64,000 nucleotides of DNA from Deltaproteobacteria bacterium. GTDB lineage: Bacteria > Desulfobacterota > Binatia > DP-6. The translations under genes and the position numbers were made by a program. Positions 1-64,000 of the stretch are shown here, one piece after another. The DNA lies in NCBI GenBank assembly GCA_005879795.1, contig VBKJ01000131.1, positions 1 to 64,000 on the forward strand, written 5' to 3'. The notes under the pieces were generated by a model. That model was not told the origin of the DNA. It saw only the letters and a program-made list of their open reading frames with translations, and ran no database searches. How positions within the stretch are numbered: the stretch's first letter is position 1; the number at the start of each line of letters is the position of its first letter.

Positions 1-1042
1 ACCAGCTCATGTCGAGGAGGAGGACGGTCGAGGTGGTGGTGGTGTGCGCGGCGGCGTGCACCTCGAAGTCCTCGGGGCGGACGTCGAGCGGCGTGCCGGG
101 GCGCCGGGCGAGCGCCTTCTTCAAGGTGCGCACCAGATCGAGCACCAGCGGGTCACCGTGCCGGTAGCGCTTGGTCTCCTCGGGGCGGAGGTCGATCGAG
201 CCGCGATGGTCGGTCTGGTGGCCCCCGGCCCGGTCGCGGAGCAGCCCCTGGTAGATATCGCGCAGCGCGAGCTGGCCGATCTTGCGCACGCCCTTGGGCG
301 AGAGGTGCGCACGTCCCTCGCGCTGGGTCACGTAGCCCGCGTCGTCGAGGAGGACCATGACCTCCTTCAGCAGCCGGAAGTTGCGCGCCGCCTCCGGCCC
401 GAGGAGCGCACCCAGGTTCTCGAGATCGACCGAGTCGAAGTTCCCGGAGAGCAGCTCCTCCTCGAGGCGCTTGAGGCGCTCCATCTCCCGCATCAGCTCG
501 ACCGCCTCGCTGTAGGAGAGCGACCGCGGGCCCTGGAAGAGGTCGCCGTAGCGCCGCTGGAAGTCCTCGAGGTCGCGGATGTCGTCGAGTTCCTCGAGCA
601 GGTCCTCGAGCATGCGGCGCGCGTCGTCGTCCGCGAAGGGGTGGTCGCGCAACTGCTCGAGCGCCTGCGAGAGGCGCGGCGAGAGGCGGTCGAGCACCTC
701 CCGCCTGCGGGCGGCCGCCTCGGCGTCGCCGCGGCGGTCGAGCGTATCGCGCTCGAGGTCGAGCAGCTCCTCCAGCTTCTCGCGCAACTCGCGGAACGCC
801 TCGCGCAGGTTCACCTCCCGGTAGCGGCTCCGCATCGCCTCGCGGAGCTGCTCCAGGAAGTCGTCCAGCCCCATGACGCGCACGCCGTCCTCCCACTCGA
901 GCCCCTGGTGGAGGAGCCAGTCGAGCGCCTGCTGCACGTCGTCGGTGAAGGAGAGGTACTCGGCGAGCTTCTCGAGGACCCGGTCCGCCTCGAGGCGGAT
1001 CTCCTGGGTGCCGTCCCAGGCGGTGTAGCGGACGCGGAGCAT
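1..1042 (-). CDS. VWA-domain protein, partner of a MoxR-like ATPase (partial, runs off the window)
   Basis: Reverse-strand frame starting MLRVRYTAWDGTQEIRLEAD at the ATG at 1042 and open to the window edge. The visible ~347 residues are a charged, helical, Arg/Glu/Leu-rich region (SRYREVNLREAFRELREKLE and similar) and end in LLLDMSW. That is the hydrophobic strand and first residues of a von Willebrand A MIDAS motif (DxSxS), so the metal-binding domain lies mostly outside the window. The gene follows an AAA ATPase gene by 96 nt on the same strand, the usual MoxR-VWA pair, thought to act as an ATP-driven chaperone or metal-insertion machine. The substrate is unknown. The VWA assignment rests on the truncated MIDAS start plus context. 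Confidence 0.75.
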   Translation of the reverse strand, partial: MLRVRYTAWDGTQEIRLEADRVLEKLAEYLSFTDDVQQALDWLLHQGLEWEDGVRVMGLDDFLEQLREAMRSRYREVNLREAFRELREKLEELLDLERDTLDRRGDAEAAARRREVLDRLSPRLSQALEQLRDHPFADDDARRMLEDLLEELDDIRDLEDFQRRYGDLFQGPRSLSYSEAVELMREMERLKRLEEELLSGNFDSVDLENLGALLGPEAARNFRLLKEVMVLLDDAGYVTQREGRAHLSPKGVRKIGQLALRDIYQGLLRDRAGGHQTDHRGSIDLRPEETKRYRHGDPLVLDLVRTLKKALARRPGTPLDVRPEDFEVHAAAHTTTTSTVLLLDMSW

Positions 1043-1138
1043 CGCCGGCGACCTTAGCGCAGCCCCGGCGCAAAGAGAACCGCGCCCGGGCGCAGCCAGG
1101 GCGACGGCGCGAGCACCCAGCGGCGCGCGCCCGTGGCG

Positions 1139-2545
1139 CTACGCGCGGTAGGTGTATCGGCCGCCGGCGCGGTCCTTGTTGAGCTTCTGGTGGAGATGGA
1201 GCCCCTCGAGCACGAACTCGATGGCCGCCGCCATGAGGCCCGGGCTCTCGAAGGGGCCGAGCTGCGCCACCGCGTCGCGCAGCCCGGGGATCTGGCGGAT
1301 GCCCTCGAGGTACTCCTCGGCGCGCATGCGGTCGGAGACCTCCACGCCCCAGCCCGCCTCGAAGTGCTCGGTCACCTTCCTGAGCGCCTCGACCTTCAGG
1401 TACTGGTCCCACACCTTGAGCACGGCACGGTTGATGAGCCGGTCGATCAGGTCGTCCTCGCGCTTGTCCTCGCCCACGTACTCGAGCTCGATCTTGCCGG
1501 CGGTGGAGGCGAGGATCGAGTGCAGGTCGGTGAGCCGCGGGACGATCTCGTGCTCGCCCAGGCGCACGGCGCGCTTCTCGGCGTTGGAGAGGAGGCTCTC
1601 GTAGTTGTTGATGGTGACGCGCACGCTCACGCCCGAGGACTGGTTGATCTCGTTCGAGCCGCGCGCCTCGAAGGTGAGATGGGCGACGATCTCCTTCATG
1701 AAGTCGGGCACCCGCACCGCCGTCGCCTCGCGGTCGGAGACCGGCACCTCCTGCTCCATGATCGCGATCTCGTCCTCGAGCGAGCGCGGGTAGTGGGTGC
1801 GGATCTGGACGTCGAAGCGGTCCTTGAGCGGGGTGATGATCCGACCGCGGCTGGTGTAGTCCTCGGGGTTCGCGCTCGCCACGATGACGATGTCCAGGGG
1901 CAGGCGGATCTTGTAGCCCTTGATCTGGACGTCCTTCTCCTCCATCAGGTTGAAGAGGCCGACCTGGACCTTCTCGGTGAGATCCGGCAGCTCGTTGATG
2001 GCGAAGATGCCGCGGTTCGTGCGCGGGATGAGGCCGTAGTGGATGGTCTCCTCGTCGGCCAGGTAGCGACCCTCGGCCACCTTGATCGGGTCGATCTCGC
2101 CCACCAGATCGGCCATGGAGACGTCGGGCGTCGCGAGCTTCTCGGCGTAGCGCTCGTCGGGCCCGATCCAGGCGAGCGCGAGCGCATCGCCCTCGGCTGC
2201 CGCGCGCCGCCTGCACTCGCGGCAGATGGGCGCGATCGGGTCGTCGTTGATCGGGCAGCCGGCGATCACCGGCACGAGCGGATCGAGGAGCGAGGTCAGG
2301 CCCCGGATGACGCGGCTCTTCGCCTGCCCGCGCTCGCCCAGGAAGACCATGTGGTGCCCGGCGAGGATCGCGTTCTCGATCTCGGGGATGACGGTGTCAT
2401 CGTAGCCGATGATGCCCGGGAGGATGCGCTCGCCCCGGCCGAGGCGGGCGAGGAGGTTCTTCCGCATCTCCTCGCGGACCGGGAGCACCCGGTCCCCCGC
2501 AGCCCTGAGCTCCCCCAGCGTTCGCGGCGATCCAACCTCCGGCAC
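1139..2545 (-). CDS. MoxR / magnesium-chelatase-like AAA+ ATPase
   Basis: A 468-residue AAA+ protein of the magnesium chelatase subunit I/MoxR type. Visible features are a Walker A variant in HMVFLGERGQAKSRVIRGL (about residues 69-87), a CPINDDPIAPICRECRRRAA cysteine-containing insert, and a Walker B/sensor region NRGIFAINELPDLTEKVQVG followed by EEKDVQIKGYKIRLPLDIV. VIVASANPEDYTSRGRIITP is typical of the chelatase I sensor 1 segment. The start is GTG at 2545 (MPEVGSP) behind a GGGGGA stretch. It is presumably cotranscribed with the downstream VWA gene, with which it would form a two-component ATPase/adaptor. A promoter-like sequence lies just upstream. The substrate is not identifiable. Confidence 0.88.
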   Translation of the reverse strand: MPEVGSPRTLGELRAAGDRVLPVREEMRKNLLARLGRGERILPGIIGYDDTVIPEIENAILAGHHMVFLGERGQAKSRVIRGLTSLLDPLVPVIAGCPINDDPIAPICRECRRRAAAEGDALALAWIGPDERYAEKLATPDVSMADLVGEIDPIKVAEGRYLADEETIHYGLIPRTNRGIFAINELPDLTEKVQVGLFNLMEEKDVQIKGYKIRLPLDIVIVASANPEDYTSRGRIITPLKDRFDVQIRTHYPRSLEDEIAIMEQEVPVSDREATAVRVPDFMKEIVAHLTFEARGSNEINQSSGVSVRVTINNYESLLSNAEKRAVRLGEHEIVPRLTDLHSILASTAGKIELEYVGEDKREDDLIDRLINRAVLKVWDQYLKVEALRKVTEHFEAGWGVEVSDRMRAEEYLEGIRQIPGLRDAVAQLGPFESPGLMAAAIEFVLEGLHLHQKLNKDRAGGRYTYRA

Positions 2546-2577
2546 GAGCGCGTCCCCCGTTCGAGAGAAGTGCGCGG

Positions 2578-2607
2578 ATTATACGCACCGCCGCACGCGC
2601 GGCACAA
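2578..2607 (-). promoter_or_regulatory. Sigma70-like promoter for the MoxR-VWA pair
   Basis: Reading the minus strand, TTGTGC (2607-2602) is followed after 18 nt by a perfect TATAAT (2583-2578). It sits in the 71-nt gap between the HIT gene stop and the ATPase start at 2545, leaving a leader of about 25 nt. The -10 is perfect and the -35 matches at its first three positions. No experiment supports it. Confidence 0.5.
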
Positions 2608-2616
2608 TCCGCGACC

Positions 2617-3102
2617 TCACCCGAGCCAGGCGAAGGCGGGCTTGAGACGGTCGTAGGTCGCGAGCAGGTGCTCGGGCATGACGCGCACGTCGCCCACCAC
2701 CGGCATGAAGTTCGTGTCGCCCGCCCAGCGCGGCACGATGTGCCAGTGGAGATGGTCGCGCACGCCGGCGCCGGCGCAGGCGCCGAGGTTCATGCCCAGG
2801 TTGAACCCCTCGGGGTGAAGGGCGCTCTCGAGCGACGCAAGCGCGCGGCGCAGGGTCTCGGCCAGGTCCGTGTGCTCGGCCGCGGGCAGCGTCGGCAAGT
2901 CGGCCGCGTGGCGGCGCGGTGCCAACATGAGATGCCCGTTCTGGTACGGGTAGCGGTTCAGCATCACGAGGCTGTGCGCGGTGGTGCCGAGCAGCAGGCG
3001 CTCGCGCGCCTCACCCGCCCGCGCGGCACAGAAGATGCATTCCCGCTCCTCCCGGGCGGCGCCGATGTAGGTCATCCGCCAGGGCGCCCACAGGACGTCC
3101 AT
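2617..3102 (-). CDS. HIT-family nucleotide hydrolase/phosphorylase
   Basis: A 161-residue histidine-triad protein. It opens with MDVLWAPWRMTYIG and a CIFC pair (about residues 23-26), like the Ap4A phosphorylase-type HIT proteins of bacteria. It carries the triad HLHWHIVPRW (about residues 117-126), where the central His is the expected nucleophile. The predicted role is cleavage of dinucleoside polyphosphates or AMP conjugates in the cytoplasm. The ATG at 3102 has a strong GGGAGGAG Shine-Dalgarno 4-5 nt upstream. It lies 83 nt after ihfB on the same strand and may be the tail of that operon. The exact substrate cannot be told from sequence. Confidence 0.9.
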   Translation of the reverse strand: MDVLWAPWRMTYIGAAREERECIFCAARAGEARERLLLGTTAHSLVMLNRYPYQNGHLMLAPRRHAADLPTLPAAEHTDLAETLRRALASLESALHPEGFNLGMNLGACAGAGVRDHLHWHIVPRWAGDTNFMPVVGDVRVMPEHLLATYDRLKPAFAWLG

Positions 3103-3185
3103 GCGCTCCTCCCGTGCCGGTCAGGATAGCACGAAGAGCGTCTGGTGCCCGCCCTTGCCTTAGCTGCTGGCGCGGGCGACCGCGC

Positions 3186-3505
<320 letters not shown>

Positions 3506-3509
<4 letters not shown>

Positions 3510-4396
3510 CGGGGGACGGGACCCCGGTAGAGGAAGAAGAGGCCGCCCGGCGTCTCGCGTGGCGCGGGCAGCAGCGTCTCGCCGAGGAGCTGGAGGAGCC
3601 ACGGCAGCCGGCGGAACCGCACACGCCACACGCGCGGCTCGCCCGGCTGGTTCACCTCGCTCCACGCTTCCCGCGTCGCGGACTCGAGGCCGCCCAGCCG
3701 ATCGACCAGGCCGGCGGCCAGCGCCTGGGTACCCGAGTAGATGCGCCCATCCGCCAGGGCGCGCACCTGCGCGGGCTTCATGTTGCGGCCGTGCGCCACC
3801 GCCTCGACGAACTGCCCGAGCACGTCGTCCACCATCCCCTGCAGGAGCGTGCGCTCGTCGGGGGTGAGCTTGCGGAGCGGGTGGCCGGTGTCCTTGTAGC
3901 GGCCGCTCTTCACCGTCTCTTCCGAGAAGCCGATCTTGTCCGCCAGCGGCGCGTAGTACGGCACGCTCATGATGACGCCGATCGAGCCGGTGATGGTCCC
4001 CGGGTCGGCGACGATCTTGTTCGCCGCCGAGGCGACGTAGTACCCGCCCGAGGCGGCGACGCTGCCGAGCGAGGCGATGACGGGCTTGCGCTCGCGCACG
4101 CGCCACACCTCGTCGTAGATCTCCTGCGAGGGCGCGACAGCGCCGCCGGGCGAGTCGATGCGGAGCACCACGGCAACGGTCTTGTCACTGGTGCGGAAGC
4201 GCTCGAGCGCCTCCACCAGATCGCTGGCGTCCTGGATCACCCCGCGCAGCTCGACCACGCCGACCACGTTGCCGTAGAGCGGGCGCTCGCCGAGGCCGCC
4301 GCCGAACAGCGCCAGCCCCGCCACCAGCGCGCCCGCCACCAGCGCACCGACGGCCAGGAGCGTGAACACGCGCAAGATGGGGTGTCGTCGCGCCAT
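3506..4396 (-). CDS. sppA: Signal peptide peptidase SppA, short form
   Basis: A membrane-anchored serine protease of about 296 residues that degrades cleaved signal peptides. The N-terminal anchor is rich in Leu/Val/Ala (HPILRVFTLLAVGALVAGAL). The catalytic core shows LRIDSPGGAV, the nucleophile region GSVAASGGYYVAS, and the lysine general-base segment KSGRYKDTGHP. I place the start at ATG 4396 (MARRHP), which has GGAG 9 nt upstream. A GTG at 4429 would add 11 residues of low-complexity sequence. The gene begins 39 nt after rpsA and its stop overlaps the ihfB start by 4 nt, so translation is probably coupled. Confidence 0.9.
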
Positions 4397-4435
4397 CGCC
4401 TCGGGCTCCGCCCCCGCGCCGCCGGCCACGCGCGG

Positions 4436-6142
4436 CTAGCCCTTCTGCTTGTCGGCCTCGGGCATCACGTCGGCGAGCGAGAACCGCCCGCTGTCACGCT
4501 CGCGCGCCAGATAGGCTTCCATGTCGGCGCGCTCCTCGGTCTTGCGGAGCACCTTGATGGAGAGCCCGATCCGTTTCTCCCGCGCGTCGACCGTGGTGAC
4601 CTCCGCCTCGACCGGGTCGCCGGGCTTGAAGAGCGCGGACGGTTTGTCGACGCGCTCGGTCGAGAGCTGCGAGACGTGCACCAGCCCCTCGATCCCCTCC
4701 TCCAGCTCGACGAACACCCCGAAGTCGGTGACGCTCGTGACCGTGCCCCTGGCCCGCGTGCCCGGCGCGTAGCGCTTCGGCACCTGCAGCCACGGGTCCT
4801 CGGTGAGCTGCTTGATGCCGAGCGAGATGCGCTCGTTGTCCACGTCGATCCCGAGCACGACCGCCTCGACCTCGTCGCCCTTCCGGTAGAGCTCCGAGGG
4901 GTGCTTGACCTTCTTCGTCCAGTGGAGGTCGGAGACGTGCACCAAGCCGTCGATGCTCTCCTCCACCTCGACGAAGAGGCCGAAGTCGGTGATGCTCCTG
5001 ATCTTGCCACGGATCTTCGAGCCCACCGGGTGATTGATGCGCACCAGCTCCCAGGGATTCGGCTCGGTCTGCTTGAGTCCGAGCGACACGCGGCGGTTGG
5101 TCGGGTCGATGTCGAGCACCTGGACCTCGACCTCCTGGCCCACCTCGAGCACCTTGGAGGGATGCGTCACCCGCTTGGTCCACGACATCTCGGAGACATG
5201 GATCAGGCCCTCGATACCCCTCTCGATCTCGACGAAGGCGCCGTAGTCGGTGAGGCTCACGACCTTGCCCCGGATACGCGCGTTGAGGGGCAGGCGCTCG
5301 GCGATGGTCGTCCACGGGTCGGGCATGATCTGCTTCATGCCGAGCGAGACGCGCTCGCGCTCCGGGTCGTACTTGAGGACGACCACCTTGACGCGGTCAC
5401 CGCCGTTGATGACCTCGGAGGGATGCCCGACGCGGCCCCACGACATGTCGGTCACGTGGAGGAGCCCGTCGATGCCGCCGAGGTCGACGAAGGCGCCGTA
5501 GTCGGTGATGTTCTTCACCGTGCCCTCGAGGATGACGCCCTCCTCCAGCACCTTGAGGGTCTCGGACTTGAGCGCCGTGCGCTCGCGCTCGAGGACCGAC
5601 CGGCGCGACACCACCACGTTCCCGCGCGAGCGGTTGAACTTGAGGATGGCGAAGCGACCGCGCTGGCCGATGTAGCGGTCGAGGTTGCGCGTCGGCCGGA
5701 GGTCGGCGTGCGAGCCGGGGAGAAACGCGGCCACGCCGATGTCCACCTTGAGCCCGCCCTTCACCTTGCCGACGATTGTCCCTTCGACCGCACCGTCGCG
5801 CTCGTAGGCCTTCTCGATCTCGCGCCAGACCTTGAACTGCTCGGCCTTGTGCCGCGAGAGGACGATGTCGCCCGACTCGGTGTCGCTCGCCTCGAAGTAG
5901 ACGTCGACCTCGTCGCCCTCGTGCACGGTGAGCTCGCCGTCGCGCGTCATGAACTCGTGGATCGGGATGGTGCCCTCGGACTTGTAGCCGATGTCGATCG
6001 TGACGGCGTCGCGCCCGATCAAGACGACCCGGCCGGTGATCACCTCGCCCTGCTTCGGGCTCTTGAGACTCCGCTCGAAGAGGGCACCAAAGTCCTCTTC
6101 GGCGCCGATCTCGCGATCGGACGGCTTCGTCGTCTCGGGCAT
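4436..6142 (-). CDS. rpsA: 30S ribosomal protein S1
   Basis: A 568-residue protein with six S1 RNA-binding repeats. The first two are divergent (EVITGRVVLIGRDAVTIDIG; AVEGTIVGKVKGGLKVDIGV) and the last four are canonical (for example ITDYGAFVDLGGIDGLLHVT). Six repeats match the full-length S1 of Gram-negative bacteria, which recruits mRNA to the 30S subunit. Start MPETTKPSD at ATG 6142 is chosen because AGGGGG stands about 10 nt upstream. An upstream ATG at 6199 lacks that and lies in a likely leader. The Shine-Dalgarno is part of a predicted stem (see 6155-6218), which suggests autogenous control. Confidence 0.96.
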   Translation of the reverse strand: MPETTKPSDREIGAEEDFGALFERSLKSPKQGEVITGRVVLIGRDAVTIDIGYKSEGTIPIHEFMTRDGELTVHEGDEVDVYFEASDTESGDIVLSRHKAEQFKVWREIEKAYERDGAVEGTIVGKVKGGLKVDIGVAAFLPGSHADLRPTRNLDRYIGQRGRFAILKFNRSRGNVVVSRRSVLERERTALKSETLKVLEEGVILEGTVKNITDYGAFVDLGGIDGLLHVTDMSWGRVGHPSEVINGGDRVKVVVLKYDPERERVSLGMKQIMPDPWTTIAERLPLNARIRGKVVSLTDYGAFVEIERGIEGLIHVSEMSWTKRVTHPSKVLEVGQEVEVQVLDIDPTNRRVSLGLKQTEPNPWELVRINHPVGSKIRGKIRSITDFGLFVEVEESIDGLVHVSDLHWTKKVKHPSELYRKGDEVEAVVLGIDVDNERISLGIKQLTEDPWLQVPKRYAPGTRARGTVTSVTDFGVFVELEEGIEGLVHVSQLSTERVDKPSALFKPGDPVEAEVTTVDAREKRIGLSIKVLRKTEERADMEAYLARERDSGRFSLADVMPEADKQKG

Positions 6143-6154
6143 CAAAGCGGTACC

Positions 6155-6218
6155 CCCTGCGGGCGGGATTCTTGCGGAATGCGGATGAACCGTCCCCACA
6201 TACTCCGCTCCCGCAGGG
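6155..6218 (-). promoter_or_regulatory. rpsA leader inverted repeat that covers the Shine-Dalgarno
   Basis: CCCTGCGGG at 6155-6163 and its exact complement CCCGCAGGG at 6210-6218 form a 9-bp stem in the rpsA leader. The arm nearest the gene includes part of the AGGGGG ribosome-binding site. The intervening 46 nt contain no obvious second stem. The pairing is seen in the sequence; a regulatory role is inferred. Confidence 0.4.
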
Positions 6219-6225
6219 TATTCAA
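6197..6225 (-). promoter_or_regulatory. Possible internal promoter upstream of rpsA
   Basis: On the minus strand TTGAAT (6225-6220) is separated by 17 nt from TATGTG (6202-6197). It lies in the 114-nt gap between cmk and rpsA, the longest gap in this operon. The -35 is fair and the -10 is weak. Confidence 0.3.
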
Positions 6226-6256
6226 GCGTGAAATTAGGTGCCTGGATGATTCGAGC

Positions 6257-6922
6257 TCAGCCGGGCCAGCGCTCGCGCACGAGGCGCTCCATGCGCTCTA
6301 CCACCTCCTCCAGGGTGAGCGCCGTGGTGTCGAGGACGACGGCATCGGCGGCCCGACGGAGCGGCGAGTGCGCACGCCCGGCGTCGCGGCGGTCGCGCCC
6401 CGCGAGCTCGCGGGCGAGCGCCGCCTCGTCGATCGTCGCGGCGCCGGCGCGCAGTTCCGCCGCCCGCCGCGCCGCTCGCACCGCCGGGTCGGCGGTCAGG
6501 TAGAGCTTCACCGGCGCGTCCGGGAACACGACCGTCCCGATGTCGCGGCCCTCCATCACGATGCCGCCCGCCGCGCCGAGCGCGCGCTGCAGGGCGACCA
6601 GGCGCTGGCGCACGACCGGCTGGGTCGACACCCGCGAGGCCAGCTCGCCCGCCTCGGGCCGGCGGATCGCCGCCGAGAGATTCCGCCCGCCGACGAGGAG
6701 CCGCTCGCCGTCGTCGGCGAGCTCGAAGTCGAGCGCGGCGACGAGCCGCCCGAGCGCCGCGGCATCGTCCGGGTCGATGCCCCGCTCGGCGGCGAGCACG
6801 CCGACGGCGCGGTACATCGCGCCCGTGTCGACGTAGCCGAAGCCCAGGCGGCGCGCGAGGGCGCGGCTGGCGCTCGACTTCCCCGCGCCGGCGGGTCCGT
6901 CGACCGCGACCAGCGGCCTCAG
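6257..6922 (-). CDS. cmk: Cytidylate kinase (bacterial type)
   Basis: A roughly 221-residue P-loop NMP kinase that phosphorylates CMP/dCMP. Visible motifs are VAVDGPAGAGKSSASRALAR at the N-terminus, YVDTGAMYRAVG, VMEGRDIGTVVFPDAPVKLY, and a lid region RDRRDAGRAHSPL. Its position between aroA and rpsA is the classic one. No ATG, GTG or TTG exists in frame near the conserved N-terminus. The candidates are CTG at 6922, which overlaps the aroA TGA as CTGA, or CTG at 6913, which lies about 11 nt after GGAGGGG. The 6922 end is therefore tentative. A second, archaeal-type CMP kinase is encoded at 21340. Confidence 0.9.
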   Translation of the reverse strand: MRPLVAVDGPAGAGKSSASRALARRLGFGYVDTGAMYRAVGVLAAERGIDPDDAAALGRLVAALDFELADDGERLLVGGRNLSAAIRRPEAGELASRVSTQPVVRQRLVALQRALGAAGGIVMEGRDIGTVVFPDAPVKLYLTADPAVRAARRAAELRAGAATIDEAALARELAGRDRRDAGRAHSPLRRAADAVVLDTTALTLEEVVERMERLVRERWPG

Positions 6923-8220
6923 AGCCCCTCCACCGCCGCGCCCAGCTCGGCCAGGCGCCGGAAGAAGCCCGGGAACGAGACCTCGGCCGCGCCCGCGTCG
7001 GCGATCTCGACCCCGCCGTCGGCCGCGAGCCCGGCCACCCCGAACGCCATGGCGATGCGGTGGTCGCCGTGCGACTCGACGCGGCCGCCGCGCAGGCGCC
7101 GGCCGCCCGTGCCGCGGATGACGAGGCCGTCCGCGGTCGCGCCGACCGCGACGCCGAGGAGGCGGAGCTGCTCCAGCGCCGCGATGCGGTCGCTCTCCTT
7201 GAGGCGCAGCTCGCCCGCGCCCGTGATCGTCGTCTCGCCCTCGGCGAGCGCGGCCGCGACGCAGAGGATGGGCAGCTCGTCGATCGCGCCCGGCACCTCG
7301 GCCGGCGTGACCGTCGTGCCGCGGAGCCGCGCCGTGCGCACCCGCAGCTCGGCGCGCGGCTCGCCTGCCACGTCGTGCGTGTCCACCACCTCGATGGGCG
7401 CCCCCATGCGCCGGAGGATGGCGAGCGCGCCGGTGCGCGTCGGGTTCACGCCCACCCCCGGCAGGCGGAGCTCCGAGCCCGGCACGACGAGGGCCGCGAC
7501 CACCAGGAACGCCGCCGACGACACGTCGCCGGGGAGCGGGACGGCCGCGCCGATCGGCCGCTGCCCCCCCCTCACCTCGATCGATCCGGCCGTGCGCCGC
7601 AGGCGCACGCCGAGATGCCCGAGGAGTCGCTCGGTGTGGTCGCGGCTCGCGAGCGGCTCGCAAACCCGCGTGGTGCCGCGCGCCGAGAGCCCGGCGAGCA
7701 GGAGCGCCGACTTCAACTGCGCGCTCGGCACCGGGAGCGTCCAGTCGATCGCCCGGAGCGCGGCGCCGCGGACGGTGACCGGCGCATGCCCGTCGGTCGT
7801 CTCGACCGCGGCCCCCATGGCGCGCAGCGGCGCCGCCACGCGCTCCATCGGGCGGCGGCGGAGCGACGCGTCGCCGTCGAGCACGACCGTGCCCGGCCCG
7901 GCGGCGACCAGGCCGGCGGTGAGCCGCATGGTGGTGCCCGAGTTGCCGCAGTCGATCGCGACCCGGCCGTCGCTCCCGAGGCGTGCGCCCGCACCCTCGA
8001 TGCGGACGGCGTCCCCCGCCTGCTGGATGCACACGCCGAGGGCCCGCATGGCGCCGAGCGAGGAGAGGACGTCGCCGCCCCCCGGGAAGCCCGTGACGGT
8101 GGTCGCGCCCTCGGCGACCGCGCCGAGGAGGAGTGCCCGGTGCGCGATCGACTTGTCGCCGGGGACGCCGAGCGTCGCGGCGAGGCCGCCGGGCGGCGGC
8201 CCCACGCGCACCGTCGCCAT
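6919..8220 (-). CDS. aroA: 3-phosphoshikimate 1-carboxyvinyltransferase (EPSP synthase)
   Basis: A 433-residue EPSP synthase, the sixth step of the shikimate pathway. Landmarks are GVPGDKSIAHRALLLGA at the N-terminus, DCGNSGTTMRLTAGL, the substrate loop LKESDRIAALEQL and the C-terminal HGDHRIAMAFGVAGL. The overall length is normal. The start at ATG 8220 shares one base with the tyrA stop (TGATG), so the two are coupled. The stop at 6919 overlaps the presumed cmk start. It sits in a run with tyrA, hisC and pheA that supplies aromatic amino acids. Confidence 0.96.
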   Translation of the reverse strand: MATVRVGPPPGGLAATLGVPGDKSIAHRALLLGAVAEGATTVTGFPGGGDVLSSLGAMRALGVCIQQAGDAVRIEGAGARLGSDGRVAIDCGNSGTTMRLTAGLVAAGPGTVVLDGDASLRRRPMERVAAPLRAMGAAVETTDGHAPVTVRGAALRAIDWTLPVPSAQLKSALLLAGLSARGTTRVCEPLASRDHTERLLGHLGVRLRRTAGSIEVRGGQRPIGAAVPLPGDVSSAAFLVVAALVVPGSELRLPGVGVNPTRTGALAILRRMGAPIEVVDTHDVAGEPRAELRVRTARLRGTTVTPAEVPGAIDELPILCVAAALAEGETTITGAGELRLKESDRIAALEQLRLLGVAVGATADGLVIRGTGGRRLRGGRVESHGDHRIAMAFGVAGLAADGGVEIADAGAAEVSFPGFFRRLAELGAAVEGL

Positions 8221-9092
8221 CACTCCTCCCCGCCCAGGCGGCGGCGCAGGGCGCGCGCCCGGGCGAGCGCCGCCTCGAGGCCCGCGGCGTCGCGCGCGGC
8301 GAGCAGCCCCTCTAGCCGGGCGAGCGCCGCGCGGAACTCGCCCAGGGCCGCGGCGAGCGCGGGCGCGTTCGCGAGGGCGATGTCCCGCCACAGCTCGGCC
8401 GGGCTGGCGGCGATGCGCGTCGTGTCGCGGAAGCCGCCGCCGGCGTAGTCGAGCGCGCGCCGGCCGCCGATCGTCTGCTCGCCCACCGCCGTCGCGAGCG
8501 CATAGGCGAGGAGATGGGGCAGATGCGACACGCGCGCGAGGAGCTCGTCGTGCAGCGACGGCGGCATCTCCTCGACCCGGGCCCCCACCCCTTCCCAGAG
8601 CGCGCGCACGCGCCCGAGCGCGGCCCGATCGGTCACCGGCGTCGGGGTGAGGATGCAGCGCCGCCCGCGGAAGAGGTCGGCGCGCGCCGCGCCCGCGCCC
8701 GACGCCTCGCTGCCGGCGATGGGATGGGCGCCGACCACCGCTCCGATGCCGGCCCACCTGGCCTCGAGCGTGGCGACGACCTCCCCCTTCACGCTGCCCA
8801 CGTCGGTGAGCAGCGTGCCCGTGTTCGCGTGCGGGCCGAGCGCCGCCGCGAGCGCCGCCGACGCGCCGACCGGCACCGCGAGCACGATCGCGTCGGCCCC
8901 GGCGGCCGCGGCCGCCGCGTCGCACGTCACGCGATCGACGAGGCCGCGCTCGCGCGCCCGACGGAGGTTCGCCTCCGTGCGCCCGAAGCCGACCACCTCG
9001 CCGGCCAGCCCGGCGGCGCGCACGGCCGCGCCGAGCGAGCCGCCCACCAGGCCGACCCCCGCGATCGTGAGCCGGGCGAAGAGCGGCGTCAT
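8220..9092 (-). CDS. tyrA: Prephenate dehydrogenase
   Basis: A 290-residue NAD(P)-dependent prephenate/arogenate dehydrogenase of the tyrosine branch. A Rossmann dinucleotide motif GVGLVGGSLG is near residue 12. AHPIAGSEASGAGAARADLF follows and holds the conserved His and Gly-Ser region. ARVSHLPHLLAYALA provides further conserved histidines. There is no C-terminal ACT domain, so allosteric control by tyrosine is not evident here. It overlaps the hisC stop by 4 nt (ATGA) and joins aroA through TGATG. Confidence 0.94.
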   Translation of the reverse strand: MTPLFARLTIAGVGLVGGSLGAAVRAAGLAGEVVGFGRTEANLRRARERGLVDRVTCDAAAAAAGADAIVLAVPVGASAALAAALGPHANTGTLLTDVGSVKGEVVATLEARWAGIGAVVGAHPIAGSEASGAGAARADLFRGRRCILTPTPVTDRAALGRVRALWEGVGARVEEMPPSLHDELLARVSHLPHLLAYALATAVGEQTIGGRRALDYAGGGFRDTTRIAASPAELWRDIALANAPALAAALGEFRAALARLEGLLAARDAAGLEAALARARALRRRLGGEE

Positions 9093-10183
9093 GCGAGGAC
9101 CGCGCGCAGCGCCGTCGAGAAGCGCGCGTTCTCCGCCTCGGTGCCGATCGTCACGCGCACGTGCTCGGGAAAGCCGTAGACGGCCATCGGCCGCACGATG
9201 ACCCCGCGGCGGAGCAGCGCCTCGTAGACGCGCGCGCCGTCGCCCACCCGCACCAGCACGAAGTTCGCCGCGCTCGGCACGTGCGCGAGCCCGAGGGCAC
9301 GGAACGCGTCGACCAGGAACACCATGCCGGCGCGGTTCGTGGCGAGCGTCCGGCGCACGTGCTCCTCGTCGTCGAGCGCGGCGAGCGCGCCCGCGAGCGC
9401 GAGTGCGTTCACGTTGAAGGGCTGGCGGATGCGCTCGAGCGCGTCGATCACCGGCGCGGGAGCGACCCCGTAGCCGATGCGGAGCCCGGCCAGGCCGTAG
9501 AGCTTGGAGAAGGTGCGGAGCGAGAGGACGGGCACGCGGCCGTCGCCGCGCTCGCGGATGGTGTCGGGGTACTCGGGGTCCTCCACGTATTCGGCGTAGG
9601 CGTCGTCGGCCACCACCAGCAGGTGGCGGGGCACGGCGCGCAGGAACGCCTCCCACGCCCGGCGGCGGAAGATCGTGCCAGTCGGGTTGTTCGGGTTGCC
9701 GAGGAAGACGAGCCGGGTGCGCGGCGTGACGGCGGCGGCCATCGCCTCCAGGTCGTGCGTGAAGTCGCGCAGCGGGACAACCCGGCTGGTACCTCCTGCG
9801 GCCTGCACGACCAGCCGGTAGATGACGAAGGCCTGGTCCGCCATCACCGCCTCGTCGCCGGGACGGAGGAAGGTGCGCACGGCGAACTCGATGATCTCGT
9901 TCGAGCCGTTGCCGACGACGAGCTCGTCCTCGGACACGCCGAGGCGCGCGACGAGCCGGCGCTTCAGATGGAAGGCCGAGCCGTCGGGGTAGCGGTGCAA
10001 GTTGCGGAGCGCGGCCGTGATCGCGGCGACGGCCTTCGGCGAGGGGCCGAGCGGGTTCTCGTTCGAGGCGAGCTTGATCGAGTCGCGGATGCCGAGCTCG
10101 CGCTCGAGCTCCTCGATCGGCTTGCCGGGCGGGTACGGGGTGAGCGTCCGGATCCACTCCGGCACGAGGGCGCGCACGTCCAT
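9089..10183 (-). CDS. hisC: Histidinol-phosphate aminotransferase family (probable aromatic aminotransferase in this operon)
   Basis: A 364-residue class I/II PLP aminotransferase. SNENPLGPSPKAV and HRYPDGSAFHLKRRL at the N-terminus, FLGNPNNPTG in the cofactor fold, and the Schiff-base lysine in TFSKLYGLAGLRIGYG are diagnostic of HisC. Between pheA and tyrA such enzymes commonly transaminate prephenate or aromatic 2-oxo acids, possibly as well as histidinol phosphate. Which is physiological here is inference. Starts and stops overlap both neighbours by 1-4 nt. Confidence 0.93.
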   Translation of the reverse strand: MDVRALVPEWIRTLTPYPPGKPIEELERELGIRDSIKLASNENPLGPSPKAVAAITAALRNLHRYPDGSAFHLKRRLVARLGVSEDELVVGNGSNEIIEFAVRTFLRPGDEAVMADQAFVIYRLVVQAAGGTSRVVPLRDFTHDLEAMAAAVTPRTRLVFLGNPNNPTGTIFRRRAWEAFLRAVPRHLLVVADDAYAEYVEDPEYPDTIRERGDGRVPVLSLRTFSKLYGLAGLRIGYGVAPAPVIDALERIRQPFNVNALALAGALAALDDEEHVRRTLATNRAGMVFLVDAFRALGLAHVPSAANFVLVRVGDGARVYEALLRRGVIVRPMAVYGFPEHVRVTIGTEAENARFSTALRAVLA

Positions 10184-11274
10184 CAGGCCTCGGGCGGCGC
10201 CGCGGGGTACGAGCCCAGGACCTTGAGCCGCGTCGCTCCGCGCTCGACCTCGGCGAGCGCCTGCTGCACCCGCCGCTCGCGCCGGTGCCCCTTCAGATCG
10301 AGATAGAACACGTACTCCCAGGGCCGCCCGCGCAGCGGCCGCGACTCGATCTTGATGAGGTCGATGCCGTGCGCCGCGAAGGGCTTCAGCATGCGCGCCA
10401 GGATGCCGACCTCGTCGCGCACGCTGAACAGGATCGAGGTCTTGTCGTCGCCGGTCGGCTGTCCGGTGTCGTGCGGCGCGAGCACCACGAAACGAGTCAG
10501 GTTACCGGGCTCGTCGTTGATCGCGGGGGAGAGGACGGCGAGACCGTAGGTCTCCGCCGCGGCCTCGGCGGCGATCGCGGCGGTCCCCTCCTCCGCGCGC
10601 GCCCGCTCGGCCGCGCGCGCGTTGCTCGCCTCGGCCTCGATCGGCATGCCGGACAGGTGCTCCCCGAGCCAGTGCCGGCACTGCGCCAGCGCCTGTGGAT
10701 GCGCGGCGATTCGCCGGATGCCGCTCATGCCCGTGCCCGCCCGCGCCAGCAGGTTGTGCCGGACCGGCAGCGAGATCTCGGCGCAGATCTGCAGCGGCGA
10801 GGCGGCGAGGAGGTCGAGCGTGTGCGCGACCATGCCCTCGGTCGAGTTCTCGACCGGCGCCACACCCACGTCCGCACGGCCGCTCTCCACCTCGTGGAAC
10901 ACGTCGGCGATCGAGGGGGCGCCGAGGTAGTCGGCCGCCGCACCGAACTGTTGGCGCGCCGCGAGGTGCGCGAAGGTCGCCTCGGGCCCCAGGTACGCGA
11001 TGCGGAGCCGCTGCTCGAGGCTGCGCGAGGCCGAGATGATCTCGCGGAAGATCGCCCGCACGAGGTGGACGGGCAGCGGACCCCGGTTCGCGCGCACCAG
11101 GCGTTCGAGCACGCCTTTCTCGCGCGCCGGCGCATACACCCCGGAGTTGCTGCGCGCTTTCTGCTCGGCGACCGCGAGCGCGAGCGCGGCGCGTCGGTTG
11201 AGAAGGCGCAGCAGCTGGTCGTCGATCCGGTCGATCTGCTGCCGGAGCGCGGGAATCGAGGCCTTGCGCAGCAT
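10183..11274 (-). CDS. pheA: Bifunctional chorismate mutase / prephenate dehydratase (P-protein)
   Basis: A 363-residue P-protein in three parts. An AroQ-type chorismate mutase comes first (about residues 1-88, LRQQIDRIDDQLLRLLNRR). A prephenate dehydratase domain follows (RIAYLGPEATFAH through APVENSTEGMV, then NLTRFVVLAP). A C-terminal ACT domain carries the ESRP motif in KIESRPLRGRPWEYVFYLD, the usual phenylalanine-sensing site. The start is ATG 11274. The stop is joined to hisC as TGATG. It is the first gene of the aromatic operon, so control probably enters through its upstream region and by phenylalanine feedback. Confidence 0.96.
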   Translation of the reverse strand: MLRKASIPALRQQIDRIDDQLLRLLNRRAALALAVAEQKARSNSGVYAPAREKGVLERLVRANRGPLPVHLVRAIFREIISASRSLEQRLRIAYLGPEATFAHLAARQQFGAAADYLGAPSIADVFHEVESGRADVGVAPVENSTEGMVAHTLDLLAASPLQICAEISLPVRHNLLARAGTGMSGIRRIAAHPQALAQCRHWLGEHLSGMPIEAEASNARAAERARAEEGTAAIAAEAAAETYGLAVLSPAINDEPGNLTRFVVLAPHDTGQPTGDDKTSILFSVRDEVGILARMLKPFAAHGIDLIKIESRPLRGRPWEYVFYLDLKGHRRERRVQQALAEVERGATRLKVLGSYPAAPPEA

Positions 11275-11371
11275 GCGGCGCTCGGCGCGTGGTCTAGCCC
11301 GCGACCTGGTGTTTTGCAAACTTGCAACGGCCGCGGTGCGATTTGGCGACACGGCGAACGGGCAAAACGAC

Positions 11372-11387
11372 GCAGGCTCGAGCCTGC
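11372..11387. promoter_or_regulatory. 16-bp perfect palindrome in the divergent pheA / small-ORF intergenic region
   Basis: GCAGGCTCGAGCCTGC is a perfect 16-bp palindrome in the 198-nt gap between pheA (minus) and the 50-residue ORF (plus). The same gap has two TTGCAA copies (11314-11319 and 11322-11327). A weak TTGCAA/TAGACC promoter-like pair with a 17-nt spacer (11319-11291, minus strand) points at pheA. The palindrome could be an operator or a hairpin; the sequence alone does not decide. Confidence 0.35.
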
Positions 11388-11472
11388 ACGCCCGGGCGCC
11401 GCGGCCTTTCGCGCGCGCCCCCGGTGGCATCGCCGTTGCATTGTGCCAGGCAGTGGAAAGGAGGGCGATACC

Positions 11473-11625
11473 ATGAGCGTGGAGCTGGCATCGCTAGCGC
11501 CGCTCCTCTGGGGTCTCGGCGGACTCGTCGCCGCATACGTCCTCACCCGCGACCGGCACGCGTCGTCGGAGGGGCCGATCCGGATCGAGACCACCGGCCC
11601 GAGGCCGCTGCGGCCGGCGGCCTAG
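11473..11625 (+). CDS. Small single-pass membrane protein, function unknown
   Basis: A 50-residue ORF beginning MSVELASLAPLLWGLGGLVA, with a hydrophobic segment (about residues 5-22) and a polar tail. AAGGAGG at 11457-11463, about 9 nt upstream of the ATG, is one of the best ribosome-binding sites in the window. It sits alone on the plus strand between two minus-strand operons. I do not recognise it. The translation signal and membrane segment argue that it is expressed; the shortness argues for caution. Confidence 0.55.
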   Translation: MSVELASLAPLLWGLGGLVAAYVLTRDRHASSEGPIRIETTGPRPLRPAA

Positions 11626-11639
11626 AGTGCTGCGAGCGC

Positions 11640-12619
<980 letters not shown>

Positions 12620-12620
<1 letters not shown>

Positions 12621-13546
12621 CACGCCGGCCGCGCCGCCGGCGCCGCGCCCGCCAGGAATCCCTCGGCCGCGGCCGCGATCGCTCCCGCCTCGCGCTCCGG
12701 GTGGCACCACACGATCCCAGGCTCGCGCCGGAACCAGGTGCGCTGGCGCTTCGCGAACCGGCGCGTCGCACGCACGGTCGCCGCGAGCGCAGTCGCCAGG
12801 TCCGTCCGCCCCTCCACGCAGGCGAGCAGCTCGCGGTAGCCGACCGCCGAGAGGCCGGGCGCCCCGGCGCCGAGCCCGCGCCGGCGAAGCGCACGCACCT
12901 CGTCCAGGAAGCCCGCCTCCGCCATCGCGCGCGCGCGCGCCGCGATGCGCGCGTTCAGCTCGGGCGTGGGGCGGGCGAGGCCGATCACCAGCGCGTCGTA
13001 TGCCGGCTCGGCGAAGCCGTGCTCGGCCTGCCAGCGCGAGAGCGGCACGCCGGTCGTGAGCGCCACCTCGAGCGCGCGCACGATGCGCACCCGGTCGCGG
13101 GGCGCGATGCGCGCCGCGGCTGCGGGGTCGAGGACTCGGAGCCGGCGATGCAGCGCCGCCGCCTCCTCCGGCGCGAGCGCCCTGCGCAGCGCCGGCACCC
13201 GCGGCGGCGCCGGGCAGAGGCCGCCCAGGAGCACACGCACGTAGAGGCCCGTGCCGCCCACCACGAGCGCCACGCGGCCGCGGCGGACGATGTCTGCGAT
13301 CGCCGCGCGCGCGGCGTCCCGGAAGCGCGCCGCATCGAAAGCCTCGCTCGGCGCGACCAGGTCCAGGCAGTGGTGCGGGACGCGGGCGCGCTCGGCCGCG
13401 GTCGGCTTGGCCGTACCGATGTCGAGGTCGCGATAGACCTGCCGCGAGTCGGCGGACACGATCTCGCCGCCCACCCGCTCGGCGAGGTCGAGCGCGAGCG
13501 CGCTCTTCCCGCTCGCCGTCGGGCCGACGATGCAGAGGACGCGCAT
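12620..13546 (-). CDS. miaA: tRNA dimethylallyltransferase
   Basis: A 308-residue MiaA that prenylates A37 of tRNAs reading UNN codons. The P-loop GPTASGKSALALDLAE is at the N-terminus. Then come VSADSRQVYRDLDIGTAKPT, VVGGTGLYVRVLLGG and a C-terminal RRFAKRQRTWFRRE tRNA-binding stretch. Order mutL-miaA matches many Gram-negative genomes, with a 28-nt gap after mutL. The start is ATG 13546. Confidence 0.95.
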
Positions 13547-13574
13547 GATTCAACTCATCTGGGGGCCACCGGCC

Positions 13575-15281
13575 TCATCTCCGAAACAGCGCTTCCAGCT
13601 GGCCGCGGGGTAGCTCGGCGGCGACGGGGCGGCCGTGCGGGCAGTGGGCCGAGACCTCGACGCCGTCCATCGACGCGAGGAGCGCCTGCGCCTCGGCCGC
13701 GCCGAGCCGCTGCCCGACGCGCACCACGCCGTGGCAGGCGATGGTGGCGAGCGCCGCGTCGGTGGCGCGCTCGGCCGCCGCGCTGGCCCCTTCCTCGACC
13801 AGCTCGCCGGCGACGGCCCGCACCAGGGCGCCCACGTCGCGTCCGGCGAGCAGCCGTGGCACGGTGCGCAGGAGGAAGGTGCCCTCGCCGAAGGGCTCGC
13901 CCTCGAGGCCCGCGGCCGCGAGCGCCGCGGCGTGCTCGGCGAGCGCGGCCGACTCGGCCGCCGCGAGCGCGATCGTCTCCGGCACGAGCAGGCGGTCGCG
14001 CGCGACGCCGCCCGCGCGGCATTCGGTGCGCAGGCGCTCGAACGCGACCCGCTCGTGGGCCGCATGCTGGTCGATCAGCACGACGCGTCCCTCGCCCTCG
14101 CAGAGGAGGTAGCCCTCGAAGATCTGGCCGATGAAGCGCAGCGCCGCAAACCCGCGCGGCGCGGGCGTCCAGAGTGGGGCCTGTGCCGCGGGCCCGGCGT
14201 GCGGGTCGCCCTCCCCGCGCGGCGCCCCGTAGGGGAGCGCGGCCTCGCGCGCGAGCGCCGCCGGCGGCGGGGCGAGCGCCGCTGCCAGGCGGGCGCGCAG
14301 CACGGGCACGACCAGCTGGTGCACCGCCGCCGGGGTCCTGAGGCGCACCTCGAGCTTCGCGGGATGCACGTTCACGTCGACCTCGCCGGGCGGGATGGTG
14401 AGGAAGAGGACCGCGATCGGGTAGCGGCCCCGCATCACGAGCGCGGCATAGCCATCGAGCACGGCGCGCAGGAGGAGCCGATCGCGCACCCAGCGCGCGC
14501 TGCCCGCGCCGCCGACGGCCACGTAGGTCCACACCAGGCGCGCAGTCGCCAGCGTCTCGCGCGGCGGGGCGAGGAAGCCGGTGAGCGCGTAGCCGCCCGC
14601 GGCGGCCTCGACCGGCACGAGGCCCTCGGCGCGCTCGCGCCCGAGCACCTGCACGAGGCGCTGGCGCGCCCCGGCGACCGGCGGGAAGGCGAGCACCTCG
14701 CGCCCGTCGTGCTCGAGGCGGAAACCGGCGGTCGGGCTCGCGACCGCCAGCCGCGTGAGCACGTCCACGGCGTGTCCCACCTCGGTCGCCGGGCTGCGCA
14801 GGAACTTCCGCCGCGCCGGGGTCGCGGCGAACAGCCCGCGCACCTCCACGCTCGTGCCCGGCGGCGCGCCCGCCGCGCCCGCCGACCGCGCGCCTCCCGC
14901 ATCCGCCTCGACCGCGACGCCGCCCGCCTCGGTGGCCCGGCGGGTGACCACGCGGACCCGCGCCACCGCGGCGATGCTGGGCAGCGCCTCGCCGCGGAAG
15001 CCGAGCGTCGCGACCGTCGGCAGGTCCTCCGCGCGCGCGAGCTTGCTGGTCGCGTGGCGCGCGAAGGCGACCAGCGCGTCCTCCGCCGCCATGCCCTCGC
15101 CATCGTCGCGCACGGCGATCAGCTCGAGCCCGCCCGCGGCGAGCCGCACGTCCACGTGGTGGGCGCCGGCGTCGAGCGCGTTCTCGACCAGCTCCTTCAC
15201 CACCGAGGCCGGGCGGTCGATCACCTCGCCGGCCGCGATCTGCCCCTGCACGGCGGGCGGCAGCACGGCGATCTTGCCCAT
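13575..15281 (-). CDS. mutL: DNA mismatch repair protein MutL
   Basis: A 568-residue MutL. The N-terminal GHKL ATPase contains IAAGEVIDRPASVVKELVEN, DAGA, RDDGEGM and ATSKL plus LGFRGEALPSI. A Pro/Ala linker lies around residues 330-375. The C-terminal dimerisation domain includes IGQIFEGYLLCEGEGRVVLI. The segment DQHAAHERVAFE fits the DQHA-x2-E-x4-E metal-binding motif of endonuclease-type MutL, so this protein likely nicks DNA itself rather than relying on MutH. The start is ATG 15281, 8 nt after pgi. Confidence 0.95.
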   Translation of the reverse strand: MGKIAVLPPAVQGQIAAGEVIDRPASVVKELVENALDAGAHHVDVRLAAGGLELIAVRDDGEGMAAEDALVAFARHATSKLARAEDLPTVATLGFRGEALPSIAAVARVRVVTRRATEAGGVAVEADAGGARSAGAAGAPPGTSVEVRGLFAATPARRKFLRSPATEVGHAVDVLTRLAVASPTAGFRLEHDGREVLAFPPVAGARQRLVQVLGRERAEGLVPVEAAAGGYALTGFLAPPRETLATARLVWTYVAVGGAGSARWVRDRLLLRAVLDGYAALVMRGRYPIAVLFLTIPPGEVDVNVHPAKLEVRLRTPAAVHQLVVPVLRARLAAALAPPPAALAREAALPYGAPRGEGDPHAGPAAQAPLWTPAPRGFAALRFIGQIFEGYLLCEGEGRVVLIDQHAAHERVAFERLRTECRAGGVARDRLLVPETIALAAAESAALAEHAAALAAAGLEGEPFGEGTFLLRTVPRLLAGRDVGALVRAVAGELVEEGASAAAERATDAALATIACHGVVRVGQRLGAAEAQALLASMDGVEVSAHCPHGRPVAAELPRGQLEALFRR

Positions 15282-15289
15282 GACGCGAC

Positions 15290-16663
15290 CTACAGGATGA
15301 AGCGCGCGTCCTTGCGCGCCAGCCAGGCCTCCACCTCGACGCGGCTCGCCTCGAAACCGGGGCGTCCCATGAGCCCGTAGGCGAGCCGCTTCCCCTCCTC
15401 GACACCGGGCTGCCCGAACGGGTCGATACCCGCCAGCGCGCCCACGGCGACGGTCGCCGTCTCGAGGAGGTAGAGGAGCTGCCCCAGCGTGAAGGCGTTC
15501 ACCGCCGGCAGGACGAAGGTCGCGCTCGGCCGGCCGCACTTGGCGAGCGCCAGCTCGGTCGCCTGGTGCTCGGCGTTGAGCAGCTCGCCGAGCGAGTGGC
15601 CGCCGAGATAGCCGACCCCTTCCAGGTCCTGGTAGGTCGTCGGCAGGTCGACCACCACGCCGTGGTCCTCGACGCGCGCGAAGAGGACCACCTTGTCGCG
15701 CGGGCCCGCCACGTAGAGCTGGAGCTGCGAGTGCTGGTCGGCGGCGCCGAGCGCGCGCACGGGCGTCTGGCCCCACTCGACGGTGCGGCCGGCGAGGTCC
15801 TGCGCCTTGCCGAGGCTCTCCGCCCAGAGCTGGCAGAACCAGTCGGCGGTCGCCGCCAGGCGCTCGCAGTACGCCATGAAGACGACGATCGGCTTCGCGT
15901 GCGCGCTGGCCAGGAGGAAGAGCATCCCCGCCAGTGCCAGCGCCGGGTCGGCGAGCGGCGCGGCCGCGCGCGCACGCTCGTCCATGTGCGCCGCACCGGC
16001 GAGCAGCTCCTCGACGTCGATGCCGGCGATCGCGGCGGGAAAGAGCCCCACGGCGGTGAGCGCCGAGAAGCGCCCGCCCACGCCGCTCGGCACGACCAGG
16101 TCGCGGAAGCCCTCGTCGTTGACGATCTGGCGCAGCACGCCCTTCTCCGCGTCGGTGGTGACGACCAGGTGCTGCTTGTAGTCGACCGCGCCCAGCTCGC
16201 GCAGCAGGCGGTCGCGCACGACCAGGAACTGGGCCATGGTCTCGGCGGTCTCGCCCGACTTGCTGATCACGTTGAAGAGCGTCCGCTGCGGGTCGATCCG
16301 TGCGAGCAGCGCGCCGAAGGCGTCGGGGTCGATCGAGTCGGCGACGATCACCCGCCGCCCGCCGGCCGCGTCGCCGAGCGCGCCGAGCAGCGCGCGTGTG
16401 CCGAGCGCGGAGCCGCCGATGCCGAGCACGACCAGCGTGTCGACGTCGGCCCCGACGCCGGCCGCCACGTCGAGGACGCGGCGGACGTCGTCGTGCCGGT
16501 GCGGCAGCTCGGCGAAGGCGAGCGCGCCCGCGGCCCGGCGCCCCGCGAGCTCGTCGCGCACGCGGGCGAGCTCCGGCTCGAGCCCCGTGACCTCCTCGGC
16601 GGCGAGTCCGCCCGCCCCCACCGCCGCGGCGAGGAGCCCGTTCAGGTCGACGCGGACCGTCAT
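15290..16663 (-). CDS. pgi: Glucose-6-phosphate isomerase, short form
   Basis: A 457-residue phosphoglucose isomerase interconverting glucose-6-P and fructose-6-P. Phosphate-binding signatures are LGIGGSALGTRALLG and NVISKSGETAETMAQFLVVR. RPSATFVLPAVNAFTLGQLL and a C-terminal PFGQPGVEEGKRLAYGLMG follow. It is shorter than the ~550-residue E. coli enzyme and resembles the compact bacterial form. I use ATG 16663 (MTVRVDL), which has GGGAGA 3-5 nt upstream. ATG 16699 lacks a site. It heads a pgi-mutL-miaA-accA run and is divergent from the heptose adenylyltransferase gene. Confidence 0.92.
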   Translation of the reverse strand: MTVRVDLNGLLAAAVGAGGLAAEEVTGLEPELARVRDELAGRRAAGALAFAELPHRHDDVRRVLDVAAGVGADVDTLVVLGIGGSALGTRALLGALGDAAGGRRVIVADSIDPDAFGALLARIDPQRTLFNVISKSGETAETMAQFLVVRDRLLRELGAVDYKQHLVVTTDAEKGVLRQIVNDEGFRDLVVPSGVGGRFSALTAVGLFPAAIAGIDVEELLAGAAHMDERARAAAPLADPALALAGMLFLLASAHAKPIVVFMAYCERLAATADWFCQLWAESLGKAQDLAGRTVEWGQTPVRALGAADQHSQLQLYVAGPRDKVVLFARVEDHGVVVDLPTTYQDLEGVGYLGGHSLGELLNAEHQATELALAKCGRPSATFVLPAVNAFTLGQLLYLLETATVAVGALAGIDPFGQPGVEEGKRLAYGLMGRPGFEASRVEVEAWLARKDARFIL

Positions 16664-16742
16664 GGTCTCCCGCCAGCGACGGCGTCGGTAGTTCGCCATC
16701 GTGCGGCCGGGTGTAGCTGCTGCCGCCCCGGGGGGTCAAGCT

Positions 16743-16768
16743 GCGGGTTTCCGCCGCGGGTTTCCGCG
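16743..16768. repeat. Two tandem 13-bp repeats in the pgi / heptose adenylyltransferase divergent region
   Basis: GCGGGTTTCCGC occurs at 16743-16754 and again at 16756-16767, giving a period of 13 bp. It lies in the 135-nt divergent promoter region. Tandem sites of this size are often protein-binding, but this is only suggestive. Confidence 0.4.
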
Positions 16769-16798
16769 CGCTGAAGGCGTGCGCTATGCTCGCCCGCC

Positions 16799-17278
16799 GT
16801 GCCGGTACCGAAGCTCGCGCCCGACCTGGCCGCGCTCGCGGCCGCGCTCGCGCCGCGTCGCGCGGCGGGCGCGCGCGTGGTGTTCACGAACGGCTGCTTC
16901 GATCTCCTCCATCCCGGCCACGTGCGCTACCTCGACGCCGCCCGCGCGCTGGGCGACGTGCTGGTCGTCGGGCTGAACGGCGACGCCTCGGTCCGCCGCC
17001 TGAAAGGCCCCGGCCGGCCGATCCTCCGCGCCGAGGAACGCGCCGAGGTGCTCGCGGGCCTCGCCGCCGTCGATCACGTGATCGTGTTCGACGAGGACAC
17101 GCCGCGCGCGCTCGTCGCCGCGCTCGGCCCGGACGTGCTGGTCAAGGGCGCCGACTGGCCCGAGGACGAGATCGCCGGCCGCCACGAGACCCTCGCCCGC
17201 GGCGGAGTGGTCGAGCGCATCCCTCTCGTCCCCGGCATCTCCACGAGCGAGCTGATCCGCCGCATCCGGGAGCGCTAA
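16799..17278 (+). CDS. D-glycero-beta-D-manno-heptose 1-phosphate adenylyltransferase (RfaE domain II)
   Basis: A 159-residue nucleotidyltransferase making ADP-heptose for the LPS core. The family motif [20 protein letters not shown] holds the HxGH adenylylation site. [17 protein letters not shown] and [10 protein letters not shown] complete the HldE-C pattern. The start is GTG 16799. In E. coli this activity is fused to the kinase as HldE; here the kinase is a separate gene at 23056-24180. It is on the plus strand with rpmB downstream. Confidence 0.93.
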
Positions 17279-17289
17279 CGGCGCGCACC

Positions 17290-17401
17290 GGCGGCGGGAG
17301 GGGCGCGCCGCGACCTTCGAGCGCGCCGCGCGCGGCGCGTCGGTGGAGAAGGCGGCGGGCGGCGGCGCGCGAGCGGGAGCGCCGACGCCCCTCCCGCCGC
17401 C
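17290..17401 (+). promoter_or_regulatory. Long inverted repeat in the leader of rpmB
   Basis: GGCGGCGGGAGGGGCG at 17290-17305 pairs perfectly (16 of 16) with CGCCCCTCCCGCCGCC at 17386-17401. An inner 16-bp palindrome GCGCCGCGCGCGGCGC is at 17323-17338. It begins 11 nt after the heptose adenylyltransferase stop and ends 56 nt before rpmB. It could be a terminator-like barrier or a structured leader. There is no T-tract, so a classical terminator is unlikely. Confidence 0.4.
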
Positions 17402-17457
17402 GTCCCGCCCGCCCGCACGTTGCACCGCCCCCGGCCGCGTGCTACGCAACCGGCCCC

Positions 17458-17673
17458 ATGGCGCGCGCGTGCGACATCTGCGGCAAGCAGCGTTCCGTCG
17501 GCCACAACGTGAGCCACGCCAACAACAAGACGAAGCGGCTCTGGCGGCCGAACCTCCAGCGGGTGCACGCCAGCGTGGCCGGCGGCGGGCGGCGGCTCCT
17601 CGTCTGCACCCGCTGCCTGCGCTCGGGGCGGGTGCTGAAAGCCGCACCGCAGCGGCGCGGCGCGACCGCCTAG
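17458..17673 (+). CDS. rpmB: 50S ribosomal protein L28
   Basis: A 71-residue L28. It starts [20 protein letters not shown], continues [12 protein letters not shown], and has [12 protein letters not shown] near the C-terminus. The CxxC pairs (CDIC and CTRC) are the zinc-binding form of L28. It stands alone rather than with rpmG. The start is ATG 17458. A strongly structured GC-rich leader precedes it. Confidence 0.95.
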
Positions 17674-17689
17674 CCGGCGGTCTCCCGGG

Positions 17690-18661
17690 TCACTCGCCCC
17701 GCACCGTGGTGGTCACGACGCCGTCCTTCTGGACGCAGGTCGTGAACTCGTCGGGCGTGGCGGTCGGGTAGTAGAACGCGAACAGGTTGCAGTGCTCGTT
17801 CTCTTCCGTGAAGGGGCCGAACGTGAACGTCTGATCGGTCGGGTTGTCGTACGTGCACTGCCACTGGAGACCGCTCACCGTGGGCGCGTCGAGCGCCGAG
17901 TAGCGGAGAAAGGGCGGATCGAGGTAGCCGTGCTGGTCGTAGAGCTGCACGCCGCTCGTGCCGTCCCACGTGCCCGCGGTGAACTCGACGCCGCGGTAAT
18001 GGTAGTGGCCGGTCAGCGCGAGGAGCCTGACCGGCTTCGGGAAGACGCAGCGCGTGGTGGCGGTCGAGGTTGCGTGCGGCGGCACGACCACGTCGCGGTC
18101 CTGGCCGAAGAACGCGCCGGCGTAGGAGGTGAGCTTCCTCCGCGGCATCGAGTAGAGGTTGAAGAGCGCCCAGCCCCTTCCGCTCGGCGTCCGCAGGAGG
18201 CCGTTGTCGACGAAGTGGGTCTGCGCGGCGAGTTGTTCGCCGGCGCGGAAGTGGAAGGCGACCCCCGGCGGCAGCTTCCAGTCGAGGTTGAGCTCCTGCG
18301 TCGCCAGGATCAGCTGCCAGACGCTGAAGTCGAGGGCGAAGTTGCAGAGTTCCGCGCCGTCGGGCTTGTCCAGGGTGGGATCGGCCGGGCGGTAGAGGTG
18401 GACGTGGTGGCTCCCGCCGCTCACCTTGATCCTCACCCGGTTGACGGCCATGTCCCGCTTGCCCGGGAACTTCACGTACGTGCACTCGGTGAGCTCCGTG
18501 CCGCGCGGCACGGTGACCGGGCCCACGGCGATCTGGCATCCGTGCCCGGGCCGGTGCATGTGCGGGCGCCTGAAGGGCGCCTCGGCGCCGACGGGGCGCG
18601 CGGCGAGCACCTGGGCGAAGGTGATTACGGCGAGCAGGGCGAGGCCCCGAGGGTGGCGCAT
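17690..18661 (-). CDS. Secreted PHM/DBH-like copper type II monooxygenase homologue
   Basis: A 323-residue protein with a signal peptide (MRHPRGLALLAVITFAQVLA, cleavage near VGA-EA). It matches the two-domain copper ascorbate-dependent monooxygenase fold. CuH-site candidates are H85 and H86 in SGGSHHVHLYRPA and H149 in AAQTHFVDN. CuM-site candidates are H219 and H221 in LTGHYHYRG and, in the NEHCNLFAFYYP segment, H290. Known PHM/DBH enzymes have Met at that last position (DEMCNL). Eight or more Cys residues suggest disulfides. It is an isolated gene, probably periplasmic or secreted. The fold call is good; activity and substrate are unknown. Confidence 0.72.
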   Translation of the reverse strand: MRHPRGLALLAVITFAQVLAARPVGAEAPFRRPHMHRPGHGCQIAVGPVTVPRGTELTECTYVKFPGKRDMAVNRVRIKVSGGSHHVHLYRPADPTLDKPDGAELCNFALDFSVWQLILATQELNLDWKLPPGVAFHFRAGEQLAAQTHFVDNGLLRTPSGRGWALFNLYSMPRRKLTSYAGAFFGQDRDVVVPPHATSTATTRCVFPKPVRLLALTGHYHYRGVEFTAGTWDGTSGVQLYDQHGYLDPPFLRYSALDAPTVSGLQWQCTYDNPTDQTFTFGPFTEENEHCNLFAFYYPTATPDEFTTCVQKDGVVTTTVRGE

Positions 18662-18758
18662 TGGGCTGGCAATCTACCCAATAACCGTGCCGTTGGGAAG
18701 CCTAAATTGCGAAGCCCGCCCGGGCCCTACGGCTCGCAGCGGCGCCCGAGCCTCGCGT

Positions 18759-19202
18759 TCATGCACGGCTCCTCGGACCGCCGCCGGAAGGAGCAGGGTC
18801 TCGGGACCCTTGTCCCGCGCCGGGATGCGCCCGCGCCGCCACCGCCTCGATCTCGACCCGCGCGCCCGCCGGCAGCCGCGCCACCTGCACGGTGGCGCGC
18901 GCCGGATGCGGGAGCGGGAAGTAGCGGCCGTAGACCTCGTTCATGGCCGCGAATTCGCTCAGGTCGGTCAGGTACACCGTCGTCTTGACGACGTCCGCGA
19001 GGCCGAGCCCGGCTGCGCGCAGCACCGCGCCCAGGTTCTCGAGCACGCGCGCCGTCTCCGCCGCGATCCCCCCGGGGACGAGGGCGCCGCTCGCCGGATC
19101 GATGCCCACCTGCCCCGAGCAGAAGACGAGGTCGCCCGCCACCACCGCCTGCGCGTAGGGCCCGAGGGCGCGGGGCGCGCCGTCGCTCGCGATCCGGCTC
19201 AC
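18759..19202 (-). CDS. ridA: RidA family reactive intermediate deaminase
   Basis: A 147-residue RidA/YjgF protein that hydrolyses reactive 2-aminoacrylate/imines from PLP enzymes. Typical segments are ALGPYAQAVVAGDLVFCSGQ, VLENLGAVLRAAGLGLADVV, and the conserved Arg in HPARATVQVARLPAGARVEI. The start is GTG 19202 (overlapping the rel stop as GTGA). The C-terminus carries an extra ~20-residue Gly/Ser/Arg-rich tail beyond the usual ~125 residues. Pairing with rel is common in related bacteria. Confidence 0.92.
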   Translation of the reverse strand: MSRIASDGAPRALGPYAQAVVAGDLVFCSGQVGIDPASGALVPGGIAAETARVLENLGAVLRAAGLGLADVVKTTVYLTDLSEFAAMNEVYGRYFPLPHPARATVQVARLPAGARVEIEAVAARAHPGAGQGSRDPAPSGGGPRSRA

Positions 19203-21343
19203 GTGCGGACCCGCGCCACCTTCATCACGCCGCGCACGCGGCCCAGGTTGCGCATCACGCGGTTCAGCTCCTCGGCGCTGGTCACCATCAGCTCGAAGAC
19301 GTTCTGCGCCTTGCGGTCGCCGAGGGCGTGCACGTGGGCGCGGGTGATGTTGATGCCGGCCGAGCTGATCGCCTTCGACATGGCGGCGAGCAGCCCGGGC
19401 TGGTCGACGCACGTGACCTCGACGCGCACCGGGCGCGGCGTCCCCTTCCCGTCCTCCCACTGCACGTCGATCCGCCGCTGCGGGTCGCTCTCGAGCACCT
19501 TCGGGCAGTCGAGCGTGTGCACCGTCACGCCGCGCCCGCGCGTGATGAAGCCGGTGATGCGCTCGCCGGGCAGCGGGCTGCAGCACTTCCCGAAGCGCAC
19601 CAGCATGTCCTCCACGCCCGAGACCTGGACGCCGCTCTTCGTCTGCCGGCTGACCATCCGGAGCAGGCGCTGGAGGCGGCCCTCGCCCCGCTCGCGCCGG
19701 CGCTCGAGCTCTTCGGGCGAGAGGAGCTTGCCGAGCACCTGCTGCGCCGTCAGCTTCCCGTAGCCGACGCTCGCGAGCAGCGTGTCCTCGTCCTTCTGCC
19801 CGAGCTCGTCGGCCACGCGGCGCAGCGTGCCGTCGCCGCGCAGCCTCGCCAGGTCGAGCTGGTGGCGGCCGAGGTCGCGCTCCAGGATCTCGCGCCCCAC
19901 CGCCACCGAGCGGCTCGACTGCTGCGCCTTCACCCAGGCGCGGATGCGCCCCTTCGCGCGCGGCGTCTTCACCAGCTTGAGCCAGTCCTTCGACGGCTGC
20001 TGGTTGGCGGTGCTGACGATCTCGACCGTGTCGCCGCTCTGCAGCTGGTAGCGCAGCGGCACGATCTTCCCGTTGACGCGCGCCCCGGCGCAGTGGTGCC
20101 CGACCTCGGAGTGGATGCGGTAGGCGAAGTCGATGACCGTCGAGCCGAGCGGGAAGTTGAGCAGGTCCCCCTTGGGCGTGAAGACGAACACCTCCTCGGC
20201 GAACAGGTCCTCCTTCACCGAGCGGAGAAACTCCTGCGGGTCCTGGAGCTGCTGCTGCCACTCGAGCATCTGCCGCAGCCAGGCGAAGCGCTGCGCGCCG
20301 TCGCCCTCGGCGCCCGGCTGCTTGTAGCGCCAGTGCGCGGCCACGCCGTACTCGGCCACACGGTGCATGTCGCGGGTGCGGATCTGGATCTCCATGCGCT
20401 CGCCGTAGGGGCCGATCACCGTGGTGTGCAGCGACTGGTAGCCGTTCGCCTTGGGGAGCGCGATGTAGTCCTTGAAGCGCCCGGGCACCGGTTTCCAGTG
20501 GGCGTGCACCACGCCGAGCGCCTGGTAGCACTCGCCGACCGAGTCCGCCACGATGCGGAACGCGACCAGGTCGTGGATCTGGTCGTAGAGCAGGTTCTGA
20601 GCCTGCATCTTCTGGTAGATCGAGTAGAAGTGCTTGGGACGCCCGCTCACCTCGGCCTCGACCTCGGACTCGGCGAGCTTCTTGCCGAGGACGGAGATGA
20701 CTTCCCGGATGTACTTCTCCCGCTCGGCCTTACGCTTCGCGACGCTGCGCTTCAGCTGGTAGTAGACCTCGGGGTGGAGGAAGCGCAGTGCGTTGTCCTC
20801 CAGGTCCGACTTGATCCAGTAGATGCCGAGACGGTGCGCGAGGGGCGCGTAGATGTCGAGCGTCTCCTGCGCGATGTCCGCCTGCCGCTCGGGCGGCAGG
20901 TGGCCGAGGGTGCGCATGTTGTGCGTGCGGTCGGCGAGCTTGATCAGGATGACGCGGATGTCGCGCGCCATGGCGAGGAGCATCTTGCGGAAGTTCTCCG
21001 CCTGCTTCTCCTCGCGCGAGGTGAAGTTGATCCGGCCGATCTTGGTGACGCCGTCGACCAGGCCCGCGATCTCGGCGCCGAAGCGCTCCTCGACCTGGGC
21101 GAGCGTGACGAGCGTGTCCTCGACCGTGTCGTGCAGGAGGCCGGTGGCGACGCTCGGCACGTCGAGGCGGAGGTCCGCGATGATGCCCGCCACCTGGAGG
21201 GGGTGGGTCAGGTAGGGCTCGCCCGAGGCGCGCCGCTGGCCCTTGTGCACGCTCGCCGAGAACTCGTAGGCGCGCTGGATCACGTCGACCGGGGCGGTCG
21301 GGGTGTAGGCGCGCACGCGCTCTACCAGCTCGCCGATGGTCAT
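19199..21343 (-). CDS. rel: Bifunctional (p)ppGpp synthetase/hydrolase Rel (RelA/SpoT family)
   Basis: A 714-residue RSH protein. The HD hydrolase domain retains YLTHPLQVAG, LLHDTVEDT and LADRTHNMRTL, so hydrolysis should be active. The synthetase domain follows, and its RFKDYIALPKANGYQSLHTT has the RxKD charge pattern of bifunctional enzymes rather than ExDD of monofunctional RelA. A TGS domain (EEVFVFTPKGDLLNFPLGST) and a C-terminal ACT domain (VEVTCVDQPGLLAAMSKAIS) complete it. Start ATG 21343 overlaps the stop of the upstream kinase gene by 4 nt. Confidence 0.96.
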   Translation of the reverse strand: MTIGELVERVRAYTPTAPVDVIQRAYEFSASVHKGQRRASGEPYLTHPLQVAGIIADLRLDVPSVATGLLHDTVEDTLVTLAQVEERFGAEIAGLVDGVTKIGRINFTSREEKQAENFRKMLLAMARDIRVILIKLADRTHNMRTLGHLPPERQADIAQETLDIYAPLAHRLGIYWIKSDLEDNALRFLHPEVYYQLKRSVAKRKAEREKYIREVISVLGKKLAESEVEAEVSGRPKHFYSIYQKMQAQNLLYDQIHDLVAFRIVADSVGECYQALGVVHAHWKPVPGRFKDYIALPKANGYQSLHTTVIGPYGERMEIQIRTRDMHRVAEYGVAAHWRYKQPGAEGDGAQRFAWLRQMLEWQQQLQDPQEFLRSVKEDLFAEEVFVFTPKGDLLNFPLGSTVIDFAYRIHSEVGHHCAGARVNGKIVPLRYQLQSGDTVEIVSTANQQPSKDWLKLVKTPRAKGRIRAWVKAQQSSRSVAVGREILERDLGRHQLDLARLRGDGTLRRVADELGQKDEDTLLASVGYGKLTAQQVLGKLLSPEELERRRERGEGRLQRLLRMVSRQTKSGVQVSGVEDMLVRFGKCCSPLPGERITGFITRGRGVTVHTLDCPKVLESDPQRRIDVQWEDGKGTPRPVRVEVTCVDQPGLLAAMSKAISSAGINITRAHVHALGDRKAQNVFELMVTSAEELNRVMRNLGRVRGVMKVARVRT

Positions 21344-21870
21344 GACGCCCGCCGCGCGCGCGCCACGATCTCGGCCGCCAGCTCCTCGGGCGAGCGGCCG
21401 TCGGTGTGGAGCACGAGATCGTAGCGCCCGGGGTCGTGGTAGTCGACGCCGTAGATCTCGCGGTAACGGCGCGCGTCCGAGGCTTCGCGCGCCTGGATCT
21501 GCCGCAGCCGTTCGGCCGCGTCGCCGCCCTCGCGCCCGGCGATGCGCGCGGCGCGCACCCGCTCGGGGGCGTCCAGGAAGACGCGCAGCGCGCGCACGCC
21601 CGCCTCCTCGGCCTTGAAGGCGGCGAGCCGGCCCTCGAGCACCGCGTCGCCCCGCCGGGCGCGCGCGCGCATCGCGTCGTCGAGGCGGCGGTCGATCGAG
21701 TGATCGGTCTCGGCGCGGCGCGCGTACTCCTCGAGCGTCAGCCCGGCGGCCTCGGCCTGGCGGCGGAAGAGGTCGCCCGCGTAGACGTGCTCCAGGCCGA
21801 GGGCCCGGGCGACCAGGCGCGCGACGGTCGTCTTGCCGCTGCCGGGCAGGCCCGAGATGGTGATCAGCAC
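21340..21870 (-). CDS. Archaeal-type (AAA family) cytidylate kinase
   Basis: A 176-residue P-loop kinase starting VLITISGLPGSGKTTVARLV. VYAGDLFRRQAEAAGLTLEE, AVLEGRLAAF, a REASDARRYREIYGVDYHD lid region and YDLVLHTDG match the short archaeal CMP kinase family rather than bacterial Cmk. The start GTG 21870 matches the family N-terminus. An ATG at 21906 would add 12 residues that read through a TATAAT sequence. It lies between yicC and rel, where many relatives have gmk and rpoZ. Its nucleotide specificity is not provable from sequence; a bacterial cmk is also present at 6257. Confidence 0.82.
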   Translation of the reverse strand: MLITISGLPGSGKTTVARLVARALGLEHVYAGDLFRRQAEAAGLTLEEYARRAETDHSIDRRLDDAMRARARRGDAVLEGRLAAFKAEEAGVRALRVFLDAPERVRAARIAGREGGDAAERLRQIQAREASDARRYREIYGVDYHDPGRYDLVLHTDGRSPEELAAEIVARARRAS

Positions 21871-21876
21871 GCGGCC

Positions 21877-21905
21877 ATTATAGGCGCGTCGTTCGCGCTT
21901 CTGCA
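21877..21905 (-). promoter_or_regulatory. TATAAT box immediately ahead of the archaeal-type kinase start
   Basis: A perfect TATAAT lies on the minus strand at 21882-21877, with only a weak -35 (TGCAGA, 21905-21900, 17-nt spacer). The expected transcription start would fall at about the GTG at 21870, implying a leaderless mRNA. It may be chance. Confidence 0.3.
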
Positions 21906-21991
21906 CGAGGCGGCCGCGCCCGCCGCCGGGGCGCGCGGAGGCTCCCGGGCGTGCCGGAAGCCCCCGTCGTCACCACGGCCGACTGCCCGCA

Positions 21992-22870
21992 TCACTCCAC
22001 GTTCTGCACCTGCTCGCGCAGCTTCTCCACCTCGGCCTTCGCGCCGAGCACCAGGTCCGTGATCTCGCGGTCCCCCGCCTTGGCGCCGGTGGTGTTGAGC
22101 TCGCGCTGGATCTCCTGGAGCAGGAACTCGATGCGCTTGCCGACCGGGCCGCGCTCGCCGAGCGCCGTGGCGAGCGCGCCGAGGTGCGCCTCGAGCCGCA
22201 CCACCTCCTCGGTCACGTCGCTCCGCTCGGCGAGCATGGCGACCTCCTGCGCCACCCGCCCGCGGTCGAGCTCGGCGCCGCCCACCAGGCGCACCAGGCG
22301 CTCCTCGACCTGGTTCCTGAGCGCGGCCAGAGCGTGCGGCAACCGGCGGCGGATGGCCGCCGTCGCCCGCCTGAGCGCCGCCGCGCGGCCGAGCATGTCG
22401 CGGCGGAGGTGGCCGCCCTCGCGCCGGCGCTCGCGGTCGAAGGCGCCGAGCGCGCGCGCGAGCGCGCGGCGCAGCGCCGGGAGCTCGCCGCGCAGCTCGG
22501 GTGGCTCTTCGCTCACCTCGAAGACGTCGGGCAGGCGGAGGACGTCGACCAGGGCGACGTCCCCCTCGAGCCCGAGGCGCCGGCCGAGCCGGCGCGCCGC
22601 CGCCACGTAGGCGCGCGCCAGCTCGGCGCGTACGACCACGGCGTAGCGGCGCCGCGCCGCCACCGCCGCGCGTGCAACGGTGATCTCGACCCGCCCGCGC
22701 TGCGCCATCGCACTCGCGCGCCCGCGCATCTCGCGCTCCCAGGCCGCGTACTCGCGCGGAGCCACGATCTTCAGGTCGAGAAAGCGCTGATTGACGCCGC
22801 GGACCTCGACCGTCACGCGCGCGGTCGGCGCATCGGCGCGCCCGGCGCCGTATCCCGTCATGCTGCGCAC
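21992..22870 (-). CDS. yicC: YicC family protein (endoribonuclease family)
   Basis: A 292-residue YicC/YloC protein. The diagnostic N-terminus MRSMTGYGAG (GTG 22870; the ATG at 22861 gives MTGYGAG) and EVRGVNQRFLDLKI are present. So is the C-terminal GPVGKRIEFLLQEIQRELNT followed by TGAKAGDREITDLVLGAKAE. E. coli YicC has been described as an endoribonuclease. Its start lies only 5 bp from a MITE-like palindrome that fills the upstream gap, so its native promoter or ribosome site may have been displaced. Confidence 0.93.
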   Translation of the reverse strand: MRSMTGYGAGRADAPTARVTVEVRGVNQRFLDLKIVAPREYAAWEREMRGRASAMAQRGRVEITVARAAVAARRRYAVVVRAELARAYVAAARRLGRRLGLEGDVALVDVLRLPDVFEVSEEPPELRGELPALRRALARALGAFDRERRREGGHLRRDMLGRAAALRRATAAIRRRLPHALAALRNQVEERLVRLVGGAELDRGRVAQEVAMLAERSDVTEEVVRLEAHLGALATALGERGPVGKRIEFLLQEIQRELNTTGAKAGDREITDLVLGAKAEVEKLREQVQNVE

Positions 22871-22875
22871 GCCGC

Positions 22876-23059
22876 CTAGGAGTCCGTCCGGGTAATCATG
22901 GTGAGCGAGGCGAACGAGCCGGGGAGCGAGAGCGGCAAGCGCAGCGACGACCGACGAGGCGTGCCTGAAGGCACGCCGCAGGAGGGAGGAGCGAGCACGC
23001 CGCTCGCAGCCCCCGGATCGTTCGCCGCAGCCGCCATGATTACCCGGACGGCCTCCTAG
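22876..23059. mobile_element. MITE-like palindromic element, 176 bp flanked by CTAG
   Basis: A 176-bp segment (22880-23055) has 22-bp terminal inverted repeats. The left is 22880-22901 and the right is 23034-23055, matching at 21 of 22 positions (core CCGTCCGGGTAATCATGG). It is flanked by CTAG on both sides (22876-22879 and 23056-23059), as a 4-bp target duplication would be. The interior is imperfectly complementary too (for example GGCGAACGA on both arms). It ends in an apical hairpin GGCGTGCC-TGAA-GGCACGCC (22958-22977) centred exactly on the element midpoint. No ORF. CTAG-type duplications are known for IS5-group elements. The right CTAG supplies the stop codon of the heptose kinase gene. 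Confidence 0.6.
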
Positions 23060-24180
23060 AGGTCCGACAGCCGCCTGCTCATCCGGGGGCCCGTCCACTG
23101 CTCGCGCGCGCCGCGTGCTGCGCGCTTCCGATAGCCCCCGGTCGACGCCTGCGCGGCTCCCGCCGCGCGCGGCTCGGCGTCTCTCGCCGGCGGCCTCCCC
23201 TCTCGCAAGGCGGCGCGTAGCTCGTCGGCGCCGAGCGTGGCGGTCCCGATCTTCCCGACCACCACCCCGGCGGCGTGGTTCGCGAGCACGGTCGCCTCCT
23301 CGAGCGTGCCGCCGGCACCGAGCGCGAGCGCGCAGGCGGCGAGCACGGTGTCGCCGGCGCCGGTCACATCGTAGACCTCGCGCGCCACGGTGGGGAACTC
23401 CTGCACGGCGCCGCCCCGCTTGAAGAGGGCCATGCCCTCGTCGCCGCGCGAGATGAGGACGGCCTCCGTCTCCCAGCGCTCGAGGAGGCGCGCCCCGACG
23501 GCGCAGAGCGAGGCGCGGTCGCGGATCTCGATGCCCGCGGCCTCCGCCGCCTCGGCGCGATTCGGCTTCATGAGCGAGGCGCGGCGGTAGTGGGCGAAGT
23601 TGGCGCGCTTCGGATCGACGACCCAGGCGAAGGGCGCGCGGGCGTGGGCTGCCGCGAGCGCCGCGAGCAGGTGCGGCCCGATCACGCCCTTGGCGTAGTC
23701 CGACACCACCACCACGTCGAACCGCGCGCGCTCGCCCAGCACGAGGTCGCGCACCCGGCGCGTCCCCGCCCCGTCGAGCACGGGTGCCGCTTCGTGGTCG
23801 AGGCGCACCACCTGCTGCTGGTGCGCGATGATGCGCGTCTTCTGCGTGGTGCGCGCGTGGCGCGAGACGACGATGCCCTCCGTGCCCGCGCCGAGCGCGG
23901 CGAGCGCGGCGACGAGCCGTTTGCCGGCCGCGTCGTCGCCCACGATCCCGCACGCCGCCGCCCGGCCACCGAGCGCGGCGACGTTGCTCACCACGTTCCC
24001 GGCGCCGCCGGGGCGCTCGTCCTCCCCGGTCACGTGCACCACGGGCACCGGGGCCTCGGGCGAGATACGCTCGACCCGTCCCCACACGAAGCGATCGAGC
24101 ATCAGGTCGCCCACCACCAGCACGCGCACCCCGGCGAAGCGCCGGATCAGCTCGGCGAGCCGCCGTCCGCTCATGCGCAT
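23056..24180 (-). CDS. D-glycero-beta-D-manno-heptose-7-phosphate kinase (RfaE domain I)
   Basis: A 374-residue PfkB-type kinase of ADP-heptose synthesis. Visible motifs are VRVLVVGDLMLDRFVWGRVE, RISPEAPVPVVHV, the GGAGNVVSNVAALGG sugar-binding region and DVTGAGDTVLAACALALGAG with the catalytic Asp. ATG 24180 has GAGGA 6 nt upstream; ATG 24174 overlaps the previous stop as ATGA. The conserved domain ends near TLGADELRAALREGRPP. The last ~43 residues are an Arg/Ala-rich tail terminated by a TAG inside the palindromic element, so the C-terminus may be altered by insertion. Confidence 0.93.
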   Translation of the reverse strand: MRMSGRRLAELIRRFAGVRVLVVGDLMLDRFVWGRVERISPEAPVPVVHVTGEDERPGGAGNVVSNVAALGGRAAACGIVGDDAAGKRLVAALAALGAGTEGIVVSRHARTTQKTRIIAHQQQVVRLDHEAAPVLDGAGTRRVRDLVLGERARFDVVVVSDYAKGVIGPHLLAALAAAHARAPFAWVVDPKRANFAHYRRASLMKPNRAEAAEAAGIEIRDRASLCAVGARLLERWETEAVLISRGDEGMALFKRGGAVQEFPTVAREVYDVTGAGDTVLAACALALGAGGTLEEATVLANHAAGVVVGKIGTATLGADELRAALREGRPPARDAEPRAAGAAQASTGGYRKRAARGAREQWTGPRMSRRLSDL

Positions 24181-25247
24181 GCACGGTCCTCGTAGCAGGC
24201 CAGCGTCCCCTCCGCCATGCGCGCGGTGGTGTAGCGCGCCCGCACGCGCGCCCGGCCGGCGGCCCCGAGGCGCGCGCGCAGGCCCGGGTCGCGCGCCAGG
24301 CGGGCGAGGGCGGTGGCGAGCGCTGTCGGGTCGCCGGGCGGGACCAGGAGGCCCGTCTCCTCGGGCACGATCGCCTCGGCGAGCCCGCCCACCCGGCTCG
24401 CGACCACCGGGCGGCCTGCCGCCATCGCCTCCAGCGCGGCCACCCCGAGCCCTTCCTGCCGGGACGGGAGCGCGACCACGTCCGCCGCCGCGAGGCAGGC
24501 GGCCACGTCGGGCCGGAACCCCACCAACTCGACCGTCCCGTCGAGCGCCGCGGCCGCGCGGACCAGGGCTTCCGCCTGCCGCCCCTCGCCGCAGAAGACG
24601 TAGCGCAGGCCGAGCCCCGCGGGCGCCAGCGCGGCCGCTGCCGCGAGCAGGACCGCGTGCCCCTTGCGTGCCTCGAGCGCACCTACGACGACCACTGCGA
24701 CATCATCGTCGCCGAGGCGCCATTCACGCCGCACGGCCGCGCGCGCCTCGGGCGGCGCGACGAACGCTCCCGCGTCGATCCCGCTCGGCACGACGCGGAT
24801 GCGCTCCGCGCGCACCCCGACGCGGACGAGCGCGGCGCGCACACCCTCCGAGATGGCGATCACCGCATCCACCGCCCGATTGTAGAGGAAGCGCACGTAG
24901 GGCCCGCCCGCGGGCACGTAGTCCATGCGGCGCGTGACCACGAGCCGCGCGCCCCGGCCGCGGCAGAACGGCGCCAGGGCGTGGGCGCGCGCAGTGTGGA
25001 AGTGGACCACGTCAAAGGCGGCCACCAGGCGGCGCAGCGCAAGCGCGGCGCGCACGTCGAAGTGGTTCACGATCCCGAGCGGGACGACCCGCGCGCCGGC
25101 CGCGGCGGCGGCGCGAGCGAGCGGCGCCCCCGGGTGCGCCGCCACGGTCGAGGCGTGGCCGCGCGCCGCGAGCTCGCGCACCAGGGCCAGGACCTGCACC
25201 TCGCCGCCGCCCCAGGCGCGCTCCGGGTCGACGTGCAGCACGCGCAT
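24171..25247 (-). CDS. Glycosyltransferase family 4
   Basis: A 358-residue GT-B enzyme. It opens with MRVLHVDPERAWGGGEVQVL (the GGGE glycine-rich loop). The acceptor domain includes DVVHFHTARAHALAPF. The donor-binding C-terminal domain has VVPSGIDAGAF and the EX7E motif region SRQEGLGVAALEAMAAGRPV. It lies between the heptose kinase and an O-antigen ligase/polymerase gene and so probably acts in LPS or surface polysaccharide assembly on the cytoplasmic face. Donor and acceptor cannot be assigned. Confidence 0.9.
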   Translation of the reverse strand: MRVLHVDPERAWGGGEVQVLALVRELAARGHASTVAAHPGAPLARAAAAAGARVVPLGIVNHFDVRAALALRRLVAAFDVVHFHTARAHALAPFCRGRGARLVVTRRMDYVPAGGPYVRFLYNRAVDAVIAISEGVRAALVRVGVRAERIRVVPSGIDAGAFVAPPEARAAVRREWRLGDDDVAVVVVGALEARKGHAVLLAAAAALAPAGLGLRYVFCGEGRQAEALVRAAAALDGTVELVGFRPDVAACLAAADVVALPSRQEGLGVAALEAMAAGRPVVASRVGGLAEAIVPEETGLLVPPGDPTALATALARLARDPGLRARLGAAGRARVRARYTTARMAEGTLACYEDRACA

Positions 25248-25256
25248 GCTACGCCC

Positions 25257-26459
25257 TCACCCCGCCTCCCCGAGCCGCATGAGGATCGCGAGCGCCACCC
25301 ACATGGCGATCGCGACCTCCGCGTCGCCGAAGGTGTACTGCGTGAGGCCCCCCACGAGAAACCCGATCACGCCCGCCCAGGCGCCCGCGGCCGCAGCCCA
25401 CGTCGGGTGGTCCGCCGCCTGCTCGATCACCTCGGCGCCGCGCCGGAGCGCCGTCGCGTAGACGAGGCCGAAGGCCGCGAGGCCGGCGAGGCCCGCCTCG
25501 GCCGCCATCTGCAGGAAGTTGTTGTGCGCGTGCGAGCGCCGGTCGGCGGCGGGATGCGCCGCGTAGTACGGCGGCGCCGCCGTCCGGTAGCGGCCGAAGC
25601 CGAGCCCCAGGATCGGCCGCTCGTGCACGATGTCGAGGTTCGCCCGATAGATGCCGACGCGGCCCGCGTTGGCGCCCCGCGCGGAGAACATGTGCGCTGC
25701 CTCCGCGCGCAGCGCCGGCGTCGCGGCGAAGGCGAGGCCCGCGGTCGCGGCGCACGCGGGCAGCACGAGCCGCGCGCGCCGGTCGCGCGCCACGAGCGCC
25801 AGGGCGGCCCCGAGCGCGAGCGCCGCCAGCCAGGCCCCGCGCGCGGTCGAGAAGACGAGCGCCAGCACGACGAGCAGCGCGGCCCCGAGCGCCGCCGCCC
25901 GGCCCGCCAGTGCGCCTGCCAGCGCCCAGGCGAGCGGGAAGATCATCACGTGCGCGAAGGTGAGGTAGTTGCGGAAGAACCCGACCACCGCGTAGCCGGG
26001 CGCTCCCGGCTCGCGCGGGTACACGTAGGTCGGGCGGCCGAGCAGCGTGCGGTACCAGTCCGCACCGGTGAAGTGCTGGAGGATGCCGTAGGCCGCCGCC
26101 ACCGCACCGCCGACGACGATCGTGCGCGCCAGGCGGACGGCGTGCGCGCGGTCGCGGAGCCACCAGAAGACGGCGAAGTACGCGAGCGCGATCCACAGGC
26201 GGGCCCACCCCCTCGCCTCGAGCGGATGCCCGCTCGCGAGCGTCGAGAGGGCGAGGACCGCCGCCAGGAGCGCGAGGACGCCGTCGAGGGGCGTGCGGCG
26301 CACGACGCCCCAGCTCCCGATCAGCGCCGCGACGCTGAGCGCCCCGAGCCCGAGCACGCCGGCCTCCATGCCCGTCGTCGAGAGCGGGATGGCGGCCGCG
26401 ATCAGGCCGAGCAGCGCGTCGGCCGCGCGGCGCGCGGCGAGGGGGGGTGTGCCGGCCAC
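25257..26459 (-). CDS. O-antigen ligase / polymerase (Wzy_C family) membrane protein
   Basis: A 400-residue integral membrane protein with about ten hydrophobic segments. The Wzy_C/WaaL signature region HERPILGLGFGRYRTA and then SHAHNNFLQMAAEAGLAGLA (about residues 313-332) is clear. It contains the conserved His expected of WaaL-type ligases. It either ligates O-polysaccharide to the lipid A core or polymerises repeats; sequence alone does not separate the two. The start is GTG 26459, 4 nt after the upstream stop. Confidence 0.85.
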   Translation of the reverse strand: MAGTPPLAARRAADALLGLIAAAIPLSTTGMEAGVLGLGALSVAALIGSWGVVRRTPLDGVLALLAAVLALSTLASGHPLEARGWARLWIALAYFAVFWWLRDRAHAVRLARTIVVGGAVAAAYGILQHFTGADWYRTLLGRPTYVYPREPGAPGYAVVGFFRNYLTFAHVMIFPLAWALAGALAGRAAALGAALLVVLALVFSTARGAWLAALALGAALALVARDRRARLVLPACAATAGLAFAATPALRAEAAHMFSARGANAGRVGIYRANLDIVHERPILGLGFGRYRTAAPPYYAAHPAADRRSHAHNNFLQMAAEAGLAGLAAFGLVYATALRRGAEVIEQAADHPTWAAAAGAWAGVIGFLVGGLTQYTFGDAEVAIAMWVALAILMRLGEAG

Positions 26460-26462
26460 GCT

Positions 26463-27863
26463 CTAGACGCCCCGCCGGGTGAGCATCACCTTCACCGTGT
26501 CCGCCAGGATGCGCACGTCGAGCCAGAGCGAGCGATTGTAGATGTAGGCCAGGTCGTACTTGAGCTTGGTCGCGGGCGAGGTGTGGTACTCGCCGTTCAC
26601 CTGCGCGTAGCCGGTGAGCCCCGGGCGCAGCTTGAAGCGCTCGGCGTAGCCCTTGATGTCGCGCTCGAAGCCGCGCACGAACTCCGGCCGCTCCGGGCGC
26701 GGGCCGACGAAGCTCATGTCCCCGCAGAGCACGTTCCACAGCTGCGGCAGCTCGTCCAGGCGGAGCGCGCGCAGATAGCGCCCGAGCCAGGTGATGCGCG
26801 GATCGTTCTCGCTCGCCAGCACGGGGCCCGTCTTCCGCTCGGCATCGACCTGCATGGTGCGGAACTTGACCATGGTGAAGGAGCGGCGGTCCTTGCCCAC
26901 CCGCTCCTGGAAGAAGAGCACCGGCCCGTGCGAGGTGAGCCGGATGGCGAGGGCCACGAGCGCCATGACGGGGAGCGTGGCGAGGAAGAGGACGGCGGCC
27001 ACCACGGCGTCGAAGGCACGCTTGACGACGCTCGCGCCGCCCGCCGGCTCGCGGATCACCTCGATGAGCGGGATGTCGTGCAGGCGGAGGTGCTCGGTGC
27101 GGCCGATCAGGATCTCGTAGGGCGAGGGCACCACGCAGATGCGGGCGCGCGCGCCCTCGGACTGGCTCAGGGCGTCGAGGAGCTGGTCCTGCCAGACGTG
27201 GTCCGAGGCGATGATCACCTCGTCCACCTCGTGGCGCTGGCAGAGGGCGGGCAGCTCCTCGCGCCCGCCGAGCACGGGCACGTCGCCGAGCGCCGCGGCG
27301 CGGGCGCCGTCGCCCGCGACCGCCCCCACGATGTCCATGCCGAGCCAGTGCTGCGCCCGGATGGTGCCGATCACCTCGGCCGCGGTGGCGTTGGTGCCCA
27401 CCACCACCACGCGCCGGCGCGGGTAGCTGCCGAGGAGCGGGCGGCTGCCGAGCCGCCAGGCGACCAGCAGCGTCGCGTCGAGCGCCGCCAGCACCACGAA
27501 GATCGAGCGAGGGAACATGAGATCCTGACGGAAGAAATAGACCGCGACCAACACGAGCGCCTGGAGCGGGGCAGCGGCCACCATTGCGCCCACGTGATCG
27601 CGCGGCCGGGTGAGCGCGTGCGCCTCGTAGAGCCCGAGGAAGTAGAGGACGGCGGCCTGCGCGAGCAGCATCTCCGGCCAGTGATGGTGCACCTCGGCGA
27701 AGCGGACGCCGGGGAGATAACCCTGTGTCAGCGGCAGGGGGACGTGCGTGCGCAGGACGAAGGCGAGCAGATAGGCGAGGCAGGCCGCCAGCAGGTCGCC
27801 CGCAACCAGGATCGCCCAGCGCAGGCGCCATCCTCCGTCGCGCCGGTACACCGACCGCGACAT
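26463..27863 (-). CDS. Undecaprenyl-phosphate sugar-1-phosphate transferase (WcaJ/EpsE-like PHPT)
   Basis: A 466-residue initiating transferase. Four N-terminal transmembrane segments (about residues 15-130) are followed by a CoA-binding-like Rossmann region (RRRVVVVGTNATAAEVIGTI). A C-terminal bacterial sugar transferase domain begins KRAFDAVVAAVLFLATLPVM. It includes VKFRTMQVDAERKTGP, DELPQLWNVLCGDMSFVGPR and RPGLTGYAQVNG. It links the first sugar phosphate to the lipid carrier for O-antigen or exopolysaccharide. The gene heads the four-gene run that ends in the heptose kinase. Confidence 0.93.
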   Translation of the reverse strand: MSRSVYRRDGGWRLRWAILVAGDLLAACLAYLLAFVLRTHVPLPLTQGYLPGVRFAEVHHHWPEMLLAQAAVLYFLGLYEAHALTRPRDHVGAMVAAAPLQALVLVAVYFFRQDLMFPRSIFVVLAALDATLLVAWRLGSRPLLGSYPRRRVVVVGTNATAAEVIGTIRAQHWLGMDIVGAVAGDGARAAALGDVPVLGGREELPALCQRHEVDEVIIASDHVWQDQLLDALSQSEGARARICVVPSPYEILIGRTEHLRLHDIPLIEVIREPAGGASVVKRAFDAVVAAVLFLATLPVMALVALAIRLTSHGPVLFFQERVGKDRRSFTMVKFRTMQVDAERKTGPVLASENDPRITWLGRYLRALRLDELPQLWNVLCGDMSFVGPRPERPEFVRGFERDIKGYAERFKLRPGLTGYAQVNGEYHTSPATKLKYDLAYIYNRSLWLDVRILADTVKVMLTRRGV

Positions 27864-27884
27864 AGCAGATGAGGGCGCGGGTTT

Positions 27885-28024
27885 GGAGGCCGCGCCCGGG
27901 AGCGGCCTCCGGGGCTCCGCGCGGCGCGGCGGGAGTCCGCGTGCAGCTCAAAGGCGTGATCTCGTTACACACCCATTGACGGAGCCTCCCGAGAACCGGG
28001 AGGATACACCTCCGCCAACGCGGA
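27885..28024. other. Intergenic region with three hairpins between a sugar transferase and the sialidase-like gene
   Basis: Perfect stems are GGAGGCCGC/GCGGCCTCC (27885-27910, 8-nt loop), CCTCCCG/CGGGAGG (27985-28003, 5-nt loop) and TCCGC/GCGGA (28011-28024, 4-nt loop). None has a U-tract. They lie in a 183-nt divergent region that must also contain the promoters of both flanking genes. Their role is not evident. Confidence 0.45.
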
Positions 28025-28046
28025 GAGTGCGAAGCCCGAGGCGGCC

Positions 28047-29600
28047 GTGGAAGGTCCAGAGCTGGTCTCCGAGACTGCGGTGCGACGCGCGATCGTGAAG
28101 ACTGCCGACGCCTACCCTGTACGGAGTCCACGCACGCTGCTCACCGTCGTGGGACTTCCGTCCGTCATGGCCCTCCTCTTTGTGACCGGCCGAGCGCAGG
28201 CTCAATGCAATGCCGGACTGAGGGAGCTGAGCACCGATCCCTTCACGAATTCCACCAGCCAGCACCGGACCGAGGTTGAACCGGATACATTCGCGTTTGG
28301 CTCGACCATCGTGGCAGCCCTTCAGGTGGGCCGCTTCTTCGACGGAGGCGCCTCCGACATCGGATGGGCGACTTCCACCGACGGGGGCACCACCTGGTCG
28401 AACGGGCTACTGTCCGGGATCACGAAGTTCCAGGGTTCCGGCCCCTATGATCGCGTGAGTGACCCGTCGGTCGCCTACGACGCGCGCCACGACGTCTGGC
28501 TCATCTCATCGCTAGCGCTTCGCGAAGTCGGCGGCAGCAACCCGCCCGTGGCGCCGGCGGTCGTGGTGAGCCGCTCGCGAGACGGCGGCCTCACCTGGGC
28601 GAACCCCGCAGTCGTCGCGACCGGCCGCGACCTGGATAAGAACTGGACCGTGTGCGACACCACCGCCACGAGCCCCTTCTACGGCAATTGCTACACCCAG
28701 TACGACGACGTGAGCACCGGCGACCAACTTCGCATGGCGACCTCCACGGACGGGGGCCTCACATGGAGCGAAGCCGCGGTGCCGAGCATGGGTGCGGCCG
28801 GCGGCCAGCCGGTCGTGCAGCGGAACGGCACCGTCATCGTCCCCCTGGGCGATGCCTATCTGTCAAGCGTGCGGGCCGTCACGTCGACCGACGGAGGTCT
28901 GAGTTACGCTGGCCCGGTCACGATCGCACCCATCTTGGCGCATACTGTGGCAGGCAACCTGCGGTCGCCTCCGCTGCCTTCCGCCGAAATCGACGGGGCC
29001 GGGCGGGTGTACGTGGTGTGGCAGGACTGCCGCTTCCGCAGCGGGTGCGCATCCAATGATATCGTCATGAGCACCTCGTCCAACGGGACTGCATGGTCGC
29101 CGGTCGTCCGCATCCCCATCGATGATACGACGAGCGTGGTGGACCACTTCATTCCGGGCCTCGCCGTGGACAAGGCGACCGCGGGCAGCTCGGCACACCT
29201 GGGCCTTACCTACTACTACTATCCTCAGGCCAACTGTTCGACCTCCACGTGTCAGCTCGACGTGGGGTTCATTTCGTCGAGCAACGGGGGCGCGAGCTGG
29301 AGCACTCCCATGCAGCTCGCTGGTCCCATGTCACTCGGTTGGCTTGCCCGCACGAATCAGGGCGCTATGGTCGCTGACTACATCTCCACGTCGTTCGCGG
29401 GCGGCACCGCCCACGGGGTCTTTGCGCTGGCCAACGCCCCGAGCGGCGGCTGCGGCGGCAGTCTTCTCGACGAAGCCGTGTATACGACACGCGCCGGCCT
29501 CGTTGCGTCTGGGGGCAGCGTGACTTCGAGCGGTGAACGGGCGGTGGTGAGTGCTGGTGAGGCTCGTTTCCCGACGCGAGCACCTGTCACAATCCGATAG
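28047..29600 (+). CDS. Secreted BNR/Asp-box (sialidase-like) beta-propeller protein
   Basis: A 517-residue protein with an N-terminal hydrophobic export segment (LLTVVGLPSVMALLFVTGRA, then AQAQC). It has repeated Asp-box motifs: STDGGTTWS, SRDGGLTWA, STDGGLTWS, STDGGLSYA, SSNGTAWS, SSNGGASWS. These mark a six- or seven-bladed sialidase-type propeller. I do not see enough to claim the sialidase arginine triad, so exo-sialidase activity is only one option. Start GTG 28047 has GAGG 5 nt upstream; GTG 28080 is an alternative. Base composition is visibly less GC-rich than its neighbours and it is on the opposite strand, consistent with acquisition. Confidence 0.8.
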   Translation: MEGPELVSETAVRRAIVKTADAYPVRSPRTLLTVVGLPSVMALLFVTGRAQAQCNAGLRELSTDPFTNSTSQHRTEVEPDTFAFGSTIVAALQVGRFFDGGASDIGWATSTDGGTTWSNGLLSGITKFQGSGPYDRVSDPSVAYDARHDVWLISSLALREVGGSNPPVAPAVVVSRSRDGGLTWANPAVVATGRDLDKNWTVCDTTATSPFYGNCYTQYDDVSTGDQLRMATSTDGGLTWSEAAVPSMGAAGGQPVVQRNGTVIVPLGDAYLSSVRAVTSTDGGLSYAGPVTIAPILAHTVAGNLRSPPLPSAEIDGAGRVYVVWQDCRFRSGCASNDIVMSTSSNGTAWSPVVRIPIDDTTSVVDHFIPGLAVDKATAGSSAHLGLTYYYYPQANCSTSTCQLDVGFISSSNGGASWSTPMQLAGPMSLGWLARTNQGAMVADYISTSFAGGTAHGVFALANAPSGGCGGSLLDEAVYTTRAGLVASGGSVTSSGERAVVSAGEARFPTRAPVTIR

Positions 29601-29844
29601 CCGTAAGCCGGGCGGGCGAACGGAATCATATCTCCATGCGAGCGTACTGCCTCCCTTGCGGAGTACCACGTGCACGTGGAGGCGACCGTTAGCCCGGCTC
29701 ACCGGTGACGAGGCCGCGCGCCGGCGCGAGCTACGCGAGACTCGTCGGTTTGTTCACCTTGATGGGCGCGACCGCGCGGGCGTACCGCCTCCCCGCCGAG
29801 ATCGAGTCGGCGGCTCAGAAGTAGGTCGGCCGATGGCTATGCGA
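29601..29844. other. Intergenic region with no confident gene
   Basis: This is 244 nt between the converging sialidase-like gene and a minus-strand hypothetical gene. It is less GC-rich than the surrounding genes. A GTG-started 39-codon plus-strand frame (29705-29824) ending in a hydrophobic/basic sequence exists but has no ribosome-binding site. No terminator with a T-tract was found. Confidence 0.4.
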
Positions 29845-30081
29845 TTAGGAAACAGCTAAGCGGGGTCGGGCTGGGCTCTTGGCGTGCCTCTCGCAGGCAC
29901 CGAGGATCTCCTCCGCGCGAGGCCTGGGCACGGGGACCGGCAGGCGGTGTTCGAGGCGTGGCGGCTGCCCCGGTTCGATGGTGTGGTAAAGCGTGCCGGT
30001 TCGTGGGTTGACCAGGTGGTCTGCGTCCCAGTGAACGCGAGGCGTGCGGTACAGCCAGTAGATCGCCTTCCAGTGCGGCAT
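29845..30081 (-). CDS. Hypothetical protein
   Basis: A 78-residue frame from ATG 30081 (MPHWKAIYWLYRTPRVHWDA) to TAA 29845, aromatic-rich at the N-terminus, Pro/Arg-rich later (EHRLPVPVPRPRAEEILGA). The open frame extends upstream to a CTG overlapping the preceding glycosyltransferase stop, adding LTDRLRLVRKFGDRYHE, which looks equally protein-like. The true start may therefore be non-canonical or upstream. It is the last gene of the LPS-core island. No family is recognised. Confidence 0.5.
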   Translation of the reverse strand: MPHWKAIYWLYRTPRVHWDADHLVNPRTGTLYHTIEPGQPPRLEHRLPVPVPRPRAEEILGACERHAKSPARPRLAVS

Positions 30082-30128
30082 CTCGTGGTAGCGGTCGCCA
30101 AACTTGCGGACCAGACGGAGACGGTCAG

Positions 30129-31301
30129 TCAGGCCCCCAACGCCGCCCGCCACGCCGCCTCGACGCCCGCCGCCGAGTCCTCCCAGCGGTAGCGCCGCTC
30201 GACCAGCGCGCGCGCCGCCCGCGCCTGGGCGCGTGCCCGTGCCGGGTCGCGGAGGAGCGCGACGGCCGCCGCCGCGAGGCCCGCGGCGTCGTCGGCCACC
30301 AGCACCTCCTCGCCCGCGCCGAGCGCGAGGCCCGCGACCGCGTGCGGGGTCGCGACCACCGGCGTTCCCGCCGCCATCGCCTCGAGCACCTTGTTCTGGA
30401 GGCCCGAGCCGGCGCGCAGCGGCGCGACCGCGACGGTCGCCGCAGCCAGCTCCGGCGCCATCGCCGGCACCGAGGCGGCGAGCGAGACACCCGCCCGCCG
30501 CGCGAGCGCCCGCACTCGCCGGGTCGGGCGCGCCCCGACCAGCCGGAGCTCGGCGCCCGGGACGGCGGCGCGCACGCGCGGAAAGACGTCGCGCACCAGG
30601 AAGACCGCCGCGTCTACGTTCGGGAAGTAGCCGAGGTTGCCCGCGAACACGAGGCGCGCCGCCGGCCGCCGGTCCTCGACGTACGCGAAGTCGGCGAGGT
30701 CGACCCCGTTGGGGACGACGCGCACCGCCTCGCCGCCCCCGAGCAACCCGCGCTCGGTCTCCGCCACCACCAGGCAAGGGAGCCCGCGGCGCACGATCCC
30801 GCTCTCGTAGCGGCGGAGTCGCGCCGCCTCGGCGGCCGCGATCGTCACGACCGGCCCCCGCGCGCGCACCGCGTGGCGGGCGAAGCTCGCCGACAGCGCG
30901 TCCACCAGGTCGACCACGGCCGCCGGCCGCCGCCCCGCCGGCAGGTAGCTGGCCGCCCGCACGAGCTGCGCGTGCACCAGGTCGGCGCCGGCGGCGAGCG
31001 CGGCCACGCGGGCCCGCGCCCGCCGCCGCGCGTAGAGCAGCACCTGTAACGGCCGGGGATCGCCGAGGAGCGCACGGCCGAGCGCCGGCACGGCCCCGGC
31101 GAGGCCGAGGCGCACGACCTCGACGCGCACGCCGAGCGCGGCCAGCGCCCGGGCCGCCTCGGGCGGCGGGGGGCGGAGGACGAGCGCGGCGCACGTGATC
31201 TCGTGCCGCGGCGCGAGGAGGCGGAGGTGGTGGTAGGCACGCAGCTGGTCGCCGCGCCACGGCGGTACGGGAAAGCGCGTCACCAGGAAGAGGACCTTCA
31301 T
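30129..31301 (-). CDS. Glycosyltransferase family 4
   Basis: A 390-residue GT-B transferase starting MKVLFLVTRFPVPPWRGDQL. The N-terminal acceptor domain includes DLVHAQLVRAASYLPAG. The donor domain carries VVPNGVDLADF, LVFAGNLGYFPNVDAAVFLV and the EX7E-like GSGLQNKVLEAMAAGTPVVA. The opening and GNLGYFPNVDA style resemble the sugar transferases linked to exopolysaccharide/PEP-CTERM loci. I start it at ATG 31301, an ATGA overlap with the upstream gene, rather than ATG 31313. The sugar specificity is unknown. Confidence 0.88.
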   Translation of the reverse strand: MKVLFLVTRFPVPPWRGDQLRAYHHLRLLAPRHEITCAALVLRPPPPEAARALAALGVRVEVVRLGLAGAVPALGRALLGDPRPLQVLLYARRRARARVAALAAGADLVHAQLVRAASYLPAGRRPAAVVDLVDALSASFARHAVRARGPVVTIAAAEAARLRRYESGIVRRGLPCLVVAETERGLLGGGEAVRVVPNGVDLADFAYVEDRRPAARLVFAGNLGYFPNVDAAVFLVRDVFPRVRAAVPGAELRLVGARPTRRVRALARRAGVSLAASVPAMAPELAAATVAVAPLRAGSGLQNKVLEAMAAGTPVVATPHAVAGLALGAGEEVLVADDAAGLAAAAVALLRDPARARAQARAARALVERRYRWEDSAAGVEAAWRAALGA

Positions 31302-32245
31302 GCGGGGTCCCACTCCTTGGTGGTGGCCGCCTGGCGCCAGATGCCGGCCGTCGCGCCGCGGCGGTAGCGCAACCAGGCCACGGCGTGCGCGGCGCTGCGC
31401 AGCCCCAAGTAGCCGGCGAGGCGTGCGAGGCCCGCCGGGCCGAGGCTCGCGAGCGCGGCCCGCGCGCGTGGCTGCGGCGCCCCACGCGCCGCGAGCTCGG
31501 GGTACTGACGCGCGAGCTGCACCTTGCCCATCTCGATGCGGATGCGCTGCCGGAAGAAGTCGGGGAGCGTGCCGGGGAGGCGAACGGCCACGCGTGCCGC
31601 CGGCACGCGGACGATCCGGTCACGGCCCAGCACGAGCTCGAGCCAGCGCTCGGGCTCGATCAGGTCCTCGGGCATGGCCGGCGGGAGCGCCGCGACGCGC
31701 GCCGCGTAGAGCTGCGGCGAGAGGTTCGGGAAGTCGACCCCGTAGGGCGCCGCCATGATGCCCTCGAAGAGCCCGGCGCGCGGCGCGCAGGTGGTCTTGG
31801 CCGACGCGAGCGCCGCCTGCGGGCTTGCCGCGAGCGCACCCAGGAGGAGGGCGAACGCGTCGGGCGCGAACGACACGTCCGCGTCCACGAAGAGGGCGAG
31901 CGTCCCGTGTGCGCGCCGGCGGAGCGCGTTCCACGCGATCGGCTTCCCGGCGCGCCGGGTGACGAGCGCCGCCACCGTGAGGGCCGACGCCGGCGGTGCA
32001 AGCCCGGCCCCGTCGGCTCGCTCGAGGTCGACCTCGGCGAGCGGCACGCCCGCCGCGCGGGCGAACGCGAGAAGCGCCTCGCGCGGCCGCCGCGCGTCGG
32101 CGCCGTTGAGACAGACCAGCACCTCGAGCCCGTGGGTGGCCGACTCGGGCACGTGCCGCCAGCTCGCGAGCGCGGCCGCGAGCGTGCGCCCGAGCGCTGG
32201 CTCGTCGCTGCGGCACGGGACGGCGAGCGTCACCAGCTCGGTCAC
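31298..32245 (-). CDS. Glycosyltransferase family 2-like protein
   Basis: A 315-residue protein with a GT-A fold outline: N-terminal VTELVTLAVPCRSDEPALGR, LEVLVCLNGADARRPREALL and the metal/nucleotide DxD-type motif in TLALFVDADVSFAPDAFALL. The C-terminus is basic (RQRIRIEMGKVQLARQYPEL) and may contact the membrane. The start is GTG 32245, overlapping the neighbour stop as GTGA. Probable LPS-core or O-chain transferase in the island; donor unknown. Confidence 0.8.
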   Translation of the reverse strand: MTELVTLAVPCRSDEPALGRTLAAALASWRHVPESATHGLEVLVCLNGADARRPREALLAFARAAGVPLAEVDLERADGAGLAPPASALTVAALVTRRAGKPIAWNALRRRAHGTLALFVDADVSFAPDAFALLLGALAASPQAALASAKTTCAPRAGLFEGIMAAPYGVDFPNLSPQLYAARVAALPPAMPEDLIEPERWLELVLGRDRIVRVPAARVAVRLPGTLPDFFRQRIRIEMGKVQLARQYPELAARGAPQPRARAALASLGPAGLARLAGYLGLRSAAHAVAWLRYRRGATAGIWRQAATTKEWDPA

Positions 32246-33117
32246 GAGGCGTCCGGAGCGAAGGTGAGGCAGGCGCGCACCACGCGGCCGTAGGTCACGG
32301 CCGCGGCGCGCCGGCCGAGTGCCGCCGCGAGCGCCGTCTTGAGGCCGAACTTGCACGCCGCCGCGGCGCGGAAGAGCCGGAGCGCACCCGGCCCGCCGCG
32401 CGCGGCGTAGAAGCGCATCTCACCCTTCACCACCTCGGCCTCGCGCGCATCCCCGAAGCGCTGCGCGGCGCTCAGGTTCGGGCCATGGACTGCGCGCGCC
32501 GCGGGCACGTGGAGGGTGCGCGCCCCGAGGCGCGCGGCGCGGTAGCAGAGGTCGAGGTCCTCGCCGTAGAGGAAGTAGCGCGGGTCGAAGCCGCCGAGCT
32601 CGCGGAAGAGGTCGCGGCGGACCGCCATGAAGGTGCCGTACACCCAGTCGACGCGGTGGGGCGCGCGACGGAGCCGCGCCCCGAGCCGCCCGAGCGTGGT
32701 GTCGAGGACGAGATGTGCGAGCGGCCCGAAGCGCGCCGACGCCGGCTGCCATCGGCCGCCCTCGCCCGCCAGACCCCCGCCGGCAATGCCCGCCCGTGGC
32801 GCGCCCGCGAGCGCCGCGACCAGGGTGGCGAGCGCGCCGGGCAGCGCGCGCGCATCGGGATTCAGGAAGACGAGCACGTCGCCGCCCGCCGCGGCCGCGC
32901 CGCGGTTGGCACCCGCCGCGAAGCCCAGGTTGGCGCCCGTCTCCAAGAGCCGGACCCGCGGGTGGCGCGCGCAGGCCGCCCGGGCGCTCGCGTCGCTCGA
33001 AGCGTTGTCGACCAGGATCACCTCGGCCTCGGAGACGCCGCCTGCTGCGAGGCTCGCCAGGCACGCGTCGAGGGCCGGCCCGCCGTTCCAGTTGACGATG
33101 ATGACCGAGACCGTCAC
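32242..33117 (-). CDS. Glycosyltransferase family 2 (rhamnosyltransferase-like)
   Basis: A 291-residue GT2 of the WbbL type. VSVIIVNWNGGPALDACLAS, EVILVDNASSDASARAACAR, NLGFAAGANRGAAAAGGDVL and FLNPDARALPGALATLVAAL form the classical N-terminal signature. FRELGGFDPRYFLYGEDLDL is the conserved acceptor/catalytic segment (ED). These enzymes usually add rhamnose or a related deoxysugar to a lipid-linked chain. Start ATG 33117 follows the fusion gene by 89 nt. Confidence 0.9.
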   Translation of the reverse strand: MTVSVIIVNWNGGPALDACLASLAAGGVSEAEVILVDNASSDASARAACARHPRVRLLETGANLGFAAGANRGAAAAGGDVLVFLNPDARALPGALATLVAALAGAPRAGIAGGGLAGEGGRWQPASARFGPLAHLVLDTTLGRLGARLRRAPHRVDWVYGTFMAVRRDLFRELGGFDPRYFLYGEDLDLCYRAARLGARTLHVPAARAVHGPNLSAAQRFGDAREAEVVKGEMRFYAARGGPGALRLFRAAAACKFGLKTALAAALGRRAAAVTYGRVVRACLTFAPDAS

Positions 33118-33206
33118 GCGAAGCGGGCGGGCACCACGCGGCGCCGGCCCGGTCGCCGTGTAGCAGAAGGCCGGGCGCGCGGCGAGGGCGTCTCACCCCC
33201 CAGGGA

Positions 33207-34778
33207 TCAAGCCGCGCGCCGCTCGCGCACCTTGGCCCAGCGGAGGAAGACGTAGAACGCGCCGGTCGCGGCCACGAAGAGCCCCGGGAACCCCTCGAGC
33301 ACACCGCCCCGCAGGAGATAGGCGCGCACGAAGCGCCACGCCGGCTCGCCCACCAGGCGCCAGGGGCCGACCCGGCGCGGCAGACCAGGTTGCGCGGCCG
33401 CCACGGCCGTCAGCTTGTTCAGGCTGCGCAGGTGGTCCGAGATGTCGGCGTAGCTGTGGTGCAGGAGCGGCTGCCGCAGCCAGACGACGCGTCCCGACAC
33501 CTCCGCGCGCTCGTGCGGATCCGTGCCGCCCCAGCGCGTCGCCGCCCGCCGCACCAGGCGGACCACGCGGCGCGGGTACCAGTCGCCCCGGAACCACCAG
33601 CGCCCGAGGTAGCAGACGAGCCGCGGGATGGCGAAGCCCGCCACCCCCGGGGGAGCGGCGGGCAGCGCGGCGCGAATCTCGTCCACCAGCTCGGGCGAGA
33701 CGCGCTCGTCGGCGTCGAGGTTCAGCACCCACTCGCCGCGCGCGGCGTCGAGGGCGAACTGCTTCTGCGCACGGTAGCCGGGCCAGGGGTTGACGAGCAC
33801 GCGGTCCGTGAAACGGCGCGCGACCGCGGCCGTCCGGTCGCGCGAGCCGCCGTCGACCACCACGATCTCGTCGCACCAGGCGACGCTCTCGAGGCACGGC
33901 ACCATGTGCGCCTCCTCGTCCTGGCAGACGACGGTGCAGGTGACGGTCGGTCCGCCACCCGGTGCCGGAGCGGGGCCGCGCCGGCGGTCCTTCTGCGCGG
34001 CGCGGCGCGCGACCACCGTCGCCCAGGCGCGCCGCTCGGCGCGCCTGGGCGACCCGCCGAGGTAGGCGCGGAGGAAGCGCGCGCGGTCAGTCGCGCTCGC
34101 CTGCCGGCCGAGCGTGCGCACGAGCTGGACCAGGTTCTTCAGGCGGCGGCGGCGCCCGATCCGCCCGAGCGCGCGCACGCGCTCCAGGTCGAGGAGGACA
34201 CAGCGAGGCGCCGCGGGCGGGCCGTCCACCAGCACGTTCACGTCCTTCAGGTCGTTGTGGTAGAGGCCCGCGGCGTGCAGGCCGCGGAAGAGCTCGCCGA
34301 GCGCGCGCGCGAAGGCGCGGCGGGCCGCGCGCCGCCGCGGCGCATCCGGGTCCGCCAGGATCGCCTGCCAGCGCACGTCGGCCGTCACCGCGCCCGCCAC
34401 CTCGCGCGTCACGAAGAAGCTCCGCCGGAGCAGGCCGGCGCGCCGGAACTCGATCGCGGCGATCGGCTCCGGGGTGGCAAAGCCGTGCGCGGCGAGGGCG
34501 GCCGCGCCCGCCCACGCCCCGAAGGCGGGTGAGGTCCGCCCGAGGCTCGCGAGCGCGACCCGCCACGCGAAGACCGCGTAGCGCTTCACCCACAGCGTGC
34601 CGGCGGCGGTCTCGATGCGGCCGACGACCACCTTGCGCTGGAGCTTCACGATGCGGCAGTCGGGGCGCGTGAGGAGGTGATCGGGGTCGCCGTCGTCGGC
34701 TATCGCGTGCTCGAGGTCTACGCCGGGGGCGACCCAGGCGCGGAGCCGGCCGCGGCGGAGGTAGCGGGCCGCGGTCAT
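33207..34778 (-). CDS. Fusion: WaaP/KdkA-like LPS kinase + WaaE-like family 2 glycosyltransferase
   Basis: One uninterrupted 523-residue frame with two enzymes. Residues ~40-270 are an LPS-kinase (InaA/WaaP/Kdo kinase) domain with the catalytic loop HNDLKDVNVLV (H174, D176, N181) and metal-site Asp in VLLDLERV (D197). A Gly/Pro linker (about 265-278) leads to a GT2 domain: TCTVVCQDEEAHMVPCLESV, IVVVDGGSRDRT (308-316) and NLDADE (353-358, DxD). The C-terminus (LLHHSYADISDHLRSLNKLT) resembles WaaE/KdtX transferases that add glucose to inner-core heptose. It suggests coupled sugar transfer and phosphorylation of the inner core. Start ATG 34778. Confidence 0.85.
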   Translation of the reverse strand: MTAARYLRRGRLRAWVAPGVDLEHAIADDGDPDHLLTRPDCRIVKLQRKVVVGRIETAAGTLWVKRYAVFAWRVALASLGRTSPAFGAWAGAAALAAHGFATPEPIAAIEFRRAGLLRRSFFVTREVAGAVTADVRWQAILADPDAPRRRAARRAFARALGELFRGLHAAGLYHNDLKDVNVLVDGPPAAPRCVLLDLERVRALGRIGRRRRLKNLVQLVRTLGRQASATDRARFLRAYLGGSPRRAERRAWATVVARRAAQKDRRRGPAPAPGGGPTVTCTVVCQDEEAHMVPCLESVAWCDEIVVVDGGSRDRTAAVARRFTDRVLVNPWPGYRAQKQFALDAARGEWVLNLDADERVSPELVDEIRAALPAAPPGVAGFAIPRLVCYLGRWWFRGDWYPRRVVRLVRRAATRWGGTDPHERAEVSGRVVWLRQPLLHHSYADISDHLRSLNKLTAVAAAQPGLPRRVGPWRLVGEPAWRFVRAYLLRGGVLEGFPGLFVAATGAFYVFLRWAKVRERRAA

Positions 34779-34826
34779 CGCGGCGTCCCGGCGGGCGGTA
34801 GCGGCGCCTCCGCCACCGCCGTCGCG

Positions 34827-35945
34827 CTATCCGCCACGGGCCACCTCGCCCAGCAGCGCTTCGAGGCGATCCAGGTGGTTCTCCCAGGGGAAGTCCTCGG
34901 CGCGGGCGCGGGCGGCGCGCGCGAAGGCGTCGTGTTCGGGGCCGAGGGCACGCACCAGCGCGCGCGCGAGCGCGTCCAGGTCCTCGGGGTCGTCGATGAC
35001 CAGGGCGGCGAGCGGGCCGTCGAGCAGCTCGGCAGCGCCGGCGCGGCGGGTGGTGACGACCGGGACGCCCGCGGCGCAGGCTTCGAGGACGACGTTGCCG
35101 AAGGCCTCCTGGCGCGAGGGCAGGCACGTGACGTCGGCGGCCGCGAGCACGGCCTCCACGTCGGGGCGCGGGCCGGTCACGCGCACGCGCCTGCCGAGGG
35201 CCTCCGCCTGCCGGCGGTAGGACGCCAGGCGCTCGTCGTCGCCCACCAGGACGAGGGCCGTGTCGCGCGGCGGCGCCTCGCGCCAGAGGCGCAGCAGCAG
35301 ATCGAACCCCTTGCGCGCGAAGCCGCTGCCGATGGCCGCGCACACCCGCTCGCCGTCCGCGAGGCCGAGGGCACGGCGCGCCGCCGGCCCGAGCGTCGCG
35401 CGCCGCGCGGGATGAAAGCGCTCGAGATCGACGCCGTTGTAGAGGACGCGGATCCGCTCGCGCGGCACGCGGTAGTCGGCGGCGACCTCGTCGCGCACCC
35501 GCGCGGAGACGGCGAGGACACGCCGGTAGGCGCCCGGGGCGAAGGCGCGCGCCTCGAGCCGGAGGACGGCGCGGTGGTACGGCCCACGCCAGCGCCGCCG
35601 GAGGCCCGCGGCCTCCATGCGGGCGAGGTAGCTCCGGTGCGTCCCGCCACCGACGCGCACCACGTCCTGGCGCGGCGTGCGCCCGAAGCCCACCACTGCG
35701 TCCCAGCGCTCGCGTGCGACGAGACGCGGCGCCAGGGCCGCGAACGAGAGCAGGCGGACGAGCCGACCGGCGCGCACCACCGGCACGCGCCGGAGCGTGA
35801 CGCCGGGCGGCGCCCGGTCCGCGCGCGCCGCGAAGACGTGCACCTGGTGCCCGCGCGCCGCGAGCCCGGCGGCCATGCGGCGGAGGTCGGCTTCCGTTCC
35901 GCCGCCGGCCAGCCGGCGGTGCATGAAGGCGATCCGCACCCTCAC
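34827..35945 (-). CDS. Glycosyltransferase family 4, WaaG-like
   Basis: A 372-residue GT-B enzyme beginning MRVRIAFMHRRLAGGGTEAD, the glycine-rich loop of WaaG-type LPS-core transferases. DAVVGFGRTPRQDVVRVGGG and HRSYLARMEAAGLRRRW resemble the WaaG acceptor region. RVLYNGVDLERFHP, IGSGFARKGFDLLLRLW and the EX7E SRQEAFGNVVLEACAAGVPV form the donor domain. WaaG adds glucose to heptose II in enterobacteria; the sugar here is uncertain. The start GTG 35945 overlaps the preceding stop as GTGA. Confidence 0.88.
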   Translation of the reverse strand: MRVRIAFMHRRLAGGGTEADLRRMAAGLAARGHQVHVFAARADRAPPGVTLRRVPVVRAGRLVRLLSFAALAPRLVARERWDAVVGFGRTPRQDVVRVGGGTHRSYLARMEAAGLRRRWRGPYHRAVLRLEARAFAPGAYRRVLAVSARVRDEVAADYRVPRERIRVLYNGVDLERFHPARRATLGPAARRALGLADGERVCAAIGSGFARKGFDLLLRLWREAPPRDTALVLVGDDERLASYRRQAEALGRRVRVTGPRPDVEAVLAAADVTCLPSRQEAFGNVVLEACAAGVPVVTTRRAGAAELLDGPLAALVIDDPEDLDALARALVRALGPEHDAFARAARARAEDFPWENHLDRLEALLGEVARGG

Positions 35946-36856
35946 TCCCGGCCGCGCAGCGCGAGCCAGAGCGCGCGCAGGCGGTAGGCGACGTTGCCCG
36001 GGTGGAGCGCGCGCGCCTCGGCCAGCGCCGCGCGCGCGCCCCGCGCGTCGCCCGCCCTGAGACGCGCCGTCGCGAGCCGCCCCCAGCGGCGCGCCTGGCG
36101 GCGGACGAAGACCCTGCGCCCGAGCCGGTCGAGGGTCTCGGGATGCTCGCGCACGAGCTTCTCGGCGAGGCGGATGGCCTCCTCGCGGATGCGCTCGCGG
36201 TCGCGGGCGACGCCGGCCGCGTGGCGCCGGTAGGCGAAGGCGGGCACGTCCAGGAAGGCGGCGCGGAAGCGCAGCGTGACACGCAGCACGAGGTCCAGGT
36301 CGTCCAGGATGGTGAAGCTCGGGTCGAGCGGCCCGGTCGCGTCGAGCGCGCGGCGGGTGAAACACATGCCCTGGAGCTGCCCCAGGTTCCAGCGGAAGAC
36401 CTCGGCGACGCCGATCGGGCGCGCCGCGAGCGCCCGCGCCACGCTCGGCTTTATCCACGGCTCCTCCCGGCCGCCGGGATCGCCCTCGGGGGGCAGCATG
36501 CGGCCGTTCTGGATCACGAGGTCGACGTCGGGGTGCGCCGCGAGGAAGGCGAGCGGCACGGCGAGACGGCCGGGGAGCGCCAGGTCGTCCGAGTCGTGGA
36601 AGGCGATGTAGGGTGCGCGCGCCGCCGCGATGCCGGCGTTGCGGGCGGCGGCGATGCCGGCGTGCGGGCGGATCACCGGGCGCACGCGCGGGTCGCCGAG
36701 GCCGGCCAGCAGCGCCGCCGTACCGTCGGTCGAACCGTCGTCCACCACCACCACCTCGAGGTCCACGTCGCGCTCGGCGAGGAGACTCGCGACGCTCTCG
36801 CCCAGGGCGTGCGCCCGGTCGTAGGTGGGCACGATGACCGAGACCCGGGGGCTCAT
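35942..36856 (-). CDS. Glycosyltransferase family 2
   Basis: A 304-residue GT2. SPRVSVIVPTYDRAHALGES at the N-terminus, LEVVVVDDGSTDGTAALLAG, ARNAGIAAARAPYIAFHDSD (the DxD equivalent HDSDD) and a later FTILDDLDLVLRVTLRFRAA (catalytic ED-like region). The C-terminal 60 residues are Arg/Ala helices. Start and stop overlap both neighbours by 4 nt. It is a cytoplasmic sugar transferase of the LPS-core cluster; donor not assigned. Confidence 0.88.
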   Translation of the reverse strand: MSPRVSVIVPTYDRAHALGESVASLLAERDVDLEVVVVDDGSTDGTAALLAGLGDPRVRPVIRPHAGIAAARNAGIAAARAPYIAFHDSDDLALPGRLAVPLAFLAAHPDVDLVIQNGRMLPPEGDPGGREEPWIKPSVARALAARPIGVAEVFRWNLGQLQGMCFTRRALDATGPLDPSFTILDDLDLVLRVTLRFRAAFLDVPAFAYRRHAAGVARDRERIREEAIRLAEKLVREHPETLDRLGRRVFVRRQARRWGRLATARLRAGDARGARAALAEARALHPGNVAYRLRALWLALRGRE

Positions 36857-37971
36857 GCCGCGCCCACCGCGTCGTCGAAGGCCGCGAACACGCCCGCCGC
36901 GAAGCCCTCGAGCGAGAAGCGCATCAGCAGGCGCTCGCGCGCCGCCGCACCCAGGCGCGCTCGCCGCACGGGATCGCGCAGGAGCGCCACCAGCGCCGCC
37001 GCGAGCGCGCGGGCGTCGCCGGGCGGGACGAGGCACCCGCTCACCCCGTCCTCCAGCATCTCGGGGATGCCGCCCACCCCGCTCGCCACGATCGGGCGCG
37101 CGAGCGCCATCCCCTCGAGGAGCGCGAGCGGGAAGGGGTCGCGCAGCGCCGGGTGGACGAGCACGTCGAGCCGCTCGACGACGGGGAACGGGTTCGGGAG
37201 GAAGCCCGTCACGGACACCGCCTCCGCGAGGCCGAGCGCCTGGATGCGCTCGCGCACGCTGCGCTCGTAGGCCGGATCGCGGAAGGCCCCCACCAGGAGA
37301 GCGCGCGCGCCCGGCACGGCTGCGCGCACCGCGGCCATGGCCTCGGCCAGGACGGCCGGATTCTTCCGCTGATCGAGGTTCCCCACCATGCCGACCCGGG
37401 GGCCGTCGCCGAGCGCCACGTCGGCCGGCACGGGCGCCGCCGCCGCGCGCGCGATGCGCTCCACGTCCAGGCCGTTGTAGACCACGCGGGCCCGCGTCCC
37501 GGGCGCGAAGTCGCCGAGCGCCCGGCGCGCGAGCGCGAGCGAGTCGGCCGAGGGCGCGATCAGGTGTCGGGCTCGGCCGAGGAGGTGCTTGCGATAGGCC
37601 GCGCCGTCGCCGTAGCTCGAGTAGACGTGCACCACCTGCGGCACGCGCGCGAGCCGCCCGGCGAAGAGACAGTACGGGAAGCTCGACAGCGTGCAAGCGT
37701 AGAGGACGTCGGCCCCCCGCGCCAGGCGCGCGAGGCGCAGCACGGTCGCCGGCAGCGCGAGCCGCGCCGGCCAGGCCCGCCAGCGCCGGAGCGCCGGCAG
37801 GTAGGTGACGCGCGCCACGGGGAGGCCCTCCGCGGCCACCTGCGGATGGGGGCCGGCGAGCACGAAGCGGAGCTCCCAGCCGTACCGCGGCGCCGCGGCG
37901 TCGAGCACGCGGAGCGCGCGCAGCATGCCGGCGTGATCCGGATGCCCGAGGGTGACGAGCGCGCGCTTCAT
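36853..37971 (-). CDS. Glycosyltransferase family 4
   Basis: A 372-residue GT-B enzyme starting MKRALVTLGHPDHAGMLRAL. The N-terminal half has ADVLYACTLSSFPYCLFAGR and QVVHVYSSYGDGAAYRKHLL. The donor half has VVYNGLDVERIAR, VGMVGNLDQRKNPAVLAEAM and the EX7E-type ALRDPFPLALLEGMALARPI. ATG 37971 overlaps the upstream kinase stop as ATGA. It is likely a core or O-chain transferase whose sugar is unknown. Confidence 0.88.
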   Translation of the reverse strand: MKRALVTLGHPDHAGMLRALRVLDAAAPRYGWELRFVLAGPHPQVAAEGLPVARVTYLPALRRWRAWPARLALPATVLRLARLARGADVLYACTLSSFPYCLFAGRLARVPQVVHVYSSYGDGAAYRKHLLGRARHLIAPSADSLALARRALGDFAPGTRARVVYNGLDVERIARAAAAPVPADVALGDGPRVGMVGNLDQRKNPAVLAEAMAAVRAAVPGARALLVGAFRDPAYERSVRERIQALGLAEAVSVTGFLPNPFPVVERLDVLVHPALRDPFPLALLEGMALARPIVASGVGGIPEMLEDGVSGCLVPPGDARALAAALVALLRDPVRRARLGAAARERLLMRFSLEGFAAGVFAAFDDAVGAA

Positions 37972-38759
37972 GCGACCGCCTCGGGGTCGAAGGGCCCGCC
38001 GCTCCGCATGAGCTCCCGGAAGCCGGCGCGCGCCGCGGCCGCCTCGGGGATGCGGTCGACGGCGCAGCGGCGCGCCACGGTCTTCGCGACCAGCCAGCGG
38101 GCGAGACGCCGGTGGGTCCGGCGCGAGAGGCCGCGTCCCGCCGCATAGGCCGCGAGCACGCGCGCCCGGTCGCTCAAGGTGAGCCCGGGCACGACGAAGC
38201 GCCCGAGCTGGACCAGATTCCGGCGCCCGACCAGGCCGACCAGCAGCCGGCTCCGCCGCGTGCGGTCGTTGTCGAGGAAGATGAAGCACTCGCCGACGAC
38301 GCGGACGTTGGGGGGCACGAGATCGCCGTGCACGAAGCCCGCGCGGTGGAGGCGCGCCACCTCGGCGCCGAGGCGGCGGAGCAGCGCGCGCTTCTCGCCG
38401 GGGCGCGCGCGCCGCCGGGCGACCGCCGCGAGCAGGTCCTCGCCGCCCACGTCGCGCATGACGAGGAGCCCCGCGCCGCCGCGCCGTGCGGCCGCGACCA
38501 CCTCGGGGGCGGCGAGCCCCGCGCCGGCGAGCGCCTGCCCCATGCGCAGCGCGCGTGCGGCCCGCCAGCCGCCCGGCGCCGGATAGGTCTTCACGAAGAG
38601 CGCGCCGCCAGGTGCGGAGAGCGAGAGGGTGCGCGCGTGGCGCGACGCGCGCCCGACGTCTCCCGCCGCGGCCGCCAGGCAGGCGGCCGGATCGATCCCC
38701 GCCGCCGCGTCGACCCAGCCGCGCCACCCCTCCGCCTGCCAGGGCATCCGGGCGGTCAT
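37968..38759 (-). CDS. LPS core kinase, WaaP/InaA-like
   Basis: A 263-residue kinase-like protein. GGALFVKTYPAPGGWRAARA contains the ATP-anchoring Lys, LVMRDVGGEDLLAAVARRRA the hinge region, and the catalytic loop is FVHGDLVPPNVRV with the metal-binding Asp in IFLDNDRTRRS. The C-terminal RRNLVQLGRFVVPGLTLSDR is typical of WaaP/KdkA families. It should phosphorylate an inner-core heptose or Kdo, which strengthens outer-membrane packing via divalent cations. It lies between a GT9 and a GT4, overlapping both. Confidence 0.87.
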   Translation of the reverse strand: MTARMPWQAEGWRGWVDAAAGIDPAACLAAAAGDVGRASRHARTLSLSAPGGALFVKTYPAPGGWRAARALRMGQALAGAGLAAPEVVAAARRGGAGLLVMRDVGGEDLLAAVARRRARPGEKRALLRRLGAEVARLHRAGFVHGDLVPPNVRVVGECFIFLDNDRTRRSRLLVGLVGRRNLVQLGRFVVPGLTLSDRARVLAAYAAGRGLSRRTHRRLARWLVAKTVARRCAVDRIPEAAAARAGFRELMRSGGPFDPEAVA

Positions 38760-39754
38760 TGCGCCAGCACCGCCGCGGCGCGCGCCACGACCGCATCGGC
38801 CGCGACGTCGCGCATGCACACGCGCCCGATCGGGCAGGCGCGGAGGAAGCAGGGCGCGCACGGGGCCCGTCCCACCACCGTCAGGCGCTCGCAGCCGAAG
38901 GGCGCGGAGCGCACCGGGCTGGTCGGGCCCCACAGCGACAGCGCCGGGGTGCCGAGCGCCGCCGCCAGGTGCAGCGCGCCCGAGTCGGGACCGAAGGCGA
39001 GCCGGGCCCGGGCGAGGACGGCAAGCAGCTGCCGGAGCGTGGTGCGGCCCACCAGATCGCGCACGCCGCCGTCGATCGCGCGCAGCGTATCGAGCGCGAA
39101 GGGCGCGTCGGCCGCGGCGCCGAGCAGGACCGCGCTCGCGCCGTGCCGCGCGTGCAGCTCGCGCAGCACGGCCGCGGTGTCCTCCGCGAACCAGCGCCGG
39201 CTCGGGCACGAGGAGCCGACGCACGCGGCCACCAGCGGGCCGTCGAGGCCGGCGGTCAGCGCCGCCGCGTCCCCCGCCTCCTCGGCCGACGGCGCGAGCC
39301 CGAACTCGATCGGCACGGGCGGAAGGCCGAGGGCCTCGGCGAAGGCCAGGAACTGGGCGAGCTTCGGCCGCTCGATCCCCTGGGGCGGGAGGCGGCGCGT
39401 GGCGAGGAGCCAGCTCCCCTCGCGCCCGTCGGCGCGCGCGAAGGCGAGTCGCTCGGCCGCACCCGAGGCACGCGCGATGAGCGCGCTCTTGATGCCCCGT
39501 CCGAGGTCGAGGGCCACCTGGTAGCGCTCTCGGCGCACGCGCTGCAGGAACGGCGGCAGGGCGCGGATGCCCCGCGGGCGCTCGAAGACGTGCAGCCGGT
39601 CGAGCCACGGGTGGCCGGAGAGGAGCGGCGCCGAGGGCGGCTCCACGGCCCAGCCGAGCCAGGCGTCGGGCCGCGCGCGCCGGATGCGCCCGAGGAGCGG
39701 GAGGGCGCGGATCACGTCGCCGAGCGCGCCGGGCAGGACGATCAGCAGCCGCAC
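38756..39754 (-). CDS. Glycosyltransferase family 9 (heptosyltransferase)
   Basis: A 332-residue ADP-heptose:LPS heptosyltransferase-type enzyme. MRLLIVLPGALGDVIRALPL carries the conserved GALGD. DVALDLGR-like ALDLGRGIKSALIARASGA follows. The C-terminal ARLAFGPDSGALHLAAALGT (DSGxxHLA) and LWGPTSPVRSAPFG are diagnostic. Four Cys near the end (CAPCFLRACPIGRVC) may bind metal, as in several heptosyltransferase relatives. The start is GTG 39754, overlapping the next gene by 13 nt. Heptose I or II specificity is not resolved. Confidence 0.92.
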   Translation of the reverse strand: MRLLIVLPGALGDVIRALPLLGRIRRARPDAWLGWAVEPPSAPLLSGHPWLDRLHVFERPRGIRALPPFLQRVRRERYQVALDLGRGIKSALIARASGAAERLAFARADGREGSWLLATRRLPPQGIERPKLAQFLAFAEALGLPPVPIEFGLAPSAEEAGDAAALTAGLDGPLVAACVGSSCPSRRWFAEDTAAVLRELHARHGASAVLLGAAADAPFALDTLRAIDGGVRDLVGRTTLRQLLAVLARARLAFGPDSGALHLAAALGTPALSLWGPTSPVRSAPFGCERLTVVGRAPCAPCFLRACPIGRVCMRDVAADAVVARAAAVLAQ

Positions 39755-40506
39755 GCGTCCCCCAGGACGAGGCGCGGGTCGTGGCCCGTGTAGGCGGCGC
39801 GGAAGGCGCGGCGCTCCTCGGCGCCGGCGAGCCGCCCTCCGGGATCGAGCTTGGCGAGCGAGCGTACGAGACGGCGGAGGTTCCGGCCGCGCGCGGGCGC
39901 GCGCAACGGAGCGGCGCCGAGCCAGGCGCGGTCGAAGTCGAGGAGTGCCACGCGCACGCCCTCGGGGCCGGGGTGGACGAGGAGGTTCCGCAGGTTCAGG
40001 TCGGCGTGGAACACGCCCGCCGCGTGCAACCCGGCGACGGCGCGCCCGGCGGCGGCGGCGAGCCCGCAGCGGGCTCCCCGATCGGCCGCCCGGCGGAGCG
40101 CCTCGAGCAGGGTCGTGGCCTCGGGCACCTCGGCCGTCACGAGCGCCCCGCGGTACGCGAACCGGCCCTCGACGCGCGCCGCGAGCACCTCGGCGGCGGC
40201 CACCCCGCGGCGGCGCGCCTCGACGGTGAGCGCGAGCTCGTGGAACGGCCGCGGGCGGAGTCCGAAGTAGGTCTCGCGCAGCAGGCGAGCGGCGAGCCCG
40301 CCCCGCCGGCAGATGCGCAGCACCAGGGGCGCGCCCTCGCCGACCCGGACGCGGTAGGCGGGGCCACGGCCCGAGGCGATCGCCTCGGTCCCTAGCGGCA
40401 GCTCGAGCCGGGCCGCGAGCAGCCAGGGCGCGAGCGCCTGAATCAGGTCCGTGCGGATCGCGGCCCGCACCGCCCCCGAGCGCAGGAGAGCGTACGATGC
40501 CGGCAT
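39742..40506 (-). CDS. Kdo kinase (KdkA) / WaaP-like LPS kinase
   Basis: A 254-residue kinase. GRGPAYRVRVGEGAPLVLRI is the N-lobe, RGALVTAEVPEATTLLEALR the hinge, VFHADLNLRNLLVHPGPEGV the catalytic loop (HADLNLRN), and VALLDFDRAWLG the metal-binding Asp segment. This HADLN pattern with LLDFDR resembles 3-deoxy-D-manno-octulosonic acid kinases that phosphorylate Kdo O4. It is the most canonical of the three kinase domains in the island. Start ATG 40506 is 2 nt after the upstream stop. Confidence 0.87.
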   Translation of the reverse strand: MPASYALLRSGAVRAAIRTDLIQALAPWLLAARLELPLGTEAIASGRGPAYRVRVGEGAPLVLRICRRGGLAARLLRETYFGLRPRPFHELALTVEARRRGVAAAEVLAARVEGRFAYRGALVTAEVPEATTLLEALRRAADRGARCGLAAAAGRAVAGLHAAGVFHADLNLRNLLVHPGPEGVRVALLDFDRAWLGAAPLRAPARGRNLRRLVRSLAKLDPGGRLAGAEERRAFRAAYTGHDPRLVLGDACGC

Positions 40507-40508
40507 CC

Positions 40509-41237
40509 TCACCGCGGCCGCGCGGCCTCCTCCCGCCGCATCTCCCAGAGCTTGGCGTAGGCGACCAGCGCCCGATAGCCGCCCAGCACGGCGAGCGTCC
40601 AGCGTCCCCAGAACCCTCCCGCCGGGCCGTGCGCCACGAGCGCCCGCCCGCTCGCCACGAGGGGCGGGATCACGAGATGCCAGGCGCGCGGGCGGACGTG
40701 CCGCGCGTGCAGCAGCGCGGCGAGCGTCGCCGCCTGCGCGTCGAGCTCCTCGACCGCGGCGGCGAGCGTCGGGACGCCGTGCGCGATGAGGCGCTCGGGG
40801 AGCTCGGGTGCGCGTCCGCCGTCGAGCACGAGCTCGGGCGTGAGGCCGGTCCGCAGGCGGAGGCGCGCGCCGGCGCGGAGCGCCAGGCGGACGGGCGCGC
40901 GCCGGAGCCGGAGCGTCGTCCCGAACGCGCTCACCTCCTGCGCGATGCGATAGGCGCGCGCGGCGGGGGCCTCCACCGCGCTCGCGATGGCGGCAGCGAG
41001 CGGCGCCCCGACCGCCTCGTGCTCCTCGACGAGGAGAAGCCACGGGGCCGCGGCCGCCTCGGCCGGGTCGCCACCCCGCCGCACACCGCTCGGTAGCGGT
41101 TCCGTACCGAGGCGTCCGGCAGGATCGAGCACGATCCGCTCGCCCGCCCACGCGACGCTGTCCAGGGCGCGCTCGAGGCGCGCTCCGCCGCGGCTCGCGA
41201 GCACGACCGCGGCGACGTCCTGGAGCGACGCTCTCAT
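40509..41237 (-). CDS. Degenerate WaaE-like glycosyltransferase family 2 homologue (possible pseudoenzyme)
   Basis: A 242-residue protein that follows the WaaE-like GT2 domain of the fusion gene along its length. AAVVLASRGGARLERALDSV corresponds to its CTVVCQDEEAHMVPCLESV. AGERIVLDPAG (31-41) stands where the active domain has IVVVDGGS. LLLVEEHEAVG (67-77) stands where it has NLDADERVS, so both catalytic acidic motifs are lost. The C-terminal FWGRWTLAVLGGYRALVAYA and KLWEMRREE match the amphipathic tail. It retains good start/stop coupling (ATGA at 41237), which argues for a maintained, non-catalytic or altered function. Confidence 0.7.
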   Translation of the reverse strand: MRASLQDVAAVVLASRGGARLERALDSVAWAGERIVLDPAGRLGTEPLPSGVRRGGDPAEAAAAPWLLLVEEHEAVGAPLAAAIASAVEAPAARAYRIAQEVSAFGTTLRLRRAPVRLALRAGARLRLRTGLTPELVLDGGRAPELPERLIAHGVPTLAAAVEELDAQAATLAALLHARHVRPRAWHLVIPPLVASGRALVAHGPAGGFWGRWTLAVLGGYRALVAYAKLWEMRREEAARPR

Positions 41238-42298
41238 CGCACGGCGGCTGCGCCCGCCGTCGTCCCGAGCGCCGCGCGCGCCGCGGCGAGCACCGCCGCG
41301 GGCGGGACGAGCCGCATGCAGTCCTCGGTGCCGCGCGGGCAGCGTCGCCCGCCGTGGCGGCCGCAGGGCCGGCAGGCGAGATCGGCCTCCACCACGGTCG
41401 TGCGCGGCCCCCAGGGCCCGTAGCCGAGCGCGGGCGTGGTGGCGCAGAAGACCGCCACCACCGGCACGCCGCGCGCGCAGGCGATGTGCATGGGCGCGCT
41501 GTCGTTGGCGATGAGCAACGCCAGGCGATCGACGACCGCGACCATGGTGGGGAGATCCGTGCGCCCGGCGAGCACCGTGGCGCAACCGCCGGCGCGATGG
41601 TTGATCTCCGCCGCGAGCGCCGCGTCGTCCGGGGCGCCGAGGACGACGCAGCGCGCCCCCTCCGCCGCCAGCGCGCCGATCACGGCCGCGAAGCCCTCCG
41701 GCGCCCAGCGCTTCGTGGTCCACACCGAGCCGGGCGCCACGCCGACCAGCGGGCCGGCACCGGGCGGCAGCAGCGCGGCGGCGCGGCCCGGTGCTTCGGG
41801 AGCGATCGGGACGTGGAGCGGCGGGGGCTCCGCCTCGCCGCCGCCGAAGGGCGCCAGCAGGGCCAGGTTCCGCTCCACGTCGTGGCGCCCGCGGTCGCGC
41901 GGCACGCGCTCGTGGAAGAGGCGCGCGCCGCGGCTCTCGCGGAAGCCCACGCGCCGCGGGATGCCCGCCGCCGCGAGCAGCAGCGCCGTGCGCAGCGAGC
42001 GATGCGGCGACACGGCCACCTCGAAGCGCTCGGCGCGCAGGCGGCGCGCCGTGCCGAGCCAGCCGAGCGCGCCGCCGTCGGCGCCCCGCTTGTCGTCCAC
42101 CAGCACCTGGTCGACGTCCGGGTGCCCCGCCACCAAGGACGCCGCCTCGGGACGTACGAGGAACGCCAGGCGGCGCGGCGCGAGCCGACGGCGGAGCGCG
42201 GAGACGAGCGGCGTGGTCAGGACGACGTCGCCGAGGAAGCTCGTCTGCACCACGAGCAGCGCCGGCCCGCGGGCATCAGGGGAGGCGGCGGGCTTCAT
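41234..42298 (-). CDS. waaF: Glycosyltransferase family 9, heptosyltransferase II-like
   Basis: A 354-residue GT9. ALLVVQTSFLGDVVLTTPLV (FLGDV nucleotide loop), RFEVAVSPHRSLRTALLLAA, PLVGVAPGSVWTTKRWAPEG and IANDSAPMHIACARGVPVVA are the WaaF signature blocks (PGS.W.TKRW; NDSxxxH). It transfers heptose from ADP-heptose to the inner core. A Cys cluster (CRPCGRHGGRRC) sits near the C-terminus. The start ATG 42298 overlaps the trm112-type gene by 23 nt. WaaF rather than WaaC or WaaQ is a likely but unproven assignment. Confidence 0.9.
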   Translation of the reverse strand: MKPAASPDARGPALLVVQTSFLGDVVLTTPLVSALRRRLAPRRLAFLVRPEAASLVAGHPDVDQVLVDDKRGADGGALGWLGTARRLRAERFEVAVSPHRSLRTALLLAAAGIPRRVGFRESRGARLFHERVPRDRGRHDVERNLALLAPFGGGEAEPPPLHVPIAPEAPGRAAALLPPGAGPLVGVAPGSVWTTKRWAPEGFAAVIGALAAEGARCVVLGAPDDAALAAEINHRAGGCATVLAGRTDLPTMVAVVDRLALLIANDSAPMHIACARGVPVVAVFCATTPALGYGPWGPRTTVVEADLACRPCGRHGGRRCPRGTEDCMRLVPPAAVLAAARAALGTTAGAAAVR

Positions 42299-42446
42299 CG
42301 ATCAGCATGATCGGGATGTCGTCCTTGATCGCGTACTCGAGCTTGCAGCTCGCGCACACGAGCCCGTCCCCCGAGGGGGTGAGCGTGACCTCGCCCTTGC
42401 ACTGCGGGCAGGCGAGGATCGCGAGCAGCTCCTCACTGATGGCCAT
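42276..42446 (-). CDS. Trm112/YcaR family small zinc-ribbon protein
   Basis: A 56-residue protein: MAISEELLAILACPQCKGEV then DGLVCASCKLEYAIKDDIPI MLIDEARRLP. Two CxxC pairs (CPQC, CASC) form the zinc ribbon of Trm112-like proteins, which often lie beside lpxK or LPS genes. ATG 42446 is preceded by GGAGGAGGGG at 5-6 nt, a very strong ribosome site; ATG 42464 is less well placed. The first gene of the LPS-core island. Its partner methyltransferase is not in the window. Confidence 0.88.
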   Translation of the reverse strand: MAISEELLAILACPQCKGEVTLTPSGDGLVCASCKLEYAIKDDIPIMLIDEARRLP

Positions 42447-42699
42447 GAACGCCCCTCCTCCCACTCCCCCGTAGCGTCAATCGCTGCGCAAATCCAACTG
42501 GTCGTGGCCCCACTCCGCCGCGGCGCCGCCCGCACCCGGGGCCCCGGCTTCGTCGAGCAGGCGTTCCGGAACCACCTCGGGTTTTGGCATTGGCGAGCCG
42601 AACGGCTGCCGGACGGAGCTGGAGCCGCTGATCGAGACGTGGGGTGGACGGCCAGCCGAGCCACAGCCCAGCGCGGGCCAGCTCGGATCGAACCGACGC

Positions 42700-42942
42700 T
42701 CAGACCGGGTCCGACCCGTCCAGCAGCGAGCTGCCGAGCCGGGCGTCGAGTCGCTCGAGAGCCCTCCACGCGAGTCTGCTCGGCTTCACGTGGCCGTTCT
42801 CCCACCGGCTCACGGTGGAGAAGGTGACGCTCAGGGCCTGCGCCAGCCCCTCCTGCGTGATCCCGATGCGGCGGCGCCAGGCGCGGATGATGACGCCGGC
42901 GTGCAGCGCCGTTCCATCCCCTGCCCAGCCCGGTGTGAGCAT
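42700..42942 (-). CDS. XRE-family helix-turn-helix regulator
   Basis: An 80-residue frame from ATG 42942 (MLTPGWAG) with a clear HTH: IIRAWRRRIGITQEGLAQAL followed by SVTFSTVSRWENGHVKPSRL (recognition helix TFSTVSRWENG). The open frame continues upstream for about 160 more codons without recognisable domains, so I start at the Met just ahead of the HTH. It stands alone in the lower-GC gap between the LPS-core island and lpxK. The target is unknown; local control of either cluster is a guess. Confidence 0.62.
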   Translation of the reverse strand: MLTPGWAGDGTALHAGVIIRAWRRRIGITQEGLAQALSVTFSTVSRWENGHVKPSRLAWRALERLDARLGSSLLDGSDPV

Positions 42943-43486
42943 GCCTGCCGTTCTGGGCGACGAGAGCAACCGAGATGCCACCGCGGGGCCGCAAGCTTCA
43001 CTCTCAGGCGCCCGGCCGTCACGACGTTCCTGGTGGCCAGGCTCTGCGACCAAGAGAATGGGCAGTCTCCCATTCGGGACGCTGTCTACAATAATAGAAG
43101 AGGACCCTGCCCTCTCGCGGACGGTCTTGCGCGCTGTCATCGTGCTCTCACGGCCTCCCGGTGCGCTTGGCATCGTTGAACCCAACCGCCGCGCGGGGAT
43201 GATCCGGATGAGCCCGCACGGCGGAGCGAGCCGGGAGGCGACTCGTCCCCGTCCGTACGATTGGTCGGAGCGCCGGTCGCCCCCCGGCTCGTCGGGTGGG
43301 GACAGATTGCTAACTAAAGGGGGGCCTCGACTCCGGCAATCCCAAAAAGACGGGAGAACGATGGTGAAGGCGAGTGTACGCATTCGGAGAGGATTGGGCT
43401 CACTCGATGAGTCCGCGACCGCTGCATGGAGCATGTACGTACTCGTGTAAGCACGGCGGATCGAGCAGACGCCGAGGCGGTGGCCG
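42943..43486. other. Lower-GC, apparently non-coding region
   Basis: A 544-nt stretch between the XRE gene and lpxK. It is less GC-rich than the rest, with AATAATAGAAGA-type and AACTAAAG-type stretches. A long minus-strand frame continues from the XRE gene into it, but the predicted peptide looks like low-information sequence (one patch SSSIIVDSVPNGRLPILLVA could be a decayed remnant). No RNA gene, terminator or repeat was identified. It may be a remnant of inserted DNA. Confidence 0.5.
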
Positions 43487-44524
43487 TCACTTCCTCACCA
43501 GCACGTCGACCAGGCGCTCGCCGTCGTCCACCTCGAGCTCGACCCGCACGGCGCACAGGGCGGCGAGCGTCGAGATGGGGGCGAGCTTCACGAGGTCCTT
43601 CTCCGTGGTGACCACGAGGCCGTCGCCGCCCGCTGCCGCGATGCGGCGGACGTCCGCGGCACGGTAGCGATGGTGGTCCGGGAAGCGGAGGACCCGCTCC
43701 ACCCGTGCGCCGGCCGCGGCGAGCGTGGCGAGAAAGCGCTCCGGCCGGGCCACGCCCGCAACGGCGGTGACGCGCGCGCCGCGCAGCCGGCCGAGCGGCT
43801 CCTCCCCCCAGGCCCGATCCGCCCCTGCGCGCACGAGCGCCGTGGCGACGAGCCGGCCGCGGAAGAGCGGGAGGCCGGGCGGCGCGCCCGGGGCACCGTC
43901 GAGCGCCAGGAGCGCGCGCGCCCGGGCGAGGCCGGCGAGCGGCTCGCGCAGCGGGCCCGCGGGCAGTGGCCAGGCGCGCGCCGTCTCCTCGCCCACCAGC
44001 ACGAGGTCGGCGTCGCGCGTGAGGGCGCGGTGCTGGAAGCCGTCGTCGAGCACGAGCGCGTCGAGGCCGAAGCGCGTGCAGGCGAAGGCCGCCGCGGCGG
44101 CCCGACGCTCGCCCGCCACCACCGGCCCCGCGAAGCGCCGCGCGAGCATGACGGCCTCGTCGCCGCCCTCCTCGGGGCCGACCAGCGGACGGCCCCCCTC
44201 GCCGACGACCACCACCCCGCGGCGCCGCTTGCGATAGCCGCGCGCGACGATGCCGGTGCGGAGCCCGCGCGCCGCGAGCCGCTCGGCGAGCCAGAGCGCG
44301 GTCGGCGTCTTGCCACTCCCGCCCACCGCCAGGTTGCCGACGCTCACCACGTGCGCAGGCACGCGCGCCGTGCCGAGCCAGCCGGCGTCGTAGAGGCGGT
44401 TGCGCAGCGTCGCGAGTGCCCCGTAGGTGAGCGCCGCGGGCACGAGCGCGGCGCGGAGGGCGCGTCCGCCCACGGTCTCTCCTGTCCAGGCGCGCCACGC
44501 CACGCGCTCGAGCGCAGCCGTCAT
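43487..44524 (-). CDS. lpxK: Tetraacyldisaccharide 4'-kinase
   Basis: A 345-residue LpxK that phosphorylates the 4' position of the lipid A disaccharide at the inner membrane. An N-terminal hydrophobic segment (LRAALVPAALTYGALATLRN) precedes the P-loop VVSVGNLAVGGSGKTPTALW. Other blocks are RGYRKRRRGVVVVGE, GDEAVMLARRF, DALVLDDGFQHRALTRDADL and RFPDHHRYRAADVRRI. ATG 44524 overlaps the waaA stop by 4 nt. It is the last gene of the lysS-to-lpxK envelope operon. Confidence 0.95.
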   Translation of the reverse strand: MTAALERVAWRAWTGETVGGRALRAALVPAALTYGALATLRNRLYDAGWLGTARVPAHVVSVGNLAVGGSGKTPTALWLAERLAARGLRTGIVARGYRKRRRGVVVVGEGGRPLVGPEEGGDEAVMLARRFAGPVVAGERRAAAAAFACTRFGLDALVLDDGFQHRALTRDADLVLVGEETARAWPLPAGPLREPLAGLARARALLALDGAPGAPPGLPLFRGRLVATALVRAGADRAWGEEPLGRLRGARVTAVAGVARPERFLATLAAAGARVERVLRFPDHHRYRAADVRRIAAAGGDGLVVTTEKDLVKLAPISTLAALCAVRVELEVDDGERLVDVLVRK

Positions 44525-45828
44525 CCCACCGCGCGCGCGAAGCGCGCCATGGAGAGGCGGGCGGCGATTACCTTCAGGTGCCGCTCGATCGAGCCCTGCC
44601 CGCCCTCGACCAGCGCACGCGCCCGCCGCCCCATGTCGGCCATGCGCACGGGCTCGTCGAGCAGGCCGGCGAGCGCCCAGGCGAGGCTCTCGGCCGAGCT
44701 CACGCGCAGCGCCGCGCCGCCCGTCACCAGACGCTCCACCGTCTCGGCCGCGTGCTCGGTGTGCGGCCCGACCAGCACGGGCCGGCCGGCGCGCGCCGGC
44801 TCGAGCACGTTGTGCCCGCCGACCGCCACCAGGCTCCCCCCGACGAAGGCGATCACCCCGAGCGCGTAGCAGTGCGCGAGCGGTCCGACCGCGTCGAGGA
44901 GGATGACCGCGGGCGCCCTCCCCTCCCCGAGCGTCGCGAGCTCGCTGTAGCGCGCGAGCGAGAACCCGCCGGCGCTCACCAGAGCGGCCACCGCGTCGAG
45001 GCGCTCGGGGTGCCGCGGGGCGAGGAGGAGCGCCAGGTCGGCGCGACCCGGCAGCACGCGCCGGAAGGCCTCGAGCACGATCTCGTCCTCGCCCTCGTGC
45101 GTGCTGCCGGCCACGATCATGCGCCGCGTGCCGAGCGCGGCGGCGAGGCGGAGGACCTCGGGCGGGGGGTCGGAGGCGGCGCCCTCGAACTTGAGGCTGC
45201 CCGCCACCTGGACCCGCCGCAGATCGGCGCCGAGCGCGAGGATGCGCTGCGCGTCCTCCTCGCTCTGCATGCAGCAGTCCACGCTGGTGAGCGCGCCGCG
45301 GTAGAGCGGGCGGAGCCAGCGCGCGCGCCGCATCGTCCCGGGACCCACGCGGCCGCTCACCATGAAGGTCGGCACCCCCTGCTCGGCCAGCTCGGCGAGG
45401 AGCGTCGGCCAGATCTCGGTCTCGGTGAAGAAGAACGCCTCGAGCTGGAAGGACGCGAGGAGCCGGCGCACCGTGCGGGGCGCGTCGAGGGGCAGGAGGA
45501 GCGCCAGGTGCGCCTCCGGGCTCGCGCGCGCGAGCTCGAGGCCCGTCCGCGTGAGCGTCGAGACGACGCACAGCCGCTCCGCGAAGCGCTCGCGCAGCCG
45601 GCGGAGCAGCGGGCGCGCGGCGTTGAGCTCGCCCACCGACGCCGCGTGGAGCCAGACCGCGGGGGCGCCCGCGGCGAGCGTGCGCTCGTCGTCGGTGAGC
45701 CGCCCGAGCCGCGCCCCGAGCGCGCGCCAGCGCGGCGGCGCACCGGGGAGCCGGCTCGCGAGCTCGGCCACGCCCGCGGCCGCCGTCATCGCGCCGCGGT
45801 AGGCGCCCACCGCGAGCCGCTCCATCAT
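44521..45828 (-). CDS. waaA: 3-deoxy-D-manno-octulosonic acid (Kdo) transferase
   Basis: A 435-residue GT30. The conserved Glu is in AVWLHAASVGELNAARPLLR, and LEAFFFTETEIWPTLLAELA follows. The GT-B donor half includes MIVAGSTHEGEDEIVLEAFR, AVGPLAHCYALGVIAFVGGS and GGHNVLEPARAGRPVLVGPH. It adds one or more Kdo residues from CMP-Kdo to lipid IVA. The number of Kdo units cannot be read off. It is overlapped by the DUF374 gene (ATGA) and by lpxK. Confidence 0.95.
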   Translation of the reverse strand: MMERLAVGAYRGAMTAAAGVAELASRLPGAPPRWRALGARLGRLTDDERTLAAGAPAVWLHAASVGELNAARPLLRRLRERFAERLCVVSTLTRTGLELARASPEAHLALLLPLDAPRTVRRLLASFQLEAFFFTETEIWPTLLAELAEQGVPTFMVSGRVGPGTMRRARWLRPLYRGALTSVDCCMQSEEDAQRILALGADLRRVQVAGSLKFEGAASDPPPEVLRLAAALGTRRMIVAGSTHEGEDEIVLEAFRRVLPGRADLALLLAPRHPERLDAVAALVSAGGFSLARYSELATLGEGRAPAVILLDAVGPLAHCYALGVIAFVGGSLVAVGGHNVLEPARAGRPVLVGPHTEHAAETVERLVTGGAALRVSSAESLAWALAGLLDEPVRMADMGRRARALVEGGQGSIERHLKVIAARLSMARFARAVG

Positions 45829-46559
45829 GCGGGGCGCGCCCCGACCGCACGCGCGGCCTCGGCGTTCGCCTCGCCGAGCGCGGCCTCGAGCGCGGCCCGC
45901 GCCGCGGCCTTGTCCGCCGGCAACACGACCGGCGCGTTCAGCACGAGGGCCACGCGCGCGAACGGCCGTGGCACCTGCAGCCGGTCCCAGCTGCCGAGGC
46001 GGCGCGCGGGCGAGGCCGCGACGCCCACCACCAGGAGCGGCAGCCCGGTCGCACGCGCGAGCTGCACCGCTCCGTCCTTCGCCTCGTGACGCGGCCCGCG
46101 CGGCCCGTCGGGCACGATGGCGATGTCCTCGCCGCGCGCGCGCGCCGCGAGCAGCCCGCGCACCGCGCCGAGCCAGCCGCGCGTGGCCGAGCCGCGCACC
46201 GCCCGGATGCCCAGGTGGCGCATCGCCTGCGCGGCGACCTCCGCGTCACGATGCCAGCTGAGCATGACGTTCACCGTCCCCGGCCAGCGAAGCCGCGTCA
46301 CCACCAGCGGGAGGAGCACGATCCCGTCGTGCCAGAAGGCGGCCAGCACCTGCTCGCCGCGCCGGCGGCGTGCGAACAGCTCGCCGTGATCCACCAGGCG
46401 GACGCGCAGGGTGAGATAGAGGAGGCGGAGCGCCAGGGCCAGGACCCAGCCCGCGACCACCACCCAGGCCTGCGTGCGCCGGCTCCAGCGCCGCCGGAAG
46501 GCCGAATCGGCGGGCCCGGCGCCGTCGCGCGCCACGTCGGCCGATGTCGCGCGCTGCAC
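45825..46559 (-). CDS. DUF374 lysophospholipid/lipid A acyltransferase family protein
   Basis: A 244-residue protein with an N-terminal membrane anchor (WVVVAGWVLALALRLLYLTL). The DUF374 pattern is FWHDGIVLLPLVVTRLRWPG, MLSWHRDAEVAAQAMRHLGI, RGSATRGWLGAVRGLLAARA, and IVPDGPRGPRHEAKDGAVQL. The family is related to LpxL/PlsC acyltransferases and commonly sits beside waaA in deltaproteobacteria-like genomes. A role in late lipid A acylation is inferred; no LpxL is in the window. The start is GTG 46559. Confidence 0.88.
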   Translation of the reverse strand: MQRATSADVARDGAGPADSAFRRRWSRRTQAWVVVAGWVLALALRLLYLTLRVRLVDHGELFARRRRGEQVLAAFWHDGIVLLPLVVTRLRWPGTVNVMLSWHRDAEVAAQAMRHLGIRAVRGSATRGWLGAVRGLLAARARGEDIAIVPDGPRGPRHEAKDGAVQLARATGLPLLVVGVAASPARRLGSWDRLQVPRPFARVALVLNAPVVLPADKAAARAALEAALGEANAEAARAVGARPA

Positions 46560-46577
46560 GTGGCGCTCCGAACCCAG

Positions 46578-48362
46578 CTAGGGCGCGGCCTTCCGCGCCC
46601 GGACGCTGTCCGCGGCCACGTCCGCCCCGCCCTCCAGCGCCTCCACGTCGCGGAACTGGAGCTCGTAGAGCTTGCGGTACTCGGCGCCGCGGGCGAGGAG
46701 CTCGTCGTGCGTGCCGCTCTCGACGATCTCGCCGCGCACGACCACGACGATCCGGTCGGCGCGCCGCACGGTGGAGAGGCGGTGCGCGACCACCAGCGTC
46801 GTCCGGTTCGCCATCAGGCGCTCGAGCGCCTCCTGCACCAGGCCCTCGGACTCCGTGTCGAGCGCGGAGGTCGCCTCGTCGAGGATCAGGATGGGCGCGT
46901 TCTTGAGCAGCGCGCGCGCGATCGCGAGCCGCTGCCGCTGACCGCCCGAGAGCCGCACGCCGAGGTCGCCGATCCCGGTCTCGTAGCCGCGCGACATCTC
47001 GACGATGAAGTCGTGCGCGTTCGCGGCGCGCGCCGCGGCGACGATCTCGTCCATGGAGCGGTTGGAATCGCCGTAGGCGATGTTGTTGCGCACGCTGTCG
47101 TTGAAGAGGAACGTGAACTGGGTCACCACCGCGATGTGCGTGCGCAGGCTCGCGAGGGTCAGGTCGCGGATGTCGGTGCCGTCGATCGTGATGCGGCCCG
47201 CGGTCACGTCGTAGAAGCGCGGGATCAGATCGGCGAGCGTGCTCTTCCCGCCCCCGCTCATGCCGACCAGCGCCACCACCTGCCCGACCGGGATGCGGAG
47301 GTTGATGTCGCGCAGCACGGGCTCGCCGGGATCGTAGGCGAAGCTGACGGCGTGGAACTCGATCGCCGCGCGCACGCCGCGGAGGGCGACCGCGCCCGGC
47401 CGGTCGACGACCTGCGGCGCCGTGTCGAGCAGCTCGAAGACGCGTTCGGCACCGGCCAGGCCCTGCTGGATGGTGTTGTTGGTGCGCACCAGCTTCTTGA
47501 ACGGCTCGTAGAGGAGGAAGAGCGCGATGATGAAGGCCATGAAGGAGCCCTGCGTGCGCGCGCCGGAGATGACGCTGCTGCCCCCGTACCAGATGATGCC
47601 CGCGACCGCGATGCCGGCCAGCATCTCGGTGATCGGCAGCGCGCGCAGCACGCTGGTTCGCATGTAGATGCGGAGGAGCCGCTCGTTGTGCTCGTCGAAG
47701 CGCCGCTGCTCGTAGCCTTCCTGACCGAAGGCCTTGACGACCCGGTTGCCCTGCACGTTCTCGTGCAGCAGCGCATTCAGCCGGCCGATGCCGTCCTGCA
47801 TGCGGCGAGTCGTCTGGCGGAGCTGGAGGGAGAGGTAGCGGATCGGGAGCGCCGCCGCCGGGAAGAGGCAGATGGCGAGCAGGGCGAGCACCCAGTCGAG
47901 GTAGAAGGCGGTGACCGTGAGCCCGAGTAGGGTGGGGAATTCCTGGAAGATCGAGGTGACGGCGTCGGTCACCGCGCCGCGCACGATTCCCACGTCGGAG
48001 ATCACCCGCGAGACGATCTGCCCCGCCCGGCGGCGGTTGAAGAAGGCCAGGTCGAGGCGCTGGATGTGCGCGGTGAGCTCGTTGCGCAGGTCGGTCACCA
48101 CGCGCTGCCCGACCCAGTCGTTCAGATAGCCGCCGACGAAGTCGAGCCCGCCGCGCAGGAAGGCCGCCCCGAGCACCAGGAGCACCACCAGCGGCAGCGC
48201 CTCGGGGTGCTGCTGGTGGAAGACCTGATCGAAGGTGAACCTGGCGAGGAACGGGACGCTGGTCTCCACGGCGCTGCGGGAGAGCATGCAGGCCACGGCC
48301 AGCACGAAGCGCGGCCAGAGGTAGGGCCGGAGGTAGGAGAGCAGGCGCCGGTACTGCCTCAT
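46578..48362 (-). CDS. msbA: Lipid A export ABC transporter MsbA
   Basis: A 594-residue half-transporter. Six transmembrane helices span about residues 1-310, including [20 protein letters not shown] at the coupling region. The ATPase has Walker [20 protein letters not shown]-loop [18 protein letters not shown], signature [18 protein letters not shown], Walker [13 protein letters not shown] and the H-loop VVAHRLST. It flips core-lipid A across the inner membrane. ATG 48362 overlaps the lpxB stop as ATGA. Confidence 0.94.
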
Positions 48363-49543
48363 CCCCGGCAGCCCTCCAGCATCTCGCGCGCGATCGCGGC
48401 CGCGCGTCCCGCCGCGCCGCCGCGGCCGAGCCGCCGCCGCACCTCGCGCAGCTCCTCGATCATCGCCGCGTGGCGCGCCGGATCGTCGAGCAGGGCGCGC
48501 GCCGCCGCGGCGATGCGCGGGCCCGTCGCCTGCCGCTGCAGCAGCTCCGGCACGACCTCGCGCCCGGCCACGATGTTCGGCATGCCGATGTACCTGACGC
48601 CACGCACGAGGAGGCGGCCGAGAACGTAGCTGAGCGGCCCGAGCCGGTACACGATCACCATCGGGCGCTCGAGCAGCGCGCACTCGAGCGTCGCCGTGCC
48701 CGAGCTGACGAGCGCCAGGTCCGAGGCCCCGATGAGGTTGTAGGTGTCGTCCTCGATCACCTTGACGTCCAGGCCGGCGGCGCGGACCCGGCGGCGGACC
48801 TCGTCCGCGGGCAGCGTGTGGGCGAGGGCGAGCGGGAACTGGAGCCGACCGTCCCGACCCAGAGTGCGCACGGCGTCCAGCAGCGGCGGCAGGAGATAGT
48901 CGATCTCGGAGAGCCGGCTGCCGGGCAGGAGGAGCACGGTCGGCCGCGCGGGGTCGAGCCCGTGCGCGCCGAGCGTCTCCGCGCGCCCGCGCGTCACCCG
49001 CACGCGGTCGAGGAGCGGATGGCCGACGAACTCGACCCCCGGCAGCCGCGGGGCGTAGAGCGCCGGCTCGAAGGGGAAAACGACCGCCAGCCGGTCCACG
49101 CGGCGCGCGATCTTGCGCACGCGGCCGCGGCGCCAGGCCCACACCTGCGGCCCGATGTAGTAGAGGACGGGCACCCCCGCGCGCTTGGCGACGTGCGCCA
49201 GGCGGAGGTTGAACTCGGGGAAGTCGATCAGCACGCACAGGTCCGGCGGGTCCGCGCGCAGGCGGCGCGCGAGCGTGCGGTAAGCATGCCAGAGAGCGCG
49301 CAGCCGTCCGGTCGCCTCGAGCCCCATGGTCGCCACCTGCCCCACGTCGGCGACCGTCACCATGCCCGCCTCGCGCAGCCGCTCCCCGCCCACGCCGAAC
49401 ACCTCGAGGGCGGGAACCGAGGCGCGCAGCGCGCGCACCAGGTCCGCGCCGTGGAGGTCGCCCGAGGCCTCGCCAGCCACCAGGAGGAGCCGGCGCGGAC
49501 GCGCGGGAGCGCGCCAGGCGCGGGAGGCGCCGCCGTCCGACAT
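48359..49543 (-). CDS. lpxB: Lipid-A-disaccharide synthase
   Basis: A 394-residue GT19. RRLLLVAGEASGDLHGADLV (GEASGD) near the N-terminus, VLIDFPEFNLRLAHVAKRAG, PVLYYIGPQVWAWRRGRVRK and LLPGSRLSEIDYLLPPLLDA. The C-terminal LVSSGTATLECALLERPMVI and IGMPNIVAGREVVPELLQ complete the family signature. It condenses UDP-diacyl-GlcN with lipid X. The start is ATG 49543, two bases after the Gfo/Idh gene stop. Confidence 0.96.
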   Translation of the reverse strand: MSDGGASRAWRAPARPRRLLLVAGEASGDLHGADLVRALRASVPALEVFGVGGERLREAGMVTVADVGQVATMGLEATGRLRALWHAYRTLARRLRADPPDLCVLIDFPEFNLRLAHVAKRAGVPVLYYIGPQVWAWRRGRVRKIARRVDRLAVVFPFEPALYAPRLPGVEFVGHPLLDRVRVTRGRAETLGAHGLDPARPTVLLLPGSRLSEIDYLLPPLLDAVRTLGRDGRLQFPLALAHTLPADEVRRRVRAAGLDVKVIEDDTYNLIGASDLALVSSGTATLECALLERPMVIVYRLGPLSYVLGRLLVRGVRYIGMPNIVAGREVVPELLQRQATGPRIAAAARALLDDPARHAAMIEELREVRRRLGRGGAAGRAAAIAREMLEGCRG

Positions 49544-49545
49544 GG

Positions 49546-50505
49546 CTAGGAGGCCGACGCCGCCTGCACTGCGCGCACCTCGGTCTCGAGGCTCTCGCGG
49601 ATCACGTGCGCGACCTCGAGCGCGCGCAGCCCGTCCCAGCCGCTCACCGCCGGCGCCTCGCGCGCGCGCACGGCGCGCAGGAAGGCGTCGACCTCGGCCT
49701 CGAGCGCGTCGCCCTCCGGCACCTCGCGCTCCTCGAGGGTGAGCGCCGCCTGGCCGTCGGCGTCCGGCTCGCGCCGGCAGATGCGCACCCGCCGCTCGCC
49801 GTAGTCGACCGCCAGGTAGGCGTCGGCCTGGAAGATGCGGATCTTTCGCTCCCGCTTCATGGAGACGCGGCTCGCGGTTACGTTGGCGATGCAGCCGTTG
49901 GCGAAGCGGAGCCGCGCGTTGGCGATGTCGACGCAGTTGGTGAGTACCGGGACGCCCACCGCCTCGACCGAGCGGAGCGCCGACGGCACCATGGAGAGGA
50001 TCACGTCGAGGTCGTGGATCATCAGGTCGAGCACGACGTCGACGTCCGTGCCGCGCTCGGTGAAGGGCGCGAGGCGGTGGCACTCGATGAAGCGCGGCTG
50101 GGTCACCAGCCCCTCGAGCGCGAGCACCGCGGGGTTGAAGCGCTCGAGGTGGCCCACCTGGAAGACGCGCGCGCCGCGCACGGCGAGCTCGACCAGCGCC
50201 TTCGCCTCCTCGACCGTGGTGGTGACCGGCTTCTCGACCAGCACGTCGATGCCCGCCTCGAGGAGATCGCGCGCCACCTCGAAGTGCTGCTGGGTGGGGA
50301 CCGCGACGCTCGCGCAGTCGACCCGTCCCGCGAGCGCGCGGTGATCGGTGAGCGCCTCCGCGCCGAGCGCGGCCGCGACCTCGCGTGCGCGCCCGGGATC
50401 CACGTCGACCACGCCGACCAGCTCGGCCCCCGGGTGCGCGGCGTACTTCTCGGCGTGGAAGCGGCCCAGGTACCCCACGCCCACCACCGCGGTGCGGAGC
50501 CTCAT
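49546..50505 (-). CDS. Gfo/Idh/MocA family oxidoreductase (GnnA-like context)
   Basis: A 319-residue NAD(P)-dependent oxidoreductase. The Rossmann motif is [20 protein letters not shown] and the catalytic EKP is in DVLVEKPVTTTVEEAKALVE. Then follow GHLERFNPAVLALEGL and DLMIHDLDVILSMV with the conserved His. Position between lpxI and lpxB is like GnnA, which with the aminotransferase GnnB converts UDP-GlcNAc to its 3-amino analogue for amide-linked lipid A. No GnnB-like gene is present here, so the role is open. Overlaps lpxI by 4 nt. Confidence 0.85.
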   Translation of the reverse strand: MRLRTAVVGVGYLGRFHAEKYAAHPGAELVGVVDVDPGRAREVAAALGAEALTDHRALAGRVDCASVAVPTQQHFEVARDLLEAGIDVLVEKPVTTTVEEAKALVELAVRGARVFQVGHLERFNPAVLALEGLVTQPRFIECHRLAPFTERGTDVDVVLDLMIHDLDVILSMVPSALRSVEAVGVPVLTNCVDIANARLRFANGCIANVTASRVSMKRERKIRIFQADAYLAVDYGERRVRICRREPDADGQAALTLEEREVPEGDALEAEVDAFLRAVRAREAPAVSGWDGLRALEVAHVIRESLETEVRAVQAASAS

Positions 50506-51329
50506 CGATCGACCTCCCTCCCGTCGACCGCGACCACGGCGATGTCGACCCGATCGGCGAGCGTGACCAGCTCGGCGCGGTCGAGCGTGACCGTCCTGCC
50601 CGCCTCGATGGCGAGCACCCGCCCCTTTGCCTGCGCGAGCGCCGCCACCGTGCCGGGCCCCACCGCCGGGAGATCGAAGCGGGTGTCCTGCGTCGGCTTG
50701 CACACCTTGACGAGGACGATGTCGCCGCCCGCGAGCTGGCCGGCGCGGCGGATAGTCGCATCCGTGCCCTCGATGCCCTCGACGGCGATCACGGCGCCCC
50801 CGCGCACCACGACGCTCTGCCCGATGTCGAACTGCCCGATCACCTTGGCCGCGCGGAAGCCGAAGCGGATGTCGCTCCACTCTTCCGGGCTCGGCCGCCG
50901 GGCGCTGAGCACGCCCGCGCTCGGCACGATCTCCTGCAGATACAACGTCGACTCGACCACCGCGATCCCCTCCGACTCGAGCTCGCTCGCCACCGCGCGC
51001 AGCACCAGGTCGTCGCGCAGTTTGCCGACGCGCGCAATGACCGCCAGGGCACGGGCGTCGGGCCGGAACTCGCGGAAGAGCCGGGGCTTGGCGATGCCGC
51101 CGACCATGACCGCGCGCCGCACCCCGGCGCGCTTGAGCGCGTCGATCATGGCCGCGAGCTCGCCGGGGTAGAGCCAGCTGATGCCGGCCACGACCCGGTC
51201 GAGCTCGGGGTCGGTCTCGCCCCGGTGCGCGACCGCGAACACCTCGACGCCGCGGCGGCGCGCCGTCTCCGCGAACAGGACCGGGAAGCGACCGCTCCCG
51301 GCGATGAGGCCGATGCGCTCCCCGCTCAC
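50502..51329 (-). CDS. lpxI: UDP-2,3-diacylglucosamine pyrophosphatase LpxI
   Basis: A 275-residue DUF1009/LpxI protein. [55 protein letters not shown], and [20 protein letters not shown] are characteristic. [20 protein letters not shown] is the most conserved C-terminal block. It hydrolyses UDP-2,3-diacyl-GlcN to lipid X, replacing LpxH in many alphaproteobacteria and other lineages. GTG 51329 overlaps the lpxA stop as GTGA. Confidence 0.94.
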
Positions 51330-52435
51330 CGGCACACACCCCGCCGCGAGGCGGCGACGAAGTCGACGAGCCGCGCCACCTCGGGCACCTGACCGAACGC
51401 CGCGCGCGCGCGCGCGAGCGCCTCGCGCCGGCCGCCGCCCTGGAAGAGGACCCGGTAGGCGCGCTTGAGCGCCGTGATCGCCCCGGCGGCAAAGCCGCGC
51501 CGACGGAGCCCCACCAGGTTGAGACCGCGCAGCCGGGCCCGGTCGCCCGCCACCATGCAGAAGGGCGGCACGTCCATCGACACCATCGCCCCGGCGGCGC
51601 ACAGGGCCGACTCGCCGATGCGCACGTGCTGGTGCACGCCCGCGAGGCCGCCCACGATCGCGTAGTCCTGGGCCTCGACGTGCCCGCCGAGGGCCGCGCC
51701 GTTGGCCAGGATCACCCCGTCGCCGACCCGGCAGTCGTGGGCCACGTGCGCGGAGACCATGAGGAGGCAGCGGTTCCCGATCCGGGTCCGCATGCCGCCG
51801 CCCGCGGTGCCGGGGTTGATGGACGCGAACTCGCGCACGATGTTCCCGTCCCCCATCTCGAGCGTGCTCGGCTCGCCGTGGTACTTGAGATCCTGCGGGG
51901 GCGCCCCCACGCTCGCGAACTGGAAGATGCGGCAGCCGGTGCCGATCGTGGTGCGCCCGCTCACCACCGCGTGCGGCCCGACCCACGAGTCGCGCCCCAC
52001 GCGCACGTGCGGCCCGACCACGGCGTAGGCCTCCACCGTGACCCCCGTGTCCAGCTCGGCGCCGCGCGCCACCACGGCCGTCGGATGGACGCGCGCGCCC
52101 GCCGGGGGCGCCGCCGCGAACTCGACCTCCGCCACCAGCGCCGGCCCCGCCGTCGCGACCCCGCGCAGCCGCCAGGGCGGCCCGGGGGCGGCGCAGGTCA
52201 CCTCGAGCCGGAGCGTGTCGCCGGGCAGCACCGGGCGGCGAAAGCGCGCCTTGTCGACCGCGACCAGACGCAGGTCCTCGTCCTCGGCGAGCCGGGAGCC
52301 GAGCTGGACCAGGGCCTCGCACAGCATGACCCCGGGCAGGAGGGGTGCGCCGGGAAAATGCCCCGCGAAGTACGGCTCGTTGGCGCTCACGCGCTTCATG
52401 CCGACCGCGCGCCTCCCCGGCTCGACCTCGAGCAC
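51326..52435 (-). CDS. lpxA: Fusion of FabZ-type 3-hydroxyacyl-ACP dehydratase and LpxA acyltransferase
   Basis: A single frame. Residues 1-112 from the GTG at 52435 are Fab[21 protein letters not shown] then CEALVQLGS, with catalytic H26 and E40 both kept, and [20 protein letters not shown]. From residue ~114 an LpxA left-handed beta-helix follows ([20 protein letters not shown]). [20 protein letters not shown] contains the catalytic His (H233), and [10 protein letters not shown] and a C-terminal helical region complete it. Conserved FabZ sequence FPYVLVDRV continues upstream of the GTG to a possible ATC start at 52507, 9 nt after AAGGAG. The real protein is probably 393 residues. Confidence 0.9.
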
Positions 52436-52513
52436 CCGGTCGACCAGGACGTAGGGGAACGCCCGCGGCCCGCTCGCGCCTCGCTCGGGCTCGTCAGTGT
52501 CAGTGATGGAACG

Positions 52514-53101
52514 CTACTCCTTGTCCAGGCTCCGCTTCGACGCCTCCTTGTGGGCCGAGGCGTTGTGGAGCTTCACGATCTCGTCGGTCACATCCACCGT
52601 CTTGTCGTTGTAGAGGAGCGCGCCGCTGGAGGCCTCGAGCACGAGCGTGTAGCCGTGCTTCTCGCCGTAGTCACGCACCAGCCCGTAGAGCTCCTCGACG
52701 ATGCTCTTGGTGAGCTCGGCATCGGTCTCCTTGAGTTCGCGCTGGAAGTCCTCGTACTTGCGCTTGAACTCGAGGCCGCGGCTCTCGAGGTCCTTCTCCA
52801 GGTTGCGCCGCTCCTCCTCCTTGAGCACGGTCGCCTTGCGCTCGTAGTCCCCCTTCAGGCGGTCCAAGTCGTCGCGCTGCTTCTTGAGCTGGTTCTGCGA
52901 GCGCTCGAACTTCGCCTTCACCTGCTCCTTCGCCCGCTTGCCGGCATCGCATTCGTTGAGCGCCCGCTGCATGTCGATCACGGCGATCTTCTGCTCCGCG
53001 GCCGCCGGCCGCGCCGCCCCGAGCCCGACCACGATCGCCGCGAGCCCGAGCGCCACGCGGGCCCTCCGGCCGCTCTTGCCTCCGGTGACCCGATCTCGCA
53101 T
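52514..53101 (-). CDS. skp: OmpH/Skp family periplasmic chaperone
   Basis: A 195-residue secreted protein. The signal peptide (about residues 11-35, ARVALGLAAIVVGLGAARPA, cleavage AAA-EQ) precedes KIAVIDMQRALNECDAGKRA. A long charged coiled coil follows (LKKQRDDLDRLKGDYERKAT, NLEKDLESRGLEFKRKYED). The C-terminal VLEASSGALLYNDKTVDVTD matches OmpH. It chaperones unfolded outer-membrane proteins to BamA, the gene upstream. Its stop TAG is in the same frame as the downstream FabZ-LpxA gene. Confidence 0.93.
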   Translation of the reverse strand: MRDRVTGGKSGRRARVALGLAAIVVGLGAARPAAAEQKIAVIDMQRALNECDAGKRAKEQVKAKFERSQNQLKKQRDDLDRLKGDYERKATVLKEEERRNLEKDLESRGLEFKRKYEDFQRELKETDAELTKSIVEELYGLVRDYGEKHGYTLVLEASSGALLYNDKTVDVTDEIVKLHNASAHKEASKRSLDKE

Positions 53102-53125
53102 GTGCTTCCGTCTCCCCCCGTCGGT

Positions 53126-55483
53126 TCAGTACTGGAACGGCGCCCCGAACGAGAACAGCACGAGGCTCTTCTGATCGTGGGGCTTGGTGTGGAACGGCTT
53201 GCCGAGCTCGATGCGCAGCGGGCCGATGGGCGACAGCCAGCGCACCCCGGCCCCGGCCGAGAAGCGGGTCTCGTCGAGGGTGAAGCCCTCCTCCGCGCTG
53301 TAGGCGTTGCCGGCGTCGACGAACAGCACGCCCTTCAACCCGATGCCCTGCACGATCGGGAAGATGACCTCGTTGTTGACGATCCCCTCCTCGCTGCCGC
53401 CGACCGGCGTGGTCGAGATGACGCGCCCGAAGATGTCCTTGCGCGCCTCGCGCGGCCCGAGGGTGCGCGTCTTGAAGCCGCGGATCGTATCGATCCCCCC
53501 CGGGAAGTAGCGCTCGAAGAGCGGCAGCTCGCCGCCGTTGACGCCGCCCTCGCCCATGAAGCCGTAGCCCAGCCTGCCGCCGAAGGAGTACGTGAAGTCG
53601 CCGAGCGCCTTCGAGCGCCAGAAGGTGTGGTACCAGCGCTCGCGCGCCTCGGCCTTCATGAAGCGCTCGCCGCCGAGACCGGCGACCTCCATGGAGACGT
53701 CCTGCAGGGAGCCCGCGGTTGGGTCGAAGGCGTGGTTCAGCGTGTTGCGCGACACGCGGGGCGTCACGCTGCTGATCAGGCTCGTGCCCTCCTCGACCCG
53801 GATCGAGCGCGTGGCGTCGAGGCCGAGGCCGCTGATCTTGGCCGACTCGATGCGGTAGTCGCTGCCGACGCGCACCTCCTCGAGGGGCAGGCCCCAGAGC
53901 GAGGTGTAACCCCAGGCCGTGACCGGGTAGGTGAGCTGGGTGCCGAAGCCGGTGCCGCTGCGGTCGAAGTCGTCGAAGCGAAGCTTCCAGCTGAAGGCGC
54001 TCGCCCCCACGGTGAGCGGCGTGTCGCGGAAGTAGGGCTCGGTGAAGGAGAGGACGACGTTGCGCCGGATCGAGCCGATGTCGCCGGAGAGCTCGAGCCG
54101 CTGGCCCCGCCCGAAGAGGTTGTTCTCGACGATGCGCGCGTTGAAGAGGAGCTGGTCGGCCGAGCTGAAGCCGGCGCCGGCGCTGAAGGCGCCGGTCTGG
54201 GCCTCCTTCACGTCCACCACCACCTGCATGCGGTCTTCCTCGGCGGCGCGCCGGGTCGTGATGTTGACGCTCTGGAAGAAGCCGAGGCGCTGCAGCGCCT
54301 CGCGGCTCTTGCGCAGCTTGCTCGCCGAGAACAGCTCCTGCTCCTGGAGGCGCATCTCGCGGCGGATCACCTTGTCGCGCGTCTTGGTGTTGCCGGTCAC
54401 CTCGATGCGGTCCACCACCACCGGCTTGCCGCGCTCGACCTTGTAGGTGATGTCGACCCGCTTCTCCTCGGGGCGCATCTCGGTCTCGGGCTCGACGCTG
54501 GCGAAGGCGTAGCCGTCCTCGGAGAGCCGCTCGGTCAGCTTCTGCGTGTCCTCGCGCAGCGCGCTCGCCTTGAAGACCTCGCCGGGGGTGATCTGCAGCC
54601 CCTGGAGGAGCAGCTTCGTGTCGGTGGGCGTGTTCTCACCCGCCACCGCCACCTCGCCGACCTGGTACTGGTCGCCCTCGTCGATCTTGACGGTGATGTG
54701 GAGGCCGTCGTCGCGGCGCTCGACGCGCGGCTCGTCGACGCGCACCGTGACGTAGCCGTGGTCGTAGTACCAGGCCGTCAGCCGCTCGACGTCGGTGCGC
54801 AGCACCTCCTTGTTGAGCACGCCGGCGCCCGTGATGAAGCCGAGGAGCCACTTCTCCCGCGTCTGCATGACGCCCCGGAGCTTGCGGGGCGAGAAGGCCT
54901 TGTTGCCCTCGAAGGCGACCTCGACGACCTTGACCGGCTCGTGCTCCTCGACCTTGTAGAGGACGTCGACCTCGTTCTCGCCGACCGGCTCGGTCGAGTA
55001 GGTGAGCGTGGCGTCGAGATAGCCCTTCTCGACGTAGAGCTTCTTCCCGGCCTCGAGGCCCTGGCGCGCCTTCTCGGGGTCGAGGATGGCATGGGCACGG
55101 ATCTTGAGCGCGGCCTCGAGCTCCTCGCGCTTCACCTTCTTGTTGCCCTCGATCCGGACGCTGCGTACGAGGGGCCGCTCCTTCACCCGGAAGACGACCT
55201 CGACCCGGTTCTCGCCCACCCGCGTGACGTCCGCATCCACCTGGTCGAAGAAGCCCATCTCGTAGACGGAGCGGATGTCCCGATCGATGGTGTCCTGGTC
55301 GAAGGGCTGGCCCGGCTGCGAGCGCAGATGGACCCGGATGGCGTCCTCCTCGACGCGCAGGTTGCCGGCGACCCCGACGCGCGCGATCGAGGGCTCGCCC
55401 TGCGCGCCGACCGGTACCTCCCCGGCGACCAGCGCCAGCGCCGCCCCGAGCGCGACCCACCGCCTGCGACCGTGCCTCGCCAT
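53126..55483 (-). CDS. bamA: Outer membrane assembly factor BamA
   Basis: A 785-residue Omp85 protein. The signal peptide is MARHGRRRWVALGAALALVA... to GAQG-EP. Five POTRA domains follow (for example VRSVRIEGNKKVKREELEAA; VKVVEVAFEGNKAFSPRKLR; VVVDRIEVTGNTKTRDKVIR). The C-terminal 16-strand barrel has the VRGF-type lid-lock motif IDTIRGFKTRTLGPREARKD. It ends with an aromatic beta-signal (LVLFSFGAPFQY). I use ATG 55483 with AGAAGG 6 nt upstream. A GTG at 55498 overlapping the lolD stop is an alternative. Confidence 0.95.
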   Translation of the reverse strand: MARHGRRRWVALGAALALVAGEVPVGAQGEPSIARVGVAGNLRVEEDAIRVHLRSQPGQPFDQDTIDRDIRSVYEMGFFDQVDADVTRVGENRVEVVFRVKERPLVRSVRIEGNKKVKREELEAALKIRAHAILDPEKARQGLEAGKKLYVEKGYLDATLTYSTEPVGENEVDVLYKVEEHEPVKVVEVAFEGNKAFSPRKLRGVMQTREKWLLGFITGAGVLNKEVLRTDVERLTAWYYDHGYVTVRVDEPRVERRDDGLHITVKIDEGDQYQVGEVAVAGENTPTDTKLLLQGLQITPGEVFKASALREDTQKLTERLSEDGYAFASVEPETEMRPEEKRVDITYKVERGKPVVVDRIEVTGNTKTRDKVIRREMRLQEQELFSASKLRKSREALQRLGFFQSVNITTRRAAEEDRMQVVVDVKEAQTGAFSAGAGFSSADQLLFNARIVENNLFGRGQRLELSGDIGSIRRNVVLSFTEPYFRDTPLTVGASAFSWKLRFDDFDRSGTGFGTQLTYPVTAWGYTSLWGLPLEEVRVGSDYRIESAKISGLGLDATRSIRVEEGTSLISSVTPRVSRNTLNHAFDPTAGSLQDVSMEVAGLGGERFMKAEARERWYHTFWRSKALGDFTYSFGGRLGYGFMGEGGVNGGELPLFERYFPGGIDTIRGFKTRTLGPREARKDIFGRVISTTPVGGSEEGIVNNEVIFPIVQGIGLKGVLFVDAGNAYSAEEGFTLDETRFSAGAGVRWLSPIGPLRIELGKPFHTKPHDQKSLVLFSFGAPFQY

Positions 55484-55494
55484 CCGGGGCCTTC

Positions 55495-56223
55495 TCACGA
55501 CGTCATGCCGTGGGCCCGCCCGCGCGGCCCCGAGCCCACCTCGTGGAGCGCACCACCCGCCAGGCGGAGCGTCCGCCCCATCGCCGCCGCCAGGCGGTCG
55601 TTGTGGGTGGCAACCACGAGCGCCGCGCCGTGCTCCTGGTTGAGCTCGAGCATGAGCTGCTGGACGTCCTCGCCGGTGGCCGGGTCCAGGTTGCCGGTCG
55701 GCTCGTCGGCGAGGACGAGCCGCGGGCGCAGGACGAGGGCGCGCGCCACCGCCACGCGCTGCTGCTCGCCCCCGGAGAGCTGCCCGGGCCGGTGCGCGAG
55801 CCGCTCCCGGAGCCCGACCCGCTCGAGCAGCTCGGTCGCGCGCGCCCGGGTGGCCGCGTACGGCCGGCGGGCGATCAGGCTCGGCAGCATGACATTCTCG
55901 AGCGCCGTGAAGTCGCCCAGCAGGTGGTGGAACTGGAAGACGAAGCCGATCTCGCGGTTGCGGAAGACGGCCAGCTCGGCCTCCGAGCGCGCGAACACGT
56001 CCACGCCCTCGAAGAGGATGCGGCCCCCGGTCGGCTGATCGAGCGCCCCGAGGAGGTGGAGGAGCGTCGACTTGCCCACCCCGGACTCGCCGACGATGGC
56101 GATCCGCTCGCCGGCCTCGACCTCCACGTCGAGCCCGGTGAGAACCTGCACGATCGACGGGCCGTCCACGTAGCGCTTGTCGAGCTGAACCGCCTGCACG
56201 AGCGGGGGGAGCTGGCCGGGCAT
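55495..56223 (-). CDS. lolD: Lipoprotein-releasing ABC transporter ATP-binding protein LolD
   Basis: A 242-residue ABC ATPase. Walker A is IVGESGVGKSTLLHLLGALD, Q-loop FQFHHLLGDFTALENVMLPS, signature GQLSGGEQQRVAVARALVLR, and Walker B RLVLADEPTGNLDPATG. The FHHLL and ENVMLP pattern and the adjacent LolC/E-type permease identify LolD over general MacB-like ATPases. The system extracts mature lipoproteins from the inner membrane. Start 56223, 6 nt after the permease stop. Confidence 0.93.
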   Translation of the reverse strand: MPGQLPPLVQAVQLDKRYVDGPSIVQVLTGLDVEVEAGERIAIVGESGVGKSTLLHLLGALDQPTGGRILFEGVDVFARSEAELAVFRNREIGFVFQFHHLLGDFTALENVMLPSLIARRPYAATRARATELLERVGLRERLAHRPGQLSGGEQQRVAVARALVLRPRLVLADEPTGNLDPATGEDVQQLMLELNQEHGAALVVATHNDRLAAAMGRTLRLAGGALHEVGSGPRGRAHGMTS

Positions 56224-56229
56224 CGGGCG

Positions 56230-57492
56230 CTACTCATACCGGATCACCTCGACCGGGACCAGGCTCGCCGCCCGCCGGGCCGGGGAGAGGGCCGCGACGA
56301 CGCAGATCGCGATCGAGACCGCCGCCACGACCGCGAAGTTGAGCGGGTCCACCCGCACCGGCAGCGTGGTCACCAGGAAGACGTCCTTCGGCAGCTCGAT
56401 GAACTGGTAGCGCGCCAGGAGCCAGCAGCCGACCAGGCCGAGCAGGTTGCCGAGGACGGTGCCCGCGACCCCGATCACCGCCCCGTTCAGGATGAAGATG
56501 CGGCCGATCGACGCGCTCGAGCCGCCCATCGACTTGAGCACGGCGATGTCGCGCCGCTTCTCCTTCACCACCATGGTGAGCGTCGCCAGAATATTGAAGG
56601 CCGCGACCACCACGATCAGGCAGAGGACGATCCCGTAGACGACCTTCTCGAGCTCGAGCGCGGAGAAGAGGTTGCGGTTCACCTCCATCCAGTCGCGCGC
56701 CCGGTACGGGAAGCCGCCGAGCGCCGCCTCGATCGCGCGCGCGACGGCGCGGGCCCCGTAGACGTCCCGCACCCGGACCTCGATGCCGGTGACCGCGCCC
56801 TTCATGTCGAAGAAGCGCTGCGCGTCGGGGAGCGCCATGTAGGCGAGCGTGGTGTCGTAGTCGAACATGCCCGAGTCGAAGAGGCCGGCCACCACGAAGC
56901 GCTTGATGCGGGGCACGGGCCCCGCCGGCCCCGGCGTGCCGAGCGGCGAGATCAGGTTGACGACGTCGCCCGTGCCCACCCCGAGCTGGTGGCCGAGCTC
57001 CGCCCCGATGAGCAGCCCCGGCAGCTCGACCTTCGTCCCACCCTCCTCCGGCGGCAGCGTGATCGGGCGCGGGCTCGCGAGCGCGGCGAGCGTGCCGCTC
57101 CGGAGATGCCGCTCGAGGTCCACCACCGCCCCCGCGGCCCCGGGGTCGATGCCGCGCACCACCACCCCCGCCGCGCTCCGCCCGACCGCGAGCATCGCCT
57201 GCCCGTAGACGAAGGGCTCGGCGGCGGCCACCCCCGCCACCGCGCGCGTGCGCTCGACCAGCGACGGGTCACCCTCGAGCGGGCCGCCGTAGCTCACGAC
57301 CACGATGTGCGGGTTCATGCCGAGGATCTTGTCGCGCAGGTCCTGCTCGAAGCCGGTCATCACCGCGAGCACGATGTCGAGCGTGGCCACGCCGATGGTC
57401 ACGCCGAGGAGGGAGATGAGCGAGATGAGGGAGAGGAAAGTGCGCCGGCGGGCGCGCAGGTAGCGCAGCCCGACGAACAGCTCCCAGCTCAC
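56230..57492 (-). CDS. Lipoprotein-releasing ABC transporter permease LolC/E
   Basis: A 420-residue FtsX-like permease with four transmembrane segments: one after the N-terminal cytosolic helix (SLISLISLLGVTIGVATLDI) and three at the C-terminus (VYGIVLCLIVVVAAFNILAT; FILNGAVIGVAGTVLGNLLG; NFAVVAAVSIAICVVAALSP). The large periplasmic domain contains GFEQDLRDKILGMNPHIVVV and FDSGMFDYDTTLAYMALPDA, typical of LolC/E. Only one permease gene is seen, so it may form a homodimer as in LolF-type systems. GTG 57492 overlaps lysS. Confidence 0.93.
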   Translation of the reverse strand: MSWELFVGLRYLRARRRTFLSLISLISLLGVTIGVATLDIVLAVMTGFEQDLRDKILGMNPHIVVVSYGGPLEGDPSLVERTRAVAGVAAAEPFVYGQAMLAVGRSAAGVVVRGIDPGAAGAVVDLERHLRSGTLAALASPRPITLPPEEGGTKVELPGLLIGAELGHQLGVGTGDVVNLISPLGTPGPAGPVPRIKRFVVAGLFDSGMFDYDTTLAYMALPDAQRFFDMKGAVTGIEVRVRDVYGARAVARAIEAALGGFPYRARDWMEVNRNLFSALELEKVVYGIVLCLIVVVAAFNILATLTMVVKEKRRDIAVLKSMGGSSASIGRIFILNGAVIGVAGTVLGNLLGLVGCWLLARYQFIELPKDVFLVTTLPVRVDPLNFAVVAAVSIAICVVAALSPARRAASLVPVEVIRYE

Positions 57493-58973
57493 GGCGCCCC
57501 CTCCGGCCTGAGATGCGGGAAGAGGATGACCTCGCGGATCGAGGTCGCGCCGGTGAGCAGCATGACCAGGCGGTCGAGGCCGATGCCCTCCCCGGCCGTC
57601 GGCGGCATCCCGTACTCGAGCGCACGCACGTAGTCCGCGTCCATGACGTGCGCCTCGGCCCAGCCGGCAGCGCGCGCGCGGAGCTGCTGCTCGAAGCGCT
57701 CGCGCTGATCCTCGGGGTCGTTCAGCTCGGAGAAGGCGTTGGCGATCTCGTGGCGCGCCACGAAGAGCTCGAAGCGGTCGACGAAGCGCGGGTCGCGGTC
57801 GTTGCGGCGCGCGAGCGGCGAGAGCTCGACCGGGAACTGGGTGACGAAGATCGGCTGCACGAGGAGCGGCTCGACCACCGCCTCGAAGACCGCCGCGAGG
57901 AGATGGCCGGCCGTCGGCTCCGGCGGCATCGCGATGCCGCGGCTCGCCGCGCAGCGCGCCAGGAGCTCGCGGTCGTGCACGCGCTCGGCCGGCAGCGCGG
58001 CGTGCTCGCTCACCAGCTCCGCCATGGTCCGGCGCGGCCAGGGAGGTACCAGGTCGATCGTCTCGCCGCCGTAGTGGAGGGTCGTCCCGCCCGTCACCTG
58101 CTCCGCGAGCCCCACCAGCATCTCCTGGGTGAGCGCCATCAGGTCCTCGTAGGTCGCGTGGGCCTGGTAGAACTCGAGCATGGTGAACTCGGGGTTGTGG
58201 CGCGTGGACACCCCCTCGTTGCGGAAGACGCGCGAGAGCTCGAAGACACGCTCGTAGCCGCCCACGACCAGGCGCTTCAGGTACAGCTCGGGGGCGATGC
58301 GGAGGTAGAGGTCCAGGTCGAGCGCGTTGTGGTGGGTGACGAACGGGCGCGCCGCGGCCCCGCCGGCGATCGCCTGCATCATCGGGGTCTCGACCTCGAG
58401 GTAGCCGCGCGCGACGAGGAAGTCGCGCAGGTAGCGGACGGCGCGCGCGCGCACCTCGAAGATGCGGCGCGCGTCCGGGTTGACGATCAGGTCGAGGTAG
58501 CGCTGCCGGTAGCGCGTCTCCACGTCCTGGAGGCCGTGCCACTTCTCGGGCAGCGGGCGGAGCGCCTTGGCGAGCAGGCGGAGCTCCGTCGCCTCGAGCG
58601 TGAGCTCGCCGGTCCGGGTGCGGAACGGCTGTCCGGCGACGCCGATCACGTCACCCAGGTCGAGCAGGCGGTAGGTCTCGAAGCCCTCGTCCCCGAGGCG
58701 GTCGCGGCGTGCGTGCACCTGGAGCCGCCCCGCCCGGTCCTGCACCTGGAGGAAGCCCGCTCTGCCGAAGTCGCGCAGCGCCATGACGCGTCCCGCGATC
58801 GACAGCGTCCCCGTGCGGGCGAGCTCGGCCTCGCCCAGCGCGGAGAGACGCGCATGCACCTCGGCCGTCGTATGGTCAGGCCGGAAATCGTTCGGGTACG
58901 GGTCGACGCCCCGCTCCCGAAGCGCCTGGAGCTTTTTCCGCCTGACCACGATCTGCTCGTGGTCTTCGGGCAT
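57489..58973 (-). CDS. lysS: Lysyl-tRNA synthetase, class II
   Basis: A 494-residue class IIb synthetase. The N-terminal OB fold includes LSIAGRVMALRDFGRAGFLQ and the core motif 1 is VRYLRDFLVARGYLEVETPM. Motif 2 is YERVFELSRVFRNEGVSTRH and NPEFTMLEFYQAHATYEDLM; motif 3 is GIGLDRLVMLLTGATSIREV. It charges tRNA-Lys and here heads the operon that continues through lol, bam and lpx genes. The start is ATG 58973 with a promoter-like sequence upstream. Confidence 0.96.
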   Translation of the reverse strand: MPEDHEQIVVRRKKLQALRERGVDPYPNDFRPDHTTAEVHARLSALGEAELARTGTLSIAGRVMALRDFGRAGFLQVQDRAGRLQVHARRDRLGDEGFETYRLLDLGDVIGVAGQPFRTRTGELTLEATELRLLAKALRPLPEKWHGLQDVETRYRQRYLDLIVNPDARRIFEVRARAVRYLRDFLVARGYLEVETPMMQAIAGGAAARPFVTHHNALDLDLYLRIAPELYLKRLVVGGYERVFELSRVFRNEGVSTRHNPEFTMLEFYQAHATYEDLMALTQEMLVGLAEQVTGGTTLHYGGETIDLVPPWPRRTMAELVSEHAALPAERVHDRELLARCAASRGIAMPPEPTAGHLLAAVFEAVVEPLLVQPIFVTQFPVELSPLARRNDRDPRFVDRFELFVARHEIANAFSELNDPEDQRERFEQQLRARAAGWAEAHVMDADYVRALEYGMPPTAGEGIGLDRLVMLLTGATSIREVILFPHLRPEGAP

Positions 58974-58998
58974 GCTGCGGACGTCTCGGACTCGAGTG

Positions 58999-59028
58999 TG
59001 TTTACTGGCTGAGCCGGGGGTCGGTCAA
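58999..59028 (-). promoter_or_regulatory. Promoter-like sequence upstream of lysS
   Basis: Minus strand TTGACC (59028-59023) with 18 nt to TAAACA (59004-58999), 26 nt before the lysS ATG. The -35 matches 5 of 6; the -10 is weak. It would drive the lysS-lol-bamA-skp-lpx operon. The rest of the 221-nt gap to the plus-strand gene includes a 14-bp palindrome GGCGCCCGGGCGCC at 59138-59151. Confidence 0.4.
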
Positions 59029-59194
59029 ACTACTCCGGGCGCCCGTCCAGTGCTCGGACGCTGCACCTCGGCCTCAAAACAGCAGGGGCCCCGAGTGCCT
59101 TCCTTCTCTCGTCGCGACGCGGTAGGAATGGGCCGCTGGCGCCCGGGCGCCGCTGCGGGCCGAGTATGTGCGCCGGCCGAAGGAGAAGGCAACC

Positions 59195-60265
59195 GTGGAA
59201 GACACGCCACGTTCCATTCCCATCCCTCCGGCCGGCCGGCTCGAGGCCGTTGGCGAGACCTCGGAGACCGTCTTCACCTGGGACTACGAGGTGCGCCGGG
59301 AAGCGCTGCTCAACCTCTACGAGAAAGGCAAGCGCCTGCAGTGGAACGCCTCGACCGATATCGACTGGTCGATCGACGTCGATCCCGAGCGTTTCCCGGA
59401 CTTCCTGTCGGCCGACGTCGTCAACACGCTCCTCAGCCCACCGCGGAAGCTGGAGGAGAAGGAGTTCGTCCGCCTGCGCGTGCACCAGCTCGGGTGGATG
59501 CTCTCCCAGTTCCTGCACGGCGAGCAGGGGGCGCTGCTCGCGACCGCTCAGATCGTCAACACGGTGCCGTGGCTCGAGGCCAAGTTTTACGCGGCCAGCC
59601 AGGTGATCGACGAGGCGCGTCACGTCGAGGTGTACCGCCGCTATCTGACCGAGAAACTCCCCTTCGCCTTCCCGGTCAACCCGCATCTCCACACGCTGCT
59701 CACGCAGATCATCCGCGACCCGCGTTGGGACGTGACCTACCTCGGCATGCAGATCATGGTGGAGGGGCTCGCGCTCGCGGCCTTCGGCATGATGCACTTC
59801 ATGAACCCGCACGAGCATCTGTTGCAGCAGATCACGAGCGCCGTCATGCGTGACGAGGCGCGCCACGTCGCCTTCGGCGTGCTCTCGCTCGAGGATGTGT
59901 ACCGCCAGATGACGGCGTCCGAGCTGCGCGAGCGCGAGGACTTCGTCATCGAGGCGGCGCACCTCATGCGGGATCGGCTCCTCATGCAGGAGGTCTGGGA
60001 GCGGCTCGGCTACGACCTCGACGTGTGGACCCGGTGGTCGATCGAGACGCCCTTCATGCAGGCCTTCCGCCAGCTGCTGTTCTCCAAGATCGTCCCGAAC
60101 CTCAAGCGGCTCGGCCTCCTCACCCCGCACGTCCGGGAGGCGTTCGCCAAGATCGGGGTACTGCAGTTCGAGGACCTGCCCGACTCGACGCAGGACGAGA
60201 AGGTGACGGTGCCGCCCGCGCTCGCCGCGCTCTTCCCCCAGCTCGCCGGCCAGGCCGGGTCATGA
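59195..60265 (+). CDS. Ferritin-like di-iron protein, oxygenase-type, function unknown
   Basis: A 356-residue protein starting at GTG 59195 (AAGGAGAAGG 5 nt upstream); ATG 59168 would add nine residues. A four-helix di-iron site can be read: E110 (HGEQGALL), E140/H143 (DEARHVEVY), E200 (MVEGLALAAF) and E231/H234 (DEARHVAFG). This is two Glu plus two ExxH motifs, as in ribonucleotide reductase R2-like and AurF-like oxygenases. Two nearly identical DEARHV motifs are 91 residues apart. No signal peptide. It stands alone on the plus strand, convergent with plsB. The substrate cannot be assigned. Confidence 0.75.
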   Translation: MEDTPRSIPIPPAGRLEAVGETSETVFTWDYEVRREALLNLYEKGKRLQWNASTDIDWSIDVDPERFPDFLSADVVNTLLSPPRKLEEKEFVRLRVHQLGWMLSQFLHGEQGALLATAQIVNTVPWLEAKFYAASQVIDEARHVEVYRRYLTEKLPFAFPVNPHLHTLLTQIIRDPRWDVTYLGMQIMVEGLALAAFGMMHFMNPHEHLLQQITSAVMRDEARHVAFGVLSLEDVYRQMTASELREREDFVIEAAHLMRDRLLMQEVWERLGYDLDVWTRWSIETPFMQAFRQLLFSKIVPNLKRLGLLTPHVREAFAKIGVLQFEDLPDSTQDEKVTVPPALAALFPQLAGQAGS

Positions 60266-60290
60266 TCGCGAGCCGGTCCGGCTGCTGTCC

Positions 60291-62876
60291 CTACGGGCCG
60301 AAGTGCCGGATCAGCTCCGGCAGGCGGTCGAACGCCGGCCCGCGGTCGACCCAGCGCTCGCGGCCGCCCCGGCCGCGGCGCACCATGGTCACGTGTCCCA
60401 GCTCGGCCAGCCGCGAGAGGGCGTTCCCGAAGGTGATCATCGAGTTGCCCTCGGGCTTGTGCACCTCGCCGAGGAGGAGGCTGGTCTGGAACTGGCGGCG
60501 CATGCGCTGCGCGAGCCCGCTGTCCAGGATCGGCCACTCCTCGAGCGCGGCCACGGTGCGCGCCGCGACCAGGTAGGCCTCGCGGAAGTTCTCGAGGATG
60601 CCGGCGGTGGCGCGGATGAGAGGGTGGTCGAGCGCGGCCCCGTCGCCCACCACCGCGCCCACCTCGCGGTAGTACGCAAGCCAGCGCCCGATCTCGGCCG
60701 CCACCGCGTCGCGCTCCGGGAGCGGGAACTCCCAGCGGTAGAGGTCGAGCCACCAGCCGATGTGCGCGCGCAGAGCGGTGAACGGCACCTCGGCCAGGAG
60801 CGCTCGCGTGAGCAGTGAGGGGACGAGGAAGAAGTGAATCGTGTTGTTCTTGTAGAAGTCGAGGTTGACCCGCTTCGAGGTCGGTACGTGGAGGACGACG
60901 CCGCCCGAGTCCACCAGCCGCTCAACCAGCCCGCCGCCCGCGAGCCAGTTGACGCTTTCACGGAAATCCGACCGCTCGTTGCGGTCGAGTGACTCGGTGA
61001 TCCGCACCCCCTTCGTGCGCAGCAGGCCGGTGAGGGCATGGGCCGCGGCGAGGAAGTCGCTCATGCGGCAGGCCGCGCGCGGCGCGCCCAGGAGCGCCGT
61101 GGCGCTCACGGCCGTGGCGCCCGCCACCGCAGCCTCGTTCACGGCGCGCAGCAGCCGGAAGCCCAGGCGCTGGATGAAGCGGTGCTTCTCCTCCTCGACC
61201 TCCTGGGCGCCGAGCCCCGCCCGGAAGCGCTCGCGGGCGGCGCCGAGAGCGGCGTTCAGCGAGATCGGGTCTGCGTAGCTCACGTAGACCGTCCCATAGC
61301 GGCGCTTGAGCACGCTGCGCGCGCGCAGGAGCGCGCCGAGCGACTCGCGCTCCTTCTCCTCGCCGGCGACCTCGCGCCCGTAGGCCTCCTCCTCCGGGAT
61401 GCGCCCGTAGTGGATCGAGATGGGGACGAAGTAGAGGTCCCGCCGCACACCCTGGACGAAGGCGTTGACGATCGCGGAGAGCATGCCGAGCCGCGGGGTG
61501 AGGATCTTCCCCGTCCGCGTCCGCCCGCCCTCGATGAAGAACTCCTGCGTGTAGCCCTCGCGCATGAGGAAGGTGAGGTACTTGCGGAAGACCATCTTGT
61601 AGAGCTCGTTGTCCTCGAAGGTGCGGCGGATGAAGAAGGCGCCGGCGCCGCGGAAGAGCGGCCCCAGGGGCCAGAAGCTCAGGTTGTTGCCGGCGGCGAT
61701 GTGCGGCGGCGAGAGGTAGTTCAGGTGGAAGATGTAGGTGAGGATCAGGTAGTCGAAGTGGCTGCGGTGGCACGGCACGAGCACGACCGGGTGCTCCTTG
61801 ACGCACTCGATCACGTTCTCGAGGCCGACGACCTCCATTCCCCTGAAGACGCGCGGCCAGATGCGGTTGAAGACCGCCTCGAGGAGGCCGAAGTAGAGGC
61901 CGTTGAAGTCGGCGGCCATCTCGTCGAAGTAGCGGCGCGCCTCCTTCCACACCCGCCGGCGCGGCACACCGCGCTCGGCCGCGATGCGCCGCACCAGGCG
62001 GGCCAGCTCGGGATCGTGCAGCACGTGCCGGCGCACCACCCGCCGCGGCAGGAGCGGCGGCCCCCACACCAGCCGCTCCTCGCGGTAGAGGAAGATCTGG
62101 AGCGCGCGCGCCAGCCGGCGTACGACGCGCTCGTCACTCTCGCCCCGGTAGTCCTGCACGAAGCGGTCGAGGACGATCTCGCGGCCGAGCGTGAGCTGCG
62201 TCTCCTCGGCGTTCCAGAGGTAGGTGAAGAGGCGCTTCGCCTCGCCCGGGGCCTCCTGCACGCTGTAGACGAGGGTCGCGAACCGCGACTCCTTGCGGCG
62301 AAAGCCCTTGCCGCGGAAGATCGCGACCGGGACCAGGAACACCGGGCGGTCGGCCGCCGGCGTGGCGCGCACCACGTCGCGCAGGTACTGTGGGCCGAGG
62401 CGGGCGGCGGCCAGCGCCCGCCGGCGCCGCCCGGCCACCGCCTGGCTGCGCATGAAGAGGAGCACGCTCTCCCCGCGGGCCACGAGCGTCGAGCAGGCCA
62501 CGTGGCCGCTGCCCGCGCGGCGCCGGCGGCGGAAGAGCCAGCCGAGCACCTCGGCGAGCGGCCGGAACGCGACCGTGGAGACGCCGGGCGCGAAGCGCGC
62601 GAGCGGCAGCTTCTCGCGCAGCAGGACGGCGTTCACCAGGAGATAGTCGAGCACCGAGCGGTAGCGCATCACGTAGATGAGCGTCCCCTGGCGGGCGAGC
62701 TGGCGGAGGTGCTCGACGGCCTCGGGTCGCACGCGCACCCGGCGGAAGAGGACGCGCACGAGGAGCCGGGCGAGCGGGCCGAAGCGCTCGAGCATGGTCG
62801 AGCGCTGCGCGGCGAGCGGCTGGGGCGCCGGCGGGGCGAGCGGCGCCAGGCGCGCCGATCCGACCGTCTCCGCCAT
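60291..62876 (-). CDS. plsB: Glycerol-3-phosphate 1-O-acyltransferase PlsB
   Basis: An 861-residue PlsB-type acyltransferase, the first step of phospholipid synthesis, with a normal long form. The catalytic HX4D motif is in VVLVPCHRSHFDYLILTYIF, followed by IAAGNNLSFWPLGPLFRGAG, FIEGGRTRTGKILTPRLGML and VPISIHYGRIPEEEAYGREV. The C-terminal region (LNLDFYKNNTIHFFLVPSLL-like) matches E. coli PlsB. ATG 62876 shares a base with the manC stop (TGATG). It may use acyl-CoA or acyl-ACP. Confidence 0.93.
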   Translation of the reverse strand: MAETVGSARLAPLAPPAPQPLAAQRSTMLERFGPLARLLVRVLFRRVRVRPEAVEHLRQLARQGTLIYVMRYRSVLDYLLVNAVLLREKLPLARFAPGVSTVAFRPLAEVLGWLFRRRRRAGSGHVACSTLVARGESVLLFMRSQAVAGRRRRALAAARLGPQYLRDVVRATPAADRPVFLVPVAIFRGKGFRRKESRFATLVYSVQEAPGEAKRLFTYLWNAEETQLTLGREIVLDRFVQDYRGESDERVVRRLARALQIFLYREERLVWGPPLLPRRVVRRHVLHDPELARLVRRIAAERGVPRRRVWKEARRYFDEMAADFNGLYFGLLEAVFNRIWPRVFRGMEVVGLENVIECVKEHPVVLVPCHRSHFDYLILTYIFHLNYLSPPHIAAGNNLSFWPLGPLFRGAGAFFIRRTFEDNELYKMVFRKYLTFLMREGYTQEFFIEGGRTRTGKILTPRLGMLSAIVNAFVQGVRRDLYFVPISIHYGRIPEEEAYGREVAGEEKERESLGALLRARSVLKRRYGTVYVSYADPISLNAALGAARERFRAGLGAQEVEEEKHRFIQRLGFRLLRAVNEAAVAGATAVSATALLGAPRAACRMSDFLAAAHALTGLLRTKGVRITESLDRNERSDFRESVNWLAGGGLVERLVDSGGVVLHVPTSKRVNLDFYKNNTIHFFLVPSLLTRALLAEVPFTALRAHIGWWLDLYRWEFPLPERDAVAAEIGRWLAYYREVGAVVGDGAALDHPLIRATAGILENFREAYLVAARTVAALEEWPILDSGLAQRMRRQFQTSLLLGEVHKPEGNSMITFGNALSRLAELGHVTMVRRGRGGRERWVDRGPAFDRLPELIRHFGP

Positions 62877-63940
62877 CAGAGGTAGCGCCTCAGCCCGCGG
62901 CGGCGGAGCTCGTCGACCACCAGACGCACGTCCTGCGCGCGGTCCTTGTGGCAGACGAGGACCGCGTCGGGTGTGTCGACCACGACCAGATCCTCCACCC
63001 CGAGCACGGCGACCAGCCGCAGGGGGCTGTCGACCAGGCAGCCGCGGCTGTCGATCGAGACGGCGCGCCCGCGGAGCGCGTTGGGCCCGTTCCCGCCCGA
63101 CCAGAGCGCCGCAACGGCCGCCCAGCTCCCCACGTCGCTCCAGCCGAAGCGCGCGCGCACGGTCGCCACGCGCTCGGCGCGCTCGAGGACGCCGCGGTCG
63201 ATCGAGACCGCGGGCAGGCGGCGGTAGGCCGCCGCGAGCGCACGGGCGTTCGTTCCCGCCCGCTCGAGCGGTCCCACCACCTCGGGGAGGTGCACGCGGA
63301 GCGCGGCCAGGACGGCGCTCGCCCGCCACGCGAAGATGCCCGAGTTCCAGAGCACGTCGCCGCCCGCGATGAGCGCCTGGGCGCGCGCGCGCTCCGGCTT
63401 CTCGATGAACTCGGCGGCCCAGGCGCCGCGCCCGCGGGTGCCGGGCAGCGGCGCGCCCATGCGGATGTAGCCGTAGCCCGTCTCGACGTACGTCGGCGGA
63501 ACGCCGATGGTGACCAGCGCCCCGCTCTGCTCCGCGACCTCGAGCGCGAGCGCGAGGTCGCGACGGAAGGCGGGCAGGTCGTCGATCACGTGGTCGGCCG
63601 GCAGCACCGCGAGCACGGCCTCGGGCGCGCGGCGGGCGACGTGCAGGGCGGCCAGGGCGATGGCCGCCGCGGTGTTGCGTCCCTCGGGCTCGACCAGCAG
63701 GGCGCCGCGCCCGAGGCGGGGCAGCTGGCGCGCGACGGCGCGCGCCTGCGCGCGCGCCGTCACCACCAGGATGCGGTCGCGCCGTATGGGTGGCGAGACG
63801 CGGGCAACCGTCTCCTGCAGCAGGCTCCGCCTCCCGCTGAGCGCGAGCAGCTGCTTCGGCATGTGGACGCGGCTGCGGGGCCAGAACCGGGTTCCCGCAC
63901 CGCCCGCCATGATGATCGCCTGACGAGGAGGGTGTGGCAC
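62876..63940 (-). CDS. manC: Mannose-1-phosphate guanylyltransferase
   Basis: A 354-residue GDP-mannose pyrophosphorylase domain protein. QAIIMAGGAGTRFWPRSRVH with PKQLLAL (the nucleotidyl-transfer signature) is at the N-terminus. LPADHVIDDLPAFRRDLALA, TYVETGYGYIRMG and EFIEKPERARAQALI follow, and GRAVSIDSRGCLVDSPL near the C-terminus. It lacks the C-terminal phosphomannose isomerase domain of bifunctional ManC. I place the start at GTG 63940, 11 residues before the MAGG motif. The frame stays open to the window edge at 64000, so an upstream start cannot be excluded. It supplies GDP-mannose for surface glycans. Confidence 0.9.
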   Translation of the reverse strand: MPHPPRQAIIMAGGAGTRFWPRSRVHMPKQLLALSGRRSLLQETVARVSPPIRRDRILVVTARAQARAVARQLPRLGRGALLVEPEGRNTAAAIALAALHVARRAPEAVLAVLPADHVIDDLPAFRRDLALALEVAEQSGALVTIGVPPTYVETGYGYIRMGAPLPGTRGRGAWAAEFIEKPERARAQALIAGGDVLWNSGIFAWRASAVLAALRVHLPEVVGPLERAGTNARALAAAYRRLPAVSIDRGVLERAERVATVRARFGWSDVGSWAAVAALWSGGNGPNALRGRAVSIDSRGCLVDSPLRLVAVLGVEDLVVVDTPDAVLVCHKDRAQDVRLVVDELRRRGLRRYL

Positions 63941-64000
63941 GTGCGCGCGCGGGCTGATCGGCCCGCGCGCCAAGATTAGGCGCCGCCTGGCGAAAAGCAA

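Follow-up and report, generated by a model that had tools for sequence, protein, structure and literature searches.

Here, we describe a minus-strand gene in a 64,000-nucleotide window (the whole stretch of DNA analysed) from an uncultured bacterium of the phylum Binatota, in which fabZ and lpxA are joined in one reading frame. In transcription order, the surrounding operon runs from a bamA-like gene through skp, the fabZ-lpxA fusion, lpxI, a Gfo/Idh oxidoreductase gene and lpxB to an msbA-like gene, with the following features:

53126-55498, minus strand: bamA-type outer-membrane assembly gene, named by sequence and position alone
52514-53101, minus strand: skp/ompH, upstream of the fusion; its TAG stop (52516-52514) lies in frame just ahead of the fusion
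52517-52522, minus strand: Shine-Dalgarno-like AAGGAG, within the last skp codons, 9 nt before the ATC
52505-52507, minus strand: probable start codon ATC, third codon past the skp stop
51326-52507, minus strand: fabZ-lpxA fusion frame, 393 aa, TGA stop at 51328-51326
52112-52468, minus strand: FabZ hot-dog domain, residues 14-132 (Pfam, NCBIfam, alignment, AlphaFold)
52360-52358 and 52318-52316, minus strand: FabZ catalytic His50 and Glu64, respectively (alignment)
52097-52111, minus strand: linker of about 5-6 residues (A-P-P-A-G), model pLDDT about 90
51329-52096, minus strand: LpxA domain, residues 138-393, left-handed beta-helix and C-terminal helices (Pfam, NCBIfam, PDB matches)
51739-51737, minus strand: LpxA catalytic His257 (alignment)
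50502-51335, minus strand: lpxI (UDP-2,3-diacylglucosamine diphosphatase), overlapping the fusion end; full-length match of 147 bits, below the curated cut-off of 400
49546-50505, minus strand: Gfo/Idh/MocA oxidoreductase, nearest to UDP-GlcNAc 3-dehydrogenase (GnnA-like); 194 bits, below the curated cut-off of 450
48359-49561, minus strand: lpxB, lipid-A-disaccharide synthase (family scan)
46578-48362, minus strand: msbA-like ABC transporter, named from sequence alone

LpxC is encoded on contig C44 and LpxD on contig C83 of the same genome. The lpxD gene (C83, L136:5560-6591) lies outside the lipid A operon and shares its contig with fatty-acid synthesis genes resembling fabG and acpP. The Gfo/Idh oxidoreductase gene (49546-50505), between lpxI and lpxB, hints at a 2,3-diamino (GlcN3N) lipid A.

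The fusion occupies one frame of 393 codons plus TGA with zero internal stops, at the coordinates of the original prediction, which had given no strand. The profile search proposed there detects both domains, LpxA above and FabZ below the curated NCBIfam cut-offs. Pfam places a FabA-like domain (PF07977) at residues 20-107 (6e-18, 65 bits against a cut-off of 23), and Hexapep repeats and Acetyltransf_11 (residues 312-392, 2e-27) in the LpxA half. The NCBIfam LpxA models match residues 138-393 far above their cut-offs (TIGR01852, 313 vs 231 bits; NF003657, 335 vs 226 bits), and the FabZ models score 105-108 vs 113 bits (NF000582) and 101 vs 155 bits (TIGR01750). PDB sequence matches are to LpxA for the C-terminal part (4eqy, 2.7e-68) and to FabZ for the N-terminal part (6n3p, 1.9e-23). 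AlphaFold modelled the whole fusion, from 77 aligned sequences, with a mean pLDDT of 93.5 and only residues 1-14 poorly placed. The LpxA half of the model aligns with solved LpxA at Z 38 and rmsd 1.0-1.3 Å, with 254 residues aligned at about 1.1 Å. The FabZ half was searched alone, as the whole-model PDB search was filled by LpxA-like and other beta-helix chains; modelled alone (pLDDT 90.1), its best 30 PDB matches are all FabZ (Z 16.3-18.2), followed by FapR (15.5).

The same unbroken frame was found in 24 Binatota genomes, among 148 genomes of the class: all seven of family f1, all six of family f7 and 11 of family f6. A further f6 genome (G114) carries a partial fusion frame at a contig end, and in two more (G043 and G116) the fusion was unmatched at the threshold used. 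In the other families of the class fabZ and lpxA are separate; the two were adjacent in every case examined, and several such pairs share a reading frame, separated by one stop and a few codons. One open frame in family f2 (G142) suggested another fusion and was rejected, its fabZ and lpxA being in different frames. Linkers span about 5 to 28 residues across the fusions and are conserved in length inside family f1. Outside the class, the fusion was found on three Acidobacteria contigs (L064, L066 and L080), and 43 of 396 sampled Acidobacteriota genomes (about one in nine) have both domains within a single stop-free frame, with 21 further genomes of the sample having the span broken by at least one stop. 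A record titled Klebsiella pneumoniae (L037, CAMBZJ010000009.1) encodes the same fusion protein as G023; it appears to be a contig of the Binatota class and is probably a mislabelled record. The original prediction knew of no common FabZ-LpxA fusion, yet the fusion is widespread, being fixed in three Binatota families and recurring in Acidobacteriota; it does remain undescribed in the literature searched, which left most subscription papers outside. The FabZ-LpxA architecture is thus undescribed as far as searched and recurrent in two phyla, while LpxC-FabZ has already been described.

A tree of the concatenated FabZ and LpxA domains groups f1 with f7 in one clade (97/92) and sets f6 apart, but the AU test does not reject a single origin for f1, f6 and f7 (p 0.50). 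In the same tree, the three Acidobacteria fusions group together (99/89) within Acidobacteriota. Because the Acidobacteria fusions stand in a clade of their own and one origin for the Binatota families is unrejected, the fusion probably arose at least twice, with the Acidobacteriota event apparently separate. A quick tree of LpxA only requires four changes. In the LpxA tree, f1 and its relatives group together with L096, a record under the title Candidatus Binatus soli, and f1 is placed in Binatota because of this kinship.

The catalytic motifs that had been pointed out in the frame are in place: His50 of GHFPG and Glu64 of CEA correspond to E. coli FabZ His54 and Glu68, and His257 corresponds to E. 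coli LpxA His125 (of the E. coli reference sequences used for numbering, the LpxA one agrees with the 2jf2 alignment). FabZ His, Glu and Gln (His50, Glu64 and Gln68 here) are invariant across all fusions aligned. The LpxA catalytic residues His125, Asp126, His122 and His144 (E. coli numbering) are all found in the fusion, and the key LpxA His and Asp residues are kept in all fusions aligned. At E. coli His160, all f6 fused LpxA sequences (L021-L027, L121, L123 and L124) have Ala, where nearly all Binatota relatives compared have His. Comparisons inside family f1 give pN/pS values of 0.17-0.58 (FabZ) and 0.13-0.53 (LpxA), which are rough because third positions are extremely GC-rich; by this measure both domains are under purifying selection.

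The FabZ half varies between families in a non-catalytic feature, the N-terminal LPHR stretch. Nearly every separate FabZ in the alignment conserves this stretch; in the fusions it is absent in f1, partly lost in f7 and kept in f6. The f1 half also lacks an 8-residue loop. In H. pylori FabZ, the LPHR equivalents Leu21, Pro22 and His23 line the substrate tunnel (PMC2692856). Curated FabZ scores are 163-182 bits in f6 versus 99-109 bits in f1, and f6 and f7 fusions pass the cut-off of 113. With the stretch and loop lost and the score below the cut-off, the chain-length range or activity of the f1 FabZ half may be shifted.

A separate fabZ elsewhere in the genome, which the prediction had suggested looking for, was sought in the window's genome (99.6% complete), with none above or near the curated cut-off. 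The fusion is by far the best FabZ there (108 bits), followed by a FabZ-like gene on contig C142 (60 bits). Likewise, in all 24 Binatota genomes with the fusion no FabZ scores better than the fused one, and none of these genomes has a stand-alone FabZ over the curated cut-off. Since it is the only FabZ near that cut-off in the Binatota fusion genomes checked, the fused FabZ is probably their housekeeping dehydratase. A second FabZ-like gene, similar in score to the C142 homologue, occurs in each f1 and f7 genome searched, and no second FabZ-like match above 40 bits was found in several f6 fusion genomes. The C142 protein was rejected as a hidden housekeeping FabZ for its low score and specialised cluster. 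That cluster (L138:4381-9874) encodes, in order, KS, ketoreductase, ACP, KS, the FabZ-like protein and an LpxL-like acyltransferase; it looks like one for aryl-polyene or specialised fatty-acid synthesis, and a similar cluster is found in G001. The window's genome also has several MaoC-type dehydratases, which may serve as backup for FabZ. A second LpxA homologue on contig C46 (L134:5463-6269) adjoins ccmE and ccmF, scores above the LpxA cut-off and is 42% identical, with Asn at E. coli Asp126 and altered acyl-ruler residues. Most class genomes searched have an LpxA homologue of 36-46% identity.

No ATG, GTG or TTG occurs from the in-frame skp TAG up to the conserved FabZ stretch FPYVLVDR, leaving the ATC at 52507-52505, which coincides with the end coordinate first proposed, as the only usable initiator of the fusion. 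The homologous codon is ATC in G004 and G002, GTG in G001 and ATG in G005 and G006, the last two being of the same genus as G002, and AAGGAG is kept in G004, G002, G005 and G006. The homologous N-terminal peptides are of the same length, reading MTPHAEPRGPSPAFPY in G005 (ATG start) versus ITSQTEQRGPSPAFPY in G002. G003 has no clear start codon, and in all f6 and f7 fusions a standard start codon precedes the domain. Loci compared with the window codon (52505-52507, minus strand) were L007, L008, L009, L010 and L011. Because the codon at the same place is ATC, ATG or GTG in relatives, ATC is very probably a real initiator in three genera of f1 and no sequencing error. AUC mismatches the normal initiator anticodon at the third base. 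In a reconstituted system, weak pairing at the third base is selected against by IF3 and related factors (PMC10158994), so translation of the fusion may be low or IF3-sensitive. Read-through from skp, which is in the same frame with one TAG between, was rejected as a general explanation, the two genes being in different frames in G005. Many genomes have in-frame GTG codons within the LpxA part or just ahead of it; with positions that are not conserved, and none in the stretch examined of L018, an internal start giving a conserved stand-alone LpxA is unlikely.

The closest known arrangement is LpxC-FabZ of Bacteroidetes, Chlorobi and Verrucomicrobia (PRK13188; PMC3087551, PMC516016), likewise an in-frame fusion of neighbours that joins FabZ to a lipid A enzyme at the same branch point. 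There, FabZ is C-terminal to LpxC, the enzyme of the second, committed step, whereas here it is N-terminal to LpxA, the enzyme of the first step and the competitor of FabZ. PRK13188 matches the FabZ part of the fusion alone (model positions 331-456 of 464), with no N-terminal LpxC domain. The fusion has the hot-dog fold, catalytic His and Glu, and GHFPG in common with the separate FabZ of E. coli, P. aeruginosa and H. pylori, but in f1 it differs from these by the missing LPHR stretch and loop and by a C-terminal strand that runs almost directly into LpxA. With separate LpxA (E. coli 1LXA/2JF2, B. thailandensis 4EQY and P. aeruginosa 5DEM) it shares the full-length beta-helix, the C-terminal helices and His125/Asp126, differing by the added N-terminal FabZ domain and, near the acyl ruler, by Ala for E. 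coli Gly173 and Met for Gly176. The Acidobacteriota fusions (L064, L066, L080 and about 40 more) have the same domain order and a short linker but form a separate clade, and the three genomes checked each also have a stand-alone FabZ over the cut-off.

We consider it likely that the gene encodes a bifunctional FabZ-LpxA, formed by in-frame joining of neighbouring genes, that fixes a 1:1 ratio at the branch point of lipid A and phospholipid synthesis. The analysis shows the single frame, both folds by prediction, the catalytic residues, selection on both halves and the lack of another FabZ near the cut-off; both activities, the oligomer and the ratio-lock role are inferred. The N-terminal hot-dog domain would dehydrate 3-hydroxyacyl-ACP towards fatty acids and phospholipids, and the C-terminal LpxA would start lipid A by passing the 3-hydroxyacyl group of the same type of ACP thioester on to UDP-GlcNAc or to the 3-amino form of this sugar nucleotide. 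FabZ and LpxA act on the same substrate, 3-hydroxyacyl-ACP, to give different products (PMC3087551). The original prediction of co-location at this branch point is chemically right; since the two enzymes compete for one substrate and are not sequential, with no hand-on between them, a fixed ratio is likelier than channelling. The fusion would lock the FabZ:LpxA molar ratio at 1:1 with both active sites in one particle. LpxA is a trimer. As FabZ is a trimer of dimers (PMC2692856), the simplest closed particle, and probably the one formed, would be a FabZ hexamer capped by two LpxA trimers, one on each face. Flux control would then be left to later steps, for example LpxC, and to translation of the single message.

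A serious rival, which we nonetheless hold to be somewhat unlikely, is a neutral fusion in which the stop between adjacent genes was lost, with both enzymes unchanged and no regulatory difference; it shares both activities with the bifunctional enzyme proposed above and differs only on the ratio-lock role. Almost every relative examined has fabZ and lpxA side by side, often sharing a frame so that a single stop loss suffices, which fits such an origin, as do linkers varying from about 5 to 28 residues. Fission, however, would need little beyond one stop codon and a start, and the fusion is kept in all f1, all f7 and all f6 genomes with the locus found, across many genera and with at least two apparent origins. 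An assembly or sequencing artefact that erased a stop codon has a negligible probability: the assembly is fragmented (280 contigs) and probably metagenome-derived, but the same unbroken frame recurs in Acidobacteriota as well as in 24 Binatota genomes, and linker length is conserved within f1, which rules out an assembly error or frameshift and bears out the single polypeptide originally proposed.

The f1 FabZ half could instead have become a specialised, or for the most part structural, module for ACP docking, serving to feed LpxA or to tune chain length, with another hot-dog enzyme (the C142 FabZ-like or a MaoC-type protein) carrying out bulk dehydration. The missing LPHR, whose equivalents line the H. 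pylori FabZ tunnel (PMC2692856), points this way, along with the fall in curated FabZ score from f6 (163-182 bits) to f1 (99-109 bits) the second FabZ-like gene in every f1 and f7 genome searched, and the existence of MaoC-type genes. Nevertheless, f1 keeps the catalytic His, Glu and Gln without exception, and purifying selection acts on the domain; the C142 gene sits in a KS-KR-ACP-KS cluster of specialised type with an LpxL-like acyltransferase, and scores still lower; and several f6 fusion genomes have no second FabZ-like match above 40 bits, so that the fused one probably serves. We regard a docking role as decidedly improbable. Narrower than the bifunctional, ratio-fixing enzyme that we prefer is a version, itself rather doubtful, in which one particle, a FabZ hexamer capped by two LpxA trimers, holds the only housekeeping FabZ and the LpxA of the operon at a locked 1:1 ratio, at a level set by translation from the conserved non-standard AUC start.

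Bacteria must balance lipid A against phospholipid. Defects in lpxA or lpxC are suppressed by mutations in fabZ in E. coli and Klebsiella, as PMC12152623 summarises. A naturally fixed FabZ:LpxA ratio lets one ask whether the ratio matters and where control then sits, and at least two apparent origins with retention in many genera suggest that bacteria tolerate or favour the fusion. If confirmed, the ATC start would exemplify conserved AUC initiation in a presumably essential gene. Should that start also set the level of the 1:1 particle, initiation fidelity (IF3) would be a handle on the balance of lipid A to phospholipid.
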